Shown: positions 1 to 64,000 of the stretch, in pieces
Position numbering within the stretch: the first letter of the stretch is position 1
How the letters are laid out: every line of letters starts with the position of its first letter
Origin: Loktanella atrilutea
GTDB taxonomy: Bacteria > Pseudomonadota > Alphaproteobacteria > Rhodobacterales > Rhodobacteraceae
Assembly (NCBI RefSeq): GCF_900128995.1
Contig: NZ_FQUE01000001.1
Coordinates: 372,001-436,000 of the forward strand
Reading direction: 5' to 3'
Length of the DNA: 64,000 nt
Position numbers and translations under genes: made by a program
Notes under the pieces: generated by a model
Databases searched by the model: none
What the model was told of the DNA's origin: nothing
The model's input: the letters and a program-made list of their open reading frames with translations, nothing else

Positions 1-133
1 TCAGGCTGTGCAACTGATCCAGACTCCGCGCCCGATCCGCCACGGCGTCCCAGCCGGCGGCCTGCGCCGGTAGGCGCGTTGCGGTGGCGGCCAGCGTGCC
101 GGCAAGGAAGAGGCGTCGGGTCAGGTCTGTCAT
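1..133 (-). CDS. Partial TAT-exported protein, N-terminus only
   Basis: The ATG lies at 133-131 and 44 codons are visible before the left edge. The N-terminus MTDLTRRLFLAG has a twin-arginine signature (T-R-R-L-F-L) followed by a small-residue hydrophobic stretch ending near A-Q-A-A-G, so export by the Tat pathway is likely. The first mature residues (WDAVADRARSLDQLHSL) resemble the start of class C beta-lactamase-like serine hydrolases. That is a weak inference because no catalytic motif lies inside the window. Confidence 0.5.
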   Translation of the reverse strand, partial: MTDLTRRLFLAGTLAATATRLPAQAAGWDAVADRARSLDQLHSL

Positions 134-190
134 GGCCCTCAGATGGGGCGGCGGCGGCCCCCGGCCACTCACCGCCCGATCACGCCTGTG

Positions 191-1174
191 TCAGAGCGTC
201 AGGATCGTCGAACCGGTCGTCTTGCGCGCCTCGAGGTCGCGGTGCGCTTCTGCCACCTTGTCCAGCGGGTAGCTCTGACCGATGTTGATCGTGACGGCAC
301 CGCTGGCGACCTTGTCGAACAGGTGCTGCGCCATTTCCTGACAAACCACGTGGTCCGCGATATGGCTGAACAGGGTTGGGCGGGTGATCTGCAGCGACCC
401 CTTCTTGCCCAGCATTCCCAGATCGACCGGCGGCACCACGCCAGAGGCATTGCCGAAGCTGATCATCATGCCGACGGGCCGCAGGCAGTCGAGCGAGCCT
501 TCGAAGGTATCCTTGCCCACCGCGTCCATCACCACGTCGACGCCGCGCCCGTTGGTCAGCTCGCGGACGCGACCGACGAAATCCTCGTCCTCGTAGTTGA
601 TCATGTGCGTGGCACCATGATCCAGCGCCAGCTGACACTTCGCATCGCTGCCGGCGGTCCCGATCAGCGTGATACCCTCGCTTTTCGCCCACTGGCAGGC
701 GATCAGGCCGACCCCGCCGGCGGCGGCGTGCATCAGGACAGTGTCGCCGGCCTTCAGCGGGACCGTGCGGTGGAACAGGTATTCGACCGTCATGCCCTGC
801 AGCATCATCGCCGCGCCTTCCTCGAAGCTGATCGCGTCGGGCAGGGGGCAGACCTGTGCCGCCGGCATCACCCGGGCCGCGCAATAGGCACCCGGCGGGT
901 TGGAGGCATAGGCGGCGCGGTCGCCGACCTTGAGGTGCGTGACACCCTCGCCCACGGCCTCGATCACGCCAGAGGCTTCCATGCCGATGCCGTGCGGCAG
1001 GTCGAGGGGGTAGACACCACTGCGGTGATAGACGTCGATGTAGTTCAGGCCGCAGGCCTTGTGCGCGATGCGGACCTCGCCCCGGTCCGGGTCGCCGACG
1101 GGGCGATCCTCGATCTGAAAGACGTCGGGGCCGCCGGTGTCGCGGATGATGACGGTGCGGGCTGTATCGGTCAT
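191..1174 (-). CDS. qor: NAD(P)H:quinone oxidoreductase (zinc-independent MDR family)
   Basis: This 327-residue protein has the two-domain architecture of quinone oxidoreductases in the medium-chain dehydrogenase superfamily: an N-terminal GroES-like domain (about 1-125) and a C-terminal Rossmann domain with the nucleotide-binding turn A-A-G-G-V-G near residue 150. The zinc-binding cysteines of true alcohol dehydrogenases are absent, as expected for the Qor branch, which reduces quinones with NADPH in the cytosol. An AAAGG ribosome site precedes the ATG at 1174. It lies 86 bp downstream of the TorD-like gene on the same strand, but nothing else ties it to that group. Length is normal for the family. 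Confidence 0.9.
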   Translation of the reverse strand: MTDTARTVIIRDTGGPDVFQIEDRPVGDPDRGEVRIAHKACGLNYIDVYHRSGVYPLDLPHGIGMEASGVIEAVGEGVTHLKVGDRAAYASNPPGAYCAARVMPAAQVCPLPDAISFEEGAAMMLQGMTVEYLFHRTVPLKAGDTVLMHAAAGGVGLIACQWAKSEGITLIGTAGSDAKCQLALDHGATHMINYEDEDFVGRVRELTNGRGVDVVMDAVGKDTFEGSLDCLRPVGMMISFGNASGVVPPVDLGMLGKKGSLQITRPTLFSHIADHVVCQEMAQHLFDKVASGAVTINIGQSYPLDKVAEAHRDLEARKTTGSTILTL

Positions 1175-1260
1175 GGCGTGGGCCTTTCGGGCAGTCTTTG
1201 GGATACGGACATGGTGGTGGCCGCCGCCCGGAGGACAAGGGGCGGCAAGGGGAGGTCAGG

Positions 1261-1866
1261 TCAGGACGACATCCGGAACGCCTCGCGCTCGATCTCGAGG
1301 AAGGCGAGGCCCAGATCGCCGACGGCGGTATAGAACGCCGCCCCCTCGGCCTGGGTCAGATCGGTCATGAAGCGGTCGGCCCAGGGGCCGATATGCTTGT
1401 CGAAAAAGTCCTGTTGTGCCGCGGGCCCGGCGGGCGAACCGAACCGTCCGGTGATCAGGCCCGCCATCATCTCGAACAGGGCGGCGATGTTGTCCTCGGG
1501 ATCGGATGTGCCGCCGGACCGGGCGATTCCCAGCGTCTTCATGTCGCCACGCAGCCGCGCCAGCGGCTTGTCGTTCAGAAAGCCGGTCAGGTAGTAGCTG
1601 GCGTAGGGCAGCAGTTCGCCGCGCCCGACCCCGATGAACAGCGCGTTGTATTCGCGGGTCAGCGCCTGCGGTGTCGCGGCACCCGCCGCCCGCGCCAGCC
1701 GCTCGATGCCCTGCCCAAGGCGCGATGCGTCCCCGGTCAGGCCGGCGGTGCGGTCCAGCAATGCCTGATCGGGCGGTGCAGTCAGCAGGACGGCGAGGAA
1801 GTCGTAAAGGTCCGCGCGCAGGCGATCCTCGGGATCGATGGAAAGGGAAGAGGTGGCGTCGGTCAT
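1261..1866 (-). CDS. TorD/DmsD-family redox-enzyme maturation chaperone
   Basis: This 201-residue, all-helical acidic protein has the TorD-like pattern, with an R-x-x-L-Y-x-F-L element near residue 20 and a central E-Y-N-x-L-F segment followed by L-L-P-Y-A-S-Y-Y. Such chaperones bind Tat signal peptides and insert molybdenum cofactor into enzymes such as TMAO reductase or formate dehydrogenase. The start is chosen at 1866, where the ATG overlaps the stop of the DUF3306 gene (ATGA), showing translational coupling. The DUF3306-TorD pair normally sits beside formate dehydrogenase genes in Rhodobacteraceae, but here the next gene is a quinone oxidoreductase. The client enzyme is therefore inferred, not seen. 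Confidence 0.8.
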   Translation of the reverse strand: MTDATSSLSIDPEDRLRADLYDFLAVLLTAPPDQALLDRTAGLTGDASRLGQGIERLARAAGAATPQALTREYNALFIGVGRGELLPYASYYLTGFLNDKPLARLRGDMKTLGIARSGGTSDPEDNIAALFEMMAGLITGRFGSPAGPAAQQDFFDKHIGPWADRFMTDLTQAEGAAFYTAVGDLGLAFLEIEREAFRMSS

Positions 1867-2453
1867 GTGCTGTCTCCGAATTGAAAGCGCATGCGGCGCG
1901 GGAACGGGGGAGTGTCGTCTTCCGGCACGGGTGGCGGATCGGTTGCGGCGGGATCGGCGAGGGGAGCAGGGTCTTCGACCGTGGGCGCCTCTGCCAAGGC
2001 AGCGGGCGTCGGGTCGGTCACCGGATCGGGTTCCGGCGCAGCGGGCGCCTCGGGCACGGTCACCGGGTCGGACAACAGGCCGCGTCCGACCCGGTAAGCG
2101 CTGCGCAACATCTCCTGCCCGGTCGCGGGGACGGTATAGTCCGCATCGTAATCGTTCAGCCCGTCGAGGTTGGCCAGCACCGGGTCGGACCGCCACAGGC
2201 TGCGCAGCGCCCGGTTGCGCAGGTGCTGCGGCACGGCGCGCGCCATGAACGCGGCGAAGTCGTCCTCGCGCTGCAAGGTGTCCGGGTCCGGCAGGTCCAG
2301 CGCGTCCAGCAGTTCCGCGTCGGAGAGTTCCTCCGGGACCTGCTCCGGGCTGTCCACGGCCTCCTCGGATGGGGCCACCGGCGCCTCTTCGGCCGCGCGT
2401 TCCGCGATCAGCCCGGCACGGCGGCGGGCAAAGAACGACGGCCGGTCGGTCAC
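1863..2453 (-). CDS. DUF3306 family protein
   Basis: This 196-residue hydrophilic protein opens M-T-D-R-P-S-F-F-A-R-R-R-A-G, matching the usual start of DUF3306 proteins (a tryptophan/phenylalanine followed by an RRK-type stretch). It then has an acidic segment, the conserved core around P-Q-H-L-R-N-R-A-L-R-S-L-W-R-S-D-P-V (about residues 75-95), and a Pro/Ala/Asp-rich tail that looks disordered. The start is a GTG at 2453; no better upstream start fits the family N-terminus. It overlaps the TorD-like gene by four bases. The family's biochemical role is unknown, but it travels with formate dehydrogenase genes. Its usual partner DUF3305 is not found in the 284 bp upstream. Confidence 0.75.
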   Translation of the reverse strand: MTDRPSFFARRRAGLIAERAAEEAPVAPSEEAVDSPEQVPEELSDAELLDALDLPDPDTLQREDDFAAFMARAVPQHLRNRALRSLWRSDPVLANLDGLNDYDADYTVPATGQEMLRSAYRVGRGLLSDPVTVPEAPAAPEPDPVTDPTPAALAEAPTVEDPAPLADPAATDPPPVPEDDTPPFPRRMRFQFGDST

Positions 2454-2737
2454 GGGCGGGCCTGCGGGCGGCTGGTGTCGCACGCAGCAAAGGCGCCGGG
2501 CGTCGCGGGGGCAGGGGGCATGGGCTGTGTCGGGTGCAAGGTGAACCCTCCGATCAGGTCCGGGGCAGTCAGGTGGAACAGCGGACAACATGACGCAAAG
2601 CCCCTCCGCCGCCAAGGGCAAACTCCACCCCGCTGCCACGGGGTCGCGCCGCGGCCCGCCCGCATCACGCAGGTTTGCGGTTTACCTCCGGCCCGTTTGA
2701 TGATGAACAGGGGTCTGCACGCAGCGGAGCATTCCCC

Positions 2738-4687
2738 ATGTCCAGACCGGTCCTGATCTGCAGCTGCCTTGGCAGCCAGCGCGCCGACGGCCCAACCCTG
2801 TCAGAGGCGACCGGCCTGTCCTGTTCGCGCACCTTCGACAGTCTTTGCGACCGGCAGATCGATGCGGCCTCTGCCGCGATGGCGCAGGGCGATGTCGTCA
2901 TCGCCTGCGGGCAGGAGGCGCCCCGCTTCACCGCCCTCGCGGCAGAGATCGGCGCCACGGTCCCCGATTTCGTCGACATCCGCGACCGCGCCGGCTGGAC
3001 CGACGACGCTGACGCCACCCCCAAGCAGGCAGCCCTTCTGGCCGAAGCGATGCTGCCCGTGCCTGATGTGCGGTCGCTGGACGTGACCTCTGCCGGCACC
3101 TGCCTGATCCTCGGCCGTGACGCTGTGGCCGTCGGCGCTGCAGAGGCGCTGTCGGACATCCTCGGCGTCACCCTGCTGATGCCCGAGGAGTGGGAGGTCG
3201 AACGCCATCCCGGCTTCGACACCGTCACGGGCCGGCTGGTGCAGGCGACCGGATCGCTGGGCCGGTTCGAGACCCGGATGGACGCCCTGCGACAGGTCAT
3301 CCCCGGTGGCCGCGGCCCCGCCACCCTGACGCCCCCGCAGGACGGCGCCCGGTCAGAGTGCGACCTGATCCTCGACCTGCGCGGCGACGGCCCCCTCTTT
3401 GCCGCCGACGCCAAGCGCGACGGCTACCTGCGCGCCGACCCCGCCAGCCAGCCAGCCGTCGCTGCCGCCGTGCTGGCCGCCAGCCAGATGATCGGCACCT
3501 TCGAGAAGCCGCTTTACGTGCGCCTCGAAAAATCTCTCTGCGCCCATTCCCGCGCGGAACAGGTGGCCTGCACCAATTGCCTCGACCTGTGCCCGACCGG
3601 CGCGATCAGCCCGGACGGCGATCACGTCACCGTCGACCCGATGATCTGCGCGGGCTGCGGCGCCTGTTCCGCCGTCTGCCCGTCCGGCGCGATCAGCTTC
3701 GACGCGCCCCCGGTCGAGACGGTCTTCGCCCGCCTGACCACGCTCGCCGCGACCTACCGCAAGGCAGGCGGCACCGCCCCCCGCCTGCTGGTCCACGACG
3801 CAGAGCATGGGGCAGAGATGATCCGCCTCGCCGCCCGCTTTGGGCGCGGCCTGCCCGCGGACGTCATCCCGCTGGAGGTCGCGGCCCTTGCCGCCTTCGG
3901 CCACGCCGAGGCGGTCGCCGCACTGGGTGCGGGCTTTGCCGATGTCGCCGTGCTGCTGTCGCCAAGGACCGAGACCGAGGCCCCGGTGCGCGAGGCGGCG
4001 CTGGCCAACGCCATCGCCGGGCGCGACGCGATGGTCCTGCTGGACATGACCGATCCGGATGCGCTGTCGGATCACCTCTACGACACGCCCGCCGGTCCGG
4101 TGGTGGCGACGCCGACCCTGCAGATCGGCACCCGCCGCCAGATCACGCGCCTGGCCGCCCGCACCCTGCAGCCGCAGGCAGAGGTCATCGACCTGCCCGC
4201 CGACGCCCCCTACGGCGCGGTCCTCGTCGACACCGACGCCTGCACGCTGTGCCTGGCCTGCGTGTCGCTGTGCCCCTCCGGCGCGCTGGGCGACAACCCC
4301 GACCTGCCGCAGTTGCGCTTTCAGGAAGACGCCTGCCTGCAGTGCGGCCTTTGCGCCAACATCTGCCCCGAGGATGCGATCACGCTGGAACCGCGCCTGA
4401 ACCTGACGCCGGACGCCTTCCGCCAGACCGTCGTGCACGAGGAGGAGCCCTTTGCCTGCGTGTCGTGTGGAGAGCTCTTCGGCGTGAAGTCGACGATCGA
4501 CAACATCACGGCAAAGCTGACGGGCCACGCCATGTTCAGCAATCCCGCCGCCCTGCGGATGATCCAGATGTGCGACGACTGCCGCGTTGCCGCGCAGTAT
4601 CATTCCGACGACAATCCCTTCGGCGGCGCGCCGCGGCCGCGGCCCCGGACCAGTGCCGACTATCCGACCAAACGCCGCGACAACTAG
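2738..4687 (+). CDS. Poly-ferredoxin-like 4Fe-4S protein of formate-dehydrogenase-type clusters
   Basis: This 649-residue protein carries four Cx2Cx2Cx3C-type [4Fe-4S] ligand sets in two ferredoxin pairs: C-T-N-C from about residue 278, C-A-G-C near 304, C-T-L-C near 502 and C-L-Q-C near 532. More CxxC pairs lie near the C-terminus (C-V-S-C-G and C-D-D-C). The N-terminal ~130 residues (C-S-C-L-G start, V-V-I-A-C-G-Q-E) recall HdrA-like proteins. The ATG at 2738 is preferred because the family begins M-S-R-P-V-L; 21 further in-frame codons upstream look unrelated. It heads a five-gene operon. A soluble electron-transfer role with formate dehydrogenase is inferred from context. Confidence 0.8.
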   Translation: MSRPVLICSCLGSQRADGPTLSEATGLSCSRTFDSLCDRQIDAASAAMAQGDVVIACGQEAPRFTALAAEIGATVPDFVDIRDRAGWTDDADATPKQAALLAEAMLPVPDVRSLDVTSAGTCLILGRDAVAVGAAEALSDILGVTLLMPEEWEVERHPGFDTVTGRLVQATGSLGRFETRMDALRQVIPGGRGPATLTPPQDGARSECDLILDLRGDGPLFAADAKRDGYLRADPASQPAVAAAVLAASQMIGTFEKPLYVRLEKSLCAHSRAEQVACTNCLDLCPTGAISPDGDHVTVDPMICAGCGACSAVCPSGAISFDAPPVETVFARLTTLAATYRKAGGTAPRLLVHDAEHGAEMIRLAARFGRGLPADVIPLEVAALAAFGHAEAVAALGAGFADVAVLLSPRTETEAPVREAALANAIAGRDAMVLLDMTDPDALSDHLYDTPAGPVVATPTLQIGTRRQITRLAARTLQPQAEVIDLPADAPYGAVLVDTDACTLCLACVSLCPSGALGDNPDLPQLRFQEDACLQCGLCANICPEDAITLEPRLNLTPDAFRQTVVHEEEPFACVSCGELFGVKSTIDNITAKLTGHAMFSNPAALRMIQMCDDCRVAAQYHSDDNPFGGAPRPRPRTSADYPTKRRDN

Positions 4688-4696
4688 GAGAGACCG

Positions 4697-4908
4697 ATGA
4701 CCGACGACACCTTCAACATGTCCATGCGCAAGTTCCTGAAACAGGTCGGCGTGACCAGCCAGCAGGCGATCGAGACCGCGATGCGCGAAAAGGGCGATAC
4801 CGCCGGCCAGACCTTTCAGGCGCGCGTGGTGCTGACCATCGACGGACTGGATCTGGAACATGTCGTGACCGGCCGGATCGACGGCATGGACAAGGACGAC
4901 ACCACCGC

Positions 4909-4912
<4 letters not shown>
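4697..4912 (+). CDS. DUF6494 family small protein
   Basis: This 71-residue cytosolic protein begins M-T-D-D-T-F-N-M-S-M-R-K-F-L-K-Q, the recognisable DUF6494 signature. A strong AGGAG ribosome site ends 7 bases before the ATG. No cysteines or membrane segments are present, so it is not itself an Fe-S protein. It sits between the poly-ferredoxin gene and mrp, and its stop overlaps the mrp ATG. Function is unknown; the constant neighbourhood suggests an adaptor in Fe-S enzyme assembly (inference). Confidence 0.8.
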
Positions 4913-5969
<1,057 letters not shown>

Positions 5970-5973
<4 letters not shown>

Positions 5974-6674
5974 CAGAAGACGACGTCCCGCCGCTCTTCA
6001 CCGATTACACCAGCGCCGGCGCCGACCCTTGGCCGCTGGCCTGTGCCGCGGCGGCTGACGGAACGGATGCCGGTCTGGTCATCCATGACCTCGGCGACGA
6101 CTGGATGCGGGCGGCGGTGGTCTTTGCCCCCGACCTGCCCCTGCGGCAGAGTGCGGCGATGCTGCCGCTCTGCGGTGTGGCCCTGCAGCGGGCGCTGGGC
6201 ATCCTTGGCCCGCCGGCGCTGGTCGTTCAACTGGGCTGCGATGGCGGCGTATTCGTGAACGGGGCGGGCTGCGGTATGGTGACGATCTCTGCCGCGACGG
6301 ACGATCCCGACCGGGTGCCGGACTGGCTGGTCATCGGCCTGACATTGCACTGGGCCGACGACGGCGCCGAGGGCGGTGAGGCGCCCGACACGACGACCCT
6401 TCAGGCTGAGGGCTGCGGCGAGGTCTCACCCGCCGCGCTGCTGGCCGGTTGGCTGCGGCAGGTTCTCCTCGTCCTCGACACGTGGCAGCACGATGGGATG
6501 GCAGAGCTGCATGCGGCGTGGACCGGCATGGCGCGCGGACTGGACGACACATGCGCGATCGCGGGCACGACGGGCACGCTGATCGGCGCCGATGCGGACC
6601 TGAACCCGCTGTTGAAAACCGGCGACCGGACGCGGATGATGCCCCTGACCACCTTTCTGAGGAAGACCGCATGA
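5970..6674 (+). CDS. Biotin/lipoate-protein-ligase-like protein (DUF4444)
   Basis: This 234-residue protein resembles the biotin/lipoate ligase fold followed by a DUF4444 C-terminal region. It has a central G-C-D-G-G-V-F-V-N-G-A-G-C-G segment and a C-terminal L-L-K-T-G-D-R-T ending. The canonical ligase sequence with a lysine for acyl-adenylate chemistry is not obvious, so it may be a non-catalytic or altered member. The ATG overlaps the mrp stop and its stop overlaps the DUF6505 start. Its place in an Fe-S/formate-dehydrogenase-like operon argues against ordinary lipoate scavenging. The actual substrate is unknown. Confidence 0.75.
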
Positions 6675-7174
6675 ACCTCGCCCGCGCGATCCATTTCGAC
6701 GACAGCGACACCCGCGTCTTTCACAGCCCCGCGCGGACCGGCGAATGGTGCATTTCCGGCGGTTTCGAATTCTCGAATTGGTCACAGGGCGATCTGGTCG
6801 GCAAGGCGCGTCAGGCCTTCACCAACGGCTGGCTGGGGGTCGAGACCTTTGGCCGCACCAGTTTCGTCGCCGTGACGCCGATCACGCCGGCCGAGATCGC
6901 GCGCCTTGCCGACGCACTGGCAGCGCATTTCGTGACGATCTACGGCGCCCCGGACGTAGAAACCGCCCGGCCGACGGCGCTGGAGGAGTTGCATCAGATG
7001 ACGGAGCTTTGCGCCGGTCACGACATCAACACGCTGCTGACCGTCACCCGCGACCTGACGGAAAACGGCGTGCGCGAAAGCTTCCGCGCCCTGCCGCCGC
7101 AGGCCGCCGCACTGGACCAGTTCGCGATCCATGTGACCGACGACGCGCCGCACGGCCACGATCACGACCACTAG
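6671..7174 (+). CDS. DUF6505 family protein
   Basis: This 167-residue soluble protein begins M-N-L-A-R-A-I-H-F-D and contains the conserved stretch W-C-I-S-G-G-F-E-F-S-N-W near residue 30, which identifies DUF6505. The C-terminus is histidine-rich (H-G-H-D-H-D-H), a possible metal-binding tail. It is the last gene of the five-gene operon, overlapping the previous stop by four bases. No function is established. Co-occurrence with Mrp and the poly-ferredoxin suggests a role in metalloenzyme maturation, and the His tail could serve metal handling (inference). Confidence 0.8.
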   Translation: MNLARAIHFDDSDTRVFHSPARTGEWCISGGFEFSNWSQGDLVGKARQAFTNGWLGVETFGRTSFVAVTPITPAEIARLADALAAHFVTIYGAPDVETARPTALEELHQMTELCAGHDINTLLTVTRDLTENGVRESFRALPPQAAALDQFAIHVTDDAPHGHDHDH

Positions 7175-7189
7175 GGACGGCGCAAGGGA

Positions 7190-7618
7190 TCACGTATCGC
7201 CGGACGGAATGTTGAACCCGGGCGGCGTTAGGGTGAAACCGGCGAAGTCGAACCCGGGGGATACGGTGCAGCTGACCAGCGACCAGTCGCCGGTGCTTTG
7301 CGCCGATTGCCAGTGGCCCGCCGGCACAATGGCCTGAACCGCGTGTCCCTGCAAAACCTTTGGACCCAGCACCGTAGCATGGGCGGGCCCGGCTGACGTG
7401 GCCGCCTGGCGCAGGATCAACGGCGCGCCGGCGTGGTGAAACCAGATCTCCGTCGCATCGACGGTGTGCCAGTGGCTGATCTCTGCGGCCTTCAGCAGGA
7501 ACAGGATCGCGGTGCCGGTGGGACGGCCGGGATTGTCGGCCACCCATGTCTGGCGATACCAGCCGCCCTCGGGGTGGGGCGACAGATCCAGGTGGGCAAT
7601 CAGGTCGTCGGCAGTCAT
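7190..7618 (-). CDS. Cupin-fold protein, DUF985 family
   Basis: This 142-residue protein is a single RmlC-like cupin barrel. The opening H-P-E-G-G-W-Y-R-Q-T-W and the metal-site-like H-W-H-T-V-D-A-T-E-I-W-F-H-H (about 48-61) are hallmarks of DUF985. The start at 7618 is preferred over a codon 30 bp upstream because it follows an AAAGGA ribosome site and matches the family's M-T-A-D-D-L-I opening. It converges on the DUF6505 gene 15 bp away. Enzymatic activity is unassigned. Confidence 0.82.
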   Translation of the reverse strand: MTADDLIAHLDLSPHPEGGWYRQTWVADNPGRPTGTAILFLLKAAEISHWHTVDATEIWFHHAGAPLILRQAATSAGPAHATVLGPKVLQGHAVQAIVPAGHWQSAQSTGDWSLVSCTVSPGFDFAGFTLTPPGFNIPSGDT

Positions 7619-7749
7619 CGGGCGTCCTTTCTGAATCAGGCATCGCAAAATCTTAAACTGGGTTAATAAATGATATTCCAGGCAATCCGGTATGCAACCG
7701 AATGCCGTGCCAGCCGTTGTTGCATCAGATCACTAAACAGGAGAGAACA

Positions 7750-8379
7750 ATGAATATTCTCAAGACAAGCACCGCAGCCCTGGCCCTCACACTCGCCGGT
7801 TCGATGGTATCCGCCGAGAGCCACATGAACGCTGACGGCACCGCCGTCGACACCAATGCCGAGCAGGCAGAGCAGTCGATGGAGAATGCAGCCGATTCCG
7901 CAGGCAACGCTGTCGAGAACGCCGCCGACGCCACCGGCAACGCTGTCGAAAACGCCGCCGATGCGACCGGCAATGCGGTCGAAAACGCCGCTGCCGATGT
8001 CGACGAAATGCAGAACTTCGATCTGACGACGTCGGAAAATCTGATCCGCACCCGTGATATCACGGGCGGCCAGATCTGGCGCATGGATGCGGCGGAAGAC
8101 AACACCATGTGGACCGACAACGAGACCTATGAAGGCACCGGCGAAGGCTGGGAGCGTATCGGCTCGATCGAGGACGTCGTGCTGTCGCGTGACGGTCAGA
8201 TGGTCGGCATCGTCGGCGAAGTCGGCGGTTTCCTCGGCCTCGGCGACAAGATGGTGCTGATGCCCGTAGAGAACGTGCGTCTGACGGCGCTGGACGATGG
8301 GACCTATGCCTACGTCACGCAGATGACGCAGGAAGACATCGAAGCCGCACAGGACGTGGACGAAGGTTTCTGGGAGTAA
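7750..8379 (+). CDS. Exported PRC-barrel protein with Ala/Asn repeats
   Basis: This 209-residue protein starts at an ATG behind an AGGAG site. A Sec-type signal peptide (about 1-22, ending V-S-A-E) is followed by three near-perfect 11-residue repeats of N-A-A-D-[AS]-[TA]-G-N-A-V-E (residues 46-78). A PRC-barrel-like domain follows (about 90-205, with I-T-G-G-Q-I-W and V-V-L-S-R-D-G-Q). Such proteins are periplasmic or surface-associated in Rhodobacteraceae. The repeats are predicted helical and resemble a flexible stalk. An intrinsic terminator follows 27 bp downstream, so it is probably monocistronic. Confidence 0.8.
   Translation: MNILKTSTAALALTLAGSMVSAESHMNADGTAVDTNAEQAEQSMENAADSAGNAVENAADATGNAVENAADATGNAVENAAADVDEMQNFDLTTSENLIRTRDITGGQIWRMDAAEDNTMWTDNETYEGTGEGWERIGSIEDVVLSRDGQMVGIVGEVGGFLGLGDKMVLMPVENVRLTALDDGTYAYVTQMTQEDIEAAQDVDEGFWE
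7885..7983 (+). repeat. Three tandem 33-bp coding repeats
   Basis: These are three consecutive 33-bp units inside the PRC-barrel gene, each encoding an 11-residue N-A-A-D-x-x-G-N-A-V-E unit. The units differ by only a few bases. In-frame units of this kind can expand or contract by slippage without breaking the reading frame. Confidence 0.85.
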
Positions 8380-8406
8380 TTTCTCGGACCCAGACGTTCG
8401 ATGGAA

Positions 8407-8431
8407 GGGGTGGCGAAAGCCGCCCCTTTTT
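8407..8431 (+). terminator. Intrinsic terminator after the PRC-barrel gene
   Basis: An 8-bp GC-rich stem (GGGGTGGC/GCCGCCCC, one G-T pair) closes a GAAA tetraloop and is followed by five T's. It lies 27 bp after the stop codon. Confidence 0.85.
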
Positions 8432-8451
8432 CGTGTGTCAGACGGCCAGGC

Positions 8452-8481
8452 GGCGTGCCGGGGGCCAGCCCCCGGCACGCC
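8452..8481. repeat. Perfect 14-bp inverted repeat (hairpin element)
   Basis: Arms of 14 bp (8452-8465 and 8468-8481) flank a two-base centre. The core GGGGGCCAGCCCCC and the following C-G-A-G-A-T-A-T-T resemble the element at 60574-60620. No T-tract follows, so it is not an ordinary terminator; it is probably a dispersed palindromic element. Confidence 0.6.
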
Positions 8482-8565
8482 GAGATATTGGCGACGGTCT
8501 CAGCGCATCATGCCGAGGCGAGGCGGGACCGCGCACGAGAGGCGAGGCGGTCCACGCCGCTGCCG

Positions 8566-10771
<2,206 letters not shown>

Positions 10772-10914
10772 GGGTATTCTTTCCAAGTATCTGTGCCGAC
10801 CGGTTACGCCGAAGTGGCGCGGTTGGAAAGCGCCGGCCCGACATTTCGCGTGCGGGGCGGCGGGAAGCGGCGGCAGCGCCCTGCCGTCCGCACGCAGATC
10901 AGGCCGAAGGGGCC

Positions 10915-11325
10915 TTAGTCCTCGATCCGCTCTCCGAACAGTTCCAGCCGGTGGCCGATCAGCCGGTAGCCGAGGCGGCGGGCGATTTTTTCCTGCAGCG
11001 CCTCGATCTCGGGATCGACGAACTCGATGACCTGACCGGTCGCCATGTCGATCAGGTGATCGTGGTGGCCGCCGTCCGCCGCCTCGTAGCGGGCACGCCC
11101 GTCGCCGAAGGCGTGCTTTTCGAGGATGCCCTGCTCCTCGAACAGCTTCACCGTGCGGTAGACCGTGGCAAGCGAGATGCGCGGGTCGATGGCCGCGGCG
11201 CGGGCGTGCAGCGCCTCGGCGTCCGGGTGATCGTCGGCGGCGTCCAGCACCCGGGCGATGACACGCCGGGGTGCTGTCATGCGCAGCCCGGCGGCGGCGG
11301 CGCGGTTATGGATGGTCTGGGTCAT
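10915..11325 (-). CDS. fur: Fur-family metal-responsive repressor (Fur/Mur type)
   Basis: This 136-residue protein has an N-terminal winged helix (L-R-M-T-A-P-R-R-V and I-S-L-A-T-V-Y-R-T-V-K-L) and a C-terminal dimerisation domain with the metal-site G-G-H-H-D-H-L-I-D and E-F-V-D-P-E-I-E. It contains no cysteine, so the structural Cys4 zinc site of E. coli Fur is absent, as in many alphaproteobacterial Fur/Mur proteins. The irr-type HHH heme/iron motif is also missing. It is divergent from the TerB-like gene with 151 bp between. Iron versus manganese specificity cannot be decided from the sequence. Confidence 0.88.
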   Translation of the reverse strand: MTQTIHNRAAAAGLRMTAPRRVIARVLDAADDHPDAEALHARAAAIDPRISLATVYRTVKLFEEQGILEKHAFGDGRARYEAADGGHHDHLIDMATGQVIEFVDPEIEALQEKIARRLGYRLIGHRLELFGERIED

Positions 11326-11476
11326 GGCGCCTCGTTGATGCGTTCTGGTTCCGGTCTTAGCGAAGTTTCGCCCACGGGGCCATCGATCCGGTCCCCGATC
11401 GGCGGGACGCGCGTTTGCCGAGACACAAAGGCGCGGGATGTGGCATCCTGCGCCGCGCAGCAAGCGGGAGAAGACG

Positions 11477-12229
11477 ATGAGCCTGATGAGAACACTCGCC
11501 CGGGTCGCCATGGGCGTGGCCGTGGCCAAGGGCGCCAGGGCGCTGACGCAGAACGCCCGCGCGGGCAAGTCCGGCACGGTGCTTGACGACATGCTGGGAC
11601 GCCGCGGCACGACCGCGCGCACGGGTCAGACCGGCGGGCTGGGCGGCCTGCTCGACAGCCTGCAGGGGCGTCAGGGCGGGACGCGCCGCACGCCGCCCTC
11701 GTCTGGCGGTTTGTCTGACATGCTGGGCGGCCTGGCCGGGGCCGGGGGCCTCGGCGGGTTGATCGGCGGCTTGACCGGCGCGGGCACCCACCCGCGCGAG
11801 ACCGGCCATTTCGGCCAGACCCTGCAGTCGCAGATCGATACCACCGCCGACCCGCAGGCGCATATCCCGCCAGAGCAAGAGGGCCTTGCCGCCGTCATGC
11901 TGCTTGCAATGGTGCAGGCCGCACAGGCCGACGGCACCCTCGACGACACCGAGCGGTCGCGCATCATGGAACACCTCGACGGCGCGACGGCGCAGGAACG
12001 CGCCTTCGTCGAGGATGCGATGACCCGGCGCATGTCCGCGGCGGAACTGGCCGCCGGCGTGCCGCAGGGGGCAGAGGCACAGGTCTATGCCATGGCTTTG
12101 ATGGCCATCGACCTCGACCATCCGGCAGAGGTCGACTTCCTGCGCAGCTTCGCGGACGAGCTGGGTTTGCGGTCCGACGATGTGAACGACATCCACGCCA
12201 AGGCGGGTGTCGTGCCGCTTTACAGCTAG
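11477..12229 (+). CDS. TerB-like/DUF533 family protein
   Basis: This 250-residue protein has a short basic N-terminal helix (V-A-M-G-V-A-V-A-K-G-A), a long Gly/Leu-rich low-complexity middle (about 50-110, G-G-L-G-G-L repeats), and a C-terminal helical TerB-like domain (about 135-250) with the acidic pattern A-D-G-T-L-D-D-T-E-R-S-R-I. DUF533 (YebE-type) proteins have this layout; they are linked to the inner membrane and to tellurite-resistance folds without a known reaction. The start at 11477 follows a GGGAG site. It overlaps the convergent ZntB-like gene by four bases at the stop codons. Confidence 0.75.
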   Translation: MSLMRTLARVAMGVAVAKGARALTQNARAGKSGTVLDDMLGRRGTTARTGQTGGLGGLLDSLQGRQGGTRRTPPSSGGLSDMLGGLAGAGGLGGLIGGLTGAGTHPRETGHFGQTLQSQIDTTADPQAHIPPEQEGLAAVMLLAMVQAAQADGTLDDTERSRIMEHLDGATAQERAFVEDAMTRRMSAAELAAGVPQGAEAQVYAMALMAIDLDHPAEVDFLRSFADELGLRSDDVNDIHAKAGVVPLYS

Positions 12230-13203
12230 AACCAGCGCAACCAGCGCATGACGGCGGCCGACACGACGCCGATGACGACCATGCCGACGCACAAGACGGC
12301 AAAGGCATGGTCGTTCTGGACGCCCGGCATCCCGCCCACGTTCACGCCGAAGAGGCCGGTCAGGAAGCCCAGCGGCAAGAAGATCGCGGCGACCACGGAC
12401 AGGCGGTAGCTGTTCTTTTCCAGCCGCGTGTTCTGCACCGTGTCCAGATGATCGGCCATGGCGGTCAGCCGGTCGTGCACCTCCGACAGTTCCTCCAGCG
12501 CCCAGCGGCAGCGGCTGGCGGTATCGCGCAGGCGGTGGCGCAGATCCTCCTTGATCAGGTCGGTGTCTGCCTGTGCCACCTGTGTCAGCGCCTCGGCCAG
12601 AGGGGCGACGTGCCGACGGAACTTGATGATCTCGCGCCGTAGCGGTGAGAGGTCGTCAAGCGGCGCACGGTCGTGCTCGTAGACGTCGTCCTCCATATCG
12701 TCGGCGGTATCCTCGCGGGCAAAGGCGATGCCTTCCAGACGCTCCACCAGTCCTTCGGTGATCCGGGCCAGCATGTGGCCGGGGCTGTGCGGCGCGTCGT
12801 CCGCCATGACCTGATCCCGCAGATCCTCCAGCGCGAAGATGCGTTGTCGCCGCACGGTGATGATCAGCGTCTCGGTCAGCCAGATCCGCAGCGACACCAT
12901 GTCGGCGGTCTCTTCCCCGGCGTTGAGGTTGATGCCTCGCAGGGTGATGGCCATGCCGTGGTCGTCCATGTCCATGCGGGGCCGCGTCTTGTCGGCCAGC
13001 AGGGTGCGCCGCGCGAGGCCGGGCAGGTTCTGCGCCGACCAGCCCGCCAGCGCCATGTCCGACAGGTCGAAGTGCAGCCAGCGGTAGGCGGCCCCGTCGA
13101 CGGGGCATGCCGCCAGGTCGGGGGCGGGCTTGGCGGTTCCGTCCGTCCAGATGTCGAAGGCGGACAGCGGCACCAGCGTTGTGTCCTCGTTATCGATCGA
13201 CAC
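12226..13203 (-). CDS. CorA/ZntB-family divalent cation transporter
   Basis: This 325-residue protein has a large cytosolic N-terminal domain, a long helix, and two C-terminal membrane helices (about 265-285 and 300-320). The pore loop reads G-V-N-V-G-G-M-P-G rather than the G-M-N of CorA magnesium channels, which is the ZntB-type variant, so zinc is the more likely substrate. The start is a GTG at 13203 overlapping the end of the phzF-like gene by 14 bases, giving M-S-I-D-N-E-D-T. Same-strand overlap suggests co-transcription with phzF and nhaP. Confidence 0.82.
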   Translation of the reverse strand: MSIDNEDTTLVPLSAFDIWTDGTAKPAPDLAACPVDGAAYRWLHFDLSDMALAGWSAQNLPGLARRTLLADKTRPRMDMDDHGMAITLRGINLNAGEETADMVSLRIWLTETLIITVRRQRIFALEDLRDQVMADDAPHSPGHMLARITEGLVERLEGIAFAREDTADDMEDDVYEHDRAPLDDLSPLRREIIKFRRHVAPLAEALTQVAQADTDLIKEDLRHRLRDTASRCRWALEELSEVHDRLTAMADHLDTVQNTRLEKNSYRLSVVAAIFLPLGFLTGLFGVNVGGMPGVQNDHAFAVLCVGMVVIGVVSAAVMRWLRWF

Positions 13204-14044
13204 GGAACTGCCCTTCCATGACCCGCACGGCATTGCCTGAAATGATGACGCCTGCGTCCGGTCCATCGGTTTGCGCAAGGATAAGCGAGGGGCGGCCCAT
13301 GTCCAGCCCCTGATGGATGCTCAGCCGCTGCGGCACACCGGTCAGGTCATGAAGCAGCGCGCAGAGGGCGGCGGCGGCGCTTCCGGTGGCCGGATCCTCG
13401 GGGATATTATCGACCGGCGCGAACATCCGGGCATGGACCGTATCACCGTCGATGACATAGGCGAGCGTGGCGAAGTCGAGGCCCGCCGGATGCAGGGCCG
13501 CACCCTCCCTCATGGCGGCCACATCAGGCTGGCAGCGGCGCAGCGTGTCCCGATCCGTCAGCCGGGCGATGACGAAGGCCAGACCGACGCCGGCCTGCAC
13601 CGGCGCATGCAGACCGGTGTCGATGTCGCCGGGTCGCAGCCCCAGCGCACGCGCGACCAGCGCGATATCGGGCGTCGCGTGGCGGGTCAGCGGCGTCGTG
13701 GCGGTAAAGCTGGCACGTCCATCCGCCACCGTGCAGGGGATCGGGCCCACGCCGGTTTCGAGGATCATCTCGGCCGGGAACCCGAGGTCGGCCAGCGCCA
13801 CCGCCGTCCCGATCAGCGGGTGCCCGGCAAATGGCACCTCCTGCGTCGGGGTGAAGATCCGGACCCGCGCACTGTGGCGCAGGTCGTCCGGCGGAAAGAC
13901 GAAGACCACCTCGGAGAAGTTGAACTCCCGCGCGATCGGGTGCAGCAGACCCTCCGGCAGGGCGCCGGCGTCGGGAAAGACGGCCAGCTGGTTGCCGCCG
14001 AAGGGGCGGTCGGTGAAGACATCGTAGACGACGTAGGCGGTCAT
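13190..14044 (-). CDS. PhzF-family isomerase/epimerase-like protein
   Basis: This 284-residue protein is a PhzF/diaminopimelate-epimerase-like two-lobe fold. The N-terminal V-F-T-D-R-P-F-G-G-N-Q-L-A-V-F, the catalytic-glutamate region N-F-S-E (Glu45), F-A-G-H-P-L-I-G-T-A and the C-terminal E-D-P-A-T-G-S-A-A loop are all present. Bacterial members outside phenazine clusters have no known substrate, and no phenazine genes are seen here. The ATG at 14044 overlaps the stop of the antiporter gene (ATGA), so the two are translationally coupled. Confidence 0.88.
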   Translation of the reverse strand: MTAYVVYDVFTDRPFGGNQLAVFPDAGALPEGLLHPIAREFNFSEVVFVFPPDDLRHSARVRIFTPTQEVPFAGHPLIGTAVALADLGFPAEMILETGVGPIPCTVADGRASFTATTPLTRHATPDIALVARALGLRPGDIDTGLHAPVQAGVGLAFVIARLTDRDTLRRCQPDVAAMREGAALHPAGLDFATLAYVIDGDTVHARMFAPVDNIPEDPATGSAAAALCALLHDLTGVPQRLSIHQGLDMGRPSLILAQTDGPDAGVIISGNAVRVMEGQFRVDR

Positions 14045-15300
14045 GGGATCAGGCTCGGTTGTGGATTGACGTGGTTGGCCAGCCGCGCGACGGTCAGCCC
14101 CTGCACGATGATCGAGAAGACGACGACCATATAGGTGGCGGTCAGGATGATCGGCTTCCATTCGCCGTCCGGCAGCGACAGGGCCAGCGCCACGGATATG
14201 CCGCCCTTCAGCCCGCCCCATGTCATCACGCGGATCACCCCGCCGGAATAGCTGCGGAAGGGACGCAGCAGCGTGATCGGCACCGCCACCGCAAGCAGGC
14301 GGGCGACCAGCGCCAGCACGATGGCGGCGCTGCCCGCGATCAGGTGGGACTTGTCGAAGACGACGGCGAACACCTCTACCCCGATCAACAGGAACAGGAC
14401 GGCGTTCAGGATCTCGTCGATCAGCTTCCAGAACGCCTCGACATACTTGCGTGTCTCCTCGGACATGCCCAGCCGGGTGCCGACGTCGCCGATCAGCAGC
14501 CCCGCGCACACTGCCATGATCGGGGCAGAGACATGCAGCGCCACCGCCAGCTCGTAGCCGCCGAAGGCAAGACCCAGCGTCAGCAGCACCTCCAGCGCGT
14601 AGTCGTCGATCCGCCGCATCAGGCGGAATGTCAGGAACCCCAGCACGAGGCCCAAGACTGCGCCACCGAAGGCTTCGCGCGCGAAGAGGAGCGCCGCGTC
14701 GGCCACGCCCGCATCTTCGGTCGCACTATGGCCGCCACCGGTGAAGGCGGCACCGACGAGGATCAGGTAGACGACGTAGCCCACCCCGTCGTTGAACAGG
14801 CTTTCACCGGCGATCTTGGTTTCCAGCGACTTGGGCAGGTTGGTGTCGCGCAACACCCCCATGACGGCGACCGGATCGGTGGGCGAGATCAGCGCGCCGA
14901 AGACCAGCGCCACCAGCAGCGGCATCCCGGTGATCCACGCGAACCCATAGCCCACGATGACGGTCGAGATCGCGATGCCCATCGTCGCCATCAACCCGAC
15001 CGTGGCCCACTCCGCCTTCAGGTCCGACGTCTTGACGTGCAGCGCGCCCGCGAACAGAAGCAGGCCCAGCATCCCCTCCAGCAAAGCATCGGAAAATGCG
15101 ATGCCTGACACCTGCCTGCGGATCGTGTCCGCGACGTTCAGGCCGGGCACGACCGCGTCGAGGGCCATGACGATCAGCGAGGCCAGCAGCGCGACGACGA
15201 GGATGCCGATGGCAGAGGGCAGTTTCAGGAACAGGTAGTTGATCGCCCCGAACAGGCCCGCGAGGACGATCAGCAACGACGCGATCTGCAACAGGGTCAT
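14041..15300 (-). CDS. CPA1-family Na+(K+)/H+ antiporter, NhaP-like
   Basis: This 419-residue membrane protein has about 12 hydrophobic helices. The antiporter signatures are clear: S-P-T-D-P-V-A-V (unwound helix, about residue 140) and E-S-L-F-N-D-G with the ion-binding Asn-Asp pair (about 167-173). Proteins of this type exchange cytosolic Na+ or K+ for protons. There is no long cytosolic tail. It is the first gene of a minus-strand string with phzF and the ZntB-like gene. Confidence 0.9.
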   Translation of the reverse strand: MTLLQIASLLIVLAGLFGAINYLFLKLPSAIGILVVALLASLIVMALDAVVPGLNVADTIRRQVSGIAFSDALLEGMLGLLLFAGALHVKTSDLKAEWATVGLMATMGIAISTVIVGYGFAWITGMPLLVALVFGALISPTDPVAVMGVLRDTNLPKSLETKIAGESLFNDGVGYVVYLILVGAAFTGGGHSATEDAGVADAALLFAREAFGGAVLGLVLGFLTFRLMRRIDDYALEVLLTLGLAFGGYELAVALHVSAPIMAVCAGLLIGDVGTRLGMSEETRKYVEAFWKLIDEILNAVLFLLIGVEVFAVVFDKSHLIAGSAAIVLALVARLLAVAVPITLLRPFRSYSGGVIRVMTWGGLKGGISVALALSLPDGEWKPIILTATYMVVVFSIIVQGLTVARLANHVNPQPSLIP

Positions 15301-15344
15301 GGGGCCGCCTCCGACAGGGTCGGATCTGCGCTAGCACGGCACCC

Positions 15345-16214
15345 TCAGCCGTGCCACCCCGGCAGGCGCACCCATGTGCCGCCAAGGCGCCGGACTGTGG
15401 CGCCGCTGCCCAGCTTGAACCGTGCCAGACCCGCCGCCGCGTCGGTGTCGATCGTGCCGAGGTCGAGTTCCGTGACGCCCGAGGCGGCCAGCCTTTGCGC
15501 CGCCGCCATCAGCAGGACGGGGTGCGCCCGCAGGCTGCGCCCCCGTGGCCCGGACCAGGCGATCTGGTAGGTCGCGGCGCGGCCGTGGCGCAGGATCAGC
15601 ATGGCGGCGACGGGCGTCGCACCTTCCAGAGCGGTCAGGACCAGCGCGTCGCCGGGATTGGCGTCGGCAAAGGCGAGGCTGACCGCATGGGGCAGGGCGC
15701 GAAAGCGCTTCTGCCGCTGCTGTTCGCGGTCCGCCGCCAGAAACCAGCCATCGCGGCGGGGACAGAGCGGCCGCGCCTTGATCCGCAGACCCCTCTGCCG
15801 TCCCTGCCGGACATTGCCCCGCCACGCCGGATGACACAGGGCAAGCTGCCGGTCCGGATCGGGGTCGAGCGGCAGGACCGCGCGTGTCGCCGGGGTCATC
15901 ACCCGGCGAAAGCCCGCGGCGCGCAGAAGCGTCGGGTCGTCTTCCTCGGCATTTATGACGTGCAGATTTGCGGCGCGCAGGGCCGCCACGCGTGCGGCAG
16001 GCGGGGTGTCCGCGTGAAACACCGGCCCGCGCGAGGCGAACCGCACGGTCCCCAGCGCCCCGAGGGGGCGCGACACCACAAGCACCTGACCGCCGTCCTG
16101 CAAGGCTTCGATTTCGGCTCGGCGCCCAAGACGGGTCAGGGCGCGGGCGAAACCCACGGACTGCTGCAGGGGCAGCGGAGGATCGGGCGGGGCCATGACG
16201 GGGCGCATCAGCAT
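15345..16214 (-). CDS. GNAT/FemAB-like acyltransferase protein
   Basis: This 289-residue soluble protein looks like a double-GNAT/FemAB-type fold. The C-terminal half contains a GNAT-like strand-helix (A-M-L-I-L-R-H-G-R-A-A-T-Y-Q-I-A-W-S-G) and the ending L-D-L-G-T-I-D-T-D-A-A-A-G-L-A-R-F-K-L-G-S-G, which is common in peptidoglycan-type or lipid II aminoacyltransferase relatives. The start is uncertain between 16214 and two nearby ATGs (codons 3 and 7). The substrate is unknown; it stands alone between nhaP and tyrS. Confidence 0.65.
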   Translation of the reverse strand: MLMRPVMAPPDPPLPLQQSVGFARALTRLGRRAEIEALQDGGQVLVVSRPLGALGTVRFASRGPVFHADTPPAARVAALRAANLHVINAEEDDPTLLRAAGFRRVMTPATRAVLPLDPDPDRQLALCHPAWRGNVRQGRQRGLRIKARPLCPRRDGWFLAADREQQRQKRFRALPHAVSLAFADANPGDALVLTALEGATPVAAMLILRHGRAATYQIAWSGPRGRSLRAHPVLLMAAAQRLAASGVTELDLGTIDTDAAAGLARFKLGSGATVRRLGGTWVRLPGWHG

Positions 16215-16284
16215 GGCCGATCTTAAAGCATTCGAAACCTAATGCGGTGTTAATGGCGCAAAGGCCCCTGCGAAAGGTTATCCC

Positions 16285-16407
16285 ATGCGCCATCCCCCGA
16301 CCGTCCACGGCATCCGCGCCGCGGCCCCGCGCCTGACCCTGCCGGCCGCCGCCGTGCTGGCGGCCCTGACCTGCCTGCCGCTGCTGGCGCTGGTGCTGAT
16401 CCTTTAG
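16285..16407 (+). CDS. Candidate 40-residue single-span membrane protein
   Basis: An ATG preceded by AAAGG at 7-bp spacing opens a 40-codon frame ending TAG. The first ~15 residues are basic/polar ([11 protein letters not shown]) and the rest is a continuous Leu/Ala-rich hydrophobic stretch long enough to span the membrane once. Third codon positions are almost all G or C, as in neighbouring genes. The stop overlaps the convergent tyrS stop by a few bases, a layout seen between real genes here. No homologue is recognised, and a chance ORF cannot be excluded. Confidence 0.5.
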
Positions 16408-17654
16408 GTCAGCCGTACCAGCGCGTGCCGCTTCTTGCCCGCAGACAGCTTCATCGGCTGGGCCAGCATGTCGGGCGTCACCATCAGGCCGGCGTCGGTC
16501 AGCGCCGCGTCGTTCAGGCGTGCGCCGTTGTCGGCGATCAGGCGCTTCGCCTCCTTGCCGGACGCCGCCAGACCGCTGCGCACGAGGATCTGCGCAATGG
16601 ACAGCCCGTCGCCGATCTCTGCCGCCGTCAGGTCAAGCGTCGGCAGGTCGTCGCCGACGCCGCCCTGCTCGAAGACTTCGCGCGCCGTCGCCTCTGCCGC
16701 CTCGGCCGCGGCGCGGCCGTGCAGCAGCGCCGTGACCTCGTTGGCAAGGATCACCTTGGCAGCATTGATCTCCGACCCCTCCAGCGCGCCCAGACGCTCG
16801 CATTCGTCAAGCGACAGCTCTGTATAGAGCTTCAGGAACCGCCCCGTATCGGCGTCGGTCGTGTTGCGCCAGAACTGCCAGAAGGCGTAGGGCGCGGTCA
16901 GGTCGGCGTTCAGCCAGACGGCGCCCGCAGCGGTCTTGCCCATCTTCCGCCCGTCGCTGGTGGTCAGCAGGTGGGACGTCAGGCCATAGATCTCGTGATC
17001 CAGCACCCGGCGCGTCAGGTCGATGCCGTTCACGATGTTGCCCCACTGGTCCGATCCGCCCAACTGCAGCAGACAGCCGTAGCGGCGATTCAGCTCGAGG
17101 AAGTCATAGGCCTGCAGGATCATATAGTTGAATTCAAGGAACGACAGGCTCTGTTCCCGGTCCAGCCGCGACTTGACGCTGTCGAAGGCCAGCATCCGGT
17201 TGATGCTGAAGTGCCGCCCGATGTCGCGCAGGAAGGACAGGTAGTTCAGATCGTCCAGCCACTCGGCATTGTTGAGCATCAGCGCGCCGGTCGGGGCGTC
17301 CGAATAGTCGAGGTAGGCGGCGAAGACCTGCCGGATCCCCGCGATGTTGGCGTCGATGGCCGCGTTGTCCAGCAGCGGGCGTTCGTCGGCGCGGAACGAC
17401 GGGTCGCCGACCTTCGTCGTGCCGCCGCCCATCAGGGTGATCGGCTTGTGGCCCGTCTTCTGCAGCCAGCGCAGCATCATGATCTGGATCAGCGACCCCA
17501 CGTGAAGCGACGTGGCAGTCGCATCGAAACCGATATAGGCAGGCACGACACCGGCGCTCAGCGCATCGTCAAGGCCCTGATAGTCGGTGCAGTCGGCCAG
17601 AAAGCCGCGCTGCATCATCACGGCCATGAAGTCCGATTTGGGATGGTAGGTCAT
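16404..17654 (-). CDS. tyrS: Tyrosyl-tRNA synthetase
   Basis: This 416-residue class I synthetase charges tRNA-Tyr. The HIGH-equivalent H-V-G-S is at 51-54, the tyrosine/tRNA pocket G-G-S-D-Q-W-G-N near 200, the KMSKS-equivalent K-M-G-K-T at 237-241, and a C-terminal S4 RNA-binding domain (about 350-416) with S-G-K-E-A-K-R-L-I. Length is normal for the TyrS1 type. It is divergent from anmK with 61 bp between the starts. Confidence 0.97.
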
Positions 17655-17715
17655 GTCTTGTCCCCTGTGTCGTGCCGGGGCATCAATAGCGGCGCCGCGT
17701 CACGAGGGAAAGACC

Positions 17716-18816
17716 ATGAAGATCAAAGGACCGATCCGCGCCCTGGGGGCGATGTCGGGCACGTCCCTCGACGGTATCGACGCCGCCGTGCTGGTGACGG
17801 ACGGTGTCACGATCGAGGCTTTCGGCGAAAGCGACTACCGCGAGTATTCCGACCGCGAGCGTGCGACCTTGAAGGCCGCACTCGGGCTTTGGCCCGAGGA
17901 TGACGTGGCGGCGGCGGCAAAGGTCGTGGCCCACGGCCATCAGGCGCTGCTGGGCGGATTCGAGGGCATCGACCTCGTCGGTTTCCACGGCCAGACACTG
18001 GCCCATTACCCGGACGGACGCGGCACGCATCAGCTGGGTGACGGTGCGGCGCTGGCGCAGATGCTCGGCTGGCCGGTGGTCTGGGACTTTCGCAGCGCCG
18101 ACGTGCGGCTGGGCGGGCAGGGCGCGCCGCTGGCGCCGTTCTACCATTTCGCGCTGGCGCGCTGGATGCAGGCCGATGCGCCGCTGGTGTTCCTCAATCT
18201 GGGCGGTGTCGGCAACCTGACATGGATCGACCCCGCCAGGACACGCCCAGAGGACGACGGCGCCCTGCTGGCATTCGACACGGGGCCCGCGAACGCCCTG
18301 CTGGACGACGCGTTGCTGAAACGGCGGGGCACCGCGCGGGACGAGGGCGGGGCGCTTGCGGCCTCTGGCACGATCCACGACGGCATCGTCGCCGACTTCC
18401 TGTCGCATCCCTACTTCTACCGCATGCCGCCGAAGTCGCTGGACCGCGATACCTTCACCGCCCTCGCCGCGGCCGTCGTGCCGCTGTCGGATGCGGACGC
18501 GGCGGCGACCCTGACGGCGGCCAGCGCGCTGGCGGTGGCCGAGTCGCTGCAGCATTGCCCGGCCCCTCCCGCGGCGATCTGGGTCGGCGGCGGCGGGCGT
18601 CACAACGCCACCCTGATGCAGATGATCGCGGCGGCGACAGACATTCCCGTGCGCCCGGTCGAGGATGCGGGCCTCGACGGCGACATGCTGGAGGCACAGG
18701 CCTTCGCCTATCTGGCAGTGCGCGTTGCCCGTGGCCTGCCGACATCCTGCCGGGGCACGACCGGCGTCAGCGCCGCCGTTTCGGGGGGAACGGTCAGCCG
18801 GAACACAAGTCTGTGA
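17716..18816 (+). CDS. anmK: Anhydro-N-acetylmuramic acid kinase
   Basis: This 366-residue ASKHA-fold kinase phosphorylates 1,6-anhydro-MurNAc released during cell-wall turnover, giving MurNAc-6-phosphate for recycling. Signatures include the phosphate-binding [14 protein letters not shown] at the N-terminus, [18 protein letters not shown] and W-V-G-G-G-G-R-H-N. The ATG at 17716 follows GAGGGA. A convergent terminator is not evident after the stop; the next gene encodes an outer-membrane protein on the same strand. Confidence 0.95.
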
Positions 18817-18933
18817 TTGTTGTGCCGTTGCAACGCTGCCCGATTTCCATGCAGAACGCGGGAACGGCATGCCGTGCACACTGCGTTGAACAGGCGTAGT
18901 GTGAAGAAACGAAACCTCCCAAAGGAAGACAAC

Positions 18934-19542
18934 ATGAAAAACGTAATGATCCTCGGCGCCGTCGTCGCTATGGCGACCGCTTCCGCCGCGACCGCCGGCG
19001 GCATGGCAGCACCCGTGGTGGAGCCCGCCCCCGCACCGGTCATCACGCCGATGGCGCCGATGTCCAGCGACTGGAGCGGCTTCTACCTCGGCGCGCAGGC
19101 CGGTGCCGGCAAGGCAGAGCTCGACGGCACCTTCGGTGGCGCAGCCCTGGCCGACCAGGACCTGAACAACTACGGCGTGCACGCCGGCTACCTCTACGAC
19201 CTGGGCAGCTTCGTCCTGGGTGGCGAGCTGGCCTACGACAAGCTGGACGTCGACACCATCGGTGACAACAACGATGTCGTCCGCGCCGGTGTGCTGGCTG
19301 GCTACGACGCCGGTCGCTTCATGCCGTACCTGGCCGGTGGCTATGCCTACCTCGACACCGATGCCTTCGGCACCAGCGAGAACGACAACGGCTACTACTA
19401 CGGTGTGGGCGCGACCTATGCCGTGACGCCGAAAATCCGCGTTGGCGTTGAATACCTCGAGCACAAGTTCGACGATTTCAACGACACCGGCGTCGACCTG
19501 ACCGCCAAGACCACCTCGCTGAAGGCCTCCTTCGCGTTCTGA
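18934..19542 (+). CDS. Outer-membrane beta-barrel protein, OmpA/Omp25-like
   Basis: This 202-residue protein has a Sec signal peptide (about 1-22, ending T-A-G-G), a Pro-rich linker, then an eight-stranded-barrel pattern beginning W-S-G-F-Y-L-G-A-Q-A-G-A-G and ending in phenylalanine (A-S-F-A-F), the usual C-terminal signal for BAM insertion. There is no peptidoglycan-binding OmpA C-domain. An AAAGGAAG ribosome site precedes the ATG and a strong terminator follows, so it is probably a monocistronic, abundant surface protein. Confidence 0.88.
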   Translation: MKNVMILGAVVAMATASAATAGGMAAPVVEPAPAPVITPMAPMSSDWSGFYLGAQAGAGKAELDGTFGGAALADQDLNNYGVHAGYLYDLGSFVLGGELAYDKLDVDTIGDNNDVVRAGVLAGYDAGRFMPYLAGGYAYLDTDAFGTSENDNGYYYGVGATYAVTPKIRVGVEYLEHKFDDFNDTGVDLTAKTTSLKASFAF

Positions 19543-19563
19543 TCTGAACGGCCATTAAGGCAG

Positions 19564-19597
19564 AACGGGCATCCCGCAAGGGGTGCCCGTTTTATTT
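19564..19597 (+). terminator. Intrinsic terminator after the outer-membrane protein gene
   Basis: A 12-bp stem (AACGGGCATCCC with GGGGTGCCCGTT, one wobble) closes a GCAA loop and runs into TTTTATTTT. It lies 22 bp after the stop codon. Confidence 0.9.
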
Positions 19598-19642
19598 TGT
19601 TCAGGTGGCAACGGTCGAGACACGGGCCGTGCAGTCCCCGTG

Positions 19643-20815
19643 TCAGCCGACGCGCGTCGCCGCAAAGGCCGCGATCCGGCGCACCGCATCCGCCAGCCGG
19701 TCGTCGTCCACTGTCATGGCGACCCGGATGTGACCTGCGCCACCCTGTCCGAAACTCTCGCCCGGCATGACGCCGATCAGTTCCGCGTCCAGCAGGGCGT
19801 TCGCAAAGGATTCGCCGTCCATCCCCGTCGCACGGATGTCGAGCATGGCATACATCGCGCCGGAAATCGGCGCCGCGCGCACCGCGTTCTGACCCGCCAG
19901 CGCGTCGAGCACGATCTGGCGGCGACGGCGGAAGGGCGCGGCCACCGCCTCCTCTGCCGCTGTGCCCTGAGACAGGGCAAAGACGGCGGCATCCTGCACG
20001 AAGCCCGCGACGCCGTAGGTGTTGTGGGTGGCCAGATTGTGGATCGCATGCACGACATCCGCCGGCCCGCAGATCCAGCCGATCCGGCTGCCGGTCATCG
20101 CATGGCTCTTCGACAGGCTGTTCACGATCAGCGTCCGCTTAGCCATGCCGGGCAGGGCGCGGGGGCTGATGTGCGTGCCCTCCCAGACCTGCGTGTCGTA
20201 GACCTCGTCAGAGATCAGCCAGAGGTCGTGGTGCTGACAGACGGCCGAGATTCCGTCCATCGTGTCGGCGTCATAGACCGCGCCGGTCGGATTGTTCGGT
20301 GAATTGATCAGCAGCGACGATGCCCCCTCGGCGGCCTCTTCCAGATCGCGCCGCTGCGGCTGGAACCCATTGTCGGCGCTGACCTTGATCGCCCGCGGCA
20401 CGGCGCCGACGGCGCGGATCGTGCCGGGGTAGGTGGCGTAGTAGGGATCGATGAACAGCGCCGTGTCGCCGGGATCGCAGGCGGCGTGATGAGCGGCGAA
20501 CAAGCCCGCCTGACCGCCGGGCAGGATCACGATGTTCTCGGGACCCGTCGGCACCCCGGTGCGGCTTTCGATCCGCTCCGCCACCGCCGCCCGCAGGTCG
20601 TCGTTGCCGACGACGAGGGCGTAGCCCGTATTCCCGCCGGTGGCTGAACGGTGCATAGCGTCGAGGATCGCGCGGTCCGTCCCGATGTCGTGTTCGCCCA
20701 TGGTCAGCTGGATGACGGGCTGGCCCGCGGCCTTCATGGCGCGGGCGCGGTAGTAGACCGCCCAGCCGTCGGAACCGCCGGCGGTGATGTTCTGGATGCG
20801 AGAGGACATTTTCAT
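19643..20815 (-). CDS. PLP-dependent class I/II aminotransferase
   Basis: This 390-residue fold-type I aminotransferase contains the PLP-stacking and phosphate-binding elements: P-G-G-Q-A-G-L-F-A, N-S-P-N-N-P-T-G, I-S-D-E-V-Y-D, the Schiff-base lysine in S-L-S-K-S-H-A-M-T-G-S-R, and the substrate-carboxylate arginine near the C-terminus (H-I-R-V-A). The start is the ATG at 20815 (M-K-M-S-S-R), with an internal ATG two codons later as alternative. The amino-group donor cannot be assigned from sequence; no pathway genes adjoin it. Confidence 0.87.
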   Translation of the reverse strand: MKMSSRIQNITAGGSDGWAVYYRARAMKAAGQPVIQLTMGEHDIGTDRAILDAMHRSATGGNTGYALVVGNDDLRAAVAERIESRTGVPTGPENIVILPGGQAGLFAAHHAACDPGDTALFIDPYYATYPGTIRAVGAVPRAIKVSADNGFQPQRRDLEEAAEGASSLLINSPNNPTGAVYDADTMDGISAVCQHHDLWLISDEVYDTQVWEGTHISPRALPGMAKRTLIVNSLSKSHAMTGSRIGWICGPADVVHAIHNLATHNTYGVAGFVQDAAVFALSQGTAAEEAVAAPFRRRRQIVLDALAGQNAVRAAPISGAMYAMLDIRATGMDGESFANALLDAELIGVMPGESFGQGGAGHIRVAMTVDDDRLADAVRRIAAFAATRVG

Positions 20816-20846
20816 GGCCGCACCCAACCGGGCAGCGTGCGTCGTG

Positions 20847-21203
20847 TCAACCCGCGGTGTCGGGGGCCGGGGGCAGCGCGGCCTGCGCCTTGCGGGTCAG
20901 GCTGGCCCGGACAAGGCGGTAGGACACGGCGATCCGGTGCGCCATCTCTTCCGCCGCGGCTTCCATCGGCACGGAAACCCAGCTGGCATGGCAATAGGGG
21001 GCACGGGTGGCGACGCCCGCGTCGATCAGCATCCGCGCCGTCTCGACGCTGTCGGTATTGACCGAAACGCCGTGCGCCTGACTGCCGACGATGGCAAAGA
21101 GCTTGCCGCCGATCTTCCAGCTGTCGTGGTCGGGACCGAAGTTATGGTCCAGCGTGGCGCCGGGCAGGGCGGCGCAGAGGCGGCTGACGGTCTGGCGTGA
21201 CAT
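20847..21203 (-). CDS. MmcQ/YjbR-family protein
   Basis: This 118-residue protein has the YjbR/CyaY-like fold signature: an N-terminal V-S-R-L-C-A-A-L-P-G-A-T helix, W-K-I-G-G-K-L-F-A-I-V strands, and Y-C-H-A-S-W-V-S-V-P followed by a helix and S-Y-R-L-V-R-A-S-L-T-R. Proteins of this family are annotated as DNA-binding or unknown. It is divergent from the cysS leader region, so its promoter probably lies in the same 220-bp interval. Confidence 0.78.
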   Translation of the reverse strand: MSRQTVSRLCAALPGATLDHNFGPDHDSWKIGGKLFAIVGSQAHGVSVNTDSVETARMLIDAGVATRAPYCHASWVSVPMEAAAEEMAHRIAVSYRLVRASLTRKAQAALPPAPDTAG

Positions 21204-21294
21204 GGCGGCATCATGGCGCGTGTCGGCGGTGCGGGTCAACGGCGTTGCCGCAGCCCTCTCGACAGGGGCCGGGGGCGGTGCTAAGGAACATGCC

Positions 21295-21339
21295 ATGACC
21301 AAGCGCCGCTTCCTCATTTGCTGCATTATTCCCTGCTGA
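21295..21339 (+). CDS. Cysteine-rich 14-residue leader peptide upstream of cysS
   Basis: The short frame M-T-K-R-R-F-L-I-C-C-I-I-P-C ends in TGA and has an AAGGA ribosome site 7 bases before the ATG. Three of its last six codons are UGC (Cys), including a tandem pair and the final codon. The next gene downstream, starting 85 bp after the stop, is cysteinyl-tRNA synthetase. Leader peptides rich in the cognate amino acid are a known device for sensing charged tRNA by ribosome stalling. The arrangement here fits that logic; function is inferred. Confidence 0.65.
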   Translation: MTKRRFLICCIIPC

Positions 21340-21361
21340 TCCAGTCCGCGGGCCGCTTTTT
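21302..21361 (+). promoter_or_regulatory. Putative transcription attenuator of cysS
   Basis: A G/C segment at 21348-21357 is followed immediately by five T's (21357-21361). It can pair, with two bulges, with 21302-21309 inside the leader ORF, making a weak terminator-like hairpin with the Cys codons in its loop. A second pairing is possible between 21348-21354 and 21391-21397 (7 bp). A ribosome stalled on the UGC codons would cover the 5' arm. The pairings are read by eye and are modest in strength. Confidence 0.4.
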
Positions 21362-21423
21362 CACGTTTCATCCCCTGAATTGATGATCGAGGCCCGCAGG
21401 CGCAACCGCCCGTGCGAGGCCCC

Positions 21424-22869
21424 ATGACCGCTGACGACACCCTCATCCGCCTGCAGAACACCCGGACCCGCCGCCGCGAGGTGTTCGAGCCGCTCGACCC
21501 CGACCGCATCGGCCTCTACCTTTGCGGTCCGACGGTCTATGACCGGGCGCATCTGGGCAACGCGCGGCCCGTGCTGGTGTTCGACGTGCTGTACCGGCTG
21601 TTGCGGCAGGTCTATGGCGCGGATCACGTGACTTACGTCCGCAACTTCACCGACGTCGACGACAAGATCAACGCCCGTGCCGCCGAGGCGGGGCGCGAGA
21701 TCGGCGACATCACCGCCGAGACGATCCGCTGGTATCACGAGGACATGGACGCCCTTGGCGCACTGCGCCCGGACCACGAGCCGCGGGCGACCCAGTTCAT
21801 CGGCGCGATGGTCGACATGATCCGAGAGCTGATCGATCGCGGCAATGCCTACGAAGCGGAGGGCCATGTCCTCTTTGCCGTGGACAGCTACGACGCATAC
21901 GGCGCGCTCTCGGGCCGGTCCCTTGACGACATGATTGCGGGCAGCCGGGTGGAAGTCGCGCCCTACAAGCGCAACCCGATGGATTTCGTGTTGTGGAAGC
22001 CGTCTGGCGCAGGCCAGCCCGGCTGGGACAGTCCGTGGGGCGTCGGCCGTCCGGGCTGGCACATCGAATGTTCCGCCATGAGCCGCGCCCTGCTGGGGCC
22101 GGCCTTCGACATCCACGGTGGCGGCAACGACCTGATGTTCCCCCACCACGAGAACGAGATCGCCCAATCGTGCTGCGCCGACCCCGATGCGGGCTTTGCG
22201 ACCTACTGGCTGCACAACGAGATGCTGCAGGTCGAGGGCAAGAAGATGTCGAAATCGCTCGGCAATTTCTTCACCGTGCGTGATCTGCTGGACGACGGCG
22301 TCAGCGGCGAGGTCATTCGCCTCGTGATGCTGGGCACCCATTACGGCAAGCCGATGGACTGGACGGCGAAGAAGCGCGAGGACGCGGAAGCGACGTTGCG
22401 GCGCTGGTATGGCATCCTCGCGGGCCACGGCTTCGGCCCCGCGCTGATCAAGGCGCTGAAGGCGGACGGCCAGTGGCAGCCCGACGCAGAGTTCCTCGGC
22501 GTACTGGCGAACGACCTGAACACGCCGGGCGCCATCGCGCGGCTGCACGTGCTGGCCAAGGGCAAGACACCGGCGCAGCTGGCGGGCTTTGCCCACGGTC
22601 TTGACCTGTTGGGACTGGTGCCCGACTGGGCCGCGCTGCCACGGCTGGCGGGCGGCGAGGGCGGCGCGTCCGTGGACGAGGCGACGGCGGCGCGGATCGA
22701 CGCGCTGCTGGCCACCCGCGCGCAGGCGCGGGCGGCCAAGGACTGGGATCTGGCCGACCGCGTGCGCGACGTGCTGACGGCGGCGGGCGTCGTGGTGACG
22801 GACGTGGGCGGTCAGGCCAGCTGGCAACCCGGCCCCGACTTCGACGCCGCCGCGCTGGAGGAGATGTGA
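21424..22869 (+). CDS. cysS: Cysteinyl-tRNA synthetase
   Basis: This 481-residue class I synthetase has the zinc-ligand cysteine C34 in L-C-G-P-T-V-Y-D, the HIGH-equivalent H-L-G-N at 43-46, W-H-I-E-C-S-A-M and H-H-E-N-E-I-A-Q carrying the other zinc ligands, and a canonical K-M-S-K-S at 274-278. The C-terminal DALR-like and anticodon-binding helices are present. The ATG at 21424 is preferred over an in-frame GTG four codons earlier. The region upstream carries a Cys-codon leader ORF. cimA follows on the same strand after 70 bp containing nested inverted repeats. Confidence 0.97.
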
Positions 22870-22870
22870 T

Positions 22871-22924
22871 GCCGAATTTTCCAGAAAATTCGGAGGGCTG
22901 CAAATTTTCTCCGAAAATTTCGGC
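22871..22924. repeat. AT-rich nested inverted repeats between cysS and cimA
   Basis: Two adjacent hairpins are visible: 22872-22880 with 22885-22893 (9-bp arms, CCAG loop) and 22902-22909 with 22913-22920 (8-bp arms, TCC loop). The outermost arms (22871-22881 and 22913-22924) are also complementary over 11 of 12 positions, giving a mutually exclusive long hairpin. The A/T-rich stems contrast sharply with the GC-rich surroundings. There is no T-tract, so termination is not the obvious role. Confidence 0.65.
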
Positions 22925-22939
22925 GCGGGAGGATAGGTC

Positions 22940-24559
22940 ATGACGAAGGAGCGTCTGTATCTCTATGACACCACCCTGCGCGACGGCCAGCAGACGCAGG
23001 GCGTCCAGTTCTCGACCGCGGAGAAGCTGAAGATCACCGCGGTGCTGGACTCCCTTGGCATCGACTATATCGAGGGCGGCTGGCCCGGCGCCAACCCCAC
23101 GGATTCGGAATATTTCGAGCAGGTCGGATCCATCCGCCCCCGCCTTGCGGCCTTCGGCATGACCAAGCGCGCGGGGCGGTCGGCCGCGAACGACGACGTC
23201 CTGGCCGCCGTGCTGAATGCGGGCACGCCCGCGGTCTGCCTCGTCGGCAAGAGCCATTCCTTCCATGTCTCGACCGCGCTGGGCATCACGAACGCCGAGA
23301 ATACCGAGAACATCCGCGCATCGATCACCCATCTCGTGGCGCAGGGGCGCGAGGCCATGCTGGACGCCGAGCATTTCTTCGACGGCTACGCCGCCGATCC
23401 GGTCTATGCGCTGGAGGCGGTGCACGCCGCCCATGACGCCGGCGCCCGCTGGATCGTGCTGTGCGATACAAACGGCGGCAGCCTGCCCGACGACGTGGCC
23501 CGCGTGGTGCGCGAGGTCATCGCCTCCGGCATTCCGGGCGAAAAGCTGGGGATTCATACCCACAACGACACGGAACATGCGGTGGCGAACACCTTGGCCG
23601 CCGTGCTGGCGGGGGCGCGTCAGGTGCAGGGCACGCTCAACGGTCTGGGCGAGCGCTGCGGCAATGCCAACCTCACCACGCTGATCCCGACGCTGCTGCT
23701 GAAGGAGCCCTTCGCCAGCCGGTTCGAGACCGGGGTGACGCTGGACGCCCTGAAGGGGCTGAAGAAGGCCAGCCGCGTGCTCGACGACATCCTGAACCGG
23801 GTCCCGGCCAAGCAGGCGGCCTACGTCGGTGCCTCGGCTTTCGCCCACAAGGCGGGGCTGCACGCCAGCGCCATCGCCAAGGACCCCACCACCTACGAAC
23901 ACATCGACCCCGCGCTGGTCGGCAACGCGCGCATCGTGCCCATGTCCAACCAGGCCGGGCAGTCGAACCTGCGCGAACGGCTGGCGCAGGCCGGGCTGGA
24001 GGTCGCGCGCGACGATCCGCGCCTGCCGCGCATCCTCGACCGGATCAAGGAGATGGAGAGCCGCGGCTATTCCTACGATACCGCCCAAGCCAGCTTCGAG
24101 CTTCTGGCGCGGCGCGAGCTGGGCTTGCTGCCGGAATTCTTCGAAGTGAAGCGCTATCGCGTCACGGTGGAACGCCGGCGCAACAAGCGGGGCAAGATGG
24201 TCAGCCTGTCGGAGGCCGTCGTCGTGGTGAAGATCGCGGGCGAGAAGGTGCTGAACGTGTCGGAATCCATCGGCCCCGACGGATCCGACCGCGGCCCGGT
24301 CAACGCCCTGAGCCGTGCGCTGGCCAAGGACCTTGGCCCTTATCAGGCGATCATCGACGACCTGCGGCTGGTCGACTTCAAGGTGCGCATCACCGATGGC
24401 GGCACAGAGGCCGTGACCCGCGTCATCATCGACAGCGCCGACGGGCAGGGGCGGACGTGGTCCACCGTTGGCGTCTCGGCGAACATCGTCGATGCGTCCT
24501 TTGACGCCTTGCTGGATGCGATCAACTGGAAACTGATCCGCGACGGGACGGAGGTCTGA
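22940..24559 (+). CDS. cimA: (R)-citramalate synthase
   Basis: This 539-residue enzyme condenses pyruvate with acetyl-CoA to make citramalate, entering isoleucine synthesis without threonine. A DRE-TIM barrel begins L-Y-D-T-T-L-R-D-G-Q-Q-T-Q-G and carries H-T-H-N-D-T-E-H-A-V-A-N-T; a LeuA allosteric domain occupies about 390-539, consistent with feedback control by isoleucine. The length and the opening T-L-R-D-G-Q-Q-T match the cimA branch (2-isopropylmalate synthases usually read D-G-E-Q). A GGAGG site precedes the ATG. No threonine/isoleucine leader peptide is seen. Confidence 0.92.
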   Translation: MTKERLYLYDTTLRDGQQTQGVQFSTAEKLKITAVLDSLGIDYIEGGWPGANPTDSEYFEQVGSIRPRLAAFGMTKRAGRSAANDDVLAAVLNAGTPAVCLVGKSHSFHVSTALGITNAENTENIRASITHLVAQGREAMLDAEHFFDGYAADPVYALEAVHAAHDAGARWIVLCDTNGGSLPDDVARVVREVIASGIPGEKLGIHTHNDTEHAVANTLAAVLAGARQVQGTLNGLGERCGNANLTTLIPTLLLKEPFASRFETGVTLDALKGLKKASRVLDDILNRVPAKQAAYVGASAFAHKAGLHASAIAKDPTTYEHIDPALVGNARIVPMSNQAGQSNLRERLAQAGLEVARDDPRLPRILDRIKEMESRGYSYDTAQASFELLARRELGLLPEFFEVKRYRVTVERRRNKRGKMVSLSEAVVVVKIAGEKVLNVSESIGPDGSDRGPVNALSRALAKDLGPYQAIIDDLRLVDFKVRITDGGTEAVTRVIIDSADGQGRTWSTVGVSANIVDASFDALLDAINWKLIRDGTEV

Positions 24560-24560
24560 T

Positions 24561-24588
24561 TTTGAGTATTTGTGAAAAAAGCGAGGAC
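24561..24588 (+). repeat. Dispersed TTTGAGTATTTG motif, copy 1
   Basis: The string TTTGAGTATTTG followed by an A-run and GCGAGGAC occurs here and again, nearly identical, at 49150-49176. In this copy GCGAGGA doubles as the ribosome site of the next gene, 5 bases before its ATG. Related sequences with GAGRTATT occur at 8481 and 60599. Confidence 0.55.
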
Positions 24589-24590
24589 GC

Positions 24591-25358
24591 ATGAGCTTCG
24601 AGGCCTGCGCCCGGCTGGTGGAGCGCGGCGACCCGGTGCGGTTCCGCGCGACGATGGCCGTGCCCGTCGCGGCGCGGCGCGTGCTGTTTCCGCTCTATGC
24701 CTTCAACCTCGAGGTTGCCCGCGCGCCCTGGGTGACCAAGGAGGCAATGATCGCCGAGATGCGCCTGCAATGGTGGCGCGATGTGCTGGGCGAGATTGCG
24801 GCAGGCGGGCCGGTGCGCAGCCACGAGGTGACGGATGCGCTGGCCGAAGTCCTCGACCCGCAGGGCGCGCGCGATCTGGATGCGCTGATCGACGTGCGGC
24901 GCTGGGACATCTACAAGGACGCATTTGCGGATCAGGCGCATTTCGACCGCTACATCGACGGGACGGCGGGGGCGCTGATGGGCACGGCGGCGCGGCTGCT
25001 TGGGACCGCGGACCCGGCGGTCGTTGCGGACTACGCCTATGGTACCGGGGTGGCGAATTTTCTGCGCGCGATTCCGGCGCTCGAGAATGAAGGCCGCAGG
25101 CCGCTGGTCGACGGGACCGTGGACGGTGTTCGGGACCTCGCGCAGTCCGCCCTGCAGCGTCTGGACCGGGCGCGGTCGCGACATGCGGCGGTCAGTTCCG
25201 GCGCGGGGGCGGCGCTTTTGGCGGGGTGGCAGGCCCGGCCTGTGCTGGTTCGCGCCGCCCGCGATCCGCAGGCCGTGGCGGCGGGGGGGGTGGAGCCCGC
25301 GTCGCTGCCGGACCGCCTGCGTCTGCTGCGGTCTGCAACCTTCGGCTGGTGGCGCTAG
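24591..25358 (+). CDS. Squalene/phytoene-synthase-fold protein, NDUFAF6-like
   Basis: This 255-residue all-helical protein belongs to the squalene/phytoene synthase superfamily. It retains the helix framework (L-F-P-L-Y-A-F-N-L-E-V-A-R, L-Q-W-W-R-D-V-L-G, Y-G-T-G-V-A-N-F-L-R-A-I-P) but lacks the paired D-x-x-x-D metal-binding motifs needed for prenyl-diphosphate condensation. That is characteristic of the NDUFAF6 branch, which assists respiratory complex I assembly in mitochondria and in alphaproteobacteria. No carotenoid genes adjoin it. It overlaps the convergent MFS gene by four bases. Confidence 0.75.
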   Translation: MSFEACARLVERGDPVRFRATMAVPVAARRVLFPLYAFNLEVARAPWVTKEAMIAEMRLQWWRDVLGEIAAGGPVRSHEVTDALAEVLDPQGARDLDALIDVRRWDIYKDAFADQAHFDRYIDGTAGALMGTAARLLGTADPAVVADYAYGTGVANFLRAIPALENEGRRPLVDGTVDGVRDLAQSALQRLDRARSRHAAVSSGAGAALLAGWQARPVLVRAARDPQAVAAGGVEPASLPDRLRLLRSATFGWWR

Positions 25359-26569
25359 GCGGGCGCCCGGCGCGACGACAGGGCCAGCCAGACCAGCGCG
25401 CCGGCGGCCAGCGCGATCAGCGGCAGCATGGCGAGGTTGACCATGTCCCAGCCCTGCACAGGGCTGCCGCCGGAGCAGTTCATCAGCCCGCCGGAGGTGA
25501 CCGAGGCCACCGTCACCATGCCGAAGACGATTGTGTCGTTCAGGCCCTGCACCACACCGCGCTCTGCCGTGTTGTGGGATCCGGCCAGCATCGTGGTCGC
25601 CCCGATGAAGCCGAAGTTCCAGCCCATGCCCAGCAGCACCAGCGCCCCGAAGAAGTTCATCAGCGTGACGCCCGACAGGGCCACGACACCGGCCGCCGTC
25701 AGGATCGCAAGACCTGCGCCCACGATGCGCGTGACGCCGAAGCGGGCGATCAGATGGCCGGTGAAGAAGCTGGGCAGATACATCGCGACGACATGGGCCG
25801 AGACGATGTCATTGGCATTGTTCTTGGAAAAGCCGCAGCCGACGACGGCCAGCGGCGTCGAGGTCATCACGAGGTTCATCAGCGCGTAGGAGACCATGGC
25901 GCAGATGATCGCCACGACGATGCGCGGATCGCGGAGGAGTTCGCGCCGGGTGCGCGGCGGGATCGCGCTGACCGGCTGGGGCTGGCCGCGGGTGCCTTTC
26001 GGCAGGTCGAGGAACCAGAACAGCGACATGCCGACGATGTTGATCGCGGCGACGGCAAGGTAGGTGCCGAGGTACGGCACCACCAATGCGTCCTGCACCA
26101 GCTTGTTGAGCTGTGGCCCGATCAGGGCAGAGACCAGCCCGCCGGCCAGAACGTAGGAAATCGCCTTGGGCTTGAATCTGTCCGAGGCCGTATCGGCGGC
26201 GGCGAAACGGTAGAAGCCCTGCGCGCTCATGTAGATGCCGGTAAAGAACGACCCCAGCAGCAGGACCGCGAAGGACCCGATGTAAAGACCGTAGGCCGCG
26301 ATCAAGGCGCCGATGGCCCCCGCACCGGCCCCCAGCACGAAGCCGAAGCGGCGACCGCGCCGCTGCATCAGCGGCGACAGCCACGGCGCGGTGGTCATCG
26401 AACTGAAGACGATGAAACTGATCGGCAGGGTGGCGAGGCAGATGTTCGGCGACAGCATGCCGCCCGCGAGCCCGCCGATCACGAAGATCATCGGCATCTG
26501 CGCCCCGAGAAAGGCTTGCGCGGCCACGAGGACCGTCACGTTGCGCCGGGCGCGGGTATCGTCGATCAC
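25355..26569 (-). CDS. MFS transporter
   Basis: This 404-residue protein has about 12 membrane helices in two six-helix halves, with the MFS loop 2-3 pattern (S-P-L-M-Q-R-R-G-R-R-F-G) and its counterpart in the second half (F-F-T-G-H-L-I-A-R-F-G). The start is a GTG at 26569 after an AGGAC site. The substrate is not evident. It sits 29 bp upstream of cobB's stop codon, but its own stop overlaps the unrelated plus-strand gene, so it is not clearly part of the cobalamin cluster. Confidence 0.83.
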   Translation of the reverse strand: MIDDTRARRNVTVLVAAQAFLGAQMPMIFVIGGLAGGMLSPNICLATLPISFIVFSSMTTAPWLSPLMQRRGRRFGFVLGAGAGAIGALIAAYGLYIGSFAVLLLGSFFTGIYMSAQGFYRFAAADTASDRFKPKAISYVLAGGLVSALIGPQLNKLVQDALVVPYLGTYLAVAAINIVGMSLFWFLDLPKGTRGQPQPVSAIPPRTRRELLRDPRIVVAIICAMVSYALMNLVMTSTPLAVVGCGFSKNNANDIVSAHVVAMYLPSFFTGHLIARFGVTRIVGAGLAILTAAGVVALSGVTLMNFFGALVLLGMGWNFGFIGATTMLAGSHNTAERGVVQGLNDTIVFGMVTVASVTSGGLMNCSGGSPVQGWDMVNLAMLPLIALAAGALVWLALSSRRAPA

Positions 26570-26597
26570 GGGATGAGTCCTCGCTGGTTCGCCTGAC

Positions 26598-27860
26598 TTA
26601 TGCCCGGTCGATCAGATGGGCGAAAGACCCCGCGACACGGCCCAGACGCAGACCCATCGGCGGCAGGGCCGTGCCTTCCGCATCGGTCGCGGCAAACAGG
26701 GGATCGCCGGCGGCCTGCAGGGTCGTGGCATAGTGGAATTCGTGCCCCGTCCAGTCCCCGACAAGCGGACCATGGGTGGCGCTCAGATGACGATAACCGA
26801 GGTGCAGTTTCCGGGTGGCGAAAGAGGTATCCAGCCGCAGCAGCCCGGCCATCGGGTGAACGATGCCGGATGCATCCATCAGGCTGTCACCCAAGGCCAT
26901 GTATCCACCGCATTCACCATATACATCAGTTCTTTGCGACGCTTTCATGATGCTTTGCATGAAGCTCCGCGCGGCAGAGAGGCGGCCTGCGTGAAGCTCT
27001 GGATAGCCGCCGGGGAGGACGATCAGGTCGGCGTCCGGCACGGGGTCGTCCGCGAGGGGCGAGAAGAAGGCGACCTCGGCCCCTGCGGCGCGCCAGTCCT
27101 GCAGATGGTGAGGATAGAGGAAGGAGAAGGCCGCATCCCGCGCGATGGCGATCCGTTGCGCAGGCGGTGGCTGGACACGGGCGCTTGCGTCGGTCAGCGG
27201 CATCGCGAGGGCGACCATCCCGTCCAGATCGCAGCCCGCCGCGACCCAGTCCGCAGCGCGGTCGAGGAAGGCATCGAGTGCAGGATCCTCCGCCGCCTGA
27301 TGCAGACCGAGGTGACGCGCGGGGCGCGCGATGTCGGGATTGCGCGGCAGCATCCCCAGCACGGGCAGGTCGAGCGGGGCGAGAGCACGGCGCAGCATCG
27401 CGCCATGCCGGTCGGACCCCAGGTTATTGAGGATCACGCCCGCAATCCGCACGTCAGGGTCCCACCGCAGGAAGCCCGCGACCAGCGGGGCGACGGATTG
27501 CGCCATGCGCGCGGCATCGACGATCAGCACGACCGGCAGGCGCAGCAGGCGCGCCAGATCGGCGGTGGCGCCGCGTCCGTCCGGCGGGGCGCCGTCGAAC
27601 AGGCCCATTCCGCCTTCGATCAGCAGCAGGTCCGGCGTGGCGGCGCGGGCGGCGATCGCCTGCGGCGTCATCGCCCAGGCGTCGAGGTTCAGGCAGGGCC
27701 GGCCGCAGGCGGCCGCGTGGTAGCCGGGGTCGATGTAGTCGGGCCCGGACTTCGCCCCCCGCACGGCGACGCCTCTGCGGGTCAGGGCGCGGAGCAGCCC
27801 CAGTGTCACGGTGGTCTTGCCGCTGCCGGACTGCGGCGCGGCGAGGATCAGGCCCGGCAT
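26598..27860 (-). CDS. cobB: Cobyrinate/hydrogenobyrinate a,c-diamide synthase
   Basis: This 420-residue enzyme amidates the a- and c-carboxylates of the corrin precursor using glutamine and ATP. The N-terminal synthetase domain has a P-loop G-S-G-K-T-T at 12-17, and the C-terminal glutamine-amidotransferase domain carries the catalytic cysteine in Y-G-E-C-G-G-Y and a terminal histidine region (L-H-L-G-Y-R-H, G-H-E-F-H-Y). Length is typical. It lies 49 bp downstream of cobA on the same strand, part of a divergent cobalamin cluster. Confidence 0.95.
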   Translation of the reverse strand: MPGLILAAPQSGSGKTTVTLGLLRALTRRGVAVRGAKSGPDYIDPGYHAAACGRPCLNLDAWAMTPQAIAARAATPDLLLIEGGMGLFDGAPPDGRGATADLARLLRLPVVLIVDAARMAQSVAPLVAGFLRWDPDVRIAGVILNNLGSDRHGAMLRRALAPLDLPVLGMLPRNPDIARPARHLGLHQAAEDPALDAFLDRAADWVAAGCDLDGMVALAMPLTDASARVQPPPAQRIAIARDAAFSFLYPHHLQDWRAAGAEVAFFSPLADDPVPDADLIVLPGGYPELHAGRLSAARSFMQSIMKASQRTDVYGECGGYMALGDSLMDASGIVHPMAGLLRLDTSFATRKLHLGYRHLSATHGPLVGDWTGHEFHYATTLQAAGDPLFAATDAEGTALPPMGLRLGRVAGSFAHLIDRA

Positions 27861-27909
27861 CGGCGCACGGGTGCCTCGGGCGGCCGCTTGTCCAGCCGGG
27901 TGAAGGAGA

Positions 27910-28761
27910 TCATGCGCTTTCGGCCGGCAACCCGCGGCCGAGGGGGTCGAGATTGCGCGGCGCCTCGCCCGCCATCATGCCCTGCCAGTCGAGGACCTGC
28001 CGCATCAGGACGGACGCGCCGACGCAGATGATCGCCGGCGGCTCCATGCCGCTTGCGGCGATGTCGTCCACGATGGTGCCGAGGGTGGTTTCGAGGACAC
28101 GCTGGTCCGGCGTCGTGGCGGTGGTGACGACGGCGCAGGGTTCCGACAGGCTGCGGCCTGCGGCGATCAGGTGCCCCGCGATCTGGGCGATGTGCTTCAT
28201 CCCCATGTAGATCACGATGACCTGCGACCCCTTCGAGATGCTGGCCCAGTCCAGCGATCCGGGTGTGTTTCCGCTCTGGTCGTGGCCGGTGACGAAGGTC
28301 ACGGACTGGTTCACGTCGCGGTGCGTGACCGGGATGCCCGCATAGGCCAGCCCGCCGATGCCCGCGCTGATGCCGGGGATGATGCGGACGCGGATGCCGT
28401 GCTGCACCAGCGTCTGCGCCTCCTCTCCGCCCCTGCCAAAGACGAAGGGATCGCCGCCCTTCAGCCGCAGGACGCGCTTGCCCGCGCGGGCGAGGTCCAC
28501 CAGCCGCAGCGAGATGTCGCGCTGCTTGGCCGACGGTTTGCCGCCGCGTTTGCCGGCGTAGATGTGCTCGGCCTGCGGGGCCCAGGCGAGGATGGCCTCC
28601 TGCACCAGCGCATCGTAGATCACGACGTCGGCCTGCCGCAGGGCGTTGACGGCGTGCAGGGTCAGCAGGCCGGGGTCGCCGGGGCCGGCGCCGCACAGCC
28701 AGACCCACCCCGGCTGCAGCACGGGCCAGTCGTGATCGGGAAGTGAAAGCATGTCCGTCAT
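27910..28761 (-). CDS. cobA: Uroporphyrinogen-III C-methyltransferase
   Basis: This 283-residue SUMT transfers methyl groups from S-adenosylmethionine to C2 and C7 of uroporphyrinogen III, giving precorrin-2. Signature elements are V-W-L-C-G-A-G-P-G-D-P-G-L-L-T, V-I-Y-D-A-L-V, R-L-K-G-G-D-P-F-V-F-G-R-G-G-E-E and P-G-I-S-A-G. It is a stand-alone methyltransferase without the CysG dehydrogenase domain. The ATG at 28761 is chosen; 17 further in-frame codons upstream look non-homologous. It is divergent from cbiD with 85 bp between, in which no cobalamin riboswitch is apparent. Confidence 0.94.
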   Translation of the reverse strand: MTDMLSLPDHDWPVLQPGWVWLCGAGPGDPGLLTLHAVNALRQADVVIYDALVQEAILAWAPQAEHIYAGKRGGKPSAKQRDISLRLVDLARAGKRVLRLKGGDPFVFGRGGEEAQTLVQHGIRVRIIPGISAGIGGLAYAGIPVTHRDVNQSVTFVTGHDQSGNTPGSLDWASISKGSQVIVIYMGMKHIAQIAGHLIAAGRSLSEPCAVVTTATTPDQRVLETTLGTIVDDIAASGMEPPAIICVGASVLMRQVLDWQGMMAGEAPRNLDPLGRGLPAESA

Positions 28762-28846
28762 GCCCGGGTTATGGCGCGAACCGGCGCCGTTGAAAAGCGC
28801 GGGATGCGGCATTTCCTTGGTCCGCGCCGACGGCTAGTGTCGCGCC

Positions 28847-29893
28847 ATGACACGCAGACCCGAAGGCCCCCTGCGCCGTGGCTGGACCACCGGCGCCTGC
28901 GCCACCGCCGCGACGCGGGCGGCGCTGCTGCGGCTGTGGGGCGGGGCGTTTCCCGACACCGTGCAGATCACGCTGCCGAAGGGCGAAACGCCGGTCTTCG
29001 CCGTCGCGCACCGTGCCGCGGGCGAGGGCTGGGCGGAAGCGGGCATCACCAAGGACGCGGGCGACGATCCGGACGTGACTCATGGTGCGCTGATCGTGGT
29101 GCGGGTCAGCGCCAGTGACGGCGGCGTGCTTTTCCGGGCGGGCGAGGGGGTGGGCACCGTCACCCGCGCCGGTCTGCCCGTCGCCGTGGGAGAGCCCGCG
29201 ATCAATCCGGTGCCGCGACAGATGATGACGGCAGAGGTCATGGCGCTGGCCTCGCAACACGGGCAATCGCCCGATGTCACGATCACCGTCGGCATTCCCG
29301 GCGGTGCCGCGATCGCACTGAAGACCTGGAACCCGCGCCTCGGCATCGTCGGGGGGTTGTCGGTGCTGGGGACGACGGGCGTGGTGCGGCCCTTCAGCTG
29401 TGCCGCATGGATCGCCTCGATCCATCGCGGTATCGACGTCGCGCGTGCCGCGGGGCTGACCCATGTGGCGGGCTGCACCGGTGCCACCAGCGAGGCGACG
29501 GTGCAAGCCCTGCACGGCCTGCCGGATCACGCCATGCTGGACATGGGCGACTTTGCCGGTGGCATGCTGAAATATCTGGCCCGGCACCCGGTGCCGCACG
29601 TGACCATCGGCGGCGGGATCGGCAAGATGACCAAGCTGGCGCAGGGGGCGATGGACCTGCACTCCGGCCGCAGTCAGGTGGACTTCGCGGCCCTTGCCGA
29701 CCTGAGCGGTCACGCCGCTGTAGCCGGGGCCAACACCGCCTTGCAGGCGCTGGAGATCGCGGGCACACCGCTGGCGCAGGCGGTCGCCGACCGGGCCCTG
29801 CAGGTCGTGACCAGACAATTCGGGGACCGGATGACATTCGACACGGTGGTGATCGACAGGGCGGGCGCCATCCTCGCAAGGGCCGGCGGATGA
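28847..29893 (+). CDS. cbiD: Cobalt-precorrin-5B (C1)-methyltransferase CbiD
   Basis: This 348-residue protein matches CbiD: L-R-R-G-W-T-T-G-A-C-A-T-A-A at the start, G-E-P-A-I-N-P-V-P-R, I-P-G-G, and the G-C-T-G-A-T-S-E and G-G-G-I-G-K-M-T-K-L-A-Q segments. CbiD methylates C1 of the contracted corrin ring, a step done by CobF in the Pseudomonas denitrificans aerobic route. Its TGA overlaps the cobK ATG, tying it to the aerobic-type reductase. Conserved length. Confidence 0.95.
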   Translation: MTRRPEGPLRRGWTTGACATAATRAALLRLWGGAFPDTVQITLPKGETPVFAVAHRAAGEGWAEAGITKDAGDDPDVTHGALIVVRVSASDGGVLFRAGEGVGTVTRAGLPVAVGEPAINPVPRQMMTAEVMALASQHGQSPDVTITVGIPGGAAIALKTWNPRLGIVGGLSVLGTTGVVRPFSCAAWIASIHRGIDVARAAGLTHVAGCTGATSEATVQALHGLPDHAMLDMGDFAGGMLKYLARHPVPHVTIGGGIGKMTKLAQGAMDLHSGRSQVDFAALADLSGHAAVAGANTALQALEIAGTPLAQAVADRALQVVTRQFGDRMTFDTVVIDRAGAILARAGG

Positions 29894-30618
29894 CGGTCCT
29901 GTTACTGGCCGGCACCGGCGACGCGCGCCTCATCGCAGAGGGTCTGGCGCACCGGGGCGTCGCGGTCATCGCGTCCCTCGCGGGGGTCACGCAGCGGGCC
30001 CGGCCCCTGCCGGTGCCGACCCGGTGCGGCGGCTTCGGCGGGCAGGCCGGGTTCGAGGCCTGGCTGGACAGCGCCGGGATCGCGGCCGTCCTCGATGCGA
30101 CCCATCCCTTTGCCGAGCGGATCACCCGACGCACGGCGCAGGTCTGCGCTGTGCGGGGCATTCCCTATCTCTATCACCTGCGCCCCGCATGGCAGCCCGA
30201 AGAGGGCGACGACTGGCGCGAGATCGCGCGCGAGGAGGAGGCTGCCGCCCTGATCCCGCCGGGCAGTACCGTGTTCCTTGGTACCGGGCGGCAGACCCTT
30301 CATCGTTTCGCCAATCTGCAGGGGCGCCGCGTGATCTGTCGCCAGATCGACCCGCCCACGGCGCCGTTCCCCTTTGATGGCGGCGAGTTCCTGATCGGGC
30401 GGCCCCCGTTCTCCGTCCCGCGAGAGAGGGATCTGTTCGCGGCCTTGGGCATCGACTGGATCGTGGTCAAGAACGCGGGGGGCGAGGCCAGCCGGACCAA
30501 GCTGACGGCGGCGCGCGAACTCGGCATCCCAGTCCTGATGATCCGCCGCCCGCCGCCTCCAGATGCGCCGGTCACGGACAGCGTCGATGCGGCGATCGCA
30601 TGGGCGGCGCGCCAGTGA
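29890..30618 (+). CDS. cobK: Precorrin-6A reductase
   Basis: This 242-residue Rossmann-like reductase begins V-L-L-L-A-G-T-G-D-A-R-L-I-A-E-G-L and contains D-A-T-H-P-F-A near 70 and V-V-K-N-A-G-G-E-A-S-R-T-K near 200, all typical of CobK/CbiJ. It uses NADPH to reduce the macrocycle after ring contraction. The ATG is fused to the cbiD stop. The cysteine-free nucleotide site and length are normal. The glycosylase gene overlaps its end, so unrelated functions share the transcript. Confidence 0.93.
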   Translation: MTVLLLAGTGDARLIAEGLAHRGVAVIASLAGVTQRARPLPVPTRCGGFGGQAGFEAWLDSAGIAAVLDATHPFAERITRRTAQVCAVRGIPYLYHLRPAWQPEEGDDWREIAREEEAAALIPPGSTVFLGTGRQTLHRFANLQGRRVICRQIDPPTAPFPFDGGEFLIGRPPFSVPRERDLFAALGIDWIVVKNAGGEASRTKLTAARELGIPVLMIRRPPPPDAPVTDSVDAAIAWAARQ

Positions 30619-31244
30619 CCGGGCGTCTCATCAAAGGGGACGCCTGCGTGGCCGAAGGCGCGGCATGGCTCGCGGCGCGGGACCCGCGCTTTGCCCGGGC
30701 GCTGGCGGATACCGGACCCCTTCCGCTGCGCCTGCGCGGCGACGGCTTCCCGGCGCTCGTCTCGGCGATCTGCGGCCAGCAGGTCAGCGTCGCCTCTGCC
30801 ACGGCGATCTACGCCCGGCTGGGGGCGGCCGGCATGGACGATCCGAGGAGCGTCGCGGCAGCGAGCGAGGAGGATTTGCGCGCCCTCGGCCTGTCGCGAC
30901 CCAAGGCCCGTTACGTAAAGGCGCTGGCAAAGGCGGATATCGACTACGACGCATTGCGCCGCATGCCCACGGACGAGGTCATCGCGACGCTGGTCCACGT
31001 TCCCGGCATCGGCATCTGGACCGCCGAGATCTACGCCATGTTCAGCCTCGGCCGTGCCGACGTCATCGCGCCCGGCGATCTGGCCCTGCAGGAAGGCGCG
31101 CGCATGCTCTTCGACCTGCCCGCACGCCCCACGGACAAGGCCTTGCGCGCAATGGCAGAGGCATGGTCGCCGTGGCGGTCGGTTGCGGCGCGCCTGCTCT
31201 GGGCCTATTACGCTGCGATGAAATCACGCGAGGGGATCCGATGA
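30615..31244 (+). CDS. DNA-3-methyladenine glycosylase II family protein
   Basis: This 209-residue protein has the HhH-GPD fold: I-C-G-Q-Q-V-S-V-A-S-A near residue 50, the helix-hairpin-helix V-P-G-I-G-I-W-T-A-E-I near 130 and the catalytic aspartate region V-I-A-P-G-D-L-A-L. It excises alkylated bases. A GTG at 30615 overlapping the cobK stop is preferred; an ATG at 30600 is the alternative. There is no N-terminal AlkA domain, so it is the short form. It is followed, with ATGA overlap, by an esterase gene. Confidence 0.87.
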   Translation: MTGRLIKGDACVAEGAAWLAARDPRFARALADTGPLPLRLRGDGFPALVSAICGQQVSVASATAIYARLGAAGMDDPRSVAAASEEDLRALGLSRPKARYVKALAKADIDYDALRRMPTDEVIATLVHVPGIGIWTAEIYAMFSLGRADVIAPGDLALQEGARMLFDLPARPTDKALRAMAEAWSPWRSVAARLLWAYYAAMKSREGIR

Positions 31245-31909
31245 CACGCGCACTGAACGCCGGCCGCAAGGAACCGGCATCGGGAGAGATCCGCGCCGCG
31301 GTGGTCTTCCTGCACGGCTACGGCGCCAACGGGGCCGACCTGCTGGGGCTGGCCGATCCGTTGGCGGAACATCTGCCCGACACGCTGTTCATCGCGCCCG
31401 ATGCGCCAGAGGCCTGCGCCGGCGCGCCGATGGGGTTCCAGTGGTTCCCGATTCCCTGGATCGACGGATCGTCGGAGGAAGAGGCGGAAGACGGCCTGCG
31501 CCGCGCGGCGGACGACCTGAACGCCTTCCTCGACGGTGTGATGGTGGACGAGGACCTGCTGCCGGAGCAGGTCATGGTGCTGGGCTTCTCTCAGGGCACG
31601 ATGATGGCGCTGCACGTCCTGCCGCGACGCGAGGATCCCGTCGCGGGCCTCGTCGCCTTTTCCGGCCGTCTGTTGCAGCCGGAACTGCTGGAGGACGAGG
31701 TCGTCAGCCGTCCGCCCGTGCTGTTGATCCACGGCGATCAGGACAACGTGGTGCCACCGCAGTCCCTGCCGCATGCGGCAGAAGCCCTGCAGGGTGCCGG
31801 CTGGACCGAGGTCTTCGCCCACGTGATGAAGGGCACCGCCCACGGGATCGCGCCCGACGGGCTGCAGGTGGCGCTGGCCTTCATGGCCGACCGGCTGGGC
31901 ATGGACTGA
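31241..31909 (+). CDS. Phospholipase/carboxylesterase-type alpha/beta hydrolase
   Basis: This 222-residue hydrolase of the acyl-protein-thioesterase/carboxylesterase family has the oxyanion strand V-V-F-L-H-G-Y-G-A-N-G, the nucleophile elbow G-F-S-Q-G near residue 117, an aspartate in L-I-H-G-D-Q-D-N-V-V-P, and the histidine in G-T-A-H-G-I. Members hydrolyse short-chain esters; the cellular substrate is unknown. The ATG overlaps the glycosylase stop, placing it last in the cbiD-cobK-glycosylase string. An inverted repeat lies about 90 bp downstream. Confidence 0.88.
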   Translation: MTRALNAGRKEPASGEIRAAVVFLHGYGANGADLLGLADPLAEHLPDTLFIAPDAPEACAGAPMGFQWFPIPWIDGSSEEEAEDGLRRAADDLNAFLDGVMVDEDLLPEQVMVLGFSQGTMMALHVLPRREDPVAGLVAFSGRLLQPELLEDEVVSRPPVLLIHGDQDNVVPPQSLPHAAEALQGAGWTEVFAHVMKGTAHGIAPDGLQVALAFMADRLGMD

Positions 31910-31995
31910 CGCACCCGCGCAGGGGCCGGACCGCTGCAGGATGCGGCGTTCCGCCGCCTGTCACACCGGTTTTACCTGCCGGCGGCATACCTGCG

Positions 31996-32042
31996 ATATC
32001 TGGGGGCGATTTAGGCCTTGGTTTTTGAAAACCCCCAGATAT
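31996..32042. repeat. 11-bp inverted repeat with 25-nt centre
   Basis: ATATCTGGGGG (31996-32006) and its exact complement (32032-32042) flank a 25-nt, T-rich centre. AGTTTTCC follows. It lies between the esterase stop and the HNH gene and could be a weak terminator or a two-half-site operator for the HNH gene. Confidence 0.5.
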
Positions 32043-32108
32043 AGTTTTCCTGACGCGGCCGGTGCGGCCCCGTGGCAAGGGTGCCGTCAGCCGACCGCCA
32101 GCAGATGG

Positions 32109-32705
32109 ATGCAGGCGACGATGTACGGTGATTTCAGAACGGAATTCGTGCGCGAACCGGGGGCGTTGAAACACTTTCCCGCGCTCGTGCTGAACGCGGA
32201 TTACAGGCCGCTGTCCTACTATCCGCTCTCGCTCTGGCCTTGGCAGGAGGCGGTGAAGGCGGCCTTCCTCGACCGGGTCACGATCATCAGCGAATACGAC
32301 GAGGTGGTGCACAGTCCATCCACCCGGATCCGCATCCCGTCAGTCGTGGTGCTGAAGGATTTCGTCAAACCCCAGAAGCGCGTGGCCTTCACGCGCTTCA
32401 ATCTTTTTCTGCGGGACGAATTCTGCTGCCAGTATTGCGGCAGCCGCGGCGACCTGACCTTCGACCACGTCCTGCCGCGGGCGCGGGGCGGCGTGACCAG
32501 CTGGACCAACGTCGTTGCCGCCTGCAGCCGGTGCAACCTTCACAAGGGCTCCAAACTGCTCAAGCAGTCCGGCATGACCCTGCGCAAGCCGCCGCGCCAG
32601 CCCGCAGCCGCGGAACTGAACAACATCGGGCGCAAGTTTCCGCCCGGCCACCTGCACGACAGCTGGATGGACTACCTCTACTGGGATGCGGAACTGGAAG
32701 CCTGA
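32109..32705 (+). CDS. HNH endonuclease family protein
   Basis: This 198-residue protein carries a C-terminal HNH nuclease module: C-Q-Y-C-G (zinc knuckle), the catalytic F-D-H-V-L-P-R-A-R-G-G, and W-x-N-V-V-A-A-C-S-R-C-N with the second CxxC-like pair. An N-terminal region (L-N-A-D-Y-R-P-L-S-Y-Y-P-L-S-L-W-P-W) is conserved in a chromosomal alphaproteobacterial family that is not phage-linked. The start is ambiguous between 32109 and 32121. The biological role is not established; a housekeeping DNA-processing function is plausible. Confidence 0.85.
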   Translation: MQATMYGDFRTEFVREPGALKHFPALVLNADYRPLSYYPLSLWPWQEAVKAAFLDRVTIISEYDEVVHSPSTRIRIPSVVVLKDFVKPQKRVAFTRFNLFLRDEFCCQYCGSRGDLTFDHVLPRARGGVTSWTNVVAACSRCNLHKGSKLLKQSGMTLRKPPRQPAAAELNNIGRKFPPGHLHDSWMDYLYWDAELEA

Positions 32706-32790
32706 ACAGCCGCCACGCGGCACGCGCCGGGGCCATGACGAAGCGCGTTCCATCCGCTAGACTTTTCCGGCGTCGCTGGCTATCAGCAAG

Positions 32791-32806
32791 GCGTTAGCGC
32801 TAACGC
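32791..32806. promoter_or_regulatory. Putative CceR-type operator upstream of zwf
   Basis: A perfect 16-bp palindrome, GCGTTAGCGCTAACGC, ends 24 bp before the zwf ATG. Its centre GTTAGCGCTAAC is a typical LacI-family operator and matches, with one mismatch, the site upstream of eno in this window. CceR in Rhodobacter sphaeroides controls zwf, pgi and eno through such sites; the link here is inferred. Confidence 0.75.
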
Positions 32807-32830
32807 GTTCCCCAATTGTCCGGAGTTCTC

Positions 32831-34285
32831 ATGGTCTCTCGCGTCATTCCCGTCGATGAATTCGACCTTGTCATCTTTGGCGGCACCGGCGATCTCGCGC
32901 GGCGCAAGATCCTGCCGGGCCTGTTCCGACGCTACCTTGCAGGCCAGATGCCGCGCGGCAGCCGCATCATCGGTGCGGCCCGGACGGAAATGGACGACGC
33001 CGGCTACCGCGAGATGGTAAGCGAGGCCGTGGCCGAATTCGGTGGCCCGGAAAAGGCCGATGCCACCGGGCTTGCCGATTTCCTCGCCGCCCTGCGCTAC
33101 GTCGCGATCGATGCAACCGGCGACGGCGGCTGGTCTGACCTTGCCGCGCTGATGCGCGACGGCGTGGTGCGCGCCTTCTACTTTTCGGTCGCCCCGTCGC
33201 TCTTCGGCGATCTGGCAGAGAGGCTGCACACCTACGGCATCGCCGACCGGAACAGCCGCATCGTGGTGGAAAAGCCCTTCGGCCGCGATCTGGCCTCGGC
33301 CAAGGCACTGAACGACACGCTGGCGGCGCATTTCAACGAAGGCCAGATCTATCGCATCGATCATTACCTCGGCAAGGAAACCGTCCAGAACCTGATGGCC
33401 GTCCGCTTCGGCAACGTCCTGTTCGAACCGCTGTGGAACAGCCACTACGTCGATCACATCCAGATCACCGTGGCGGAAACCGTGGGCGTCGGCGGGCGCG
33501 GGGCCTATTACGACAAGTCGGGCGCCATGCGGGACATGGTGCAGAACCACCTGATGCAACTGCTCTGCCTGATCGCGATGGAACCGCCATCGGTCTTCGG
33601 CGCGGACGAAGTGCGCGACGAGAAGCTGAAGGTCATCCGCGCCCTGCAACCGGTCGAAAGCCACCACATCGTGCGCGGCCAGTACGATGCCAACGGCGAT
33701 ACACCCAGTTTCCGCGCCGACGTGGAAAACCCCCGCAGCTTCACCGAAAGCTTCATCGCGATGAAGGTGAACGTGTCGAACTGGCGCTGGGCCGACACGC
33801 CGTTCTATCTGCGCACCGGCAAGAAGATGAAGGGACGTGCGTCGGAGATCGCCGTCGTGTTTAAGGACCTCGGCCACTCGATCTTCGAAGGCGACACGGC
33901 GCGGCACCGCAACATCCTCGCCATCCGCCTGCAGCCGAACGAGGGCATCGATTTGCAGGTCACGATCAAGGAACCGGGGCCGGGGGGCATGCGCCTGATC
34001 GACGTGCCGCTCGACATGACCTTTGCCGACGCGCTGGGCGACGATGCCGAACCCGCGACCGATGCTTACGAGCGGCTGATCATGGATGTGATCCGCGGCA
34101 ACCAGACGCTGTTCATGCGCGGTGACGAGGTCGAGGCCGCCTGGGCCTGGACCGATCCGCTGATCAACGGCTGGGAGGCGCGCAACGACGTGCCGAAGCT
34201 ATACGATCAGGGCAGCGCCGGGCCAGAGGACGCGATGATGCTGATGCACCGCGACGGCCGTCGGTGGCGCGACGTCAAGGCCTAG
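32831..34285 (+). CDS. zwf: Glucose-6-phosphate 1-dehydrogenase
   Basis: This 484-residue enzyme oxidises glucose-6-phosphate to 6-phosphogluconolactone with NADP+ or NAD+, feeding the Entner-Doudoroff and pentose phosphate pathways. The coenzyme fingerprint G-G-T-G-D-L is at 17-22 and the substrate signature R-I-D-H-Y-L-G-K-E at 175-183; E-K-P-F-G-R-D-L is also intact. The ATG at 32831 is chosen; an upstream in-frame codon at 32816 lies too close to the operator. It heads the zwf-pgl-pgi operon behind a palindromic operator. Confidence 0.97.
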   Translation: MVSRVIPVDEFDLVIFGGTGDLARRKILPGLFRRYLAGQMPRGSRIIGAARTEMDDAGYREMVSEAVAEFGGPEKADATGLADFLAALRYVAIDATGDGGWSDLAALMRDGVVRAFYFSVAPSLFGDLAERLHTYGIADRNSRIVVEKPFGRDLASAKALNDTLAAHFNEGQIYRIDHYLGKETVQNLMAVRFGNVLFEPLWNSHYVDHIQITVAETVGVGGRGAYYDKSGAMRDMVQNHLMQLLCLIAMEPPSVFGADEVRDEKLKVIRALQPVESHHIVRGQYDANGDTPSFRADVENPRSFTESFIAMKVNVSNWRWADTPFYLRTGKKMKGRASEIAVVFKDLGHSIFEGDTARHRNILAIRLQPNEGIDLQVTIKEPGPGGMRLIDVPLDMTFADALGDDAEPATDAYERLIMDVIRGNQTLFMRGDEVEAAWAWTDPLINGWEARNDVPKLYDQGSAGPEDAMMLMHRDGRRWRDVKA

Positions 34286-34387
34286 GCCGATGCATGCCGA
34301 TGCCGGGCTTGCCGCCGGTTTGGCATCGTCCGGTGGTTGTGATCTGCTGAACAGCGCAGTGCTGCACAAGAACGGAGGGCCACGGCC

Positions 34388-35059
34388 TTGGAACTGATCG
34401 AATATCCCGACGGCGAGATGATGATGATCGACCTCGCCGGCAAGCTGGCGAGCGAGCTGCGCCAGTGCCTGCTGAACCACGACCATGCGTCCTTTGCGGT
34501 GCCGGGCGGCACGACGCCGGGCCCGGTCTTCGACAACCTGTGCAGTGCCAACCTCGACTGGTCCCGCGTGCATGTCATGCTGACCGACGAACGCTGGGTG
34601 CCCGAAACGTCCGAACGATCCAATACCCGCCTGCTGCGCCAGCGTCTGCTGACCGACCGCGCGGCAGAGGCTGTCTATGTCCCGCTCTACGCCGACGCGC
34701 CCACGCCAGAGGACAAGTTGGCCGACCTGCAGGAGGCGCTGAAGCCGGAACTGCCGCTGTCTCTGGTGCTGCTGGGCATGGGTGCCGACATGCACACGGC
34801 CAGCATCTTTCCCGGGGCCGACCAGCTGGATCTGGCCCTGAACGGCACCGACACGCTGGTCGCGATGCGCGCCCCCGGTGCGCCGGAACCGCGGATCACC
34901 CTGTCGGCCAAGGTGCTGCGAGAGGCGATGAGCCGTCACATCGTCATCGTGGGCCGCGAAAAGCGCGAGGCGCTGGAACTCGCCAACGGCCTGTCCCCGG
35001 CAGAGGCGCCCGTCGCGGCGATCCTGCCCGGCACCATAGTTCACTGGGCGGAGTCCTGA
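34388..35059 (+). CDS. pgl: 6-phosphogluconolactonase
   Basis: This 223-residue enzyme hydrolyses 6-phosphogluconolactone. The family motifs [18 protein letters not shown] and [15 protein letters not shown] are present. The start is a TTG at 34388, supported by GGAGGG 8 bases upstream; the first in-frame ATG would remove the conserved N-terminal strand. It lies 102 bp after zwf and 2 bp before pgi, so the three genes form one transcription unit. Confidence 0.95.
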
Positions 35060-35061
35060 TC

Positions 35062-36660
35062 ATGTTCGCAGACCTCAAGGCACACTACGAAGCGCTGAAG
35101 GACCGCCGCATCGCGGCGACCCTCGATGCCGACCGGGCGCGGAATTTCGCGGCGCAGACCGGCGACCTGCGCCTCGACTACGCCAAGACCCAGATCGACG
35201 AGACGGCGCTGGCGATGCTGATCGACCTGCTGGACCAGACCGGCGTCGCGGACAAGCGCGCCGCGATGTTCGAAGGCCGACCGATCAACGAGACCGAGGG
35301 CCGCGCGGTCCTGCACACGGCGCTGCGCAACCTCGACGGCGGGGCGGTCATGGTCGACGGTCAGGATGTGATGCCCGAGGTGCTGAAGACGCTGGACCGG
35401 ATGGCGGATTTCGCCAATGCCGTGCGCGACGGCAGCTACACGGGGCAGGGCGGGGCGATCACCGACGTCGTCAACATCGGCATCGGCGGGTCCGACCTTG
35501 GCCCCAAGATGGGCACGCTGGCGCTGGCACCCTATCACGACGGCCCGCGTTGCCATTTCGTCAGCAACGTCGATCCGGCGGACATCGCGCAGACCCTGCG
35601 GGCGCTCGACCCCGCGACGACGCTGGTGATCGTCGCCTCCAAGACCTTCACCACGATCGAGACGATGACCAACGCCCGCACGGCCAAGGCGTGGATGGGC
35701 GAAAGCGTCAGCGACACCGGCGCGCAGTTCGCGGCGCTGTCCACCGCCGCCGACAAGACCGCCGATTTCGGCATCGACCCCAGCCGCGTCTTCGGTTTCG
35801 CTGACTGGGTCGGCGGGCGCTATTCCATGTGGGGGCCGATCGGGCTGTCCATGATGATCGCCATCGGCCCCGACGCCTTTCGCGCCTTCCTGCGCGGCGG
35901 TCAGGCGATGGACCGGCATTTCCGCAGCGCACCCTGGCGCGAAAACCTGCCCGCCCTGCTCGCCATGGTCGGGCTATGGCACAATCAGGTCTGCGGCCAC
36001 GCCACCCGTGCCGTGCTGCCCTATGACAACAACCTCAGCCGGCTGCCCGCCTACCTGCAGCAGCTGGAGATGGAGAGCAACGGCAAGGGCGTCAGCATGG
36101 ACGGCGTGGCACTGCCCTTCGATTCCGGCCCCGTCGTCTGGGGCGAACCGGGGACGAACGGACAGCACGCCTTCTATCAGCTGATCCATCAAGGCACCCG
36201 GGTCATTCCCTGCGAATTCCTCGTCGCCGCGCGCGGGCACGAGGACGCGCTGCACCATCAGCATCAGCTGCTTGTTGCCAACTGCCTCGCCCAGTCAGAG
36301 GCGCTGATGATGGGCCGCACGCTGGACGAGGCGAAGGCGAAGGTCGCGGACAAATACGCCGGTGCGGAACTGGACCGTCAGGCGGCGCACCGGGTGTTCC
36401 CCGGCAACCGCCCCTCGGTCACGCTGACCTATCCGCAGCTGACGCCGGAAATGCTGGGCATGCTCGTTGCCCTTTATGAACACCGGGTCTTCGTCGAAGG
36501 CGCGGTGCTGGGCATCAATTCCTACGACCAGTGGGGGGTGGAATTGGGCAAGGAACTGGCGACCTCCCTGCAGCCGGTGGTCGAGGGCGACAAGACGGCA
36601 GAGGGCAAGGACGGATCGACGGCGGCGCTGGTCGGCTTCCTGCAGAAGCACGGGTTGTAA
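35062..36660 (+). CDS. pgi: Glucose-6-phosphate isomerase
   Basis: This 532-residue enzyme interconverts glucose-6-phosphate and fructose-6-phosphate. Signatures include [41 protein letters not shown] and [18 protein letters not shown] with the catalytic Glu/His/Lys residues. It starts 2 bp after the pgl stop. Its stop is 20 bp from the convergent thioesterase gene. Confidence 0.97.
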
Positions 36661-36680
36661 TCGGCCCGGCGCGGCGCGGC

Positions 36681-37151
36681 TTAACCCTGCGCGGCGCCGT
36701 CCCGGTCGATGAACATCTGCCGGATCTGATCGGGCAGGGGCCGCTTGGTGTTGTCGTCGTTCAGCATGACGAGGACCGCGTGGCTGGCGGTGCAAAGCTG
36801 CCCGTCCACCCAGACCGCGTATTCCATCGTAAAGCTGCTGGTGCCCAGCCGCGTGGTGCGCCCGGTCATGATGTAGCTGTCCGTCAGCTTGATTTCGCGG
36901 ATGTAGTCAAGGCCGATGTTGCGCAGCACGACGCGCGGCCGCTTGCCGTCCACGTTCCAGATATCCCGGTCCGCGAAATAGAGGACCCGCAGATTCTCGA
37001 ACCACTTGAGGTAGACCGCATTGTTGACGTGCTGCAGCGCGTCGATCTCGCCGAAGCGGACCTTGTCGGCCATGCCGAAGGACCACGGCTCGGGGATACC
37101 CGCGGCCCTCAGGTCGGCCGCGTGCAGGGGCGTCAGGTAAGGGGTCGTCAT
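36681..37151 (-). CDS. Acyl-CoA thioesterase-like hotdog protein
   Basis: This 156-residue protein has the 4HBT hotdog fold. The motif R-F-G-E-I-D-A-L-Q-H-V-N-N-A-V-Y-L-K-W-F-E (about 32-52) corresponds to the active-site region of 4-hydroxybenzoyl-CoA-type thioesterases, with an aspartate at the usual catalytic place. The acyl-CoA substrate is unknown. The ATG overlaps the RidA stop by one base, so both are co-transcribed on the minus strand. Confidence 0.85.
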   Translation of the reverse strand: MTTPYLTPLHAADLRAAGIPEPWSFGMADKVRFGEIDALQHVNNAVYLKWFENLRVLYFADRDIWNVDGKRPRVVLRNIGLDYIREIKLTDSYIMTGRTTRLGTSSFTMEYAVWVDGQLCTASHAVLVMLNDDNTKRPLPDQIRQMFIDRDGAAQG

Positions 37152-37495
37152 CAGACGACGGCGGTCACGATGATCTCGACCTTGTAGTCGGGCGTGGCGA
37201 GCTTCGCTTCACCGGTCCAGCGGGCGGGGGCGTTCCCCTGGCTGACCCAGCCGTCCCAGACGGCGTTCATCGCAGCGAAATCGGCCATGTCCGCGACCCA
37301 GACCTGCGCCGTCAGGATTTTCGACTTGTCGGTACCCGCCAGTGCCAGCAGCCGGTCGATCTGCGCCAGCACTTCGGTCGTCTGGGCGGTCGCATCCTCG
37401 CCGGGCTGGCCGACTTGACCGGCCAGATAGACGATACCGTTGTGGACGACGGCCTGCGACATCCGGTTGCCGGATTCGATGCGGGTGATGGTCAT
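37151..37495 (-). CDS. RidA/YjgF-family reactive-intermediate deaminase
   Basis: This 114-residue protein is a single RidA trimer subunit. The usual landmarks are seen: S-Q-A-V-V-H-N-G-I-V-Y-L-A-G-Q-V, T-x-Q-V-W-V-A-D-M, and N-A-P-A-R-W-T-G-E-A with the arginine that binds the substrate carboxylate, then the C-terminal V-E-I-I-V-T-A-V. RidA proteins hydrolyse reactive enamines/imines; this one belongs to the YjgH/YoaB-like subgroup by its P-A-R-W variant, so activity may differ. The island junction lies 30 bp upstream of its start. Confidence 0.88.
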   Translation of the reverse strand: MTITRIESGNRMSQAVVHNGIVYLAGQVGQPGEDATAQTTEVLAQIDRLLALAGTDKSKILTAQVWVADMADFAAMNAVWDGWVSQGNAPARWTGEAKLATPDYKVEIIVTAVV

Positions 37496-37524
37496 GGGAT
37501 GTTCCTGCGCGGCGAGAAGGGAGG

Positions 37525-37586
37525 GTGGAGCGGGTAACGGGAATCGAACCCGTAACTGAAGCTTGGGAAGCTTTCGTGATACCTTT
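37525..37586 (-). pseudogene. Displaced 3' part of tRNA-Gly (attachment-site copy)
   Basis: Read on the minus strand, this copy matches the intact tRNA-Gly from the D-loop (AAAGGTATCAC) to the encoded CCA, but lacks the 5' acceptor strand and the 5' half of the D-stem. The T-arm and acceptor 3' half are identical over 32 bp; the anticodon loop TTCCCAA is retained. The anticodon stem differs by paired changes (G-C to A-T at 28-42), so it descends from a related but not identical tRNA. Confidence 0.8.
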
Positions 37587-37646
37587 ACTCATTTCAAAGA
37601 CATTAGCTTTAGGCCTAAACAACTGAATTCATTGACTAAACAAAAA

Positions 37647-37721
37647 GCTAAGCTTGCGTTTTGCCCCAAATTTGGGATGCTTTTTGGGATACACTTTCAA
37701 TGTCAGAAGTGCAAGCTTAGC
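37647..37721. repeat. 11-bp inverted repeat in the island left end
   Basis: GCTAAGCTTGC (37647-37657) and GCAAGCTTAGC (37711-37721) are exact complements 53 nt apart. They flank the TGGGAT repeats, so they may belong to a recombination or regulatory structure. Confidence 0.6.
37671..37697 (+). repeat. TGGGAT repeats, left arm-type sites (putative)
   Basis: TTTGGGATGC and TTTGGGATACACTTT lie 10 bp apart, about 85-110 bp inside the left tRNA fragment. The same TGGGATACACTTT string recurs at 39673-39685 near the opposite end. Paired short repeats inside both ends are typical of tyrosine-integrase arm sites. Confidence 0.55.
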
Positions 37722-37941
37722 AATAGAAAGACTGTTACGGTTTCGGGCATCATACAAGTTTCTGTATGGAAGTTGGTTAGAAGCTTGATGATGAGCAATC
37801 GAAACCTTTAGATCGAAAAAGTTCCGTGGGCAAAGGTTACGCTTGTGTGAAGCCCTTGAGTGCCGCAGTTCGCGTGGTCGCTCAAAGCGTAATTCATGAT
37901 GCTACATTGGTGAGTATCTTTAACGAAATTGAGGAAATGAA

Positions 37942-39222
37942 TTGGAAATAGAAGTTAACGAAGATTCATTGAGAAAGTTGTTTGCGGAGCATCTTGAGGG
38001 TGAAAGGGCATTTAAACTAGTCGTTGATGAAATAGAAGATGAGGGCAACAAAAGGTTCACTTACTTCCTTCATCATCCTTGGAACGATACGACATTAACA
38101 ATCGTTCTTTCAGACTCATATGAAGATGTGCAGGAAATAGAAGCTATACTCAAACGGATCAGCTTTCCCGAAAACTATTCCGCTATAATGCATAATGAAA
38201 GCAGGCACTTAGAGGTGTTCTGGACAGCGTTTAAATTGAGAAAAAAACATGATGATATGAAGTCGCGCTCATTTGAGGTTTGGTGGCGCGGCACAAAAAG
38301 GATCTGTCGGTTTGGTGCTGCAAGTGACGATGCTTTAAAGCTCGCAGGTTCAATATTTCCTATTGCGGCCCCGAGCCATACTGAACACCGGAATCTAAGC
38401 TCATTTAATTTGATCGCCATTGGGGCGGACCATCATAATCTCGGGGAACCAAGATGTTTTTGGGTGGACTGTAGTGGGGTAGAGGACGAAGATCTTGATG
38501 AATATCTTCGCACCATCAACTTTTATATGACGTATTATGACAGAGAAACGCCGCGAATTCTGATCCACGAACCGCAAACAAAAATGAACGATAGTTCCAG
38601 GCCGCGTTATGTTGAGGGTAACTTTCCAGAAGAGCTAGTCGCTGGTGCTATTGATCCGTCAGTGACTTCATTTTGGTTAGGGACATTTGAGACTCGAGAC
38701 CCAGCAATGAAGTTTCTCCTTCATTACCGTTTACTAGAGTTTCTTGCATTGTCCTATATAAAGGAAGAGCAGAGGAAGGAACTTATCGACATACTTAGGC
38801 GTCCGCACTTGATCGCTTCTACTGATCGCGCGGCTGGGGAGATTGCGACGCTCTTCTCCGGTCAAATTGCAGCTAACGATCGACTTAAAAACTTTGTAAA
38901 AGAATCGGTAGATGCGAAGAAAGTTTGGGCTGTTATAGATATGAACAGAGCTGAATTTTGTGACGATTGTCGATTTGATGGTGGCTATGAAGTGCATTCC
39001 GTGATCGGAAAGCAATTGAAGTTTGAAGATTGGAAGAAAAGTGGTCCAATTTCCCTCGTCGATAAATTACGGGCGATTAGAAATTGCCTTGCGCACGGTC
39101 AAGATGACGTCACTCGCGGCGTCATTCATACAACTGAGAGAAACAGAAGAATATTGATGCCATGGGTTAATCTTATTGAAACTTTTGCCGCAGAGGCTAT
39201 GTTGTATGGAAGACAAACCTAG
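37942..39222 (+). CDS. HEPN-domain protein, putative anti-phage RNase
   Basis: This 426-residue protein has no match I recognise over its N-terminal ~300 residues. The C-terminus contains L-R-A-I-R-N-C-L-A-H-G, with the HEPN RNase signature R-x4-H (Arg380, His385) in the context typical of ApeA-like HEPN domains, which cleave RNA during abortive infection. The start is a TTG at 37942 with GAGGA 6 bases upstream; the nearby ATG at 37937 is out of frame and stops after four codons. No signal peptide or membrane helix is seen. It is the only gene of an AT-rich tRNA island, has clearly different codon use from its neighbours, and is followed by its own terminator. Defence is inferred. Confidence 0.65.
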   Translation: MEIEVNEDSLRKLFAEHLEGERAFKLVVDEIEDEGNKRFTYFLHHPWNDTTLTIVLSDSYEDVQEIEAILKRISFPENYSAIMHNESRHLEVFWTAFKLRKKHDDMKSRSFEVWWRGTKRICRFGAASDDALKLAGSIFPIAAPSHTEHRNLSSFNLIAIGADHHNLGEPRCFWVDCSGVEDEDLDEYLRTINFYMTYYDRETPRILIHEPQTKMNDSSRPRYVEGNFPEELVAGAIDPSVTSFWLGTFETRDPAMKFLLHYRLLEFLALSYIKEEQRKELIDILRRPHLIASTDRAAGEIATLFSGQIAANDRLKNFVKESVDAKKVWAVIDMNRAEFCDDCRFDGGYEVHSVIGKQLKFEDWKKSGPISLVDKLRAIRNCLAHGQDDVTRGVIHTTERNRRILMPWVNLIETFAAEAMLYGRQT

Positions 39223-39286
39223 TCTGGGAGAGACTAAATGAGCACTACTGATTAACCTACATAACTACATATAGTTTTTTCTGGTG

Positions 39287-39325
39287 GGCCTTGGTGATTC
39301 GTTATCGCCAAGGCCTGCGCTGTTT
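39287..39325 (+). terminator. Intrinsic terminator of the HEPN-type gene
   Basis: A 10-bp stem (GGCCTTGGTG with CGCCAAGGCC, one wobble) closes a 9-nt loop and is followed by TGCGCTGTTTT, 64 bp after the stop codon. The T-tract is short and slightly displaced. Confidence 0.65.
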
Positions 39326-39483
39326 TAGAAAGGTAGAAATTCCATTTAACCATTAATCTAGGCCACTTGAGAGAGTCGAGCCTGACCACACAACCGCTGC
39401 CGTCACGCAAGCGGCGCTTTGTAACTTCTATACTCCTGACGATGATTCGGCCGACATCTAAGGGTCTGGCTCGCTATGTCTCA

Positions 39484-39517
39484 GCCTATGGTGAAGTATT
39501 TCGGCCTATGGTGAAGT
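39484..39517 (+). repeat. Two tandem GCCTATGGTGAAGT copies
   Basis: The 14-bp string occurs at 39484-39497 and 39504-39517, a 20-bp period (about two helical turns). This spacing would place two protein-binding sites on the same DNA face. Confidence 0.65.
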
Positions 39518-39660
39518 CATATCACCATATTTTCATGCAGAAATACCACACAATCTATAAATCATATTGATCTAACCCTTTGCAACTACAGGATAAACAC
39601 CGTTCTCGTCCTGATTGCGAATCAATTCACAAATGGGCATTTCGGTCCCGCTGCCCAGGC

Positions 39661-39686
39661 GTGGGATACGTTATGGGATACACTTT
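39661..39686 (+). repeat. TGGGATAC repeats, right arm-type sites (putative)
   Basis: GTGGGATACG and ATGGGATACACTTTG lie 12 bp apart, about 80 bp inside the intact tRNA end, mirroring the left-end repeats. TGGGATACACTTT is shared exactly between the two ends. Confidence 0.55.
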
Positions 39687-39765
39687 GGAAATAGTTGCTA
39701 GGACCGAGGGCGACGCCAGAAAGTTCATACTTGCGTAAGCCATTGATTAATCAAGTGAATTTTTG

Positions 39766-39839
39766 TGGAGCGGGTAACGGGAATCGAACCCGTAACAGGA
39801 GCTTGGGAAGCTCATGTGATACCTTTTCACCATACCCGC
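39766..39839 (-). tRNA. tRNA-Gly, anticodon CCC
   Basis: On the minus strand the gene reads GCGGGTA at the 5' acceptor and TACCCGC-T-CCA at the 3' end, a perfect 7-bp acceptor with encoded CCA. The D-arm (GTGA/TCAC), anticodon loop TTCCCAA (anticodon CCC) and T-arm (ACGGG-TTCGATT-CCCGT) are regular; pair 27-43 in the anticodon stem is a mismatch. It is the intact copy at the right border of the island, so its 3' half may have been supplied by the element. Confidence 0.95.
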
Positions 39840-39914
39840 CTGCGGCCGGCCCGAAGGCCGTCCGACAGCCTTACACCGGGCCGAGACCTGCCGCAAGCAG
39901 CGCCGGGCATGAAA

Positions 39915-39934
39915 AAAGCGCCCGCAGGCGCTTT
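39915..39934 (-). terminator. Intrinsic terminator after the DUF882 gene
   Basis: An 8-bp stem (AAAGCGCC/GGCGCTTT) with a 4-nt loop; read on the minus strand it ends in a six-T run. It lies 27 bp past the DUF882 stop codon. Confidence 0.8.
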
Positions 39935-39960
39935 GTTTCGGTGACGTCAGGCCGGATGGC

Positions 39961-40530
39961 TCAACCGCGCCAGCTGCGCACGTCGCCGCAGTCCATGTGC
40001 ACGAAGTTCGACCCGGAATAGGTGCCGACGCCACCCGCGTGGCAGGCCGCGGCCGCCTTGGCCATCTGTCCCACGCTGCGGTTCGACAACCGCAGGTCGG
40101 CGGCCTGACCTCGCATGTGCAGCGAATTGCGCGCCACGCCCGAGGAAGTCTGTCGCAGCATCGCATTCGTCTCGGGGCTGCGGTAGCCGGACAGCAGCAT
40201 GTAGGGTTCCGAGGTGTCCATCAGGCGGTGCGACGCGGCCATGATGTCGACGGTGCGGCTGTCCATGTTGACGACCTTGCCGTTGCGCCAGTCGCGCATG
40301 AAGGCGTTGATCTCGCGCAGCGCCTCGCCGATGTATTCGCCTTCGATCCAGTAGATCGTGTCCAGACGCTCGCCTGTCCGGCCGGAATACATGCTGATGC
40401 GGCGGATGTCGCCGGCGCCCCGCAGGAAGCCGGCAGCCTTCGAATAGGTGGGGGCCGTTGCAAGGGCGGTTGCCGCGAACGCACCCAATAGGCCACGCCT
40501 GGAGAGTCCAGTTGAACGCTGTTCTGTCAT
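39961..40530 (-). CDS. DUF882/M15-like peptidoglycan peptidase, TAT-exported
   Basis: This 189-residue protein starts with a twin-arginine signal (S-R-R-G-L-L-G followed by an Ala-rich core to about residue 33). The mature part is a DUF882/YcbK-type domain with the zinc-site pattern S-L-H-M-R-G-Q-A-A-D-L-R-L and the C-terminal F-V-H-M-D-C-G-D, as in M15 carboxypeptidases. It probably trims cell-wall peptides in the periplasm. It is divergent from the L,D-transpeptidase gene, which acts on the same polymer. Confidence 0.88.
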   Translation of the reverse strand: MTEQRSTGLSRRGLLGAFAATALATAPTYSKAAGFLRGAGDIRRISMYSGRTGERLDTIYWIEGEYIGEALREINAFMRDWRNGKVVNMDSRTVDIMAASHRLMDTSEPYMLLSGYRSPETNAMLRQTSSGVARNSLHMRGQAADLRLSNRSVGQMAKAAAACHAGGVGTYSGSNFVHMDCGDVRSWRG

Positions 40531-40848
40531 GTAGTGCCTGTCCCGTCTGTCGTGTTTTGCGCGTATTTCCCGCGCTTTTCATCTTCCCCAGATGTGAAGA
40601 CTTTATTGCACAGGGCCGCAAATGCGCCAAGCCCGAACCGGAATGGTTCCATGCCCTGTCGAAAATCGGCAAGATTCTGCGCATTTTCGCCGATCGGACC
40701 GGCGGAGGGAGGTGATATCGGCAGGTTTGCAACAGGTCGTGGCAAAGCGGCCGGCACCCCCATTGTGAATGGACAGCAGGGTTTGCAGCCCCGAATAAAC
40801 GACAGACGCCTGCAATGCGGGCCATTTCGCCTTTCGGGGGACAAGACC
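40531..40848. other. Divergent intergenic region, DUF882 / L,D-transpeptidase
   Basis: This 318-bp stretch has somewhat lower GC than its neighbours and probably holds both divergent promoters. Open frames running through it lack ribosome sites. A short palindrome pair (ATCGGC...GCCGAT, around 40663-40694) is the only structure noticed. Confidence 0.5.
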
Positions 40849-42474
40849 GTGACGCTCGCCTTCCTGCCATGCCATCCGGTGCGCCGCCTGCGCGCCTTTG
40901 CGCTGATTGTGACCCTCGGGACGCTGCTTCTGACCGCGCCGGCGCCCGTGCAGGCGCAGGTAACGGCCTTTCGGCAGGCCGTAGCCGAATCGGCGGCCCG
41001 CGATACGGACCTCGCGACCTTCTACCGTGACCGCGCGTTCGAGGGGATCTGGACCGGCGCCGACCGGGCCGCCGCCACCCGCCGCAACGCGCTGCTGTCC
41101 GCATTGGCGGATGCCGGGGCCCACGGGTTGCCGGTCGGGCGCTACGATCCCGACAGCCTGATGGCGCAGCTGCGCGCCGCGGCCACCCCCGCCCAGCAGG
41201 GTGCGGCAGAAGTCGCGATGTCGCAGGCTTTCCTGCACTACGCCCGCGACGTGCAGACCGGTATCCTGACGCCGTCCAAGGTCGTGCCGCTGATCGTCCG
41301 CGAAGTGCCGTTGCGGTCCCCCCTTGGCACGCTGCAGGCCTTCATCCAGTCGAACCCCGCCGCCTTCCTGCGGTCGCTGCCGCCCAGCAGCCCCGAATAC
41401 GCCCGCCTGATGCGCGAAAAGCTGCGGCTGGAAGGGCTTCTGGCGCAGGGCGGCTACGGCCCGACGGTGCAGGCGGCAAGCCTTGCCCCCGGTGCCAGCG
41501 GTCAGGCCGTCGTCGACCTGCGCAACCGCCTGATGCTGATGGGATTCCTCGACCGGACCGCGACGCAGACCTATGACGCCGGGATTCAGGCGGCGGTGCA
41601 GCGCTTCCAGCAATCCATGGGCCTGTCCGTCGACGGCACCGCCGGCGGCGAGACGATGAAGGAAATCAACGTTCCCCTCGACAAGCGGATGCAGTCCGTC
41701 ATCGTCGCGATGGAGCGCGAGCGCTGGATGAACCGCCCGCGCGGCCAGCGGCACATCTGGGTCAACCTGACCGACTTCACCGCGGCCATCGTGGACAACG
41801 ACCGCGTCACCTTTTCCACCCGTTCGGTCATCGGTGCGACCGAAGGCGACCGCCAAAGCCCCGAGTTCTCGGATGTCATGGAATACATGGTCATCAACCC
41901 CAGCTGGTACGTCCCCCGGTCCATCGTGGTGAACGAATACCTGCCGCAGCTGCAGCGCAATGCCGGCGCGGTCAGCCATCTGGATGTCACCGACCGCAGC
42001 GGCAAGGTGATCCCGCGCGGGTCGGTCAACGCCTCGAAATACAACGCCCGGACCTTTCCCTATTCCATGCGTCAGGGGCCGAGCGAGCGGAATGCGCTGG
42101 GTCTGGTGAAGTTCCTGTTCCCCAACAAGTACAACATCTATCTGCACGACACGCCGTCCAAGAACCTGTTCAGCCGCGAAAGCCGCGCCTTCAGCCATGG
42201 CTGCATCCGCCTGAACGATCCCTTCGACTTTGCCTATGCCCTGCTTGCGCGGCAGGAATCGGACCCGCAGGCCGTGTTCCAGGCGCGGCTGAAATCCGGC
42301 GCCGAAAGCCGGATCACGCTGCAAGAGCCTGTGCCGGTGCATATCGTCTACCGCACGGCCTTCACCAATGTGACCGGTCAGCTGCAGTTCCGCCGCGACG
42401 TCTATGGCCGTGACGCCGCGATCTGGAACGCGCTGGCGCGCGAAGGGGTAGCGGTGCGCGCCCTTCAGGGTTAG
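40849..42474 (+). CDS. L,D-transpeptidase, YcbB-like
   Basis: This 541-residue protein has an N-terminal signal/anchor (about 10-35), a long scaffold domain, a peptidoglycan-binding helix bundle near 220-275 (V-D-L-R-N-R-L-M-L-M-G-F and A-V-Q-R-F-Q-Q-S-M-G-L) and a YkuD catalytic domain with S-H-G-C-I-R-L-N-D, nucleophile Cys452. It makes 3-3 cross-links or attaches proteins to peptidoglycan. The start is a GTG at 40849 with GGGGGA 7 bases upstream. lpxD follows after 36 bp, so envelope genes may be co-transcribed. Confidence 0.92.
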   Translation: MTLAFLPCHPVRRLRAFALIVTLGTLLLTAPAPVQAQVTAFRQAVAESAARDTDLATFYRDRAFEGIWTGADRAAATRRNALLSALADAGAHGLPVGRYDPDSLMAQLRAAATPAQQGAAEVAMSQAFLHYARDVQTGILTPSKVVPLIVREVPLRSPLGTLQAFIQSNPAAFLRSLPPSSPEYARLMREKLRLEGLLAQGGYGPTVQAASLAPGASGQAVVDLRNRLMLMGFLDRTATQTYDAGIQAAVQRFQQSMGLSVDGTAGGETMKEINVPLDKRMQSVIVAMERERWMNRPRGQRHIWVNLTDFTAAIVDNDRVTFSTRSVIGATEGDRQSPEFSDVMEYMVINPSWYVPRSIVVNEYLPQLQRNAGAVSHLDVTDRSGKVIPRGSVNASKYNARTFPYSMRQGPSERNALGLVKFLFPNKYNIYLHDTPSKNLFSRESRAFSHGCIRLNDPFDFAYALLARQESDPQAVFQARLKSGAESRITLQEPVPVHIVYRTAFTNVTGQLQFRRDVYGRDAAIWNALAREGVAVRALQG

Positions 42475-42510
42475 ATCAGGGCCGGACGAAACCGACGCGA
42501 GGCACTTCCG

Positions 42511-43605
42511 ATGACATTGACCGTTGCGGACATCGCACAGGCTCTTGGCACGACGGCCCACGGCGACACCTCCCTGATACTCCGCCGCCCGGCAGAGCCG
42601 GGCGACGCCGGTGCCGATGATCTCGCCCTCGCGATGTCGCCCGCCTATGCCAACGCCCTGGCCGACAGCAAGGCACTGGCGGCGATCGTCTGGGACGGGG
42701 CCGACTGGCAGGCGCTCGGGCTGAAGGCCGCGATCACCGTGCCGCGCGCGCGGCTGGCGATGGCGGCGCTGACGCAGGCCTTCGATCCGGCACCGGCGCC
42801 CACCGGCATCCACCCCACCGCGATCGTCCCCGACAGCTGCAGCGTGGGCGCCGATCCCAGCATCGGGCCCTTCGTCGTGCTGGCCGAAGGCGTCACTCTC
42901 GGCGATCGCTGCCGGATCGAGGCGCATGTCTCCATCGGCCCCGGCAGCACGCTGGGCAACGACTGCTGGCTGAATGCCGGCGCGCGGGTGGGCCGCAACT
43001 GCCACTTCGGCAACCGCGTGATCCTGCAACCCAACGCGGTCGTTGGCGCCGATGGCTTCTCTTACGTCACCAGGGATCTGTCGAACGAGGAACGCGCCTA
43101 TCAGTCGATGGGCCGCGAGCCCCTGACCCCGCCCGAAGACGGCACGCGCCACCGGATCCACAGCCTCGGCGGCGTGATCTTCGGCGACGATGTGGAGCTC
43201 GGCGCCAACTCCTGCGTCGACGCGGGCACCATCCGGCCGACCCGCGTCGGGCGCGGCACCAAGATCGACAACAACGTCATGGTCGGCCACAACTGCATCA
43301 TCGGCGAGGACTGCATCCTCTGCGGTCAGGCCGCCATGGCCGGGTCCGGCGTGCTGGGCGACCGGGTCGTCATGGGCGGACGCGCCGGCACCAAGGATCA
43401 CATCACCGTCGGCAACGACGTCGTCATGGCCGCGGCCACCGGCCTTTACGTCAGCGTCAAGGATGGCCAGTTCATCATGGGGCAGCCGGCCATGGACATG
43501 CCCAGCTACCGCGCGCGGGAAAAGGGTCTGCGGCGCCTGCCGCAGATGCTCAAGGACATCGCCGCGTTGCAGAAACGGGTTCCCAAAGACGACGCCAGCG
43601 ATTAG
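42511..43605 (+). CDS. lpxD: UDP-3-O-acylglucosamine N-acyltransferase LpxD
   Basis: This 364-residue protein has the LpxD architecture: an N-terminal uridine-binding domain, a left-handed beta-helix of hexapeptide repeats (about 105-300) containing the catalytic-type histidine in M-V-G-H-N-C-I-I-G, and a C-terminal helix. It transfers a 3-hydroxyacyl chain from ACP to the glucosamine amine in lipid A synthesis. It is not in the usual bamA-lpxD-fabZ-lpxA setting; instead it is followed by a dedicated ACP and a ketoacyl synthase, so it may be a second, specialised copy. Confidence 0.92.
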   Translation: MTLTVADIAQALGTTAHGDTSLILRRPAEPGDAGADDLALAMSPAYANALADSKALAAIVWDGADWQALGLKAAITVPRARLAMAALTQAFDPAPAPTGIHPTAIVPDSCSVGADPSIGPFVVLAEGVTLGDRCRIEAHVSIGPGSTLGNDCWLNAGARVGRNCHFGNRVILQPNAVVGADGFSYVTRDLSNEERAYQSMGREPLTPPEDGTRHRIHSLGGVIFGDDVELGANSCVDAGTIRPTRVGRGTKIDNNVMVGHNCIIGEDCILCGQAAMAGSGVLGDRVVMGGRAGTKDHITVGNDVVMAAATGLYVSVKDGQFIMGQPAMDMPSYRAREKGLRRLPQMLKDIAALQKRVPKDDASD

Positions 43606-43638
43606 ATCGCAGTCACGGAACATACAGGACGAGCGACC

Positions 43639-43896
43639 ATGACTGTTCAGGACAAGATCATCGCCATTCTCGCGGATCAGGCCCTGCTCGACGTGTCGGA
43701 CGTCGGCCTTGACGACACGCTCGACAGCCTCGGCATCGACAGCATGGGACTGGTCGAGACGATCTTCGCCATCGAGGAAGCCTTCGACATCACGGTGCCC
43801 TTCAACGCGAACGCCCCCGCCGAAAGCGGCTTCGACGTCACCTCTGTCCGCGCCATCGTGGCCGCGGTCGAAAGCCTCGTGAAAGAACGGGTCTAG
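43639..43896 (+). CDS. Specialised acyl carrier protein
   Basis: This 85-residue acidic four-helix carrier protein has the phosphopantetheine site G-I-D-S-M-G-L-V-E with Ser35 (D-S-M instead of the D-S-L of house-keeping AcpP). It starts 33 bp after lpxD and ends 5 bp before the ketoacyl synthase. Sequence and context differ from primary AcpP, which sits with fabG/fabF. A dedicated acyl donor for LpxD or a secondary acylation is the likely role, by analogy with AcpXL clusters. Confidence 0.87.
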   Translation: MTVQDKIIAILADQALLDVSDVGLDDTLDSLGIDSMGLVETIFAIEEAFDITVPFNANAPAESGFDVTSVRAIVAAVESLVKERV

Positions 43897-43901
43897 GCGC
43901 C

Positions 43902-45110
43902 ATGCGCCGCGTGGTCATCACCGGGGCCGGCACGATCAATCCGCTGGGCCACGACGTGCCGTCGACCCTTGCCGCGATGCAGGCTGGCCGCTGCGCGATC
44001 GGACCGCTCGACATGCCCGACGTCGACCGGCTGATGATCACGATCGGCGCGCAGGTCCGCGACTATGACGAGGCCGCGCATTTCTCGCGGCAGGACCTGA
44101 CGCTCTTCGACCGGTTCACCCAGTTCGCCCTGCTGTCCGCGCGGCAGGCGCTGGCGCAGGCGGGGTTGTCGTTCGAGGGGGAGGCCGCCGACCGCGCCGG
44201 CGTGATCCTCGGCACCTCCGGCGGCGGACTGACGACGCAGGACGACAACTACCGCGCCGTCTATGCAGAAGGTAAGAACCGCGTGCATCCCTTCATCGTG
44301 CCGCGGCTGATGAACAATGCCGCCGTCAGTCAGGTGTCGATCGCGCATAATCTGCGCGGCCCGGCCTTCACCGTCTCGACCGCCTGCGCGTCGTCGAACC
44401 ACGCGATGGGGCAGGCGCTGGCGATGATCCGGGCAGGGTTGGCCGACGTCATGCTGACCGGCGGGACAGAGGCGATGCTCTGCTTCGGCGGCATCAAGGC
44501 GTGGGAAGGGCTGCGCGTCATGTCCCGCGACGGCTGCCGCCCGTTCTGTGCGACCCGCAACGGCATGGTGCAGGGCGAGGGAGGGGCCGTCTTCGTCTTC
44601 GAGGACCGCGACCACGCCATCGCCCGTGGGGCAGAGATCCTGTGCGAGGTGGCGGGCTTCGCCATGTCGTCGGACGCCGCCGACATCGTGACCCCCTCGG
44701 CCGAGGGGGCTGCCCGTGCGATGCGCGGCGCGCTGGCCGACGGCGGCATCGGGGCCGAGGACGTCGGCTACATCAATGCCCACGGCACCGGAACCACCGC
44801 CAACGACCGGACCGAAACGGCGGCGATCCACGACGTCTTCGGCGACCACGCGGGGTCGCTTGCCGTATCGTCGACCAAGGCGATGCATGGCCACCTGATC
44901 GGCGGCACCGGTGCGGTGGAATTGCTGGCCTGCATCATGGCGCTGCGCGACGGGGTGCTGGCCCCAACCATCGGACTGACGTCCGCCGATCCGGAGTGTG
45001 ATCTGGACTACGTCCCCAATACCGCGCGTCAAAGTCCCGTTGACGTCGCCCTGTCCAACGCCTTCGCCTTCGGCGGGCTGAACGCCGTCATCGCCCTGCG
45101 CCGCGCCTGA
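43902..45110 (+). CDS. Beta-ketoacyl-ACP synthase, FabF-like
   Basis: This 402-residue thiolase-fold condensing enzyme has an intact KAS II triad: Cys162 (S-T-A-C-A-S-S), His294 (N-A-H-G-T-G-T) and His329 (K-A-M-H-G-H-L-I-G-G). It elongates acyl chains on ACP with malonyl-ACP. As it directly follows lpxD and a private ACP and ends at a terminator, it likely builds a particular acyl chain for lipid A or another envelope lipid rather than bulk fatty acids (inference). Confidence 0.92.
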   Translation: MRRVVITGAGTINPLGHDVPSTLAAMQAGRCAIGPLDMPDVDRLMITIGAQVRDYDEAAHFSRQDLTLFDRFTQFALLSARQALAQAGLSFEGEAADRAGVILGTSGGGLTTQDDNYRAVYAEGKNRVHPFIVPRLMNNAAVSQVSIAHNLRGPAFTVSTACASSNHAMGQALAMIRAGLADVMLTGGTEAMLCFGGIKAWEGLRVMSRDGCRPFCATRNGMVQGEGGAVFVFEDRDHAIARGAEILCEVAGFAMSSDAADIVTPSAEGAARAMRGALADGGIGAEDVGYINAHGTGTTANDRTETAAIHDVFGDHAGSLAVSSTKAMHGHLIGGTGAVELLACIMALRDGVLAPTIGLTSADPECDLDYVPNTARQSPVDVALSNAFAFGGLNAVIALRRA

Positions 45111-45117
45111 TGCAAAA

Positions 45118-45150
45118 GGGCCGCGCCGGCGATGATCGCCGGCGCGGCCC
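45118..45150 (+). terminator. Hairpin terminator after the lpxD-acp-KAS operon
   Basis: A perfect 16-bp inverted repeat (45118-45133 and 45135-45150) lies 8 bp after the KAS stop codon. The T-tract is poor (GTTCTGT), so termination may be less efficient than the stem suggests. ialB converges 23 bp beyond and may use the same hairpin. Confidence 0.75.
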
Positions 45151-45172
45151 GTTCTGTCGCGATAAGGGTGTC

Positions 45173-45958
45173 TCAGTTGGCGGATAGGCTGTCGTAACCG
45201 GCGGTGAAGCCGCTCAGCGACAGGTTCAGCACGACTTCCTGATCCGGCGCCGCGGCGGGCACCATGCGCACGGTCGCACCGGCCCCGCGCTTCAGCTGCG
45301 TGACCTCTGCACTTGTGAAACCGACGCGCGCGACGCAGCCGGCGGCGTTGCAGAAGGTGAAGGGATAGACCTTGGGTTCGCCGTTGTCGATCTTCAGCTG
45401 CAGCTGCGCGGTCAGCAGCGTTTCCAGTGGCACGACGATGGTCGCGCCGGCCGCGGCCTGATTGCCCGACGGTAGCGGGAAGGTGCTGAACTCGGCTACG
45501 GCATTGCCCTGGTCATCCATCAGCAGCTGGTACAGCTGGCAGGGATCGACCTGACCTTCCTCGGCCTTCAGGCAGCGCTGGGACCAGTCGCCGAAGGTCT
45601 CTCGGATGAAGGGCTGGCCCAGCTTGGGCGTGCCGTCCGCCGCATCTGCCGTCGCGCCGTCGGCAGGCGCGGTCGTCCCGTCTGCCGCCGCTGCGCCCGT
45701 CGTGGTGTCCGCTGCCGGTGCATCCGTGGCCGGGCCGTCCGCGGCTGGCGCATCGGTCGTCGCGGGGGCATCGGTCGTCGCGGGGGCATCGGCGGCGGGG
45801 GCCGTGGTCGCCGGGGCATCCGTTGCCGGCGCGTCCGTTGCGGGGGTCTCCGTTGCCGGGGCATCGGTTGCGGGCGTGTCGGTCGACTGTGCCATCACGG
45901 CAAAGGGGGCGGTGGTCAGCATCAGGCCGACCAGAAGGGGTTTCACGGCGTTACGCAT
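45173..45958 (-). CDS. Invasion-associated locus B (IalB) family protein
   Basis: This 261-residue exported protein has a signal peptide (about 1-23, ending V-M-A-Q), a long Pro/Ala/Thr/Asp low-complexity region (about 25-96), and a C-terminal IalB domain (about 110-255) with F-G-D-W-S-Q-R-C and disulfide-type cysteines including P-C-Q-L-Y-Q and F-C-N-A-A-G-C-V-A. IalB proteins are periplasmic or surface proteins named from Bartonella; in free-living relatives their job is unclear. A GGAGAGA ribosome site precedes the ATG. Confidence 0.88.
   Translation of the reverse strand: MRNAVKPLLVGLMLTTAPFAVMAQSTDTPATDAPATETPATDAPATDAPATTAPAADAPATTDAPATTDAPAADGPATDAPAADTTTGAAAADGTTAPADGATADAADGTPKLGQPFIRETFGDWSQRCLKAEEGQVDPCQLYQLLMDDQGNAVAEFSTFPLPSGNQAAAGATIVVPLETLLTAQLQLKIDNGEPKVYPFTFCNAAGCVARVGFTSAEVTQLKRGAGATVRMVPAAAPDQEVVLNLSLSGFTAGYDSLSAN
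45671..45886 (-). repeat. P-A-T-D-A repeat tract in ialB
   Basis: About 70 codons encode imperfect 4-6-residue repeats of T-P-A-T-D-A / D-A-P-A-T-T type directly after the signal peptide. The DNA is correspondingly repetitive and may vary in length between strains. Confidence 0.8.
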
Positions 45959-46473
45959 CTTATGTGTCTCTCCGGGCTCATGGATGTTGGGCGCGATCTA
46001 TCATGCGCGGGCTGGACTGTCAGGGGCAAAATGCCGTGAGGCGGGGACCCGCGCCGGCGCCCGGCCCGGCATCGCCATCCCGTCCACCTGCAAGGAAAAA
46101 GGGCCCCCGAAAGGACCCTTTCCCGATTGCTCCCTGTCGGACTTTGCCGACGAATTGGACAGCCGCTAGGCGATGGCCGTCGCGGCGTCAACATCGAATG
46201 AAGCCCTGCAACTTCCGGGAGATGCGGCCGTTTGCCATACGCGCGGCGGCGAAGAAATCGGGGCGTCCGCGAACGGTGTCGGCCAAGTTCACTTTTACCA
46301 AATGGCCTGTTCGTCTCATGCTCAAGCGGAGGATACCCCTGTGCCATTCCGATTTTTACCGTTTCATGAGATGCGCGTTGATCTGGGTTGACCGTGTCGA
46401 ACGGCGGTTCGTCTTCGGTCTCGCAGCTTCAGCGACAGATGACATTTTCATCGCTTTCCGATATGCTTCCGGC
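45959..46473. other. Intergenic region upstream of ialB and the SDR gene
   Basis: This 515-bp divergent interval lacks a convincing gene. Open frames crossing it have no ribosome site or recognisable domain. It contains a terminator-like hairpin on the minus strand at 46096-46121, preceded on that strand by a small hairpin (GTCGG/CCGAC, about 46136-46151). From about 46200 onward the GC content drops. Confidence 0.5.
46096..46121 (-). terminator. Orphan intrinsic-terminator-like hairpin
   Basis: Read on the minus strand, AAAGGGTCC pairs with GG-G-CCCTTT around a short loop and runs into five T's. No minus-strand gene ends here; ialB starts 138 bp further downstream. It could end a small RNA or act as an attenuator in the ialB leader. 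Confidence 0.5.
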
Positions 46474-47256
46474 ATGGAAACCTCAGTGACACTGGTCACC
46501 GCTGCAACAGGCGGCATCGGAGATGCCCTTACCCGCAGGCTGGCATCTGCCGGAGGCCGTTTGATCCTCGTGGCGCGCAGGCAGGAGGTCTTGGAGACGC
46601 TCCGCCTCTCTCTGAAGGACCCGGATCGGCACCATAGCTTGTCATTGGACATGGCACAGCCGACTGAAGCCGCGAAACTTTCCACATTGCTGTCCAGGTT
46701 TTCGTTGAGGCTGGATCATGCGGTCATCATGCCGCCCCAGCCACATGCGTCTGCTGACGCGATGCCAGAGCCGGAGGTCTGGCGCGACCTTTTTGAAACG
46801 AGCTTCATCGGTCCGCTGGAGATCCTGAAAACCGCGATTGCACACATGCAGCCCGATCCTCAGGTCGGGCGGCGCAGCAAGATCGTGATCGTTTCCGGAA
46901 TTTCGTCGGCACAGGTCTTGAGCCACTATGCGACCGCAAACGTCATCCGCACCGCTTGGGTCGGGCAGGCCAAAACGCTTGCCTTCGCACTCGGCGCGCG
47001 CGGCATCCACGTCAATACGTTGTCGCTGGGTGGGACACTGTCGCCCTGGTATCGCGCCGGGATTGCAAAGCGGGCCGAGAGCAAGGGCATGACCTTCGAT
47101 GAAGGTATTCTTGCCGAGACGGACAATGTGCCTTTGGGCAAATATGGCACGCCAGAGGAAGTCGCAAACGCCATTGAAACGTTGCTCGGTCCTTTTTCAG
47201 ATCACATCACAGGCACGAACCTCATGCATGACGGCGGTTTCACGCGGGCCTACTGA
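46474..47256 (+). CDS. SDR-family oxidoreductase with altered active site
   Basis: This 260-residue short-chain dehydrogenase has the cofactor motif T-A-A-T-G-G-I-G (9-16), a serine-bearing strand (V-S-G-I-S-S-A) and the C-terminal substrate loop, ending M-H-D-G-G-F. The catalytic Y-x-x-x-K is read as Y-A-T-A-N, so the lysine is replaced by asparagine. Enzymatic activity may be changed or lost. Codon use is less GC-rich than in neighbouring genes, suggesting recent acquisition. No good ribosome site precedes the ATG, so the start is less certain. Confidence 0.78.
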   Translation: METSVTLVTAATGGIGDALTRRLASAGGRLILVARRQEVLETLRLSLKDPDRHHSLSLDMAQPTEAAKLSTLLSRFSLRLDHAVIMPPQPHASADAMPEPEVWRDLFETSFIGPLEILKTAIAHMQPDPQVGRRSKIVIVSGISSAQVLSHYATANVIRTAWVGQAKTLAFALGARGIHVNTLSLGGTLSPWYRAGIAKRAESKGMTFDEGILAETDNVPLGKYGTPEEVANAIETLLGPFSDHITGTNLMHDGGFTRAY

Positions 47257-47345
47257 CCGTCGGGTGAAACGATTGCTTGCTATCTCGATCCGGTCATCCG
47301 TTCCTGATGATGTGAACCGACACGGTTCGCGGACACCCCTAAAAA

Positions 47346-47371
47346 TGGCCGCGTCCGCAAAGACGCGGCCA
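47346..47371 (-). terminator. 10-bp GC hairpin, T-run on the minus strand
   Basis: TGGCCGCGTC and its complement flank a six-base loop. The only T-run (ATTTTTAG) is on the minus strand, yet no minus-strand gene lies upstream of it. It sits 90 bp after the plus-strand SDR stop. It may simply be a hairpin ending SDR transcripts without a U-tract. Confidence 0.4.
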
Positions 47372-47500
47372 GATCGGGAGGATGTCGTTGACAAGGTCGC
47401 CCAGCGCCCCCGGGGGACATTGGAAGCACCGGGCACCTTTGTTCTGGCACAAAGGGGTTAAGGATGTATTTTGAATCTGCGCAAAAGAGGCGGGGCAGGC

Positions 47501-49045
47501 ATGACGGACAACATCTTTCTGGGGGGCGGCGGGGCGGACTACGGCACGCCGCAGGTCATGCTGCTGGACAAGGCCAACCGTCACGGGCTGATCGCCGGCG
47601 CCACCGGGACCGGCAAGACCGTCACCCTGCAGATCATGGCCGAAGGCTTCTCCTCCGCGGGCGTGCCGGTGTTCCTGTCGGACGTGAAAGGCGATCTTTC
47701 GGGCCTCGCCGCCGCCGGTTCGCCCGATTTCAAACTGCACGACGCCTTCGCTAAACGGGCCGCGACCATCGGCCTCGACCTGCAGTACAGCGCCTTTCCG
47801 GTGACCTTCTGGGATCTGCTGGGCAAGCAGGGCCACCCGGTCCGCGCCACCGTGGCCGAGATGGGGCCGCTGCTGCTGGCCCGCCTGCTGGAACTGACCG
47901 ACGTGCAGGAGGGCGTTCTGAACGTCGCCTTCCGCGTGGCCGACGAGGAGGGGCTGCCGCTGCTGGATCTCAAGGACCTGCAGGCGCTGCTGGTCTGGGT
48001 CGGGCAGAACGCCAAGGCACTCTCGCTGCGCTACGGCAACGTCGCCAGCAGTTCCGTCGGCGCGATCCAGCGGCAGCTGCTGGTGCTGGAAAATCAGGGC
48101 GGGGCGGCGCTCTTCGGCGAACCGGCGCTGGACCTTGCGGACATGATGACGCTTGCCCCCGACGGACGCGGGCAGATCAACATCCTCGCCGCCGATCAGC
48201 TGATGGGCAGCCCGAAGCTCTATTCGACGTTTTTGCTGTGGCTTTTGTCGGAGCTTTTCGAGGTGCTGCCCGAGGTCGGGAACCCGGACAAGCCGAAGCT
48301 GGTGTTCTTCTTCGACGAGGCGCATCTGCTGTTCGACGGGGCGCCCAAGGTGCTTGTCGACAAGGTGGAGCAGGTGGCCCGGCTGATCCGGTCCAAGGGC
48401 GTCGGCGTCTTCTTCATTACCCAGAACCCGGCGGATGTGCCCGACGACGTGCTGGGGCAGCTGGGCAACCGGGTGCAGCACGCCCTGCGCGCCTTCACCG
48501 CCCGCGACCGGCAGGACCTCAGGAAAGCGGCCGAAACCTACCGCGACAATCCCGCCTTCGACACCGCCGAGGCGATCCAGCAGGTCGGCACGGGCGAGGC
48601 GCTGACCTCCATGCTCGACGCCAAGGGCGCGCCGCTGATGGTGGAGCGGACCCTGATCCGCCCGCCGTCGTCGCAACTGGGGCCGATCGATCTGCCCGTG
48701 CGCGCGGTGCTGATGGCGAACTCTCCGATGGCCGGCAAGTATGGCACGGCGATCGACCGGGAAAGTGCCTTCGAGATGCTGGCCAAGCGGGCGGACGCCG
48801 CCGCGGTCGAAGCGGCAAAGGCCGAGGCGGTCGCGGCGGAGGCCGCGGCGCAGGAACGCGAATTCAATCGCGCCCGCCGCTACGATGCGCCGCAGGCCGG
48901 TCGGTCGACGTCCCGGCGGCGCGGCAGCGCGCAGGACGAGGGTTTCGGCGGCGCCGTGGCGCAGGTCGTCATCAAGGAACTGAAGGGCACCACGGGGCGC
49001 CGGATCGTGCGCGGCATTCTGGGCGGGCTGTTCAGGGGGAGGTAG
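47501..49045 (+). CDS. HerA-like ATPase, DUF853 family
   Basis: This 514-residue protein of the FtsK/HerA superfamily has Walker A G-A-T-G-T-G-K-T at 33-40, Walker B F-F-F-D-E-A-H-L near 265, and a sensor region [10 protein letters not shown]. The C-terminus has an Ala/Glu/Lys coiled-coil-like stretch and a basic R-S-T-S-R-R-R tail. DUF853 (YjgR-like) proteins are predicted DNA or protein translocases of unknown role. The ATG at 47501 matches the family start; a TTG ten codons upstream is not preferred. There is no partner nuclease nearby, so a defence role is not suggested. Confidence 0.87.
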
Positions 49046-49149
49046 GTCGCCACGCCCGTGACGGCGGGCGGGACCCGCGTCGATCTGGTCAGATGGATGC
49101 GGATCCTGCGCGACAGTGGCACGGCCCGCGCATATGGCCGATGGCTGTC

Positions 49150-49176
49150 TTTGAGTATTTGAAAAAAAGCGAGGAC
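49150..49176 (+). repeat. Dispersed TTTGAGTATTTG motif, copy 2
   Basis: TTTGAGTATTTG, an A-run and GCGAGGAC recur here almost exactly as at 24561-24588. This copy lies between convergent genes, not at a ribosome site. Confidence 0.55.
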
Positions 49177-49208
49177 AGGGGGCGGTTTGCGGGATCGGGC
49201 GGCCGGTG

Positions 49209-51002
49209 TCACCGGCCCAGGGCGATGCCTTCGCGGCGGGGGTCGGCGCCACCGGTCAGGGTGTCCGCGTCGATCACGATGGCCTGCAGGCCGGAGTTCA
49301 GGTCGCCGACCTTCACCTCGAAGCCGAGGTCGGTCAGCGGCGCCTCCAGGTCGGCCATGGGCGTGCCGGCCTCGATGTCCATCGTGCCGAAGCGGTTCAG
49401 AACGTGGCCCATCGCCACCGCCTGCTGCGCGTCCATGCCCCAGTCGAGGTGCGCGATGATCGCCTGTGCCACGTAGCCGATGATCTGGCTGCCGCCGGGC
49501 GAGCCCACGACCATCGCGGGCTTGCCGTCCCGCATGACGATTGTCGGCGCCATGGACGACCGGGGGCGCTTGCCCGGCTCGATCCGGTTGGCGATGGGAT
49601 AGCCCGCGTCGTCGTGGGTGGCGAAGCTGAAGTCGGTCAACTCGTTATTCAGCAGGAAGCCCCGCACGAAGAGGCGGCTGCCGAAGCCGTTCTCGATCGT
49701 CGTGGTCATCGACAGGGCGTTGCCGTAGCCATCCACGATCGAGATGTGCGAGGTGGAGGGGAATTCGATCGCCATGTCGTCGCCCCAGAGCATCGCGTGA
49801 TCCCAGTCCGGTTGGCCGGGGGCGACCTCTGGCAGGGCGTCGTCGCCTTTCAGCAGGCCGGCGCGTTCGGCGAGGTAGGGGGCGGCGGTCAGCCCCGCCG
49901 TCGGCATCGGCACGAAGTCGCTGTCGGCCATGTAGCGGCCCCGGTCCGCGAAGGCGAGGCGCGAGGCGTCGCCGATCAGGCGCCAGCTTTCGGGGTTGTC
50001 CGGCCCCAGCGCCGCAAGGTCGAAGGTGTCCAGCGTGCCGAGGATCTGGCCCACAGTCAGCGCACCCGAGGAGGGGGGGCCCATGCCGCAGACCTCTGCC
50101 GTGCGGTATGTGACGCAGACGGGGTCGCGCTCCTTCACCCGATAGAGCGCAAGGTCGTCCAGCGCCAGATAGCCGGGATTGCCGGCGGCGGTGCGCACGG
50201 TCGTCACGATGTCCTGCGCAATGGGGCCGGTGTAGAAGGCGTCGGTGCCTTCGGCCGCGATCCGGCGCAGGGTGTCGGCATAGTCGGAGTTGGTCAGCGT
50301 GGCGCCGCCGGCCAGCGGCTGCCCATCGGGCAGGAAATAGGCGGCGGTGGCTGGGAAGCGCGACAGACGCTCCGCATCCTCGGCGATGGCCCCGGCCATG
50401 CGGTCGGAAACGGCGAAGCCGTTGTCCGCCAGTCGGATCGCATCGTCGAAGAGGCTCGCCCAGTTGGCGCGGCCCCAGCGCCGGTGCGCATCCTCCAGCA
50501 GTTTCGGCGTGCCGGGGGTGCCGACGGACAGACCGCCGACCACCGCGTCGAAGAACTGCAGCGGTGTGCCGTCGTCCTTGAGGAAGGCCTTCGGAGTCAC
50601 CGCCAGCGGGGCGGTTTCGCGGCCGTCCAGCGTCGTGACCTCGCCGCTGGCGGCGTCGTACCAGACGAGGAAGGCCCCGCCGCCGAGGCCCGAGGACTGC
50701 GGTTCCACCAGACCCAGCACCGCCTGCGTCGCGACCATGGCATCGGCGGCGGTACCCCCCGCGGCCAGCACGTCGGCCCCCGCCTGCACCGCCAGCGGGT
50801 TGGCGGCGGCGATCATCCAGTCCTGCGCGGTCACCGGCTTGCCCGCGGCCTTGGCGTCGAGGGCGGCGCGCGCGCCGTCCGACAGCCCGGCAAAGCTGTC
50901 GCCGGCGCCGACCGCCTCGGGTGCGATGGCGTCGGCGGCCTGCTGGGCGGACAGTGGCGTGGCGCAGAGGGCGGCGAGGGCGATCAGGGAGAGGCGGTGC
51001 AT
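49209..51002 (-). CDS. ggt: Gamma-glutamyltransferase
   Basis: This 597-residue exported enzyme cleaves gamma-glutamyl bonds of glutathione and related peptides in the periplasm. A signal peptide (about 1-20) is followed by the large-subunit region (A-A-N-P-L-A-V-Q-A-G, L-G-G-G-A-F, D-G-R-E-T-A-P) and the autoprocessing/nucleophile threonine in P-S-T-S-H-I-S-I-V-D-G-Y-G-N-A-L-S; S-S-M-A-P-T-I-V and S-P-G-G-S-Q-I-I complete the active site. The ribosome site lies in the arm of a 14-bp inverted repeat (51009-51045). Confidence 0.95.
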   Translation of the reverse strand: MHRLSLIALAALCATPLSAQQAADAIAPEAVGAGDSFAGLSDGARAALDAKAAGKPVTAQDWMIAAANPLAVQAGADVLAAGGTAADAMVATQAVLGLVEPQSSGLGGGAFLVWYDAASGEVTTLDGRETAPLAVTPKAFLKDDGTPLQFFDAVVGGLSVGTPGTPKLLEDAHRRWGRANWASLFDDAIRLADNGFAVSDRMAGAIAEDAERLSRFPATAAYFLPDGQPLAGGATLTNSDYADTLRRIAAEGTDAFYTGPIAQDIVTTVRTAAGNPGYLALDDLALYRVKERDPVCVTYRTAEVCGMGPPSSGALTVGQILGTLDTFDLAALGPDNPESWRLIGDASRLAFADRGRYMADSDFVPMPTAGLTAAPYLAERAGLLKGDDALPEVAPGQPDWDHAMLWGDDMAIEFPSTSHISIVDGYGNALSMTTTIENGFGSRLFVRGFLLNNELTDFSFATHDDAGYPIANRIEPGKRPRSSMAPTIVMRDGKPAMVVGSPGGSQIIGYVAQAIIAHLDWGMDAQQAVAMGHVLNRFGTMDIEAGTPMADLEAPLTDLGFEVKVGDLNSGLQAIVIDADTLTGGADPRREGIALGR

Positions 51003-51008
51003 GGCGTG

Positions 51009-51045
51009 TCCTTCATGCTGGCAGGGATGCCGCCAGCATGAAGGA
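51009..51045 (-). promoter_or_regulatory. RBS-sequestering hairpin upstream of ggt
   Basis: A perfect 14-bp inverted repeat (51009-51022 and 51032-51045, 9-nt loop) ends 7 bp before the ggt ATG. On the minus-strand transcript its 3' arm contains GAAGGA, the likely ribosome site, so the hairpin would mask it. No T-tract follows. Confidence 0.6.
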
Positions 51046-51081
51046 CCAGCCTCAAAGCGCAACCTTCAAGTGCACGACGGG

Positions 51082-52389
51082 TCAGAGTGGGCGGATCTTC
51101 AGCGTGGCGAGGCGGTTCTCGTCCTTCTCCATCACCTCGAAGCGGAAACCGTGGAAGGAAAAGACCTGCCCCTCCAGCGGGATGATCTGCGCGGCGTGGA
51201 TCACGAGGCCCGCGACCGTGTTCGCCTCGTCGTCGGGCAGGTTCCAGTCGTGCGCCCGGTTCACGTCGCGGATCGTCATCGACCCGTCGATCAGATAGGC
51301 GCCGTCCTCGGTCCGCGTGATGACGTAGTCGTCTTCCTCGTCGAACTCGTCGGCGATCTCGCCCACGATTTCTTCGAGGATATCCTCCAGCGTCAGAAGG
51401 CCCTGCAGGGCGCCGTATTCGTCCACCACCAGCGCGAAATGCGTCTTGCGCTTCAGGAACTGGCGCATCTGGTCGTCGAGGGTCGTCGTTTCCGGGATGA
51501 AGTAGGGCGGCATCGCGACATCCATGATGTCGACGCGCGTCATCCGGTCCGCCCCGTCGGCGGTCGCGTTGTGGGTCGCGCGCAGCAGGTCCTTGGCGTG
51601 GATCACGCCCACGATGTTCTCGGGGTCTCCACGATAGAGCGGCAGGCGCGTATGCGCGGATTCGAGGCACTGGCGCAGGATGTCGGCGGCGGGCTGGTCG
51701 GCGTCCACCATCTCGATGCCGGAGCGGTGCAGCATCACCTCCTCGACGGTGCGCTCGCCCAGATCCAGCGCGCCGAGGATGCGGTCGCGGTCCTCCTTCT
51801 CGACCACACCTTCCGAATGGCCCAGCTGCAGGGCGCCCGCGATCTCCTCGCGCACGGCGAGGATGTGGCTGTCCGGATCGGTGCGCACGCCGAAGACGTA
51901 GAGCACGCCGCGCACGAAATAGCGCACGGCGGCGACCAGCGGCGAGAAGACGAGGATCACCACCTTGATCGGACGCGCCACCAGCGACGCGGTGCTTTCG
52001 GGATTGGTGATGGCATAGGTCTTCGGCAGAACCTCGGCGAAGATCAAAACCAGCAGGGTCATCACGACGGTCGCCAGCGCCACGCCGTTCGGGCCGAAGG
52101 TCGTGGTCAGCAACGCCGTCGCAAGAGAGGTCGCGAGGATGTTGACCACGTTGTTGCCCAAAAGGACGGAGCCGATCAGCCGCTCGCTGTCCTCCGTCAC
52201 CTCGAGCGCGGTCTGCGCGCCGTTGCTGCCGCGGTCCGCGGCCGCCCGCAGCTTGCCGCGAGAGGCCGCCGTCAGCGCGGTTTCAGAGCCGGAGAAGAAG
52301 CCCGACATCACCAGCAGCACCAGAATGCCCCCTGCCGTCAGCCAGAAGGAGGCGTCGAAAAGGGAGGCGCCGGTCGTCGAGGGGTCCAT
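51082..52389 (-). CDS. CNNM/CorC (HlyC/CorC) family transporter
   Basis: This 435-residue protein has an N-terminal DUF21/CNNM membrane domain with three to four helices (S-G-F-F-S-G-S-E-T-A-L-T-A, G-N-N-V-V-N-I-L-A-T), a tandem CBS pair (about 205-330) and a C-terminal CorC_HlyC domain (about 345-430). The family is involved in Mg2+/Co2+ homeostasis or Na+-coupled Mg2+ export. The S-E-T-A and G-N-N-x-V-N ion-site motifs are intact. It lies 85 bp downstream of xerD. Confidence 0.92.
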   Translation of the reverse strand: MDPSTTGASLFDASFWLTAGGILVLLVMSGFFSGSETALTAASRGKLRAAADRGSNGAQTALEVTEDSERLIGSVLLGNNVVNILATSLATALLTTTFGPNGVALATVVMTLLVLIFAEVLPKTYAITNPESTASLVARPIKVVILVFSPLVAAVRYFVRGVLYVFGVRTDPDSHILAVREEIAGALQLGHSEGVVEKEDRDRILGALDLGERTVEEVMLHRSGIEMVDADQPAADILRQCLESAHTRLPLYRGDPENIVGVIHAKDLLRATHNATADGADRMTRVDIMDVAMPPYFIPETTTLDDQMRQFLKRKTHFALVVDEYGALQGLLTLEDILEEIVGEIADEFDEEDDYVITRTEDGAYLIDGSMTIRDVNRAHDWNLPDDEANTVAGLVIHAAQIIPLEGQVFSFHGFRFEVMEKDENRLATLKIRPL

Positions 52390-52474
52390 GGTCAGCTTTC
52401 AGAGTTGTTCGGCTTGGTTATGGGGTGCGGACGGCATCCCTTCAAGAGGGGCGGCGTCCCGCTGCGATGCGGTG

Positions 52475-53434
52475 TCAGCTGGCGGCGGTCTTGCGCGCCA
52501 GCGGGTGGTGGGTCATCACGAGGTCGGTCAGCGCCTCGTCCAGCACGTGGGTGTAGATCTCCGTCGTGGCGACATCCGCATGGCCCAGCATGATCTGGAT
52601 CGCCCGCAGGTCGGCGCCACCCGCCAGCAGATGCGTGGCAAAGGCGTGGCGCATGGTGTGGGGTGTCACGTCTTCGGGCGGGACGCCGGCGGCGTTGGCC
52701 AGTTCCTTGATCAGGAAGAAGAAGCGTTGCCGCGTCATGTGGCCGGTCTTGCCGCGGGTGGGAAAGAGGTGTTTGGACACCGGCTTGCCCTCTGCCCGGC
52801 GCTGGTCCTGCTGGGCATCCCAGTCCGCCAGCCATGCGGTGACGGCGGCGCGGGCAGGGGGCGACAGCGGCACAAGCCGTTCCTTGCCGCCCTTGCCGCG
52901 CACCAGCAGCATCCGCGGGTCGCCCCGCGCGGCGCTGACGGGCAGCGATACCAGTTCGGTCACGCGCATCCCGGTGGCATAGAGCAGTTCCATCAGGCAG
53001 GTGTTCTTGACCGCGTCGACGCCGCTGTCCCGGGCGGCCTGCAGCAGGCGGGCGACCTCCTCGATGCTCAGGGTCTTGGGCAGGGATTTCGCCTTGCCCG
53101 GCCCCTTGATCCGGATCGCCGGATTGTCGGCGCGCCAGCCTTCCTCGAAGGCGAAGCGGTAAAGCTGCCGGATCGACGACAGGCGACGGGCGCGGGTCGC
53201 GCGCGCCAGCCCCTGCGCGTCGCAGTCGATCAGGTAGCCTTCGACGTCGTCCTGCGTGGCGGTCGCGAAATGCAGGTCCCGGTCCGCCAGCCAGCCCGCC
53301 ACGTCGTTCAGGTCGCGGGCATAGGCCAGCTGCGTGTTCCGCGCGGCGTCGAGTTCGGCCGCCTGCGCGGCGACGAAGGTCTGGATCCAGCGCGCCATGC
53401 CGTCGGGGCCGCCCATGGATCCCGCGCCGGTCAT
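52475..53434 (-). CDS. xerD: Tyrosine recombinase XerD
   Basis: This 319-residue tyrosine recombinase has an N-terminal SAM-like core-binding domain and a catalytic domain with the conserved residues: Arg in Y-A-T-G-M-R-V-T-E, H-T-M-R-H-A-F-A-T-H-L-L, L-G-H, and the nucleophile tyrosine in T-T-E-I-Y-T-H-V. It resolves chromosome dimers at dif with XerC. The ATG at 53434 overlaps the stop of the upstream gene. Its place next to aroK-aroB is the usual housekeeping position in Rhodobacteraceae, so it is not an island integrase. Confidence 0.93.
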   Translation of the reverse strand: MTGAGSMGGPDGMARWIQTFVAAQAAELDAARNTQLAYARDLNDVAGWLADRDLHFATATQDDVEGYLIDCDAQGLARATRARRLSSIRQLYRFAFEEGWRADNPAIRIKGPGKAKSLPKTLSIEEVARLLQAARDSGVDAVKNTCLMELLYATGMRVTELVSLPVSAARGDPRMLLVRGKGGKERLVPLSPPARAAVTAWLADWDAQQDQRRAEGKPVSKHLFPTRGKTGHMTRQRFFFLIKELANAAGVPPEDVTPHTMRHAFATHLLAGGADLRAIQIMLGHADVATTEIYTHVLDEALTDLVMTHHPLARKTAAS

Positions 53435-54978
53435 GTCGTCCGGTCCAGCAACAGCAGTTGCAGCGTGGCCCGCCGCGCGGTGTCGTCCAGCCCCGCCCGG
53501 CGCAGGACCAGCAGCGCGTCCGTCACCGACCGGGCGTCGCCGGCGACGCCCGCATCGAAGACCGGCAGCACGCGCAGCAGCGTCTCGCCCAGCTTGTCCT
53601 CGGCCAGCAGGTCGGCAAAGACCTCCGGCGGTACCTTCTGGGTAAAGCCCGCGACGATGGCTTCTTCCATCGCGGTCTGGGGTGCGATGGCCGCGAAACG
53701 GCCGGTCGCCACGGCGCGCAGCAGCGGGTCCAGCGACGGGGTGCGGTCCGCGACGCCGGCGTAATCGTCCGACAGCAGCCCTAGGGTCGTGGCGATCGTG
53801 GCGGCCTCGCCGGTCAGGTCAAGCCGCGCCAGCGGGGCGGCGTAAAGGCTGGCAAAGGCCACCTCCGCCCGGATCGTGCGCATCGCGTCCCACGCGGCGG
53901 GCAGGGTCTGCGCCACCGCATCCGGGTCCGCCGCGTTCACAGCCGCGTTGAGCTTCTGGAATGCATCCACCCGGTCCCAGACCCCGCCAGAGGCCGCAGG
54001 CGTGACCCGCGACATGACCTGCGCCAGATCCTGCGCCGACAGCGCCCCGTGCAGCGCCAGCCGTTCGGCCGCGTCGAGCCGCGCCTTCTCGCCCACCGTG
54101 TCGCGCAGGTCGGCACTGGCAAAGGCCAGCGGCAGCGGCCCCGTGGACATGCCTTCGCCGATCGCCTCGCGCATCCGAAAGATCAGCGGGCTCAGGCGTT
54201 CCGGCGGGGGCAGGGGGGCATCGGGGTCGACAAGGTCCGCATCCAGAAAGCGCGACAGCAGGGCGTCGTCTTCCTCTGACATGTCGCCCAGCGCCCGGTG
54301 CGTGTTCAGCGTCAGCGCCGCCGCCATCCAGTCGCCCCCGCGCGCGAGACAAAAGATCCGCGCCGGAAACGTCGGTGCCAGACCGGGGGCGGACCGCATG
54401 ACATCGCAGGGCGCATCCTCCGTCCCGGTCAGCAGGGCGATGTCGAACCAGCGCCGAAAGACGTCCGGGTCCGTGGGATCGGCGGCGCGGGTCAGGGCCA
54501 GCGCTTCGTTCAGGTTGCCAAGGTCCAGCAGCTTGTCGATGCGCGCCAGCAGCAGGGCATGGCCGCCGCCCGCCGGCGCCTCTGCCTGCGCCAGCAGCAG
54601 TGTCAGCAGCAGATCGTGCAGCGCGGGCAGGCCGGGTTCCCCCACGGCCTGGATCAGGGTGGTCAGCGTCGTGGTATCGCTGGCGGTCCACAGGGTCGGG
54701 GGCAGTCCGGTCAGGGCCTGGGGCAGGGTGCCGATCGCCTGCGGCGTCGCGGCATCCAGCGGCGTCACGGTGATTTGCGGCGTGCCGGCGCCCTGCGCCA
54801 CCGGCGCCTCCGGCAGGCGGGGCCGCGGAACGGGTTCCGGCGAAACCGCCGGTTCCTCGACCGAGCGCGACAGCCAGTCGATCGCCGACAGGGGCCGGTT
54901 CGCGGGTCCTTGCGTCGTTTGTGCCATGGCCGGCGCCGCCAGCGCCATCGCGATCAGGGGCAGCCAGCGCCGCACCAC
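53431..54978 (-). CDS. Hypothetical exported protein (helical, Ala-rich)
   Basis: This 515-residue protein begins at a GTG (V-V-R-R-W-L-P-L-I-A-M) with a signal peptide ending A-M-A-Q near residue 18. A Pro-rich linker follows (to about 70). The rest is Ala/Leu-rich and predicted almost all helical, perhaps repeat-like, with isolated cysteines. No domain is recognised. It starts 2 bp after the stop of the small membrane-protein gene and overlaps xerD, so the three are one transcription unit. A periplasmic scaffold role is only a guess. Confidence 0.72.
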   Translation of the reverse strand: MVRRWLPLIAMALAAPAMAQTTQGPANRPLSAIDWLSRSVEEPAVSPEPVPRPRLPEAPVAQGAGTPQITVTPLDAATPQAIGTLPQALTGLPPTLWTASDTTTLTTLIQAVGEPGLPALHDLLLTLLLAQAEAPAGGGHALLLARIDKLLDLGNLNEALALTRAADPTDPDVFRRWFDIALLTGTEDAPCDVMRSAPGLAPTFPARIFCLARGGDWMAAALTLNTHRALGDMSEEDDALLSRFLDADLVDPDAPLPPPERLSPLIFRMREAIGEGMSTGPLPLAFASADLRDTVGEKARLDAAERLALHGALSAQDLAQVMSRVTPAASGGVWDRVDAFQKLNAAVNAADPDAVAQTLPAAWDAMRTIRAEVAFASLYAAPLARLDLTGEAATIATTLGLLSDDYAGVADRTPSLDPLLRAVATGRFAAIAPQTAMEEAIVAGFTQKVPPEVFADLLAEDKLGETLLRVLPVFDAGVAGDARSVTDALLVLRRAGLDDTARRATLQLLLLDRTT

Positions 54979-54980
54979 GG

Positions 54981-55133
54981 TCAATCTGTGCCCAGCGTGA
55001 CGGGTTGCGTGATCTCTTGCGTGGGCGGGGCGAAATCGCCGGGAAAGAACAGCGGTCCGGCGTAGGCGTAGGCGATCAGCGCCAGTGCCGCCAGAACCGC
55101 CAGAAAGAAAAGTGCCTTGATCAGTCGCCACAT
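54981..55133 (-). CDS. Conserved 50-residue single-span membrane protein
   Basis: The frame M-W-R-L-I-K-A-L-F-F-L-A-V-L opens with a basic residue and one transmembrane helix (about 5-27, ending Y-A-Y-A-G), followed by a short soluble tail (F-F-P-G-D-F-A-P-P). Similar ~50-residue proteins next to aroK and xerD are familiar from Rhodobacteraceae genomes. The function is unknown. Start at 55133; stop 2 bp before the next gene. Confidence 0.72.
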   Translation of the reverse strand: MWRLIKALFFLAVLAALALIAYAYAGPLFFPGDFAPPTQEITQPVTLGTD

Positions 55134-55286
55134 GTATTCGCGTCCCGTCTTGTGCCTGTCGCCCGACCTCTCGCCGGATCTCCCGTGTTTATATATGGCC
55201 TTTTCGGCAAGATCACGCCATTCAGGGTGACAATTCGAAACTCGGCGGCGCGCGGCCTGCGCCGGCGCGCTAATCAGGGGGCGGAT

Positions 55287-55865
55287 GTGACGGTGACGAC
55301 GGCCGACCAGAGCGGGGCGCGCCTTGTCCTGCGCCGTACGGTGGTGCTGGTGGGGATGATGGGATCGGGCAAGACCGCTATCGGCCGCGCCCTGTCGCAC
55401 AGGCTGGCCGTGCCGTTCCTGGACAGCGACGCCGAGATCGAGACCGCCGCCAACGCCTCCATCGCCGAAATCTTCGCCCGTGACGGAGAGCCGTTCTTCC
55501 GTCGCCGCGAATCGGAGGTCATCGCCCGCCTGCTGACCGGCGCGCCCTGCATCCTGTCGACGGGCGGCGGCGCCTATCTTGCCGAAGGCAACCGCAGGGC
55601 CATCGGCCAGCACGGAGTCGCGGTCTGGCTCAACGCCCCGCTCGACCTGCTCTGGGACCGGGTGCGCCACAAGGATTCGCGCCCCCTGCTGCGCACCGCC
55701 GACCCGCAGGCGACGCTGGCGCGCATCTTCGCCGACCGCACGCCGGTCTATGCCAAGGCCGCGCTGCACCTCGACGTGCGGCACCGCGCCTCGATCGAGG
55801 AGACGACGGATGCCGTCCTCGACCTTCTGAAGACCCGCAAGGACATACTGGAAGACCTCTCATGA
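55287..55865 (+). CDS. aroK: Shikimate kinase
   Basis: This 192-residue kinase phosphorylates shikimate. It has the P-loop G-M-M-G-S-G-K-T-A-I-G near residue 25, D-S-D-A-E-I-E (substrate-binding D), F-R-R-R-E-S-E and S-T-G-G-G-A-Y. The start is a GTG at 55287 preceded by AGGGGG at 5-bp spacing; a second GTG lies two codons later. The TGA overlaps the aroB ATG. It is divergent from the 50-residue membrane-protein gene. Confidence 0.94.
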   Translation: MTVTTADQSGARLVLRRTVVLVGMMGSGKTAIGRALSHRLAVPFLDSDAEIETAANASIAEIFARDGEPFFRRRESEVIARLLTGAPCILSTGGGAYLAEGNRRAIGQHGVAVWLNAPLDLLWDRVRHKDSRPLLRTADPQATLARIFADRTPVYAKAALHLDVRHRASIEETTDAVLDLLKTRKDILEDLS

Positions 55866-56965
55866 CACAGACCGTGCCCGTCGCCCTGCCGGGGCGCGCC
55901 TATGACGTGCTGATCGGCCCCGGCCTGCTGGCGGGGGCGGGGGCCCGCATCGCGGCCCTCGGCGGTCGCCGTCACGTCGCGATCCTGACGGACGAGACCG
56001 TCGCCGCGCTCCATCTGGGGCCGCTGCAAGACGCGCTGGCGCGGGCCGGGCTGACAAGTGCGGCCCTGGCCCTGCCGCCGGGCGAGGGCACGAAAAGCTG
56101 GGCCCAGCTCGAAGCCTGCTGCGATTTCCTGCTCGATCAGCGGGTCGAGCGGGGCGACGTCGTGATCGCCCTCGGCGGCGGCGTCATTGGCGACCTCGGC
56201 GGCTTTGCCGCGGCCATCCTGCGGCGGGGCGTGCGCTTCGTGCAGGTGCCGACGACCCTGCTGGCGCAGGTCGACAGTTCCGTCGGCGGCAAGACCGGAA
56301 TCAACACCGGCCACGGCAAGAACCTGATCGGCGCCTTCCACCAGCCCAGCCTCGTGCTGGCCGATACCGACCTGCTGGCGACGCTCCCGCCCCGCGACTT
56401 TCTGGCCGGCTACGGCGAGGTCGTGAAATACGGCCTGCTGGGCGATACCGCCTTCTTCGACTGGCTGGAAGCGCACGCGCCCGAAATGGCCGCCGGCGAC
56501 TTGGCCGCCCGTGTCCACGCGGTCACGCGGTCCGTCCAGATGAAGGCCGAAATCGTGGTGCGCGACGAGACCGAGCAGGGCGACCGCGCGCTGCTGAACC
56601 TCGGCCATACCTTCTGTCACGCGCTGGAAAAGGCGACCGGCTACGGCGACCGCCTGTTGCACGGCGAAGGGGTCGCCATCGGCTGCGCGCTGGCCTTCGA
56701 TCTGTCGGCGCGCCTCGGCCTGTGCAGTCAGGAAGACCCCAGCCGCGTCCGGGCCCACCTGCGCGACATGGGGATGAAGGTCGACATCCGCAACATCCCC
56801 GGCGACCTGCCGGACGCAGAGTCGCTGCTGGCCCTGATGGGGCAGGACAAGAAGGTGATCGGGGGCAAACTGCGTTTCGTGCTGGCGCGTGGCATCGGTC
56901 AGGCCTTCGTCACATCGGACGTGCCGCGGGATGCGGTCCTCTCGGTCCTGCGCGACGCCGCCTGA
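55862..56965 (+). CDS. aroB: 3-dehydroquinate synthase
   Basis: This 367-residue enzyme converts DAHP to 3-dehydroquinate with catalytic NAD+ and a divalent metal. Signature blocks are A-L-G-G-G-V-I-G-D-L-G-G-F-A-A, T-T-L-L-A-Q-V-D-S-S-V-G-G-K-T-G-I-N, G-Y-G-E-V-V-K-Y-G and the metal-ligand histidine in N-L-G-H-T-F-C-H-A-L-E. It is coupled to aroK by ATGA, giving two consecutive chorismate-pathway steps. Confidence 0.97.
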   Translation: MTQTVPVALPGRAYDVLIGPGLLAGAGARIAALGGRRHVAILTDETVAALHLGPLQDALARAGLTSAALALPPGEGTKSWAQLEACCDFLLDQRVERGDVVIALGGGVIGDLGGFAAAILRRGVRFVQVPTTLLAQVDSSVGGKTGINTGHGKNLIGAFHQPSLVLADTDLLATLPPRDFLAGYGEVVKYGLLGDTAFFDWLEAHAPEMAAGDLAARVHAVTRSVQMKAEIVVRDETEQGDRALLNLGHTFCHALEKATGYGDRLLHGEGVAIGCALAFDLSARLGLCSQEDPSRVRAHLRDMGMKVDIRNIPGDLPDAESLLALMGQDKKVIGGKLRFVLARGIGQAFVTSDVPRDAVLSVLRDAA

Positions 56966-56974
56966 CGCGGCATG

Positions 56975-56998
56975 AAAACGCCGCCCCGAAGGGCGGCG
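56975..56998 (-). terminator. Intrinsic terminator after ssb
   Basis: An 8-bp stem CGCCGCCC/GGGCGGCG with a 4-nt loop. Read on the minus strand it ends in TTTT, 6 bp after the ssb stop. It may also stop aroB transcripts from the other side. Confidence 0.75.
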
Positions 56999-57004
56999 CA
57001 TCCA

Positions 57005-57526
57005 TCAGAACGGAATTTCGTCGTCCATGTCGCCGCCGCGACCGCCGCCAGAGGACGACCCGCCGGAACTGCCGCCGCCATAGCCGCCGCCCTGGTCGTA
57101 GCCGCCGCCATAGCCGCCGTCCGACCCGTAGCCGCCACCGCCGCCGCCCATGCCGCCGCCACCGCCGCCATCACCGCGCCCGTCGAGCATCGTCAGGGTC
57201 GAGGTGAAGGGCCGCAGCACGACCTCCGTGCTGTAGCGGTCCGCGCCGGACTGGTCCTGCCACTTGCGGGTTTCCAGCTGCCCCTCGACATAGACCTTCG
57301 ATCCCTTCTTCAGATACTGCTCTGCCACCCGCGCGAGAGGTTCCGAGAAGATGGCGACCGAATGCCACTGGGTGCGCTCCTTGCGCTCGCCCGACTGCTT
57401 GTCCTTCCACGTCTCGGACGTGGCGATTCGCAGGTTGCAGACCTTGCCGCCGTTCTGAAAGCTGCGCACCTCCGGATCGGCACCGAGGTTGCCGATCAGA
57501 ATGACCTTGTTGACCGAACCCGCCAT
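57005..57526 (-). CDS. ssb: Single-stranded DNA-binding protein
   Basis: This 173-residue SSB has an OB-fold (about 1-110, [15 protein letters not shown] and [11 protein letters not shown]), a very Gly/Ser-rich linker, and the partner-binding acidic tip D-D-E-I-P-F. It coats single-stranded DNA during replication, repair and recombination. The extreme Gly-rich linker causes long open frames on the other strand, which are ignored. Confidence 0.97.
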
Positions 57527-57658
57527 AACTTTTTCCTCGCGATTCTGCGTTTGCGCCAGTGTGGCAGATAAGCGCGCAGAGGTGAACCGATCAAGGGGTG
57601 GCGCGAAAGGCGATTTCGGTTAAGGTGGCGGCAAGAAAATGGGGACGGGGATGTTGGT

Positions 57659-58246
57659 ATGCGGATGATCGGTCTTGGACTGACGATGGCGCTTGGCCTC
57701 ACGGGGCAGACACTTGCAGCCGATACGGTCTCCACCTCGTCGCGCATGTCGCTGTTCCGCAACCAGCTGTCGGTGCTCGATACCCGGTCCGCCGGGCAAT
57801 ACAGCAACTCGGTCCGGCTGCAGCCGAAGCGTGCGGTGGTCCCCGTCGCGGCACCCGCGACGCCGGCCTTCATCGGACGCTATAACGGTCCCTATCTGGC
57901 GCTGGCGCGCAGCGCCGCTCGCAAGCACGGCGTGCCAGAGGATCTGTTCCTGCGCCTCGTGCAGCAGGAATCGGGCTGGAACGCCCGAGCGCGGTCGCAC
58001 AAGGGCGCGATGGGACTGGCACAGCTCATGCCGGAAACGGCGCGCCGCCTCGGCGTCGACCCGACCGACCCGGTCCAGAACCTCGAGGGCGGCGCCCGCT
58101 ACCTCAAGCTGCAATATCAGCGGTTCGGCAACTGGCCCCACGCGCTGGCCGCCTACAACGCGGGCCCGGGCGCGGTCGAGAAATACCGTGGCATCCCGCC
58201 CTACGCCGAAACGCGCAACTACGTCCGCGTGATCTGGGGCAGCTAG
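57659..58246 (+). CDS. Lytic transglycosylase (SLT domain)
   Basis: This 195-residue exported protein has a signal peptide (about 1-20) and a C-terminal SLT/goose-lysozyme-like domain with catalytic Glu104 in [17 protein letters not shown] and [10 protein letters not shown]. It cleaves peptidoglycan glycan strands to anhydro-muropeptides, the substrate class recycled by AnmK. Its stop overlaps the convergent DUF1206 gene by four bases. Confidence 0.92.
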
Positions 58247-59088
58247 GCGCCATCCGCCATCTGCTTCACCTTGGTCGCCAGCGACATCACGTCGGGGTCC
58301 TTCAGCCGGGGAATGATGCGGTAGACGGCATTCACCGCCATGAACAGCGCAAAGAGCCCGAGCCCAACGCACATCGCGGTCACCAGCACCTGCCCGTAGA
58401 CCTGCTGTCCCAGCCAGCCGAACGCCTTGTCGAGCCCGCCCGCCGCCTGCGGGTCGTGCTGCCACGCGGCCAGCCCCATCAGCCCGCCGATGATCAGCAC
58501 CGACACGCCCTGCGCCGCCACACCCGCCTGCAGCAGCCGATTCCAGTGCAGCGTGAAGCGGTTCGCCTGCAGCTTCTTGCGATAGCTTTGGGTCCAGGCC
58601 TTCGCCAGATAGTAGACGCCGGCGCCCATCGTGACGAGCGCGACGGCACCCAGAATGATCTCTCCGAACGGCCACGACATCAGCTTGGCAAGGTAGAACG
58701 CGGTCTTTGACCCTTCGCCGCTGTCGGTGGACCCGAAGATCAGCAGCAGCGCCAGTCCCCCCAGCGCGCCGTGGATCAGCCCCGTGACCGCCTGCCCGAG
58801 CCGGGCGAGAATCCCCTTGGCGTCGGTGCCGTGATCCTCCAGATCGAAGCCCGCATCGACCAGCCGCCATGCCATGTAGGCGAAAAGGCCCAGTGCCACG
58901 ACCCAGAGCGCAACGAGACCGAAGGGAGAGCGTTCGACCATCGACAGCGCCTCGGACGTGCCCTTCGCCTCCTCGCCGTGCCAGATCGCGAAGAGGGAGA
59001 TGCCGGACACGATGGCATAGACCAGCGCGCGCCCGGCATAGCCTGTCCGCATCACGGGCATCGCCCAGTTCAGTTTGTCGTCGGCCAT
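58243..59088 (-). CDS. DUF1206 family membrane protein
   Basis: This 281-residue protein has about six transmembrane helices arranged as three repeats of a two-helix unit, each led by a G-x-A-R/G-x-x-A pattern ([10 protein letters not shown] near the start). That is the DUF1206 layout. The ATG at 59088 is chosen because GGAG lies 6 bases upstream; a TTG five codons earlier is the alternative. No function is known for the family. Confidence 0.85.
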
Positions 59089-59237
59089 CCGTTGCTCCGC
59101 CAAATGTGATGCAACCCAATGTTCTGCGCGGCGGGAAGTTCCCCCGGCCGCACGATCTGGGCAATCCGGTGCGCCGTGCTATGGTTGCGATGACGTGCCG
59201 GACGGGTCTTCGGCGTCCTGCCAGAAAGCATCACACC

Positions 59238-60536
59238 ATGCTGTCATCCCTGCGATACCGCCTGAAGCGCATGTTCAACCATATCTGGGTGCCCATCGGA
59301 TGCTACGCCGTCCTCGGCCTCCTCGCGGCGGTGGTGGCGGTCAGGCTGCGGGCCTACATCCCGTCGTCATGGGCCTTCAAGATCGGCGCCGACGCGATCG
59401 ACAGCCTTCTGAACATCCTCGCAAGCTCGATGCTGGCGGTCACGACCTTCTCGCTGTCGATCATGCTGGCGGCCTTCGCCGCCGCGTCCAGCACCGCCAC
59501 GCCGCGGGCGTTCCAGCTGCTCAAGACCGATCGCACGGCGCAGCAGGTGCTGGCCAGCTTCATCGGAGCCTTCATCTTCTCTCTGGTCGGGATCATCAGC
59601 CTCAAGATCGGGATCTACGGCGAGGGCGGCCGCGTCATCCTGTTCGCCGCGACGATCCTCGTGCTGATCCTGATCGTGTTCAACCTCGTGCGCTGGATCG
59701 GCCATCTGACCGACTTCGGGCGCCTCGGCGACACCATGGCGCGGGTCGAGGATGCGGCGGCGGACGCCATGACCCGCCGGCTTAAGACCCCTTGGCTGGG
59801 CGCCAACCCGATGCACCGCGCCCATCCGCCGGACGCGGCGGTCCCGATCAGGTCCGACAAGGTGGGCCATATCCAGTTCATCAACCTTCAAAGCCTGAAC
59901 GATCTGGCAGAGGAGGCCGGTTGCACGATCTACATCGCCGTGACGCCCGGCAATTTCGTCTATCGCGGATCGGACCTCGCCCATATCCTGAACGGTCCGA
60001 CGGGCGAGGCCTACGACACCCTTCTGCAGCAGGTAGGCAACTGCTTCGACATCGGCATGACCCGCAGCTTCGATCAGGATCCCCGCTTCGGCATGATCAC
60101 CCTGTCGGAAATCGCCAGCCGTGCCCTCTCGCCCGCGGTCAACGACCCCGGCACCGCGATCGACGTCATCCGCCGCATGACCCGCGTGCTGTCGCTCTGG
60201 AACGAGACATCGGAGGTCGACGTCATCTTTCCGCGCCTTTACGTCCACGGCCTGCAGTCGGAGGACATGCTGCGCGACGCCTTCAGCGCGATGTCGCGCG
60301 ACGGCGCGGCGCTCTACGAGGTGCACGTCGCCCTGCAAAACGCGCTTCTGGCGCTGGTGCGGCTCGATCCCCGGATCTTTGCCGCGGGGGCGGTGGGGGA
60401 ATCGCGCCGCGCGATGACCTATGCGTGCGAGGCGATGATCTTCGACGCGGATCTGTCCCATTTGCAGCGGATCGCGGACCGGGTCGCGGAAGTGGCGCAG
60501 ATCCCGGCCGCGGATTCGCAAGTGACGCGGACGTAG
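59238..60536 (+). CDS. DUF2254 family membrane protein
   Basis: This 432-residue protein has membrane helices near 20-40, 60-85, 110-130 and 135-155, followed by a large cytosolic domain with the conserved G-H-I-Q-F-I-N, Y-I-A-V-T-P-G-N-F-V and A-L-S-P-A-V-N-D-P-G-T-A segments that define DUF2254. The function is unknown. The ATG at 59238 gives the family's normal N-terminus. It is divergent from the DUF1206 gene with 149 bp between. Confidence 0.85.
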   Translation: MLSSLRYRLKRMFNHIWVPIGCYAVLGLLAAVVAVRLRAYIPSSWAFKIGADAIDSLLNILASSMLAVTTFSLSIMLAAFAAASSTATPRAFQLLKTDRTAQQVLASFIGAFIFSLVGIISLKIGIYGEGGRVILFAATILVLILIVFNLVRWIGHLTDFGRLGDTMARVEDAAADAMTRRLKTPWLGANPMHRAHPPDAAVPIRSDKVGHIQFINLQSLNDLAEEAGCTIYIAVTPGNFVYRGSDLAHILNGPTGEAYDTLLQQVGNCFDIGMTRSFDQDPRFGMITLSEIASRALSPAVNDPGTAIDVIRRMTRVLSLWNETSEVDVIFPRLYVHGLQSEDMLRDAFSAMSRDGAALYEVHVALQNALLALVRLDPRIFAAGAVGESRRAMTYACEAMIFDADLSHLQRIADRVAEVAQIPAADSQVTRT

Positions 60537-60573
60537 ACGAAAGGCCCGGCCGGCGATGCGCGGTGGCCAGGGT

Positions 60574-60629
60574 CGGACCGGGGCCAGCCCCGGACCCCGA
60601 GGTATTTTCGACGAGAAGAAGGCGGGCGG
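60574..60629. repeat. Palindromic element with GAGGTATTTTC tail
   Basis: CCGGGGC-CA-GCCCCGG is followed by a C-G-A-G-G-T-A-T-T-T-T-C-G-A-C-G stretch and GA-rich sequence. It is clearly related to the element at 8452-8500. It lies between convergent genes. Confidence 0.55.
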
Positions 60630-60632
60630 CGG

Positions 60633-62309
60633 TCAGTCGGGGGCGGCGGGGGCCGCGATGCCGAAGTCGTAGAGGCGCGGCAGGTAGCTGATGTTCATCT
60701 CGGCCCCGGTCACCCCGGGCCGCGCGTGGCGGTAGAGCGACCGCCAGTAGGGCTGCAGTACGACGCCCTCGTCGCGCATGATGGTCTGCAACTCTGCCAT
60801 GATCGTGCGCCGCGCATCCGCATCGGCGATGGCGCCCGCGCGGTCCAGCAGACTGTCGAAGGCGGAATTGGCAAAGCCGGACTCGTTCCAGGCCTCGCCC
60901 GAGCGATAGGCCAGGGCGTAGATCTGGATGCCGAGGGGCCGGTGGTTCCAGTCGGTCGACGAGAAGGGATAGGTCGTCCAGTTCACGGCGAAGGCGCTGC
61001 CCGGCACGATGGTCCGCTTCACCTTGAATCCGGCGTCGCGCAACTGGGCCGCGACCGCGTCGGTCGTGTTCTTGCGCCAGTCGTCGTCGACCGAGATCAG
61101 CTCCATCTCGTCGTCCTGCCAGCCCGCTTCCGTCAGCAGGGCGAGGGCGGCGGCGGGATCGACCGCGAGCGCGGGGACGTCGGCCCATTCCGGGTGCATC
61201 GGGCCGATGTGCATGTTGCGCGCCACCTCTCCGCGGTCGCCGTAGCCGAGCTCCAGACAGACGGCGGGATCGACGGCCATGGCGATGGCCCGCCGCACCC
61301 GCACGTCGGCGTAGGGCATGCGCCCGTCGACCACGGCCTGCTGGTTCGGGCGGATCACGATGGTCGACCCGGAGGCGACCTTGCTCTTCTGCCAGCCCAT
61401 CCCGTCGAGGATGTCGACGTAGTCACCCACGGTCTCGTAGATCACGTCGATCTCTCCGGCCGCGGCGGCGGCGACATGGGCTGACGGGTCGGTGCCGTAG
61501 TCGATGAATTCGAACCGGTCGACGGATGCGCCCTTGCCGGCGTCGTAGCCCCACCAGGCGTGGTCCAGGTTGCGCACCAGCACCGCCTTGACGCCGACCT
61601 CCACCGTCTCCGGCAGGTAGGGGCCGGTGCCCTTGGGGCGGGTCAGGATGTCGCTGGCGTCGAAATCCGCGGGCACGATCTGGGCGGGGTAGTCCGACAT
61701 CCCGGCGATGATCGTGATGTCGGGCCGCGGCAGGGTCAGCACCACCGTCATGTCGTCCGGCGTCGCGATGGCCCCCGCGATCGCCTGCCCGGTCACAGGG
61801 TCGATCAGGGCCGCCATGCGACCGGCCATGGAATTGCCGTCCACGCCCTTGTCGCACCAGCCCGCGATGTTGCGGGCCACGTCGGCGGCGGTGAAGGGCG
61901 TGCCGTCGTTCCATGTCACCCCGGGGCGGACGTGCAGGGTGTAGCGGGTGGCGTCGTCGTTGACCTCCCACCGGTCCAGCAGCCAGGGGCCGAAGGTGCC
62001 GTCGTTGTGGTATTCCACCAGGTATTCCAGCCAGCCCGCGGTGATATAGGCGATCTGCGGCCAGTCGAAGGCCCGCGGATCGCGCAGGGCGCGCACCTCC
62101 ATCTGCATGCGCAGGGTGCTGCCTTGCGGGGCGGTTTCCTGTGCGCGCGCCGGTGCCGTCAGTCCGATCAGGCCATAGGCGGTGGCGGTGGTGGCGCCGA
62201 GCGCCGTCGCGCGAGACAGGAACGCGCGCCGGTCCAGCGTGCCGCGGCGCACCTCTTCCGCATACATCCGGACCGCCGGGTGAAGCCGCGTCGTCGTCGT
62301 GTCGGTCAT
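60633..62309 (-). CDS. ABC transporter substrate-binding protein, family 5
   Basis: This 558-residue solute-binding protein of the peptide/nickel/oligopeptide type (SBP_bac_5) has a Tat-type signal (L-D-R-R-A-F-L-S followed by a hydrophobic stretch to A-R-A-Q near residue 52). Typical segments are L-L-D-R-W-E-V-N-D-D-A-T-R-Y-T-L-H-V-R-P-G-V-T-W-N-D-G-T-P-F and G-T-G-P-Y-L-P. No permease or ATPase genes lie within the window, so the system is incomplete here or its partners are elsewhere. An AraC-type regulator lies just upstream on the same strand. Confidence 0.88.
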   Translation of the reverse strand: MTDTTTTRLHPAVRMYAEEVRRGTLDRRAFLSRATALGATTATAYGLIGLTAPARAQETAPQGSTLRMQMEVRALRDPRAFDWPQIAYITAGWLEYLVEYHNDGTFGPWLLDRWEVNDDATRYTLHVRPGVTWNDGTPFTAADVARNIAGWCDKGVDGNSMAGRMAALIDPVTGQAIAGAIATPDDMTVVLTLPRPDITIIAGMSDYPAQIVPADFDASDILTRPKGTGPYLPETVEVGVKAVLVRNLDHAWWGYDAGKGASVDRFEFIDYGTDPSAHVAAAAAGEIDVIYETVGDYVDILDGMGWQKSKVASGSTIVIRPNQQAVVDGRMPYADVRVRRAIAMAVDPAVCLELGYGDRGEVARNMHIGPMHPEWADVPALAVDPAAALALLTEAGWQDDEMELISVDDDWRKNTTDAVAAQLRDAGFKVKRTIVPGSAFAVNWTTYPFSSTDWNHRPLGIQIYALAYRSGEAWNESGFANSAFDSLLDRAGAIADADARRTIMAELQTIMRDEGVVLQPYWRSLYRHARPGVTGAEMNISYLPRLYDFGIAAPAAPD

Positions 62310-62490
62310 CTGAAGTCTTCCGGTCGCAGGCGGTGAACGGGGACGCCGTCCGCGCGACAGGCCGGGGCCGGCGGGCGGGACGGTGACATCCGCGAAGGGG
62401 CATGTGCGCGCATCAGGCCCCATGACGGGGCGCAGGTCAATGCGCGACCTGTCACGTTTGCAGGATGCGGGTAAGCGGCGGGCCGCAGGA

Positions 62491-63330
62491 TCAGCCGTGG
62501 CGGGGACTTGCACCGCTGCGGCGAAAGGCGCTGGGGCTCTGGCCGGCGCGCGCCTGAAAGGCGCGGCTGAAATAGGCGGCGGACTGGAAACCGGTGGCGC
62601 TGGCGATGTCCTGCACCGGCGTGGTGGTGTCGCGCAGCATCACGCAGGCCTCGTAATGGCGGCGGTTGGCCAGCAGCGCCAGCGCCGACTGGCCGCAGGT
62701 CTGCCGGCAGCAGCGGGTCAGATGCGTCGGCGTCACGCCCAGTTCGGCGGCATAGGCCGCGACCCCGCGGTCGGCGCGAAAGTGTCGTTCCACCAGCCCG
62801 GTATAGGCGGCGACGAGGCGGGCCGCACTGGTGTCGGCCCGGTCGCGGGCGGGGTCCGCGGCCTTCAGCGCCACCTGCCGCGCCAGATAGACCGACAGCA
62901 GCCCGGCATGGTAATGCGCCGCGCGCCGGTGCTGCGGCCGGTCCGAGTGCAGTTCCCGCTCCAGCCCCTCCAGCAAGGCCAGCAGTTCCTTTTGCGAGGC
63001 GACGTCCTTCAGGCGCAGGTGGACGGGCCGGTCCGGCCATTCGGCGGCCATCGCCCCCGGCACCGCCATGATCTGGCCAAAGACCGAAGGCCCCATCTCG
63101 AACCCGTACATCGTGCCGGCGGGGATGAAGATCAGGTTGTTGGCGCCGTAGCCGCTGGTCAGCCCGGCGACGGTGATCCGGCCCTGACCGCGGGCGAAGA
63201 AGATCAGGCGCGGCGTCGCGTGGCTGCGCATCGCCTCGGTGCGCCAGCGGTTCGCCAGCGGTCCCTGACCCAGCGCATGCAAGGCCAGTGCGGTCGTCTG
63301 CGGCGACATCGGGCTGGCGTCTTGAATCAT
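62491..63330 (-). CDS. AraC-family transcriptional regulator
   Basis: This 279-residue regulator has an N-terminal cupin-like sensing domain (about 20-130) and a C-terminal pair of helix-turn-helix motifs (about 175-275; A-A-Y-A-A-E-L-G-V-T-P-T-H-L-T-R and I-A-S-A-T-G-F-Q-S-A-A-Y-F-S-R-A-F). It probably responds to a small molecule and may control the adjacent substrate-binding-protein gene, 182 bp downstream, though that is inferred only from position. GGAAGG precedes the ATG. Confidence 0.9.
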   Translation of the reverse strand: MIQDASPMSPQTTALALHALGQGPLANRWRTEAMRSHATPRLIFFARGQGRITVAGLTSGYGANNLIFIPAGTMYGFEMGPSVFGQIMAVPGAMAAEWPDRPVHLRLKDVASQKELLALLEGLERELHSDRPQHRRAAHYHAGLLSVYLARQVALKAADPARDRADTSAARLVAAYTGLVERHFRADRGVAAYAAELGVTPTHLTRCCRQTCGQSALALLANRRHYEACVMLRDTTTPVQDIASATGFQSAAYFSRAFQARAGQSPSAFRRSGASPRHG

Positions 63331-63395
63331 GGCGGAACCTTCCTGTCAGGTCAGACTTCAAGTCTGCGGTGGCGGACGATTCTAGACAATCCCGT

Positions 63396-64000
63396 TTATC
63401 GGATCAGGGCCGCCGCGACGCCGGACAGGTCCGTTTCGGCGGCATTCAGCCGGTGCCAGCCCCGCATCCGGGCCCTGAACCACGTCCTCTGCCGCTTGGC
63501 ATACTGGCGTGTGGCGATGATCGCGGCCGCGCGCGCCTGCGTCAGCGACATTTCGCCGTCGAGGTGGGCCATCAGCTCTGCCGCGCCGATGGCACGGGCG
63601 GACCGGTCGGTCGGGCGCCACTGCGGCCGGATCGCCGCCGCCTCGGCCAGCACGCCCGCGTCCAGCATCATGTCGAAGCGCCGTGCGATCCGCGGCGTCA
63701 GCCAGTCGCGCGGCGCGTCGATCAGAAGGGGCAGGGTGCGGTCGAGGGGCAGCAGCGGCGGCGGCGTGGCGTCCTGCCAGTCGGACAGGCTGCGGCCCGT
63801 TGCCTCCTGCACCTCCCACGCGCGCTGGACCCGCATCCGGTTGGCGGTGTCGATCCTTGCGCGGGTGGCCGCGTCGATCCCGTCCAGCAGGGCAGGCAAG
63901 GGCAGGGCATCGCCGCGGGCCCGCACCGCTAGCGGCACCGGCGGGATCTCTGCCAGCCCCTCCGTCAGGGCGGTAAAATACAGGCCCGTGCCGCCCACGA
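63396..64000 (-). CDS. miaA: tRNA dimethylallyltransferase, 3' part
   Basis: The visible 201 codons end at TAA 63396-63398; the 5' part lies beyond the right edge. The recognisable MiaA segments are V-G-G-T-G-L-Y-F at the edge, N-R-x-R-V-Q-R-A-W-E-V, and the C-terminal [13 protein letters not shown]. The enzyme prenylates A37 of tRNAs reading UNN codons. The P-loop is outside the window. Convergence or promoter context on the far side is unknown. Confidence 0.93.

Follow-up and report, generated by a model that had tools for sequence, protein, structure and literature searches.

The gene at positions 37942-39222 (plus strand) of the window, by which we mean the whole 64,000-nucleotide stretch of DNA analyzed here, encodes a protein of 426 residues and is carried by a small element inserted at a tRNA-Gly(CCC) gene. 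On balance, we favor the view that the product is a single-protein abortive-infection RNase, in which an N-terminal sensor is joined to a C-terminal HEPN effector that would work in the manner of Tha or ApeA, and that it resides on an element whose integrase is supplied in trans or has been lost. The open reading frame, the integration and the matching empty sites, the absence of an integrase from the element, and the conservation of both the motif and the N-terminal part of the protein were established directly. If the gene is defensive, it would represent a rare one-gene HEPN defense family with a new N-terminal sensor that none of the Pfam or NCBIfam models recognized. The competing explanations weighed below overlap, and their probabilities need not sum to one.

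The element and its integration site

The element is bounded by 62-nt direct repeats that are 92% identical and lie 2240 bp apart. The left repeat, attL (37525-37586, minus strand), duplicates the 3' portion of tRNA-Gly in its ancestral, host allele, and 37537-37589 scores 27.9 bits as a tRNA fragment, against a gathering score of 29. The right repeat, attR (39765-39826, minus strand), is the island-borne 3' part, an allele absent from eight congeners, and the tRNA-Gly(CCC) gene itself (39766-39839, minus strand) is read as a chimera of host and island. A query from the tRNA side matched all nine genomes of the genus that were searched, and an empty site was found in six of the eight congeners, where a RidA-like gene lies 25-37 nt from an intact tRNA-Gly. 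A tRNA island, as the original prediction had it, is thus borne out by the att repeats and the empty sites, and the element measures 2.24 kb. In the other two congeners, L035 and L037, no RidA-like gene was found among the 11-12 kb examined on the left side of tRNA-Gly(CCC), an arrangement read as a rearrangement or a large insertion.

All eight congeners carry the tRNA allele TGAAGC..TTTCG, and so does the left copy in the window, whereas the window tRNA has a different allele (AGGAG..CTCATG) that departs from it on either side of the anticodon loop; the island therefore probably brought the 3' part of the tRNA with it. The crossover probably fell within the shared block GTGATACCTTT (39816-39826). 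The exact 28-nt pattern of the island allele occurred only in the window's own genome among 208 family genomes, and no donor was found there. As a separate observation, another congener has a 42-nt tRNA-Gly fragment beside its tRNA-Gly(TCC) gene (L040, 8991-9203), a probable remnant of another integration.

The gene is the sole cargo, as had been claimed: no other open reading frame within the element exceeds 93 codons, and frames of 108-139 codons merely straddle its ends. About 355 nt upstream and 540 nt downstream of the gene contain no clear gene. These intervals would suit an addiction module, in which a HEPN toxin retains the island with the help of an RNA or a very small antitoxin and is not a phage-triggered defense, and the MNT-HEPN toxins among the first rows of the structural search (see below) also speak for it. 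However, the element lacks a partner frame above the 93-codon mark, the folding of two upstream pieces is at most slightly better than that of shuffles (z -1.30 and -0.11), and Rfam (E<=1) gave only the tRNA, the tRNA fragment and a sub-threshold match to RF04354 (22.7 bits against a threshold of 65.7, antisense to the tRNA). Moreover, proteins of 420-434 residues with a conserved N-terminal domain are big for a simple toxin. An addiction module is decidedly unlikely in our estimate, and we keep to the phage-triggered RNase.

The start and composition of the gene were as first described. It begins with a TTG, as does its 61%-identical homologue L003 (mechanical ORF list), and the ribosome-binding site read from the sequence, GAGGA (37931-37935, plus strand), lies 6 nt ahead of it. 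GC is 43.2% and GC3 41.2%, against 67.2% GC for the window and 85-89% GC3 for three nearby genes. The claim of an independent terminator fared less evenly. A terminator-like hairpin with a 15-bp stem is present (39284-39318, plus strand), and the 111 nt around it (39235-39345) fold with a z of -3.35, but the scan returned 3 terminator-like sites compared with 2.5 in shuffles. Farther downstream, 39481-39529 holds two 17-nt direct repeats, the second of which runs into a hairpin, TATGGTGA..TCACCATA (39507-39529, strand unspecified, 8-bp stem). By repeat comparison, this hairpin is similar to the 5' portion of tRNA-Gly (79% identity to 39816-39834 over 19 nt), and the segment may serve the island in regulation or recombination.

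The flanking genes are housekeeping genes of metabolism and the cell wall. By Pfam, those on the left encode G6PD, 6-phosphogluconolactonase, phosphoglucose isomerase, a 4HBT thioesterase and a RidA/L-PSP protein, and those on the right a peptidase M15-type protein and an L,D-transpeptidase. The RidA/L-PSP gene (37154-37495) gave the sole PADLOC match among ten neighbors, to PD-T4-2_B (E 1.3e-10). Because all six empty sites also have a RidA-like gene, this match probably reflects only the shared L-PSP domain, and such L-PSP-type matches could mislead defense annotation.

The cargo protein and its relatives

The protein divides into an N-terminal domain of unassigned fold (about residues 1-243) and a HEPN-like C-terminal domain (about 246-426). 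The motif R380-N-C-L-A-H385 (codons 39079-39096, plus strand; alignment of four sequences) was confirmed at the residues first reported. It agrees with the definition of the HEPN superfamily in the excerpted text of PMC3710099, namely R-x4-6-H with a polar residue after the R, and the same excerpt describes the H, in some HEPN families also the R, as required for RNA cleavage. As a sign of HEPN, R-x4-H alone is not above chance, because 73.6% of 5000 shuffles of the window protein contain one (17.6% for R[NDH]x3H). What stands of that claim is the conservation of R-N-x-L-x-H-G in all five members read, and the HEPN argument is carried by conservation and fold, not by the motif alone.

In a structural search with the model of the C-terminal domain (VIA list), HEPN toxins occupied rows 1-6, the first rows including MNT-HEPN (HepT) toxins and Csm6 HEPN. 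A HEPN fold at the C-terminus, as originally proposed, is thus supported by weak fold matches: the Z values reach only 4.3-4.9, and the first unrelated row follows at 3.9. E266, a candidate for the second conserved acidic residue of HEPN domains (often E-x3-[KR]), is invariant in the four sequences, without a K or R four residues on. Could the domain be some other helical bundle in which R-x4-H occurs by chance? Against this, the N, L and G of the motif are kept along with it in five members, HEPN entries come before any unrelated row, and a remote relative, L088, has RCKIVH near its C-terminus, in a region that is not aligned. A domain other than HEPN is therefore very unlikely, and we continue with the HEPN assignment.

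The N-terminal part was predicted to have no recognizable match and to span about 300 residues. The former holds, since Pfam and NCBIfam gave no family for the 426-residue protein at E<=10 and no profile matched this part; its length is nearer 240 residues, because the modeled C-terminal domain begins at residue 246. With 38 of the 69 invariant columns (alignment of four sequences) falling within it, the N-terminal part is a constrained domain. Invariant in the four sequences are W47, F97, F155, F173-W174, F244-W245 and the motif NFYMTYYD (residues 193-200; codons 38518-38541, plus strand). Strands are modeled within residues 25-123 at low confidence (mean pLDDT per 10 residues at most 61). 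Identity to L003 amounts to 11/40 over residues 1-40, the most variable segment, 43/78 over 41-120, 81/123 over 121-243 and 127/183 over 244-426.

Relatives were found by a search of genome contigs in a Rhodobacteraceae MAG (L003, 61% identical), Tardiphaga (L004, 32%) and Bradyrhizobium (L005, 30%). Further members are L002, which is 28% identical, comes from the same family as the source genome and has an in-frame stop, a broken copy in genome G1052, and the remote L088 in genome G971; two of six members are pseudogenes or broken. With the window's own genome counted each time, members occur in 2 of 394 genomes of the family, 1 of 385 of the class and 3 of 398 of the phylum, draws that overlap and whose counts are not independent. 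Collections of phages, plasmids and viral contigs held no relative. In L002, L004 and L005 the gene has less GC than the 1 kb on either side of it, and in L003, where the left flank extends over just 171 bp, slightly less. L003 adjoins an IS1595-type transposase followed by ordinary genes. L004 is read as sitting in a prophage, from tail-like genes called by eye, and Pfam identified in its surroundings only a peptidoglycan-binding protein, a MerR-type regulator, a DUF4062 protein and a sub-threshold DUF7427 match. This patchy, dispensable and horizontally moved pattern is like that of a defense gene, short of proof.

Selection bears on a further alternative, that the gene is a passenger of a decayed island under relaxed selection here, its HEPN-like product perhaps only RNA-binding or regulatory. 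The island has no detectable integrase or integrase remnant, and two of the six members are pseudogenes, as a passenger would predict. Nevertheless, the reading frame is intact, with a start signal and a terminator-like hairpin, and the motif residues are invariant. Codon positions 1, 2 and 3 are 71, 80 and 36% identical to L003, the third positions being saturated and the first and second conserved, and a dN of 0.30 with saturated dS indicates strong protein constraint. We judge a mere passenger unlikely and retain a functional RNase as the preferred reading.

Two observations concern the surroundings of the homologues. In Tardiphaga, 2-4 kb from the homologue, the DUF4062 gene and a 197-residue protein with RNQMAH, an R-x4-H motif, and a weak DUF4145 match (0.17) form a possible small cluster of defense cargo (L004, 11255-12970). 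In Bradyrhizobium, a small gene, presumably of the YodC/DUF2158 type, lies directly upstream of the homologue (L005, about 7513-7700).

Arm-type sites and the missing integrase

How might an element with no integrase have entered a tRNA gene? A candidate integrase-binding site of 25 nt lies inside each island end, TGGGATGC-N4-TGGGATACACTTT on the left (37673-37697, plus strand) and its direct repeat TGGGATAC-N4-TGGGATACACTTT on the right (39662-39686, plus strand). At up to 3 mismatches the left copy had no match in 100 shuffles, and the joint pattern, TGGGATRC-N4-TGGGATACACTTT, matched exactly at only these two sites among 394 family genomes. By coordinate arithmetic, the arms would be 251 bp apart in the circularized island. 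The lack of an integrase, together with arm-like sites at both ends, suggests either a CIME-like remnant or possibly a mini-island mobilized in trans. A CIME is described in the excerpted text of PMC5704250 as a cis-mobilizable element that has kept its att sites and lost its integration and transfer genes. The window element likewise keeps attL and attR, has no integrase and, judging from the ORF list, no transfer genes, but it differs in its size of only 2.24 kb, its single gene and the presence of arm-type sites at both ends.

The shorter motif TGGGATAC-N4-TGGGATAC was found in 36 stretches of viral contigs, 28 of them with a single motif pair within 300 bases; the regular expression for integrases used on these stretches is insensitive and missed the L068 integrase. 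The surroundings were read for seven (L044, L047, L049, L051, L061, L068 and L077). In L051, whose sequence L046 shares, arm pairs 246 bp apart flank a tRNA-Ser-like fragment and adjoin a small HTH-like gene and a 378-residue tyrosine integrase, as read from the sequence rather than by profile search. In L068 and L077, arm copies surround a tRNA 3' end at spacings of 250-262 bp, and an integrase frame, read in the same way, begins 16 bp past the arm. L061 has one arm pair just past a tRNA 3' end. In L044, L047 and L049, no such tRNA core separates the arms in the surroundings read. The motif thus lacks specificity, and a role in the window is argued from where the sites lie, how they pair and how far apart they are, the 251 bp being close to the 246-262 bp measured next to the tyrosine integrases of two viral sequences. 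As a side observation, apparently different tyrosine integrases share TGGGATAC-N4-TGGGATAC arms, a spacing of about 250 bp and tRNA cores (L051, 7019-7284; L068, 11219-11238; and the window).

The window's own genome has seven integrases; in the loci examined, none has a TGGGATRC pair and two have a single copy. Comparison of the island with these seven and two viral integrases gave nothing below E 0.47, and so no integrase remnant that would point to decay from an ICE or IME. Searches with the island ends in plasmid and phage records gave matches of which those listed (best 8 of 53, 8 of 24 and 8 of 42) all fall at the tRNA-Gly part; the plasmid search covered the right end, for which two further plasmid records, beyond those listed, match at 99% or more.

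A bolder proposal is that the element is an integrase-free cassette with one immune gene and two complete arm-bearing att sites, which would circularize to an attP-like site, borrow tyrosine integrases from phages or islands, and so spread an abortive-infection protein of an undescribed HEPN family. We think this fairly unlikely; if true, islands would have their own equivalent of the MITE. Because the att sites, the arm-like sites and the relatives' empty site are known, excision in trans is directly testable, and the element offers a very small test case for the spread of single defense genes without an integrase of their own.

Proposed function and known defense systems

The preferred reading supposes that the N-terminal domain of about 240 residues keeps the C-terminal HEPN domain inactive until it binds a trigger made or induced by a phage. 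The HEPN domain, presumably as a dimer, would then cut RNA by means of R380, N381 and H385, presumably with the metal-independent RNase activity that marks the HEPN superfamily, and this would stop growth and phage production. Recombination of the element at tRNA-Gly(CCC) would have depended on a tyrosine integrase that either came from elsewhere or has since been lost. We infer N-terminal sensing and HEPN release from HEPN biology (PMC3710099, in excerpt) and from Tha (PMC11087260, in excerpt), and dimerization, RNA cleavage and an anti-phage effect are likewise proposals. The original interpretation is thus partly supported: in the HEPN assignment, through motif conservation and weak fold rows, and in the island setting, but not in the use of the motif by itself or in an N-terminus of some 300 residues.

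In the excerpted account of PMC11087260, Tha-1 and Tha-2 of S. aureus prophages have a C-terminal HEPN motif, RNSIMH, and an N-terminus without a discernible domain; they are activated by tail proteins, and H270A is inactive. By this description the window protein is similar, as a single protein with an unrecognized N-terminus, a C-terminal RN-x3-H and carriage on a mobile element. It differs in length (426 residues against 301 for Tha-1), and Tha is prophage-encoded together with an inhibitor, Ith, and has tail proteins as its trigger (PMC11087260, in excerpt). ApeA (ApeA/BMEI1217) likewise fuses a long N-terminal domain to HEPN; the excerpt of PMC3710099 gives ApeA-NTD1 as about 300 residues of mostly beta strands with several conserved aromatics, which the low-confidence strands at 25-123 and the invariant aromatics of the window protein recall, although its N-terminal part has about 240. 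In contrast to ApeA, the window protein had no Pfam match at E<=10, and PADLOC gave only DzbB. ApeA models should be present in Pfam and PADLOC, but the silence of these profiles is not a clean test. MNT-HEPN pairs differ in that no MNT antitoxin is adjacent, the element having no second frame of more than 93 codons, and the window protein is larger.

The DzbB match raises the question of whether the gene was once one component of a two-gene system such as Dazbog and now either works with a partner on the chromosome or is decaying. DzbB (PDLC03836) was the only PADLOC match, at E 0.0039, aligning residues 250-389 with positions 200-309 of a 341-position profile; three of four members match it weakly in the C-terminal region at a loose limit, and L088 does so at E 4.4e-10. 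The match is nonetheless confined to the C-terminal region, covering about a third of the profile rather than its full length, and the island has no second sizeable gene. The partner, a DUF262 gene that we take to be DzbA, is absent from the element, and no DUF262-type gene was found by Pfam in 9 ORFs of L003, whose sequence ends 171 bp upstream of the gene, in 9 of L004, in 3 of L005, a minority of its ORFs, or in 7 window neighbors. In the excerpted text of PMC10952713, Dazbog defense is abolished on loss of the DUF262 gene. The DzbB profile matched 0 of 200 phylum genomes at E<=0.001, a count that is uninformative because the own genome and the controls were equally silent. A Dazbog escapee seems quite unlikely, and a self-contained RNase is still the reading we favor.

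The design, one HEPN effector protein that has a sensor of its own, is known; the protein family and the element are a variation on it. Among the literature matches listed, in a coverage that leaves out most subscription journals, nothing concerned this family or integrase-less one-gene HEPN islands. One-protein HEPN defenses with unusual partner domains are still being discovered: in the excerpted report of DefensePredictor (PMC13092281), HEPN domains occur in 4 of 31 additional validated systems, and DS-11, a single protein, combines CBS with HEPN. Finally, the L088 gene (727-2079, 450 residues) combines its DzbB-like C-terminal region with a different N-terminal part and a weak MauJ match, and is possibly a second stand-alone family.
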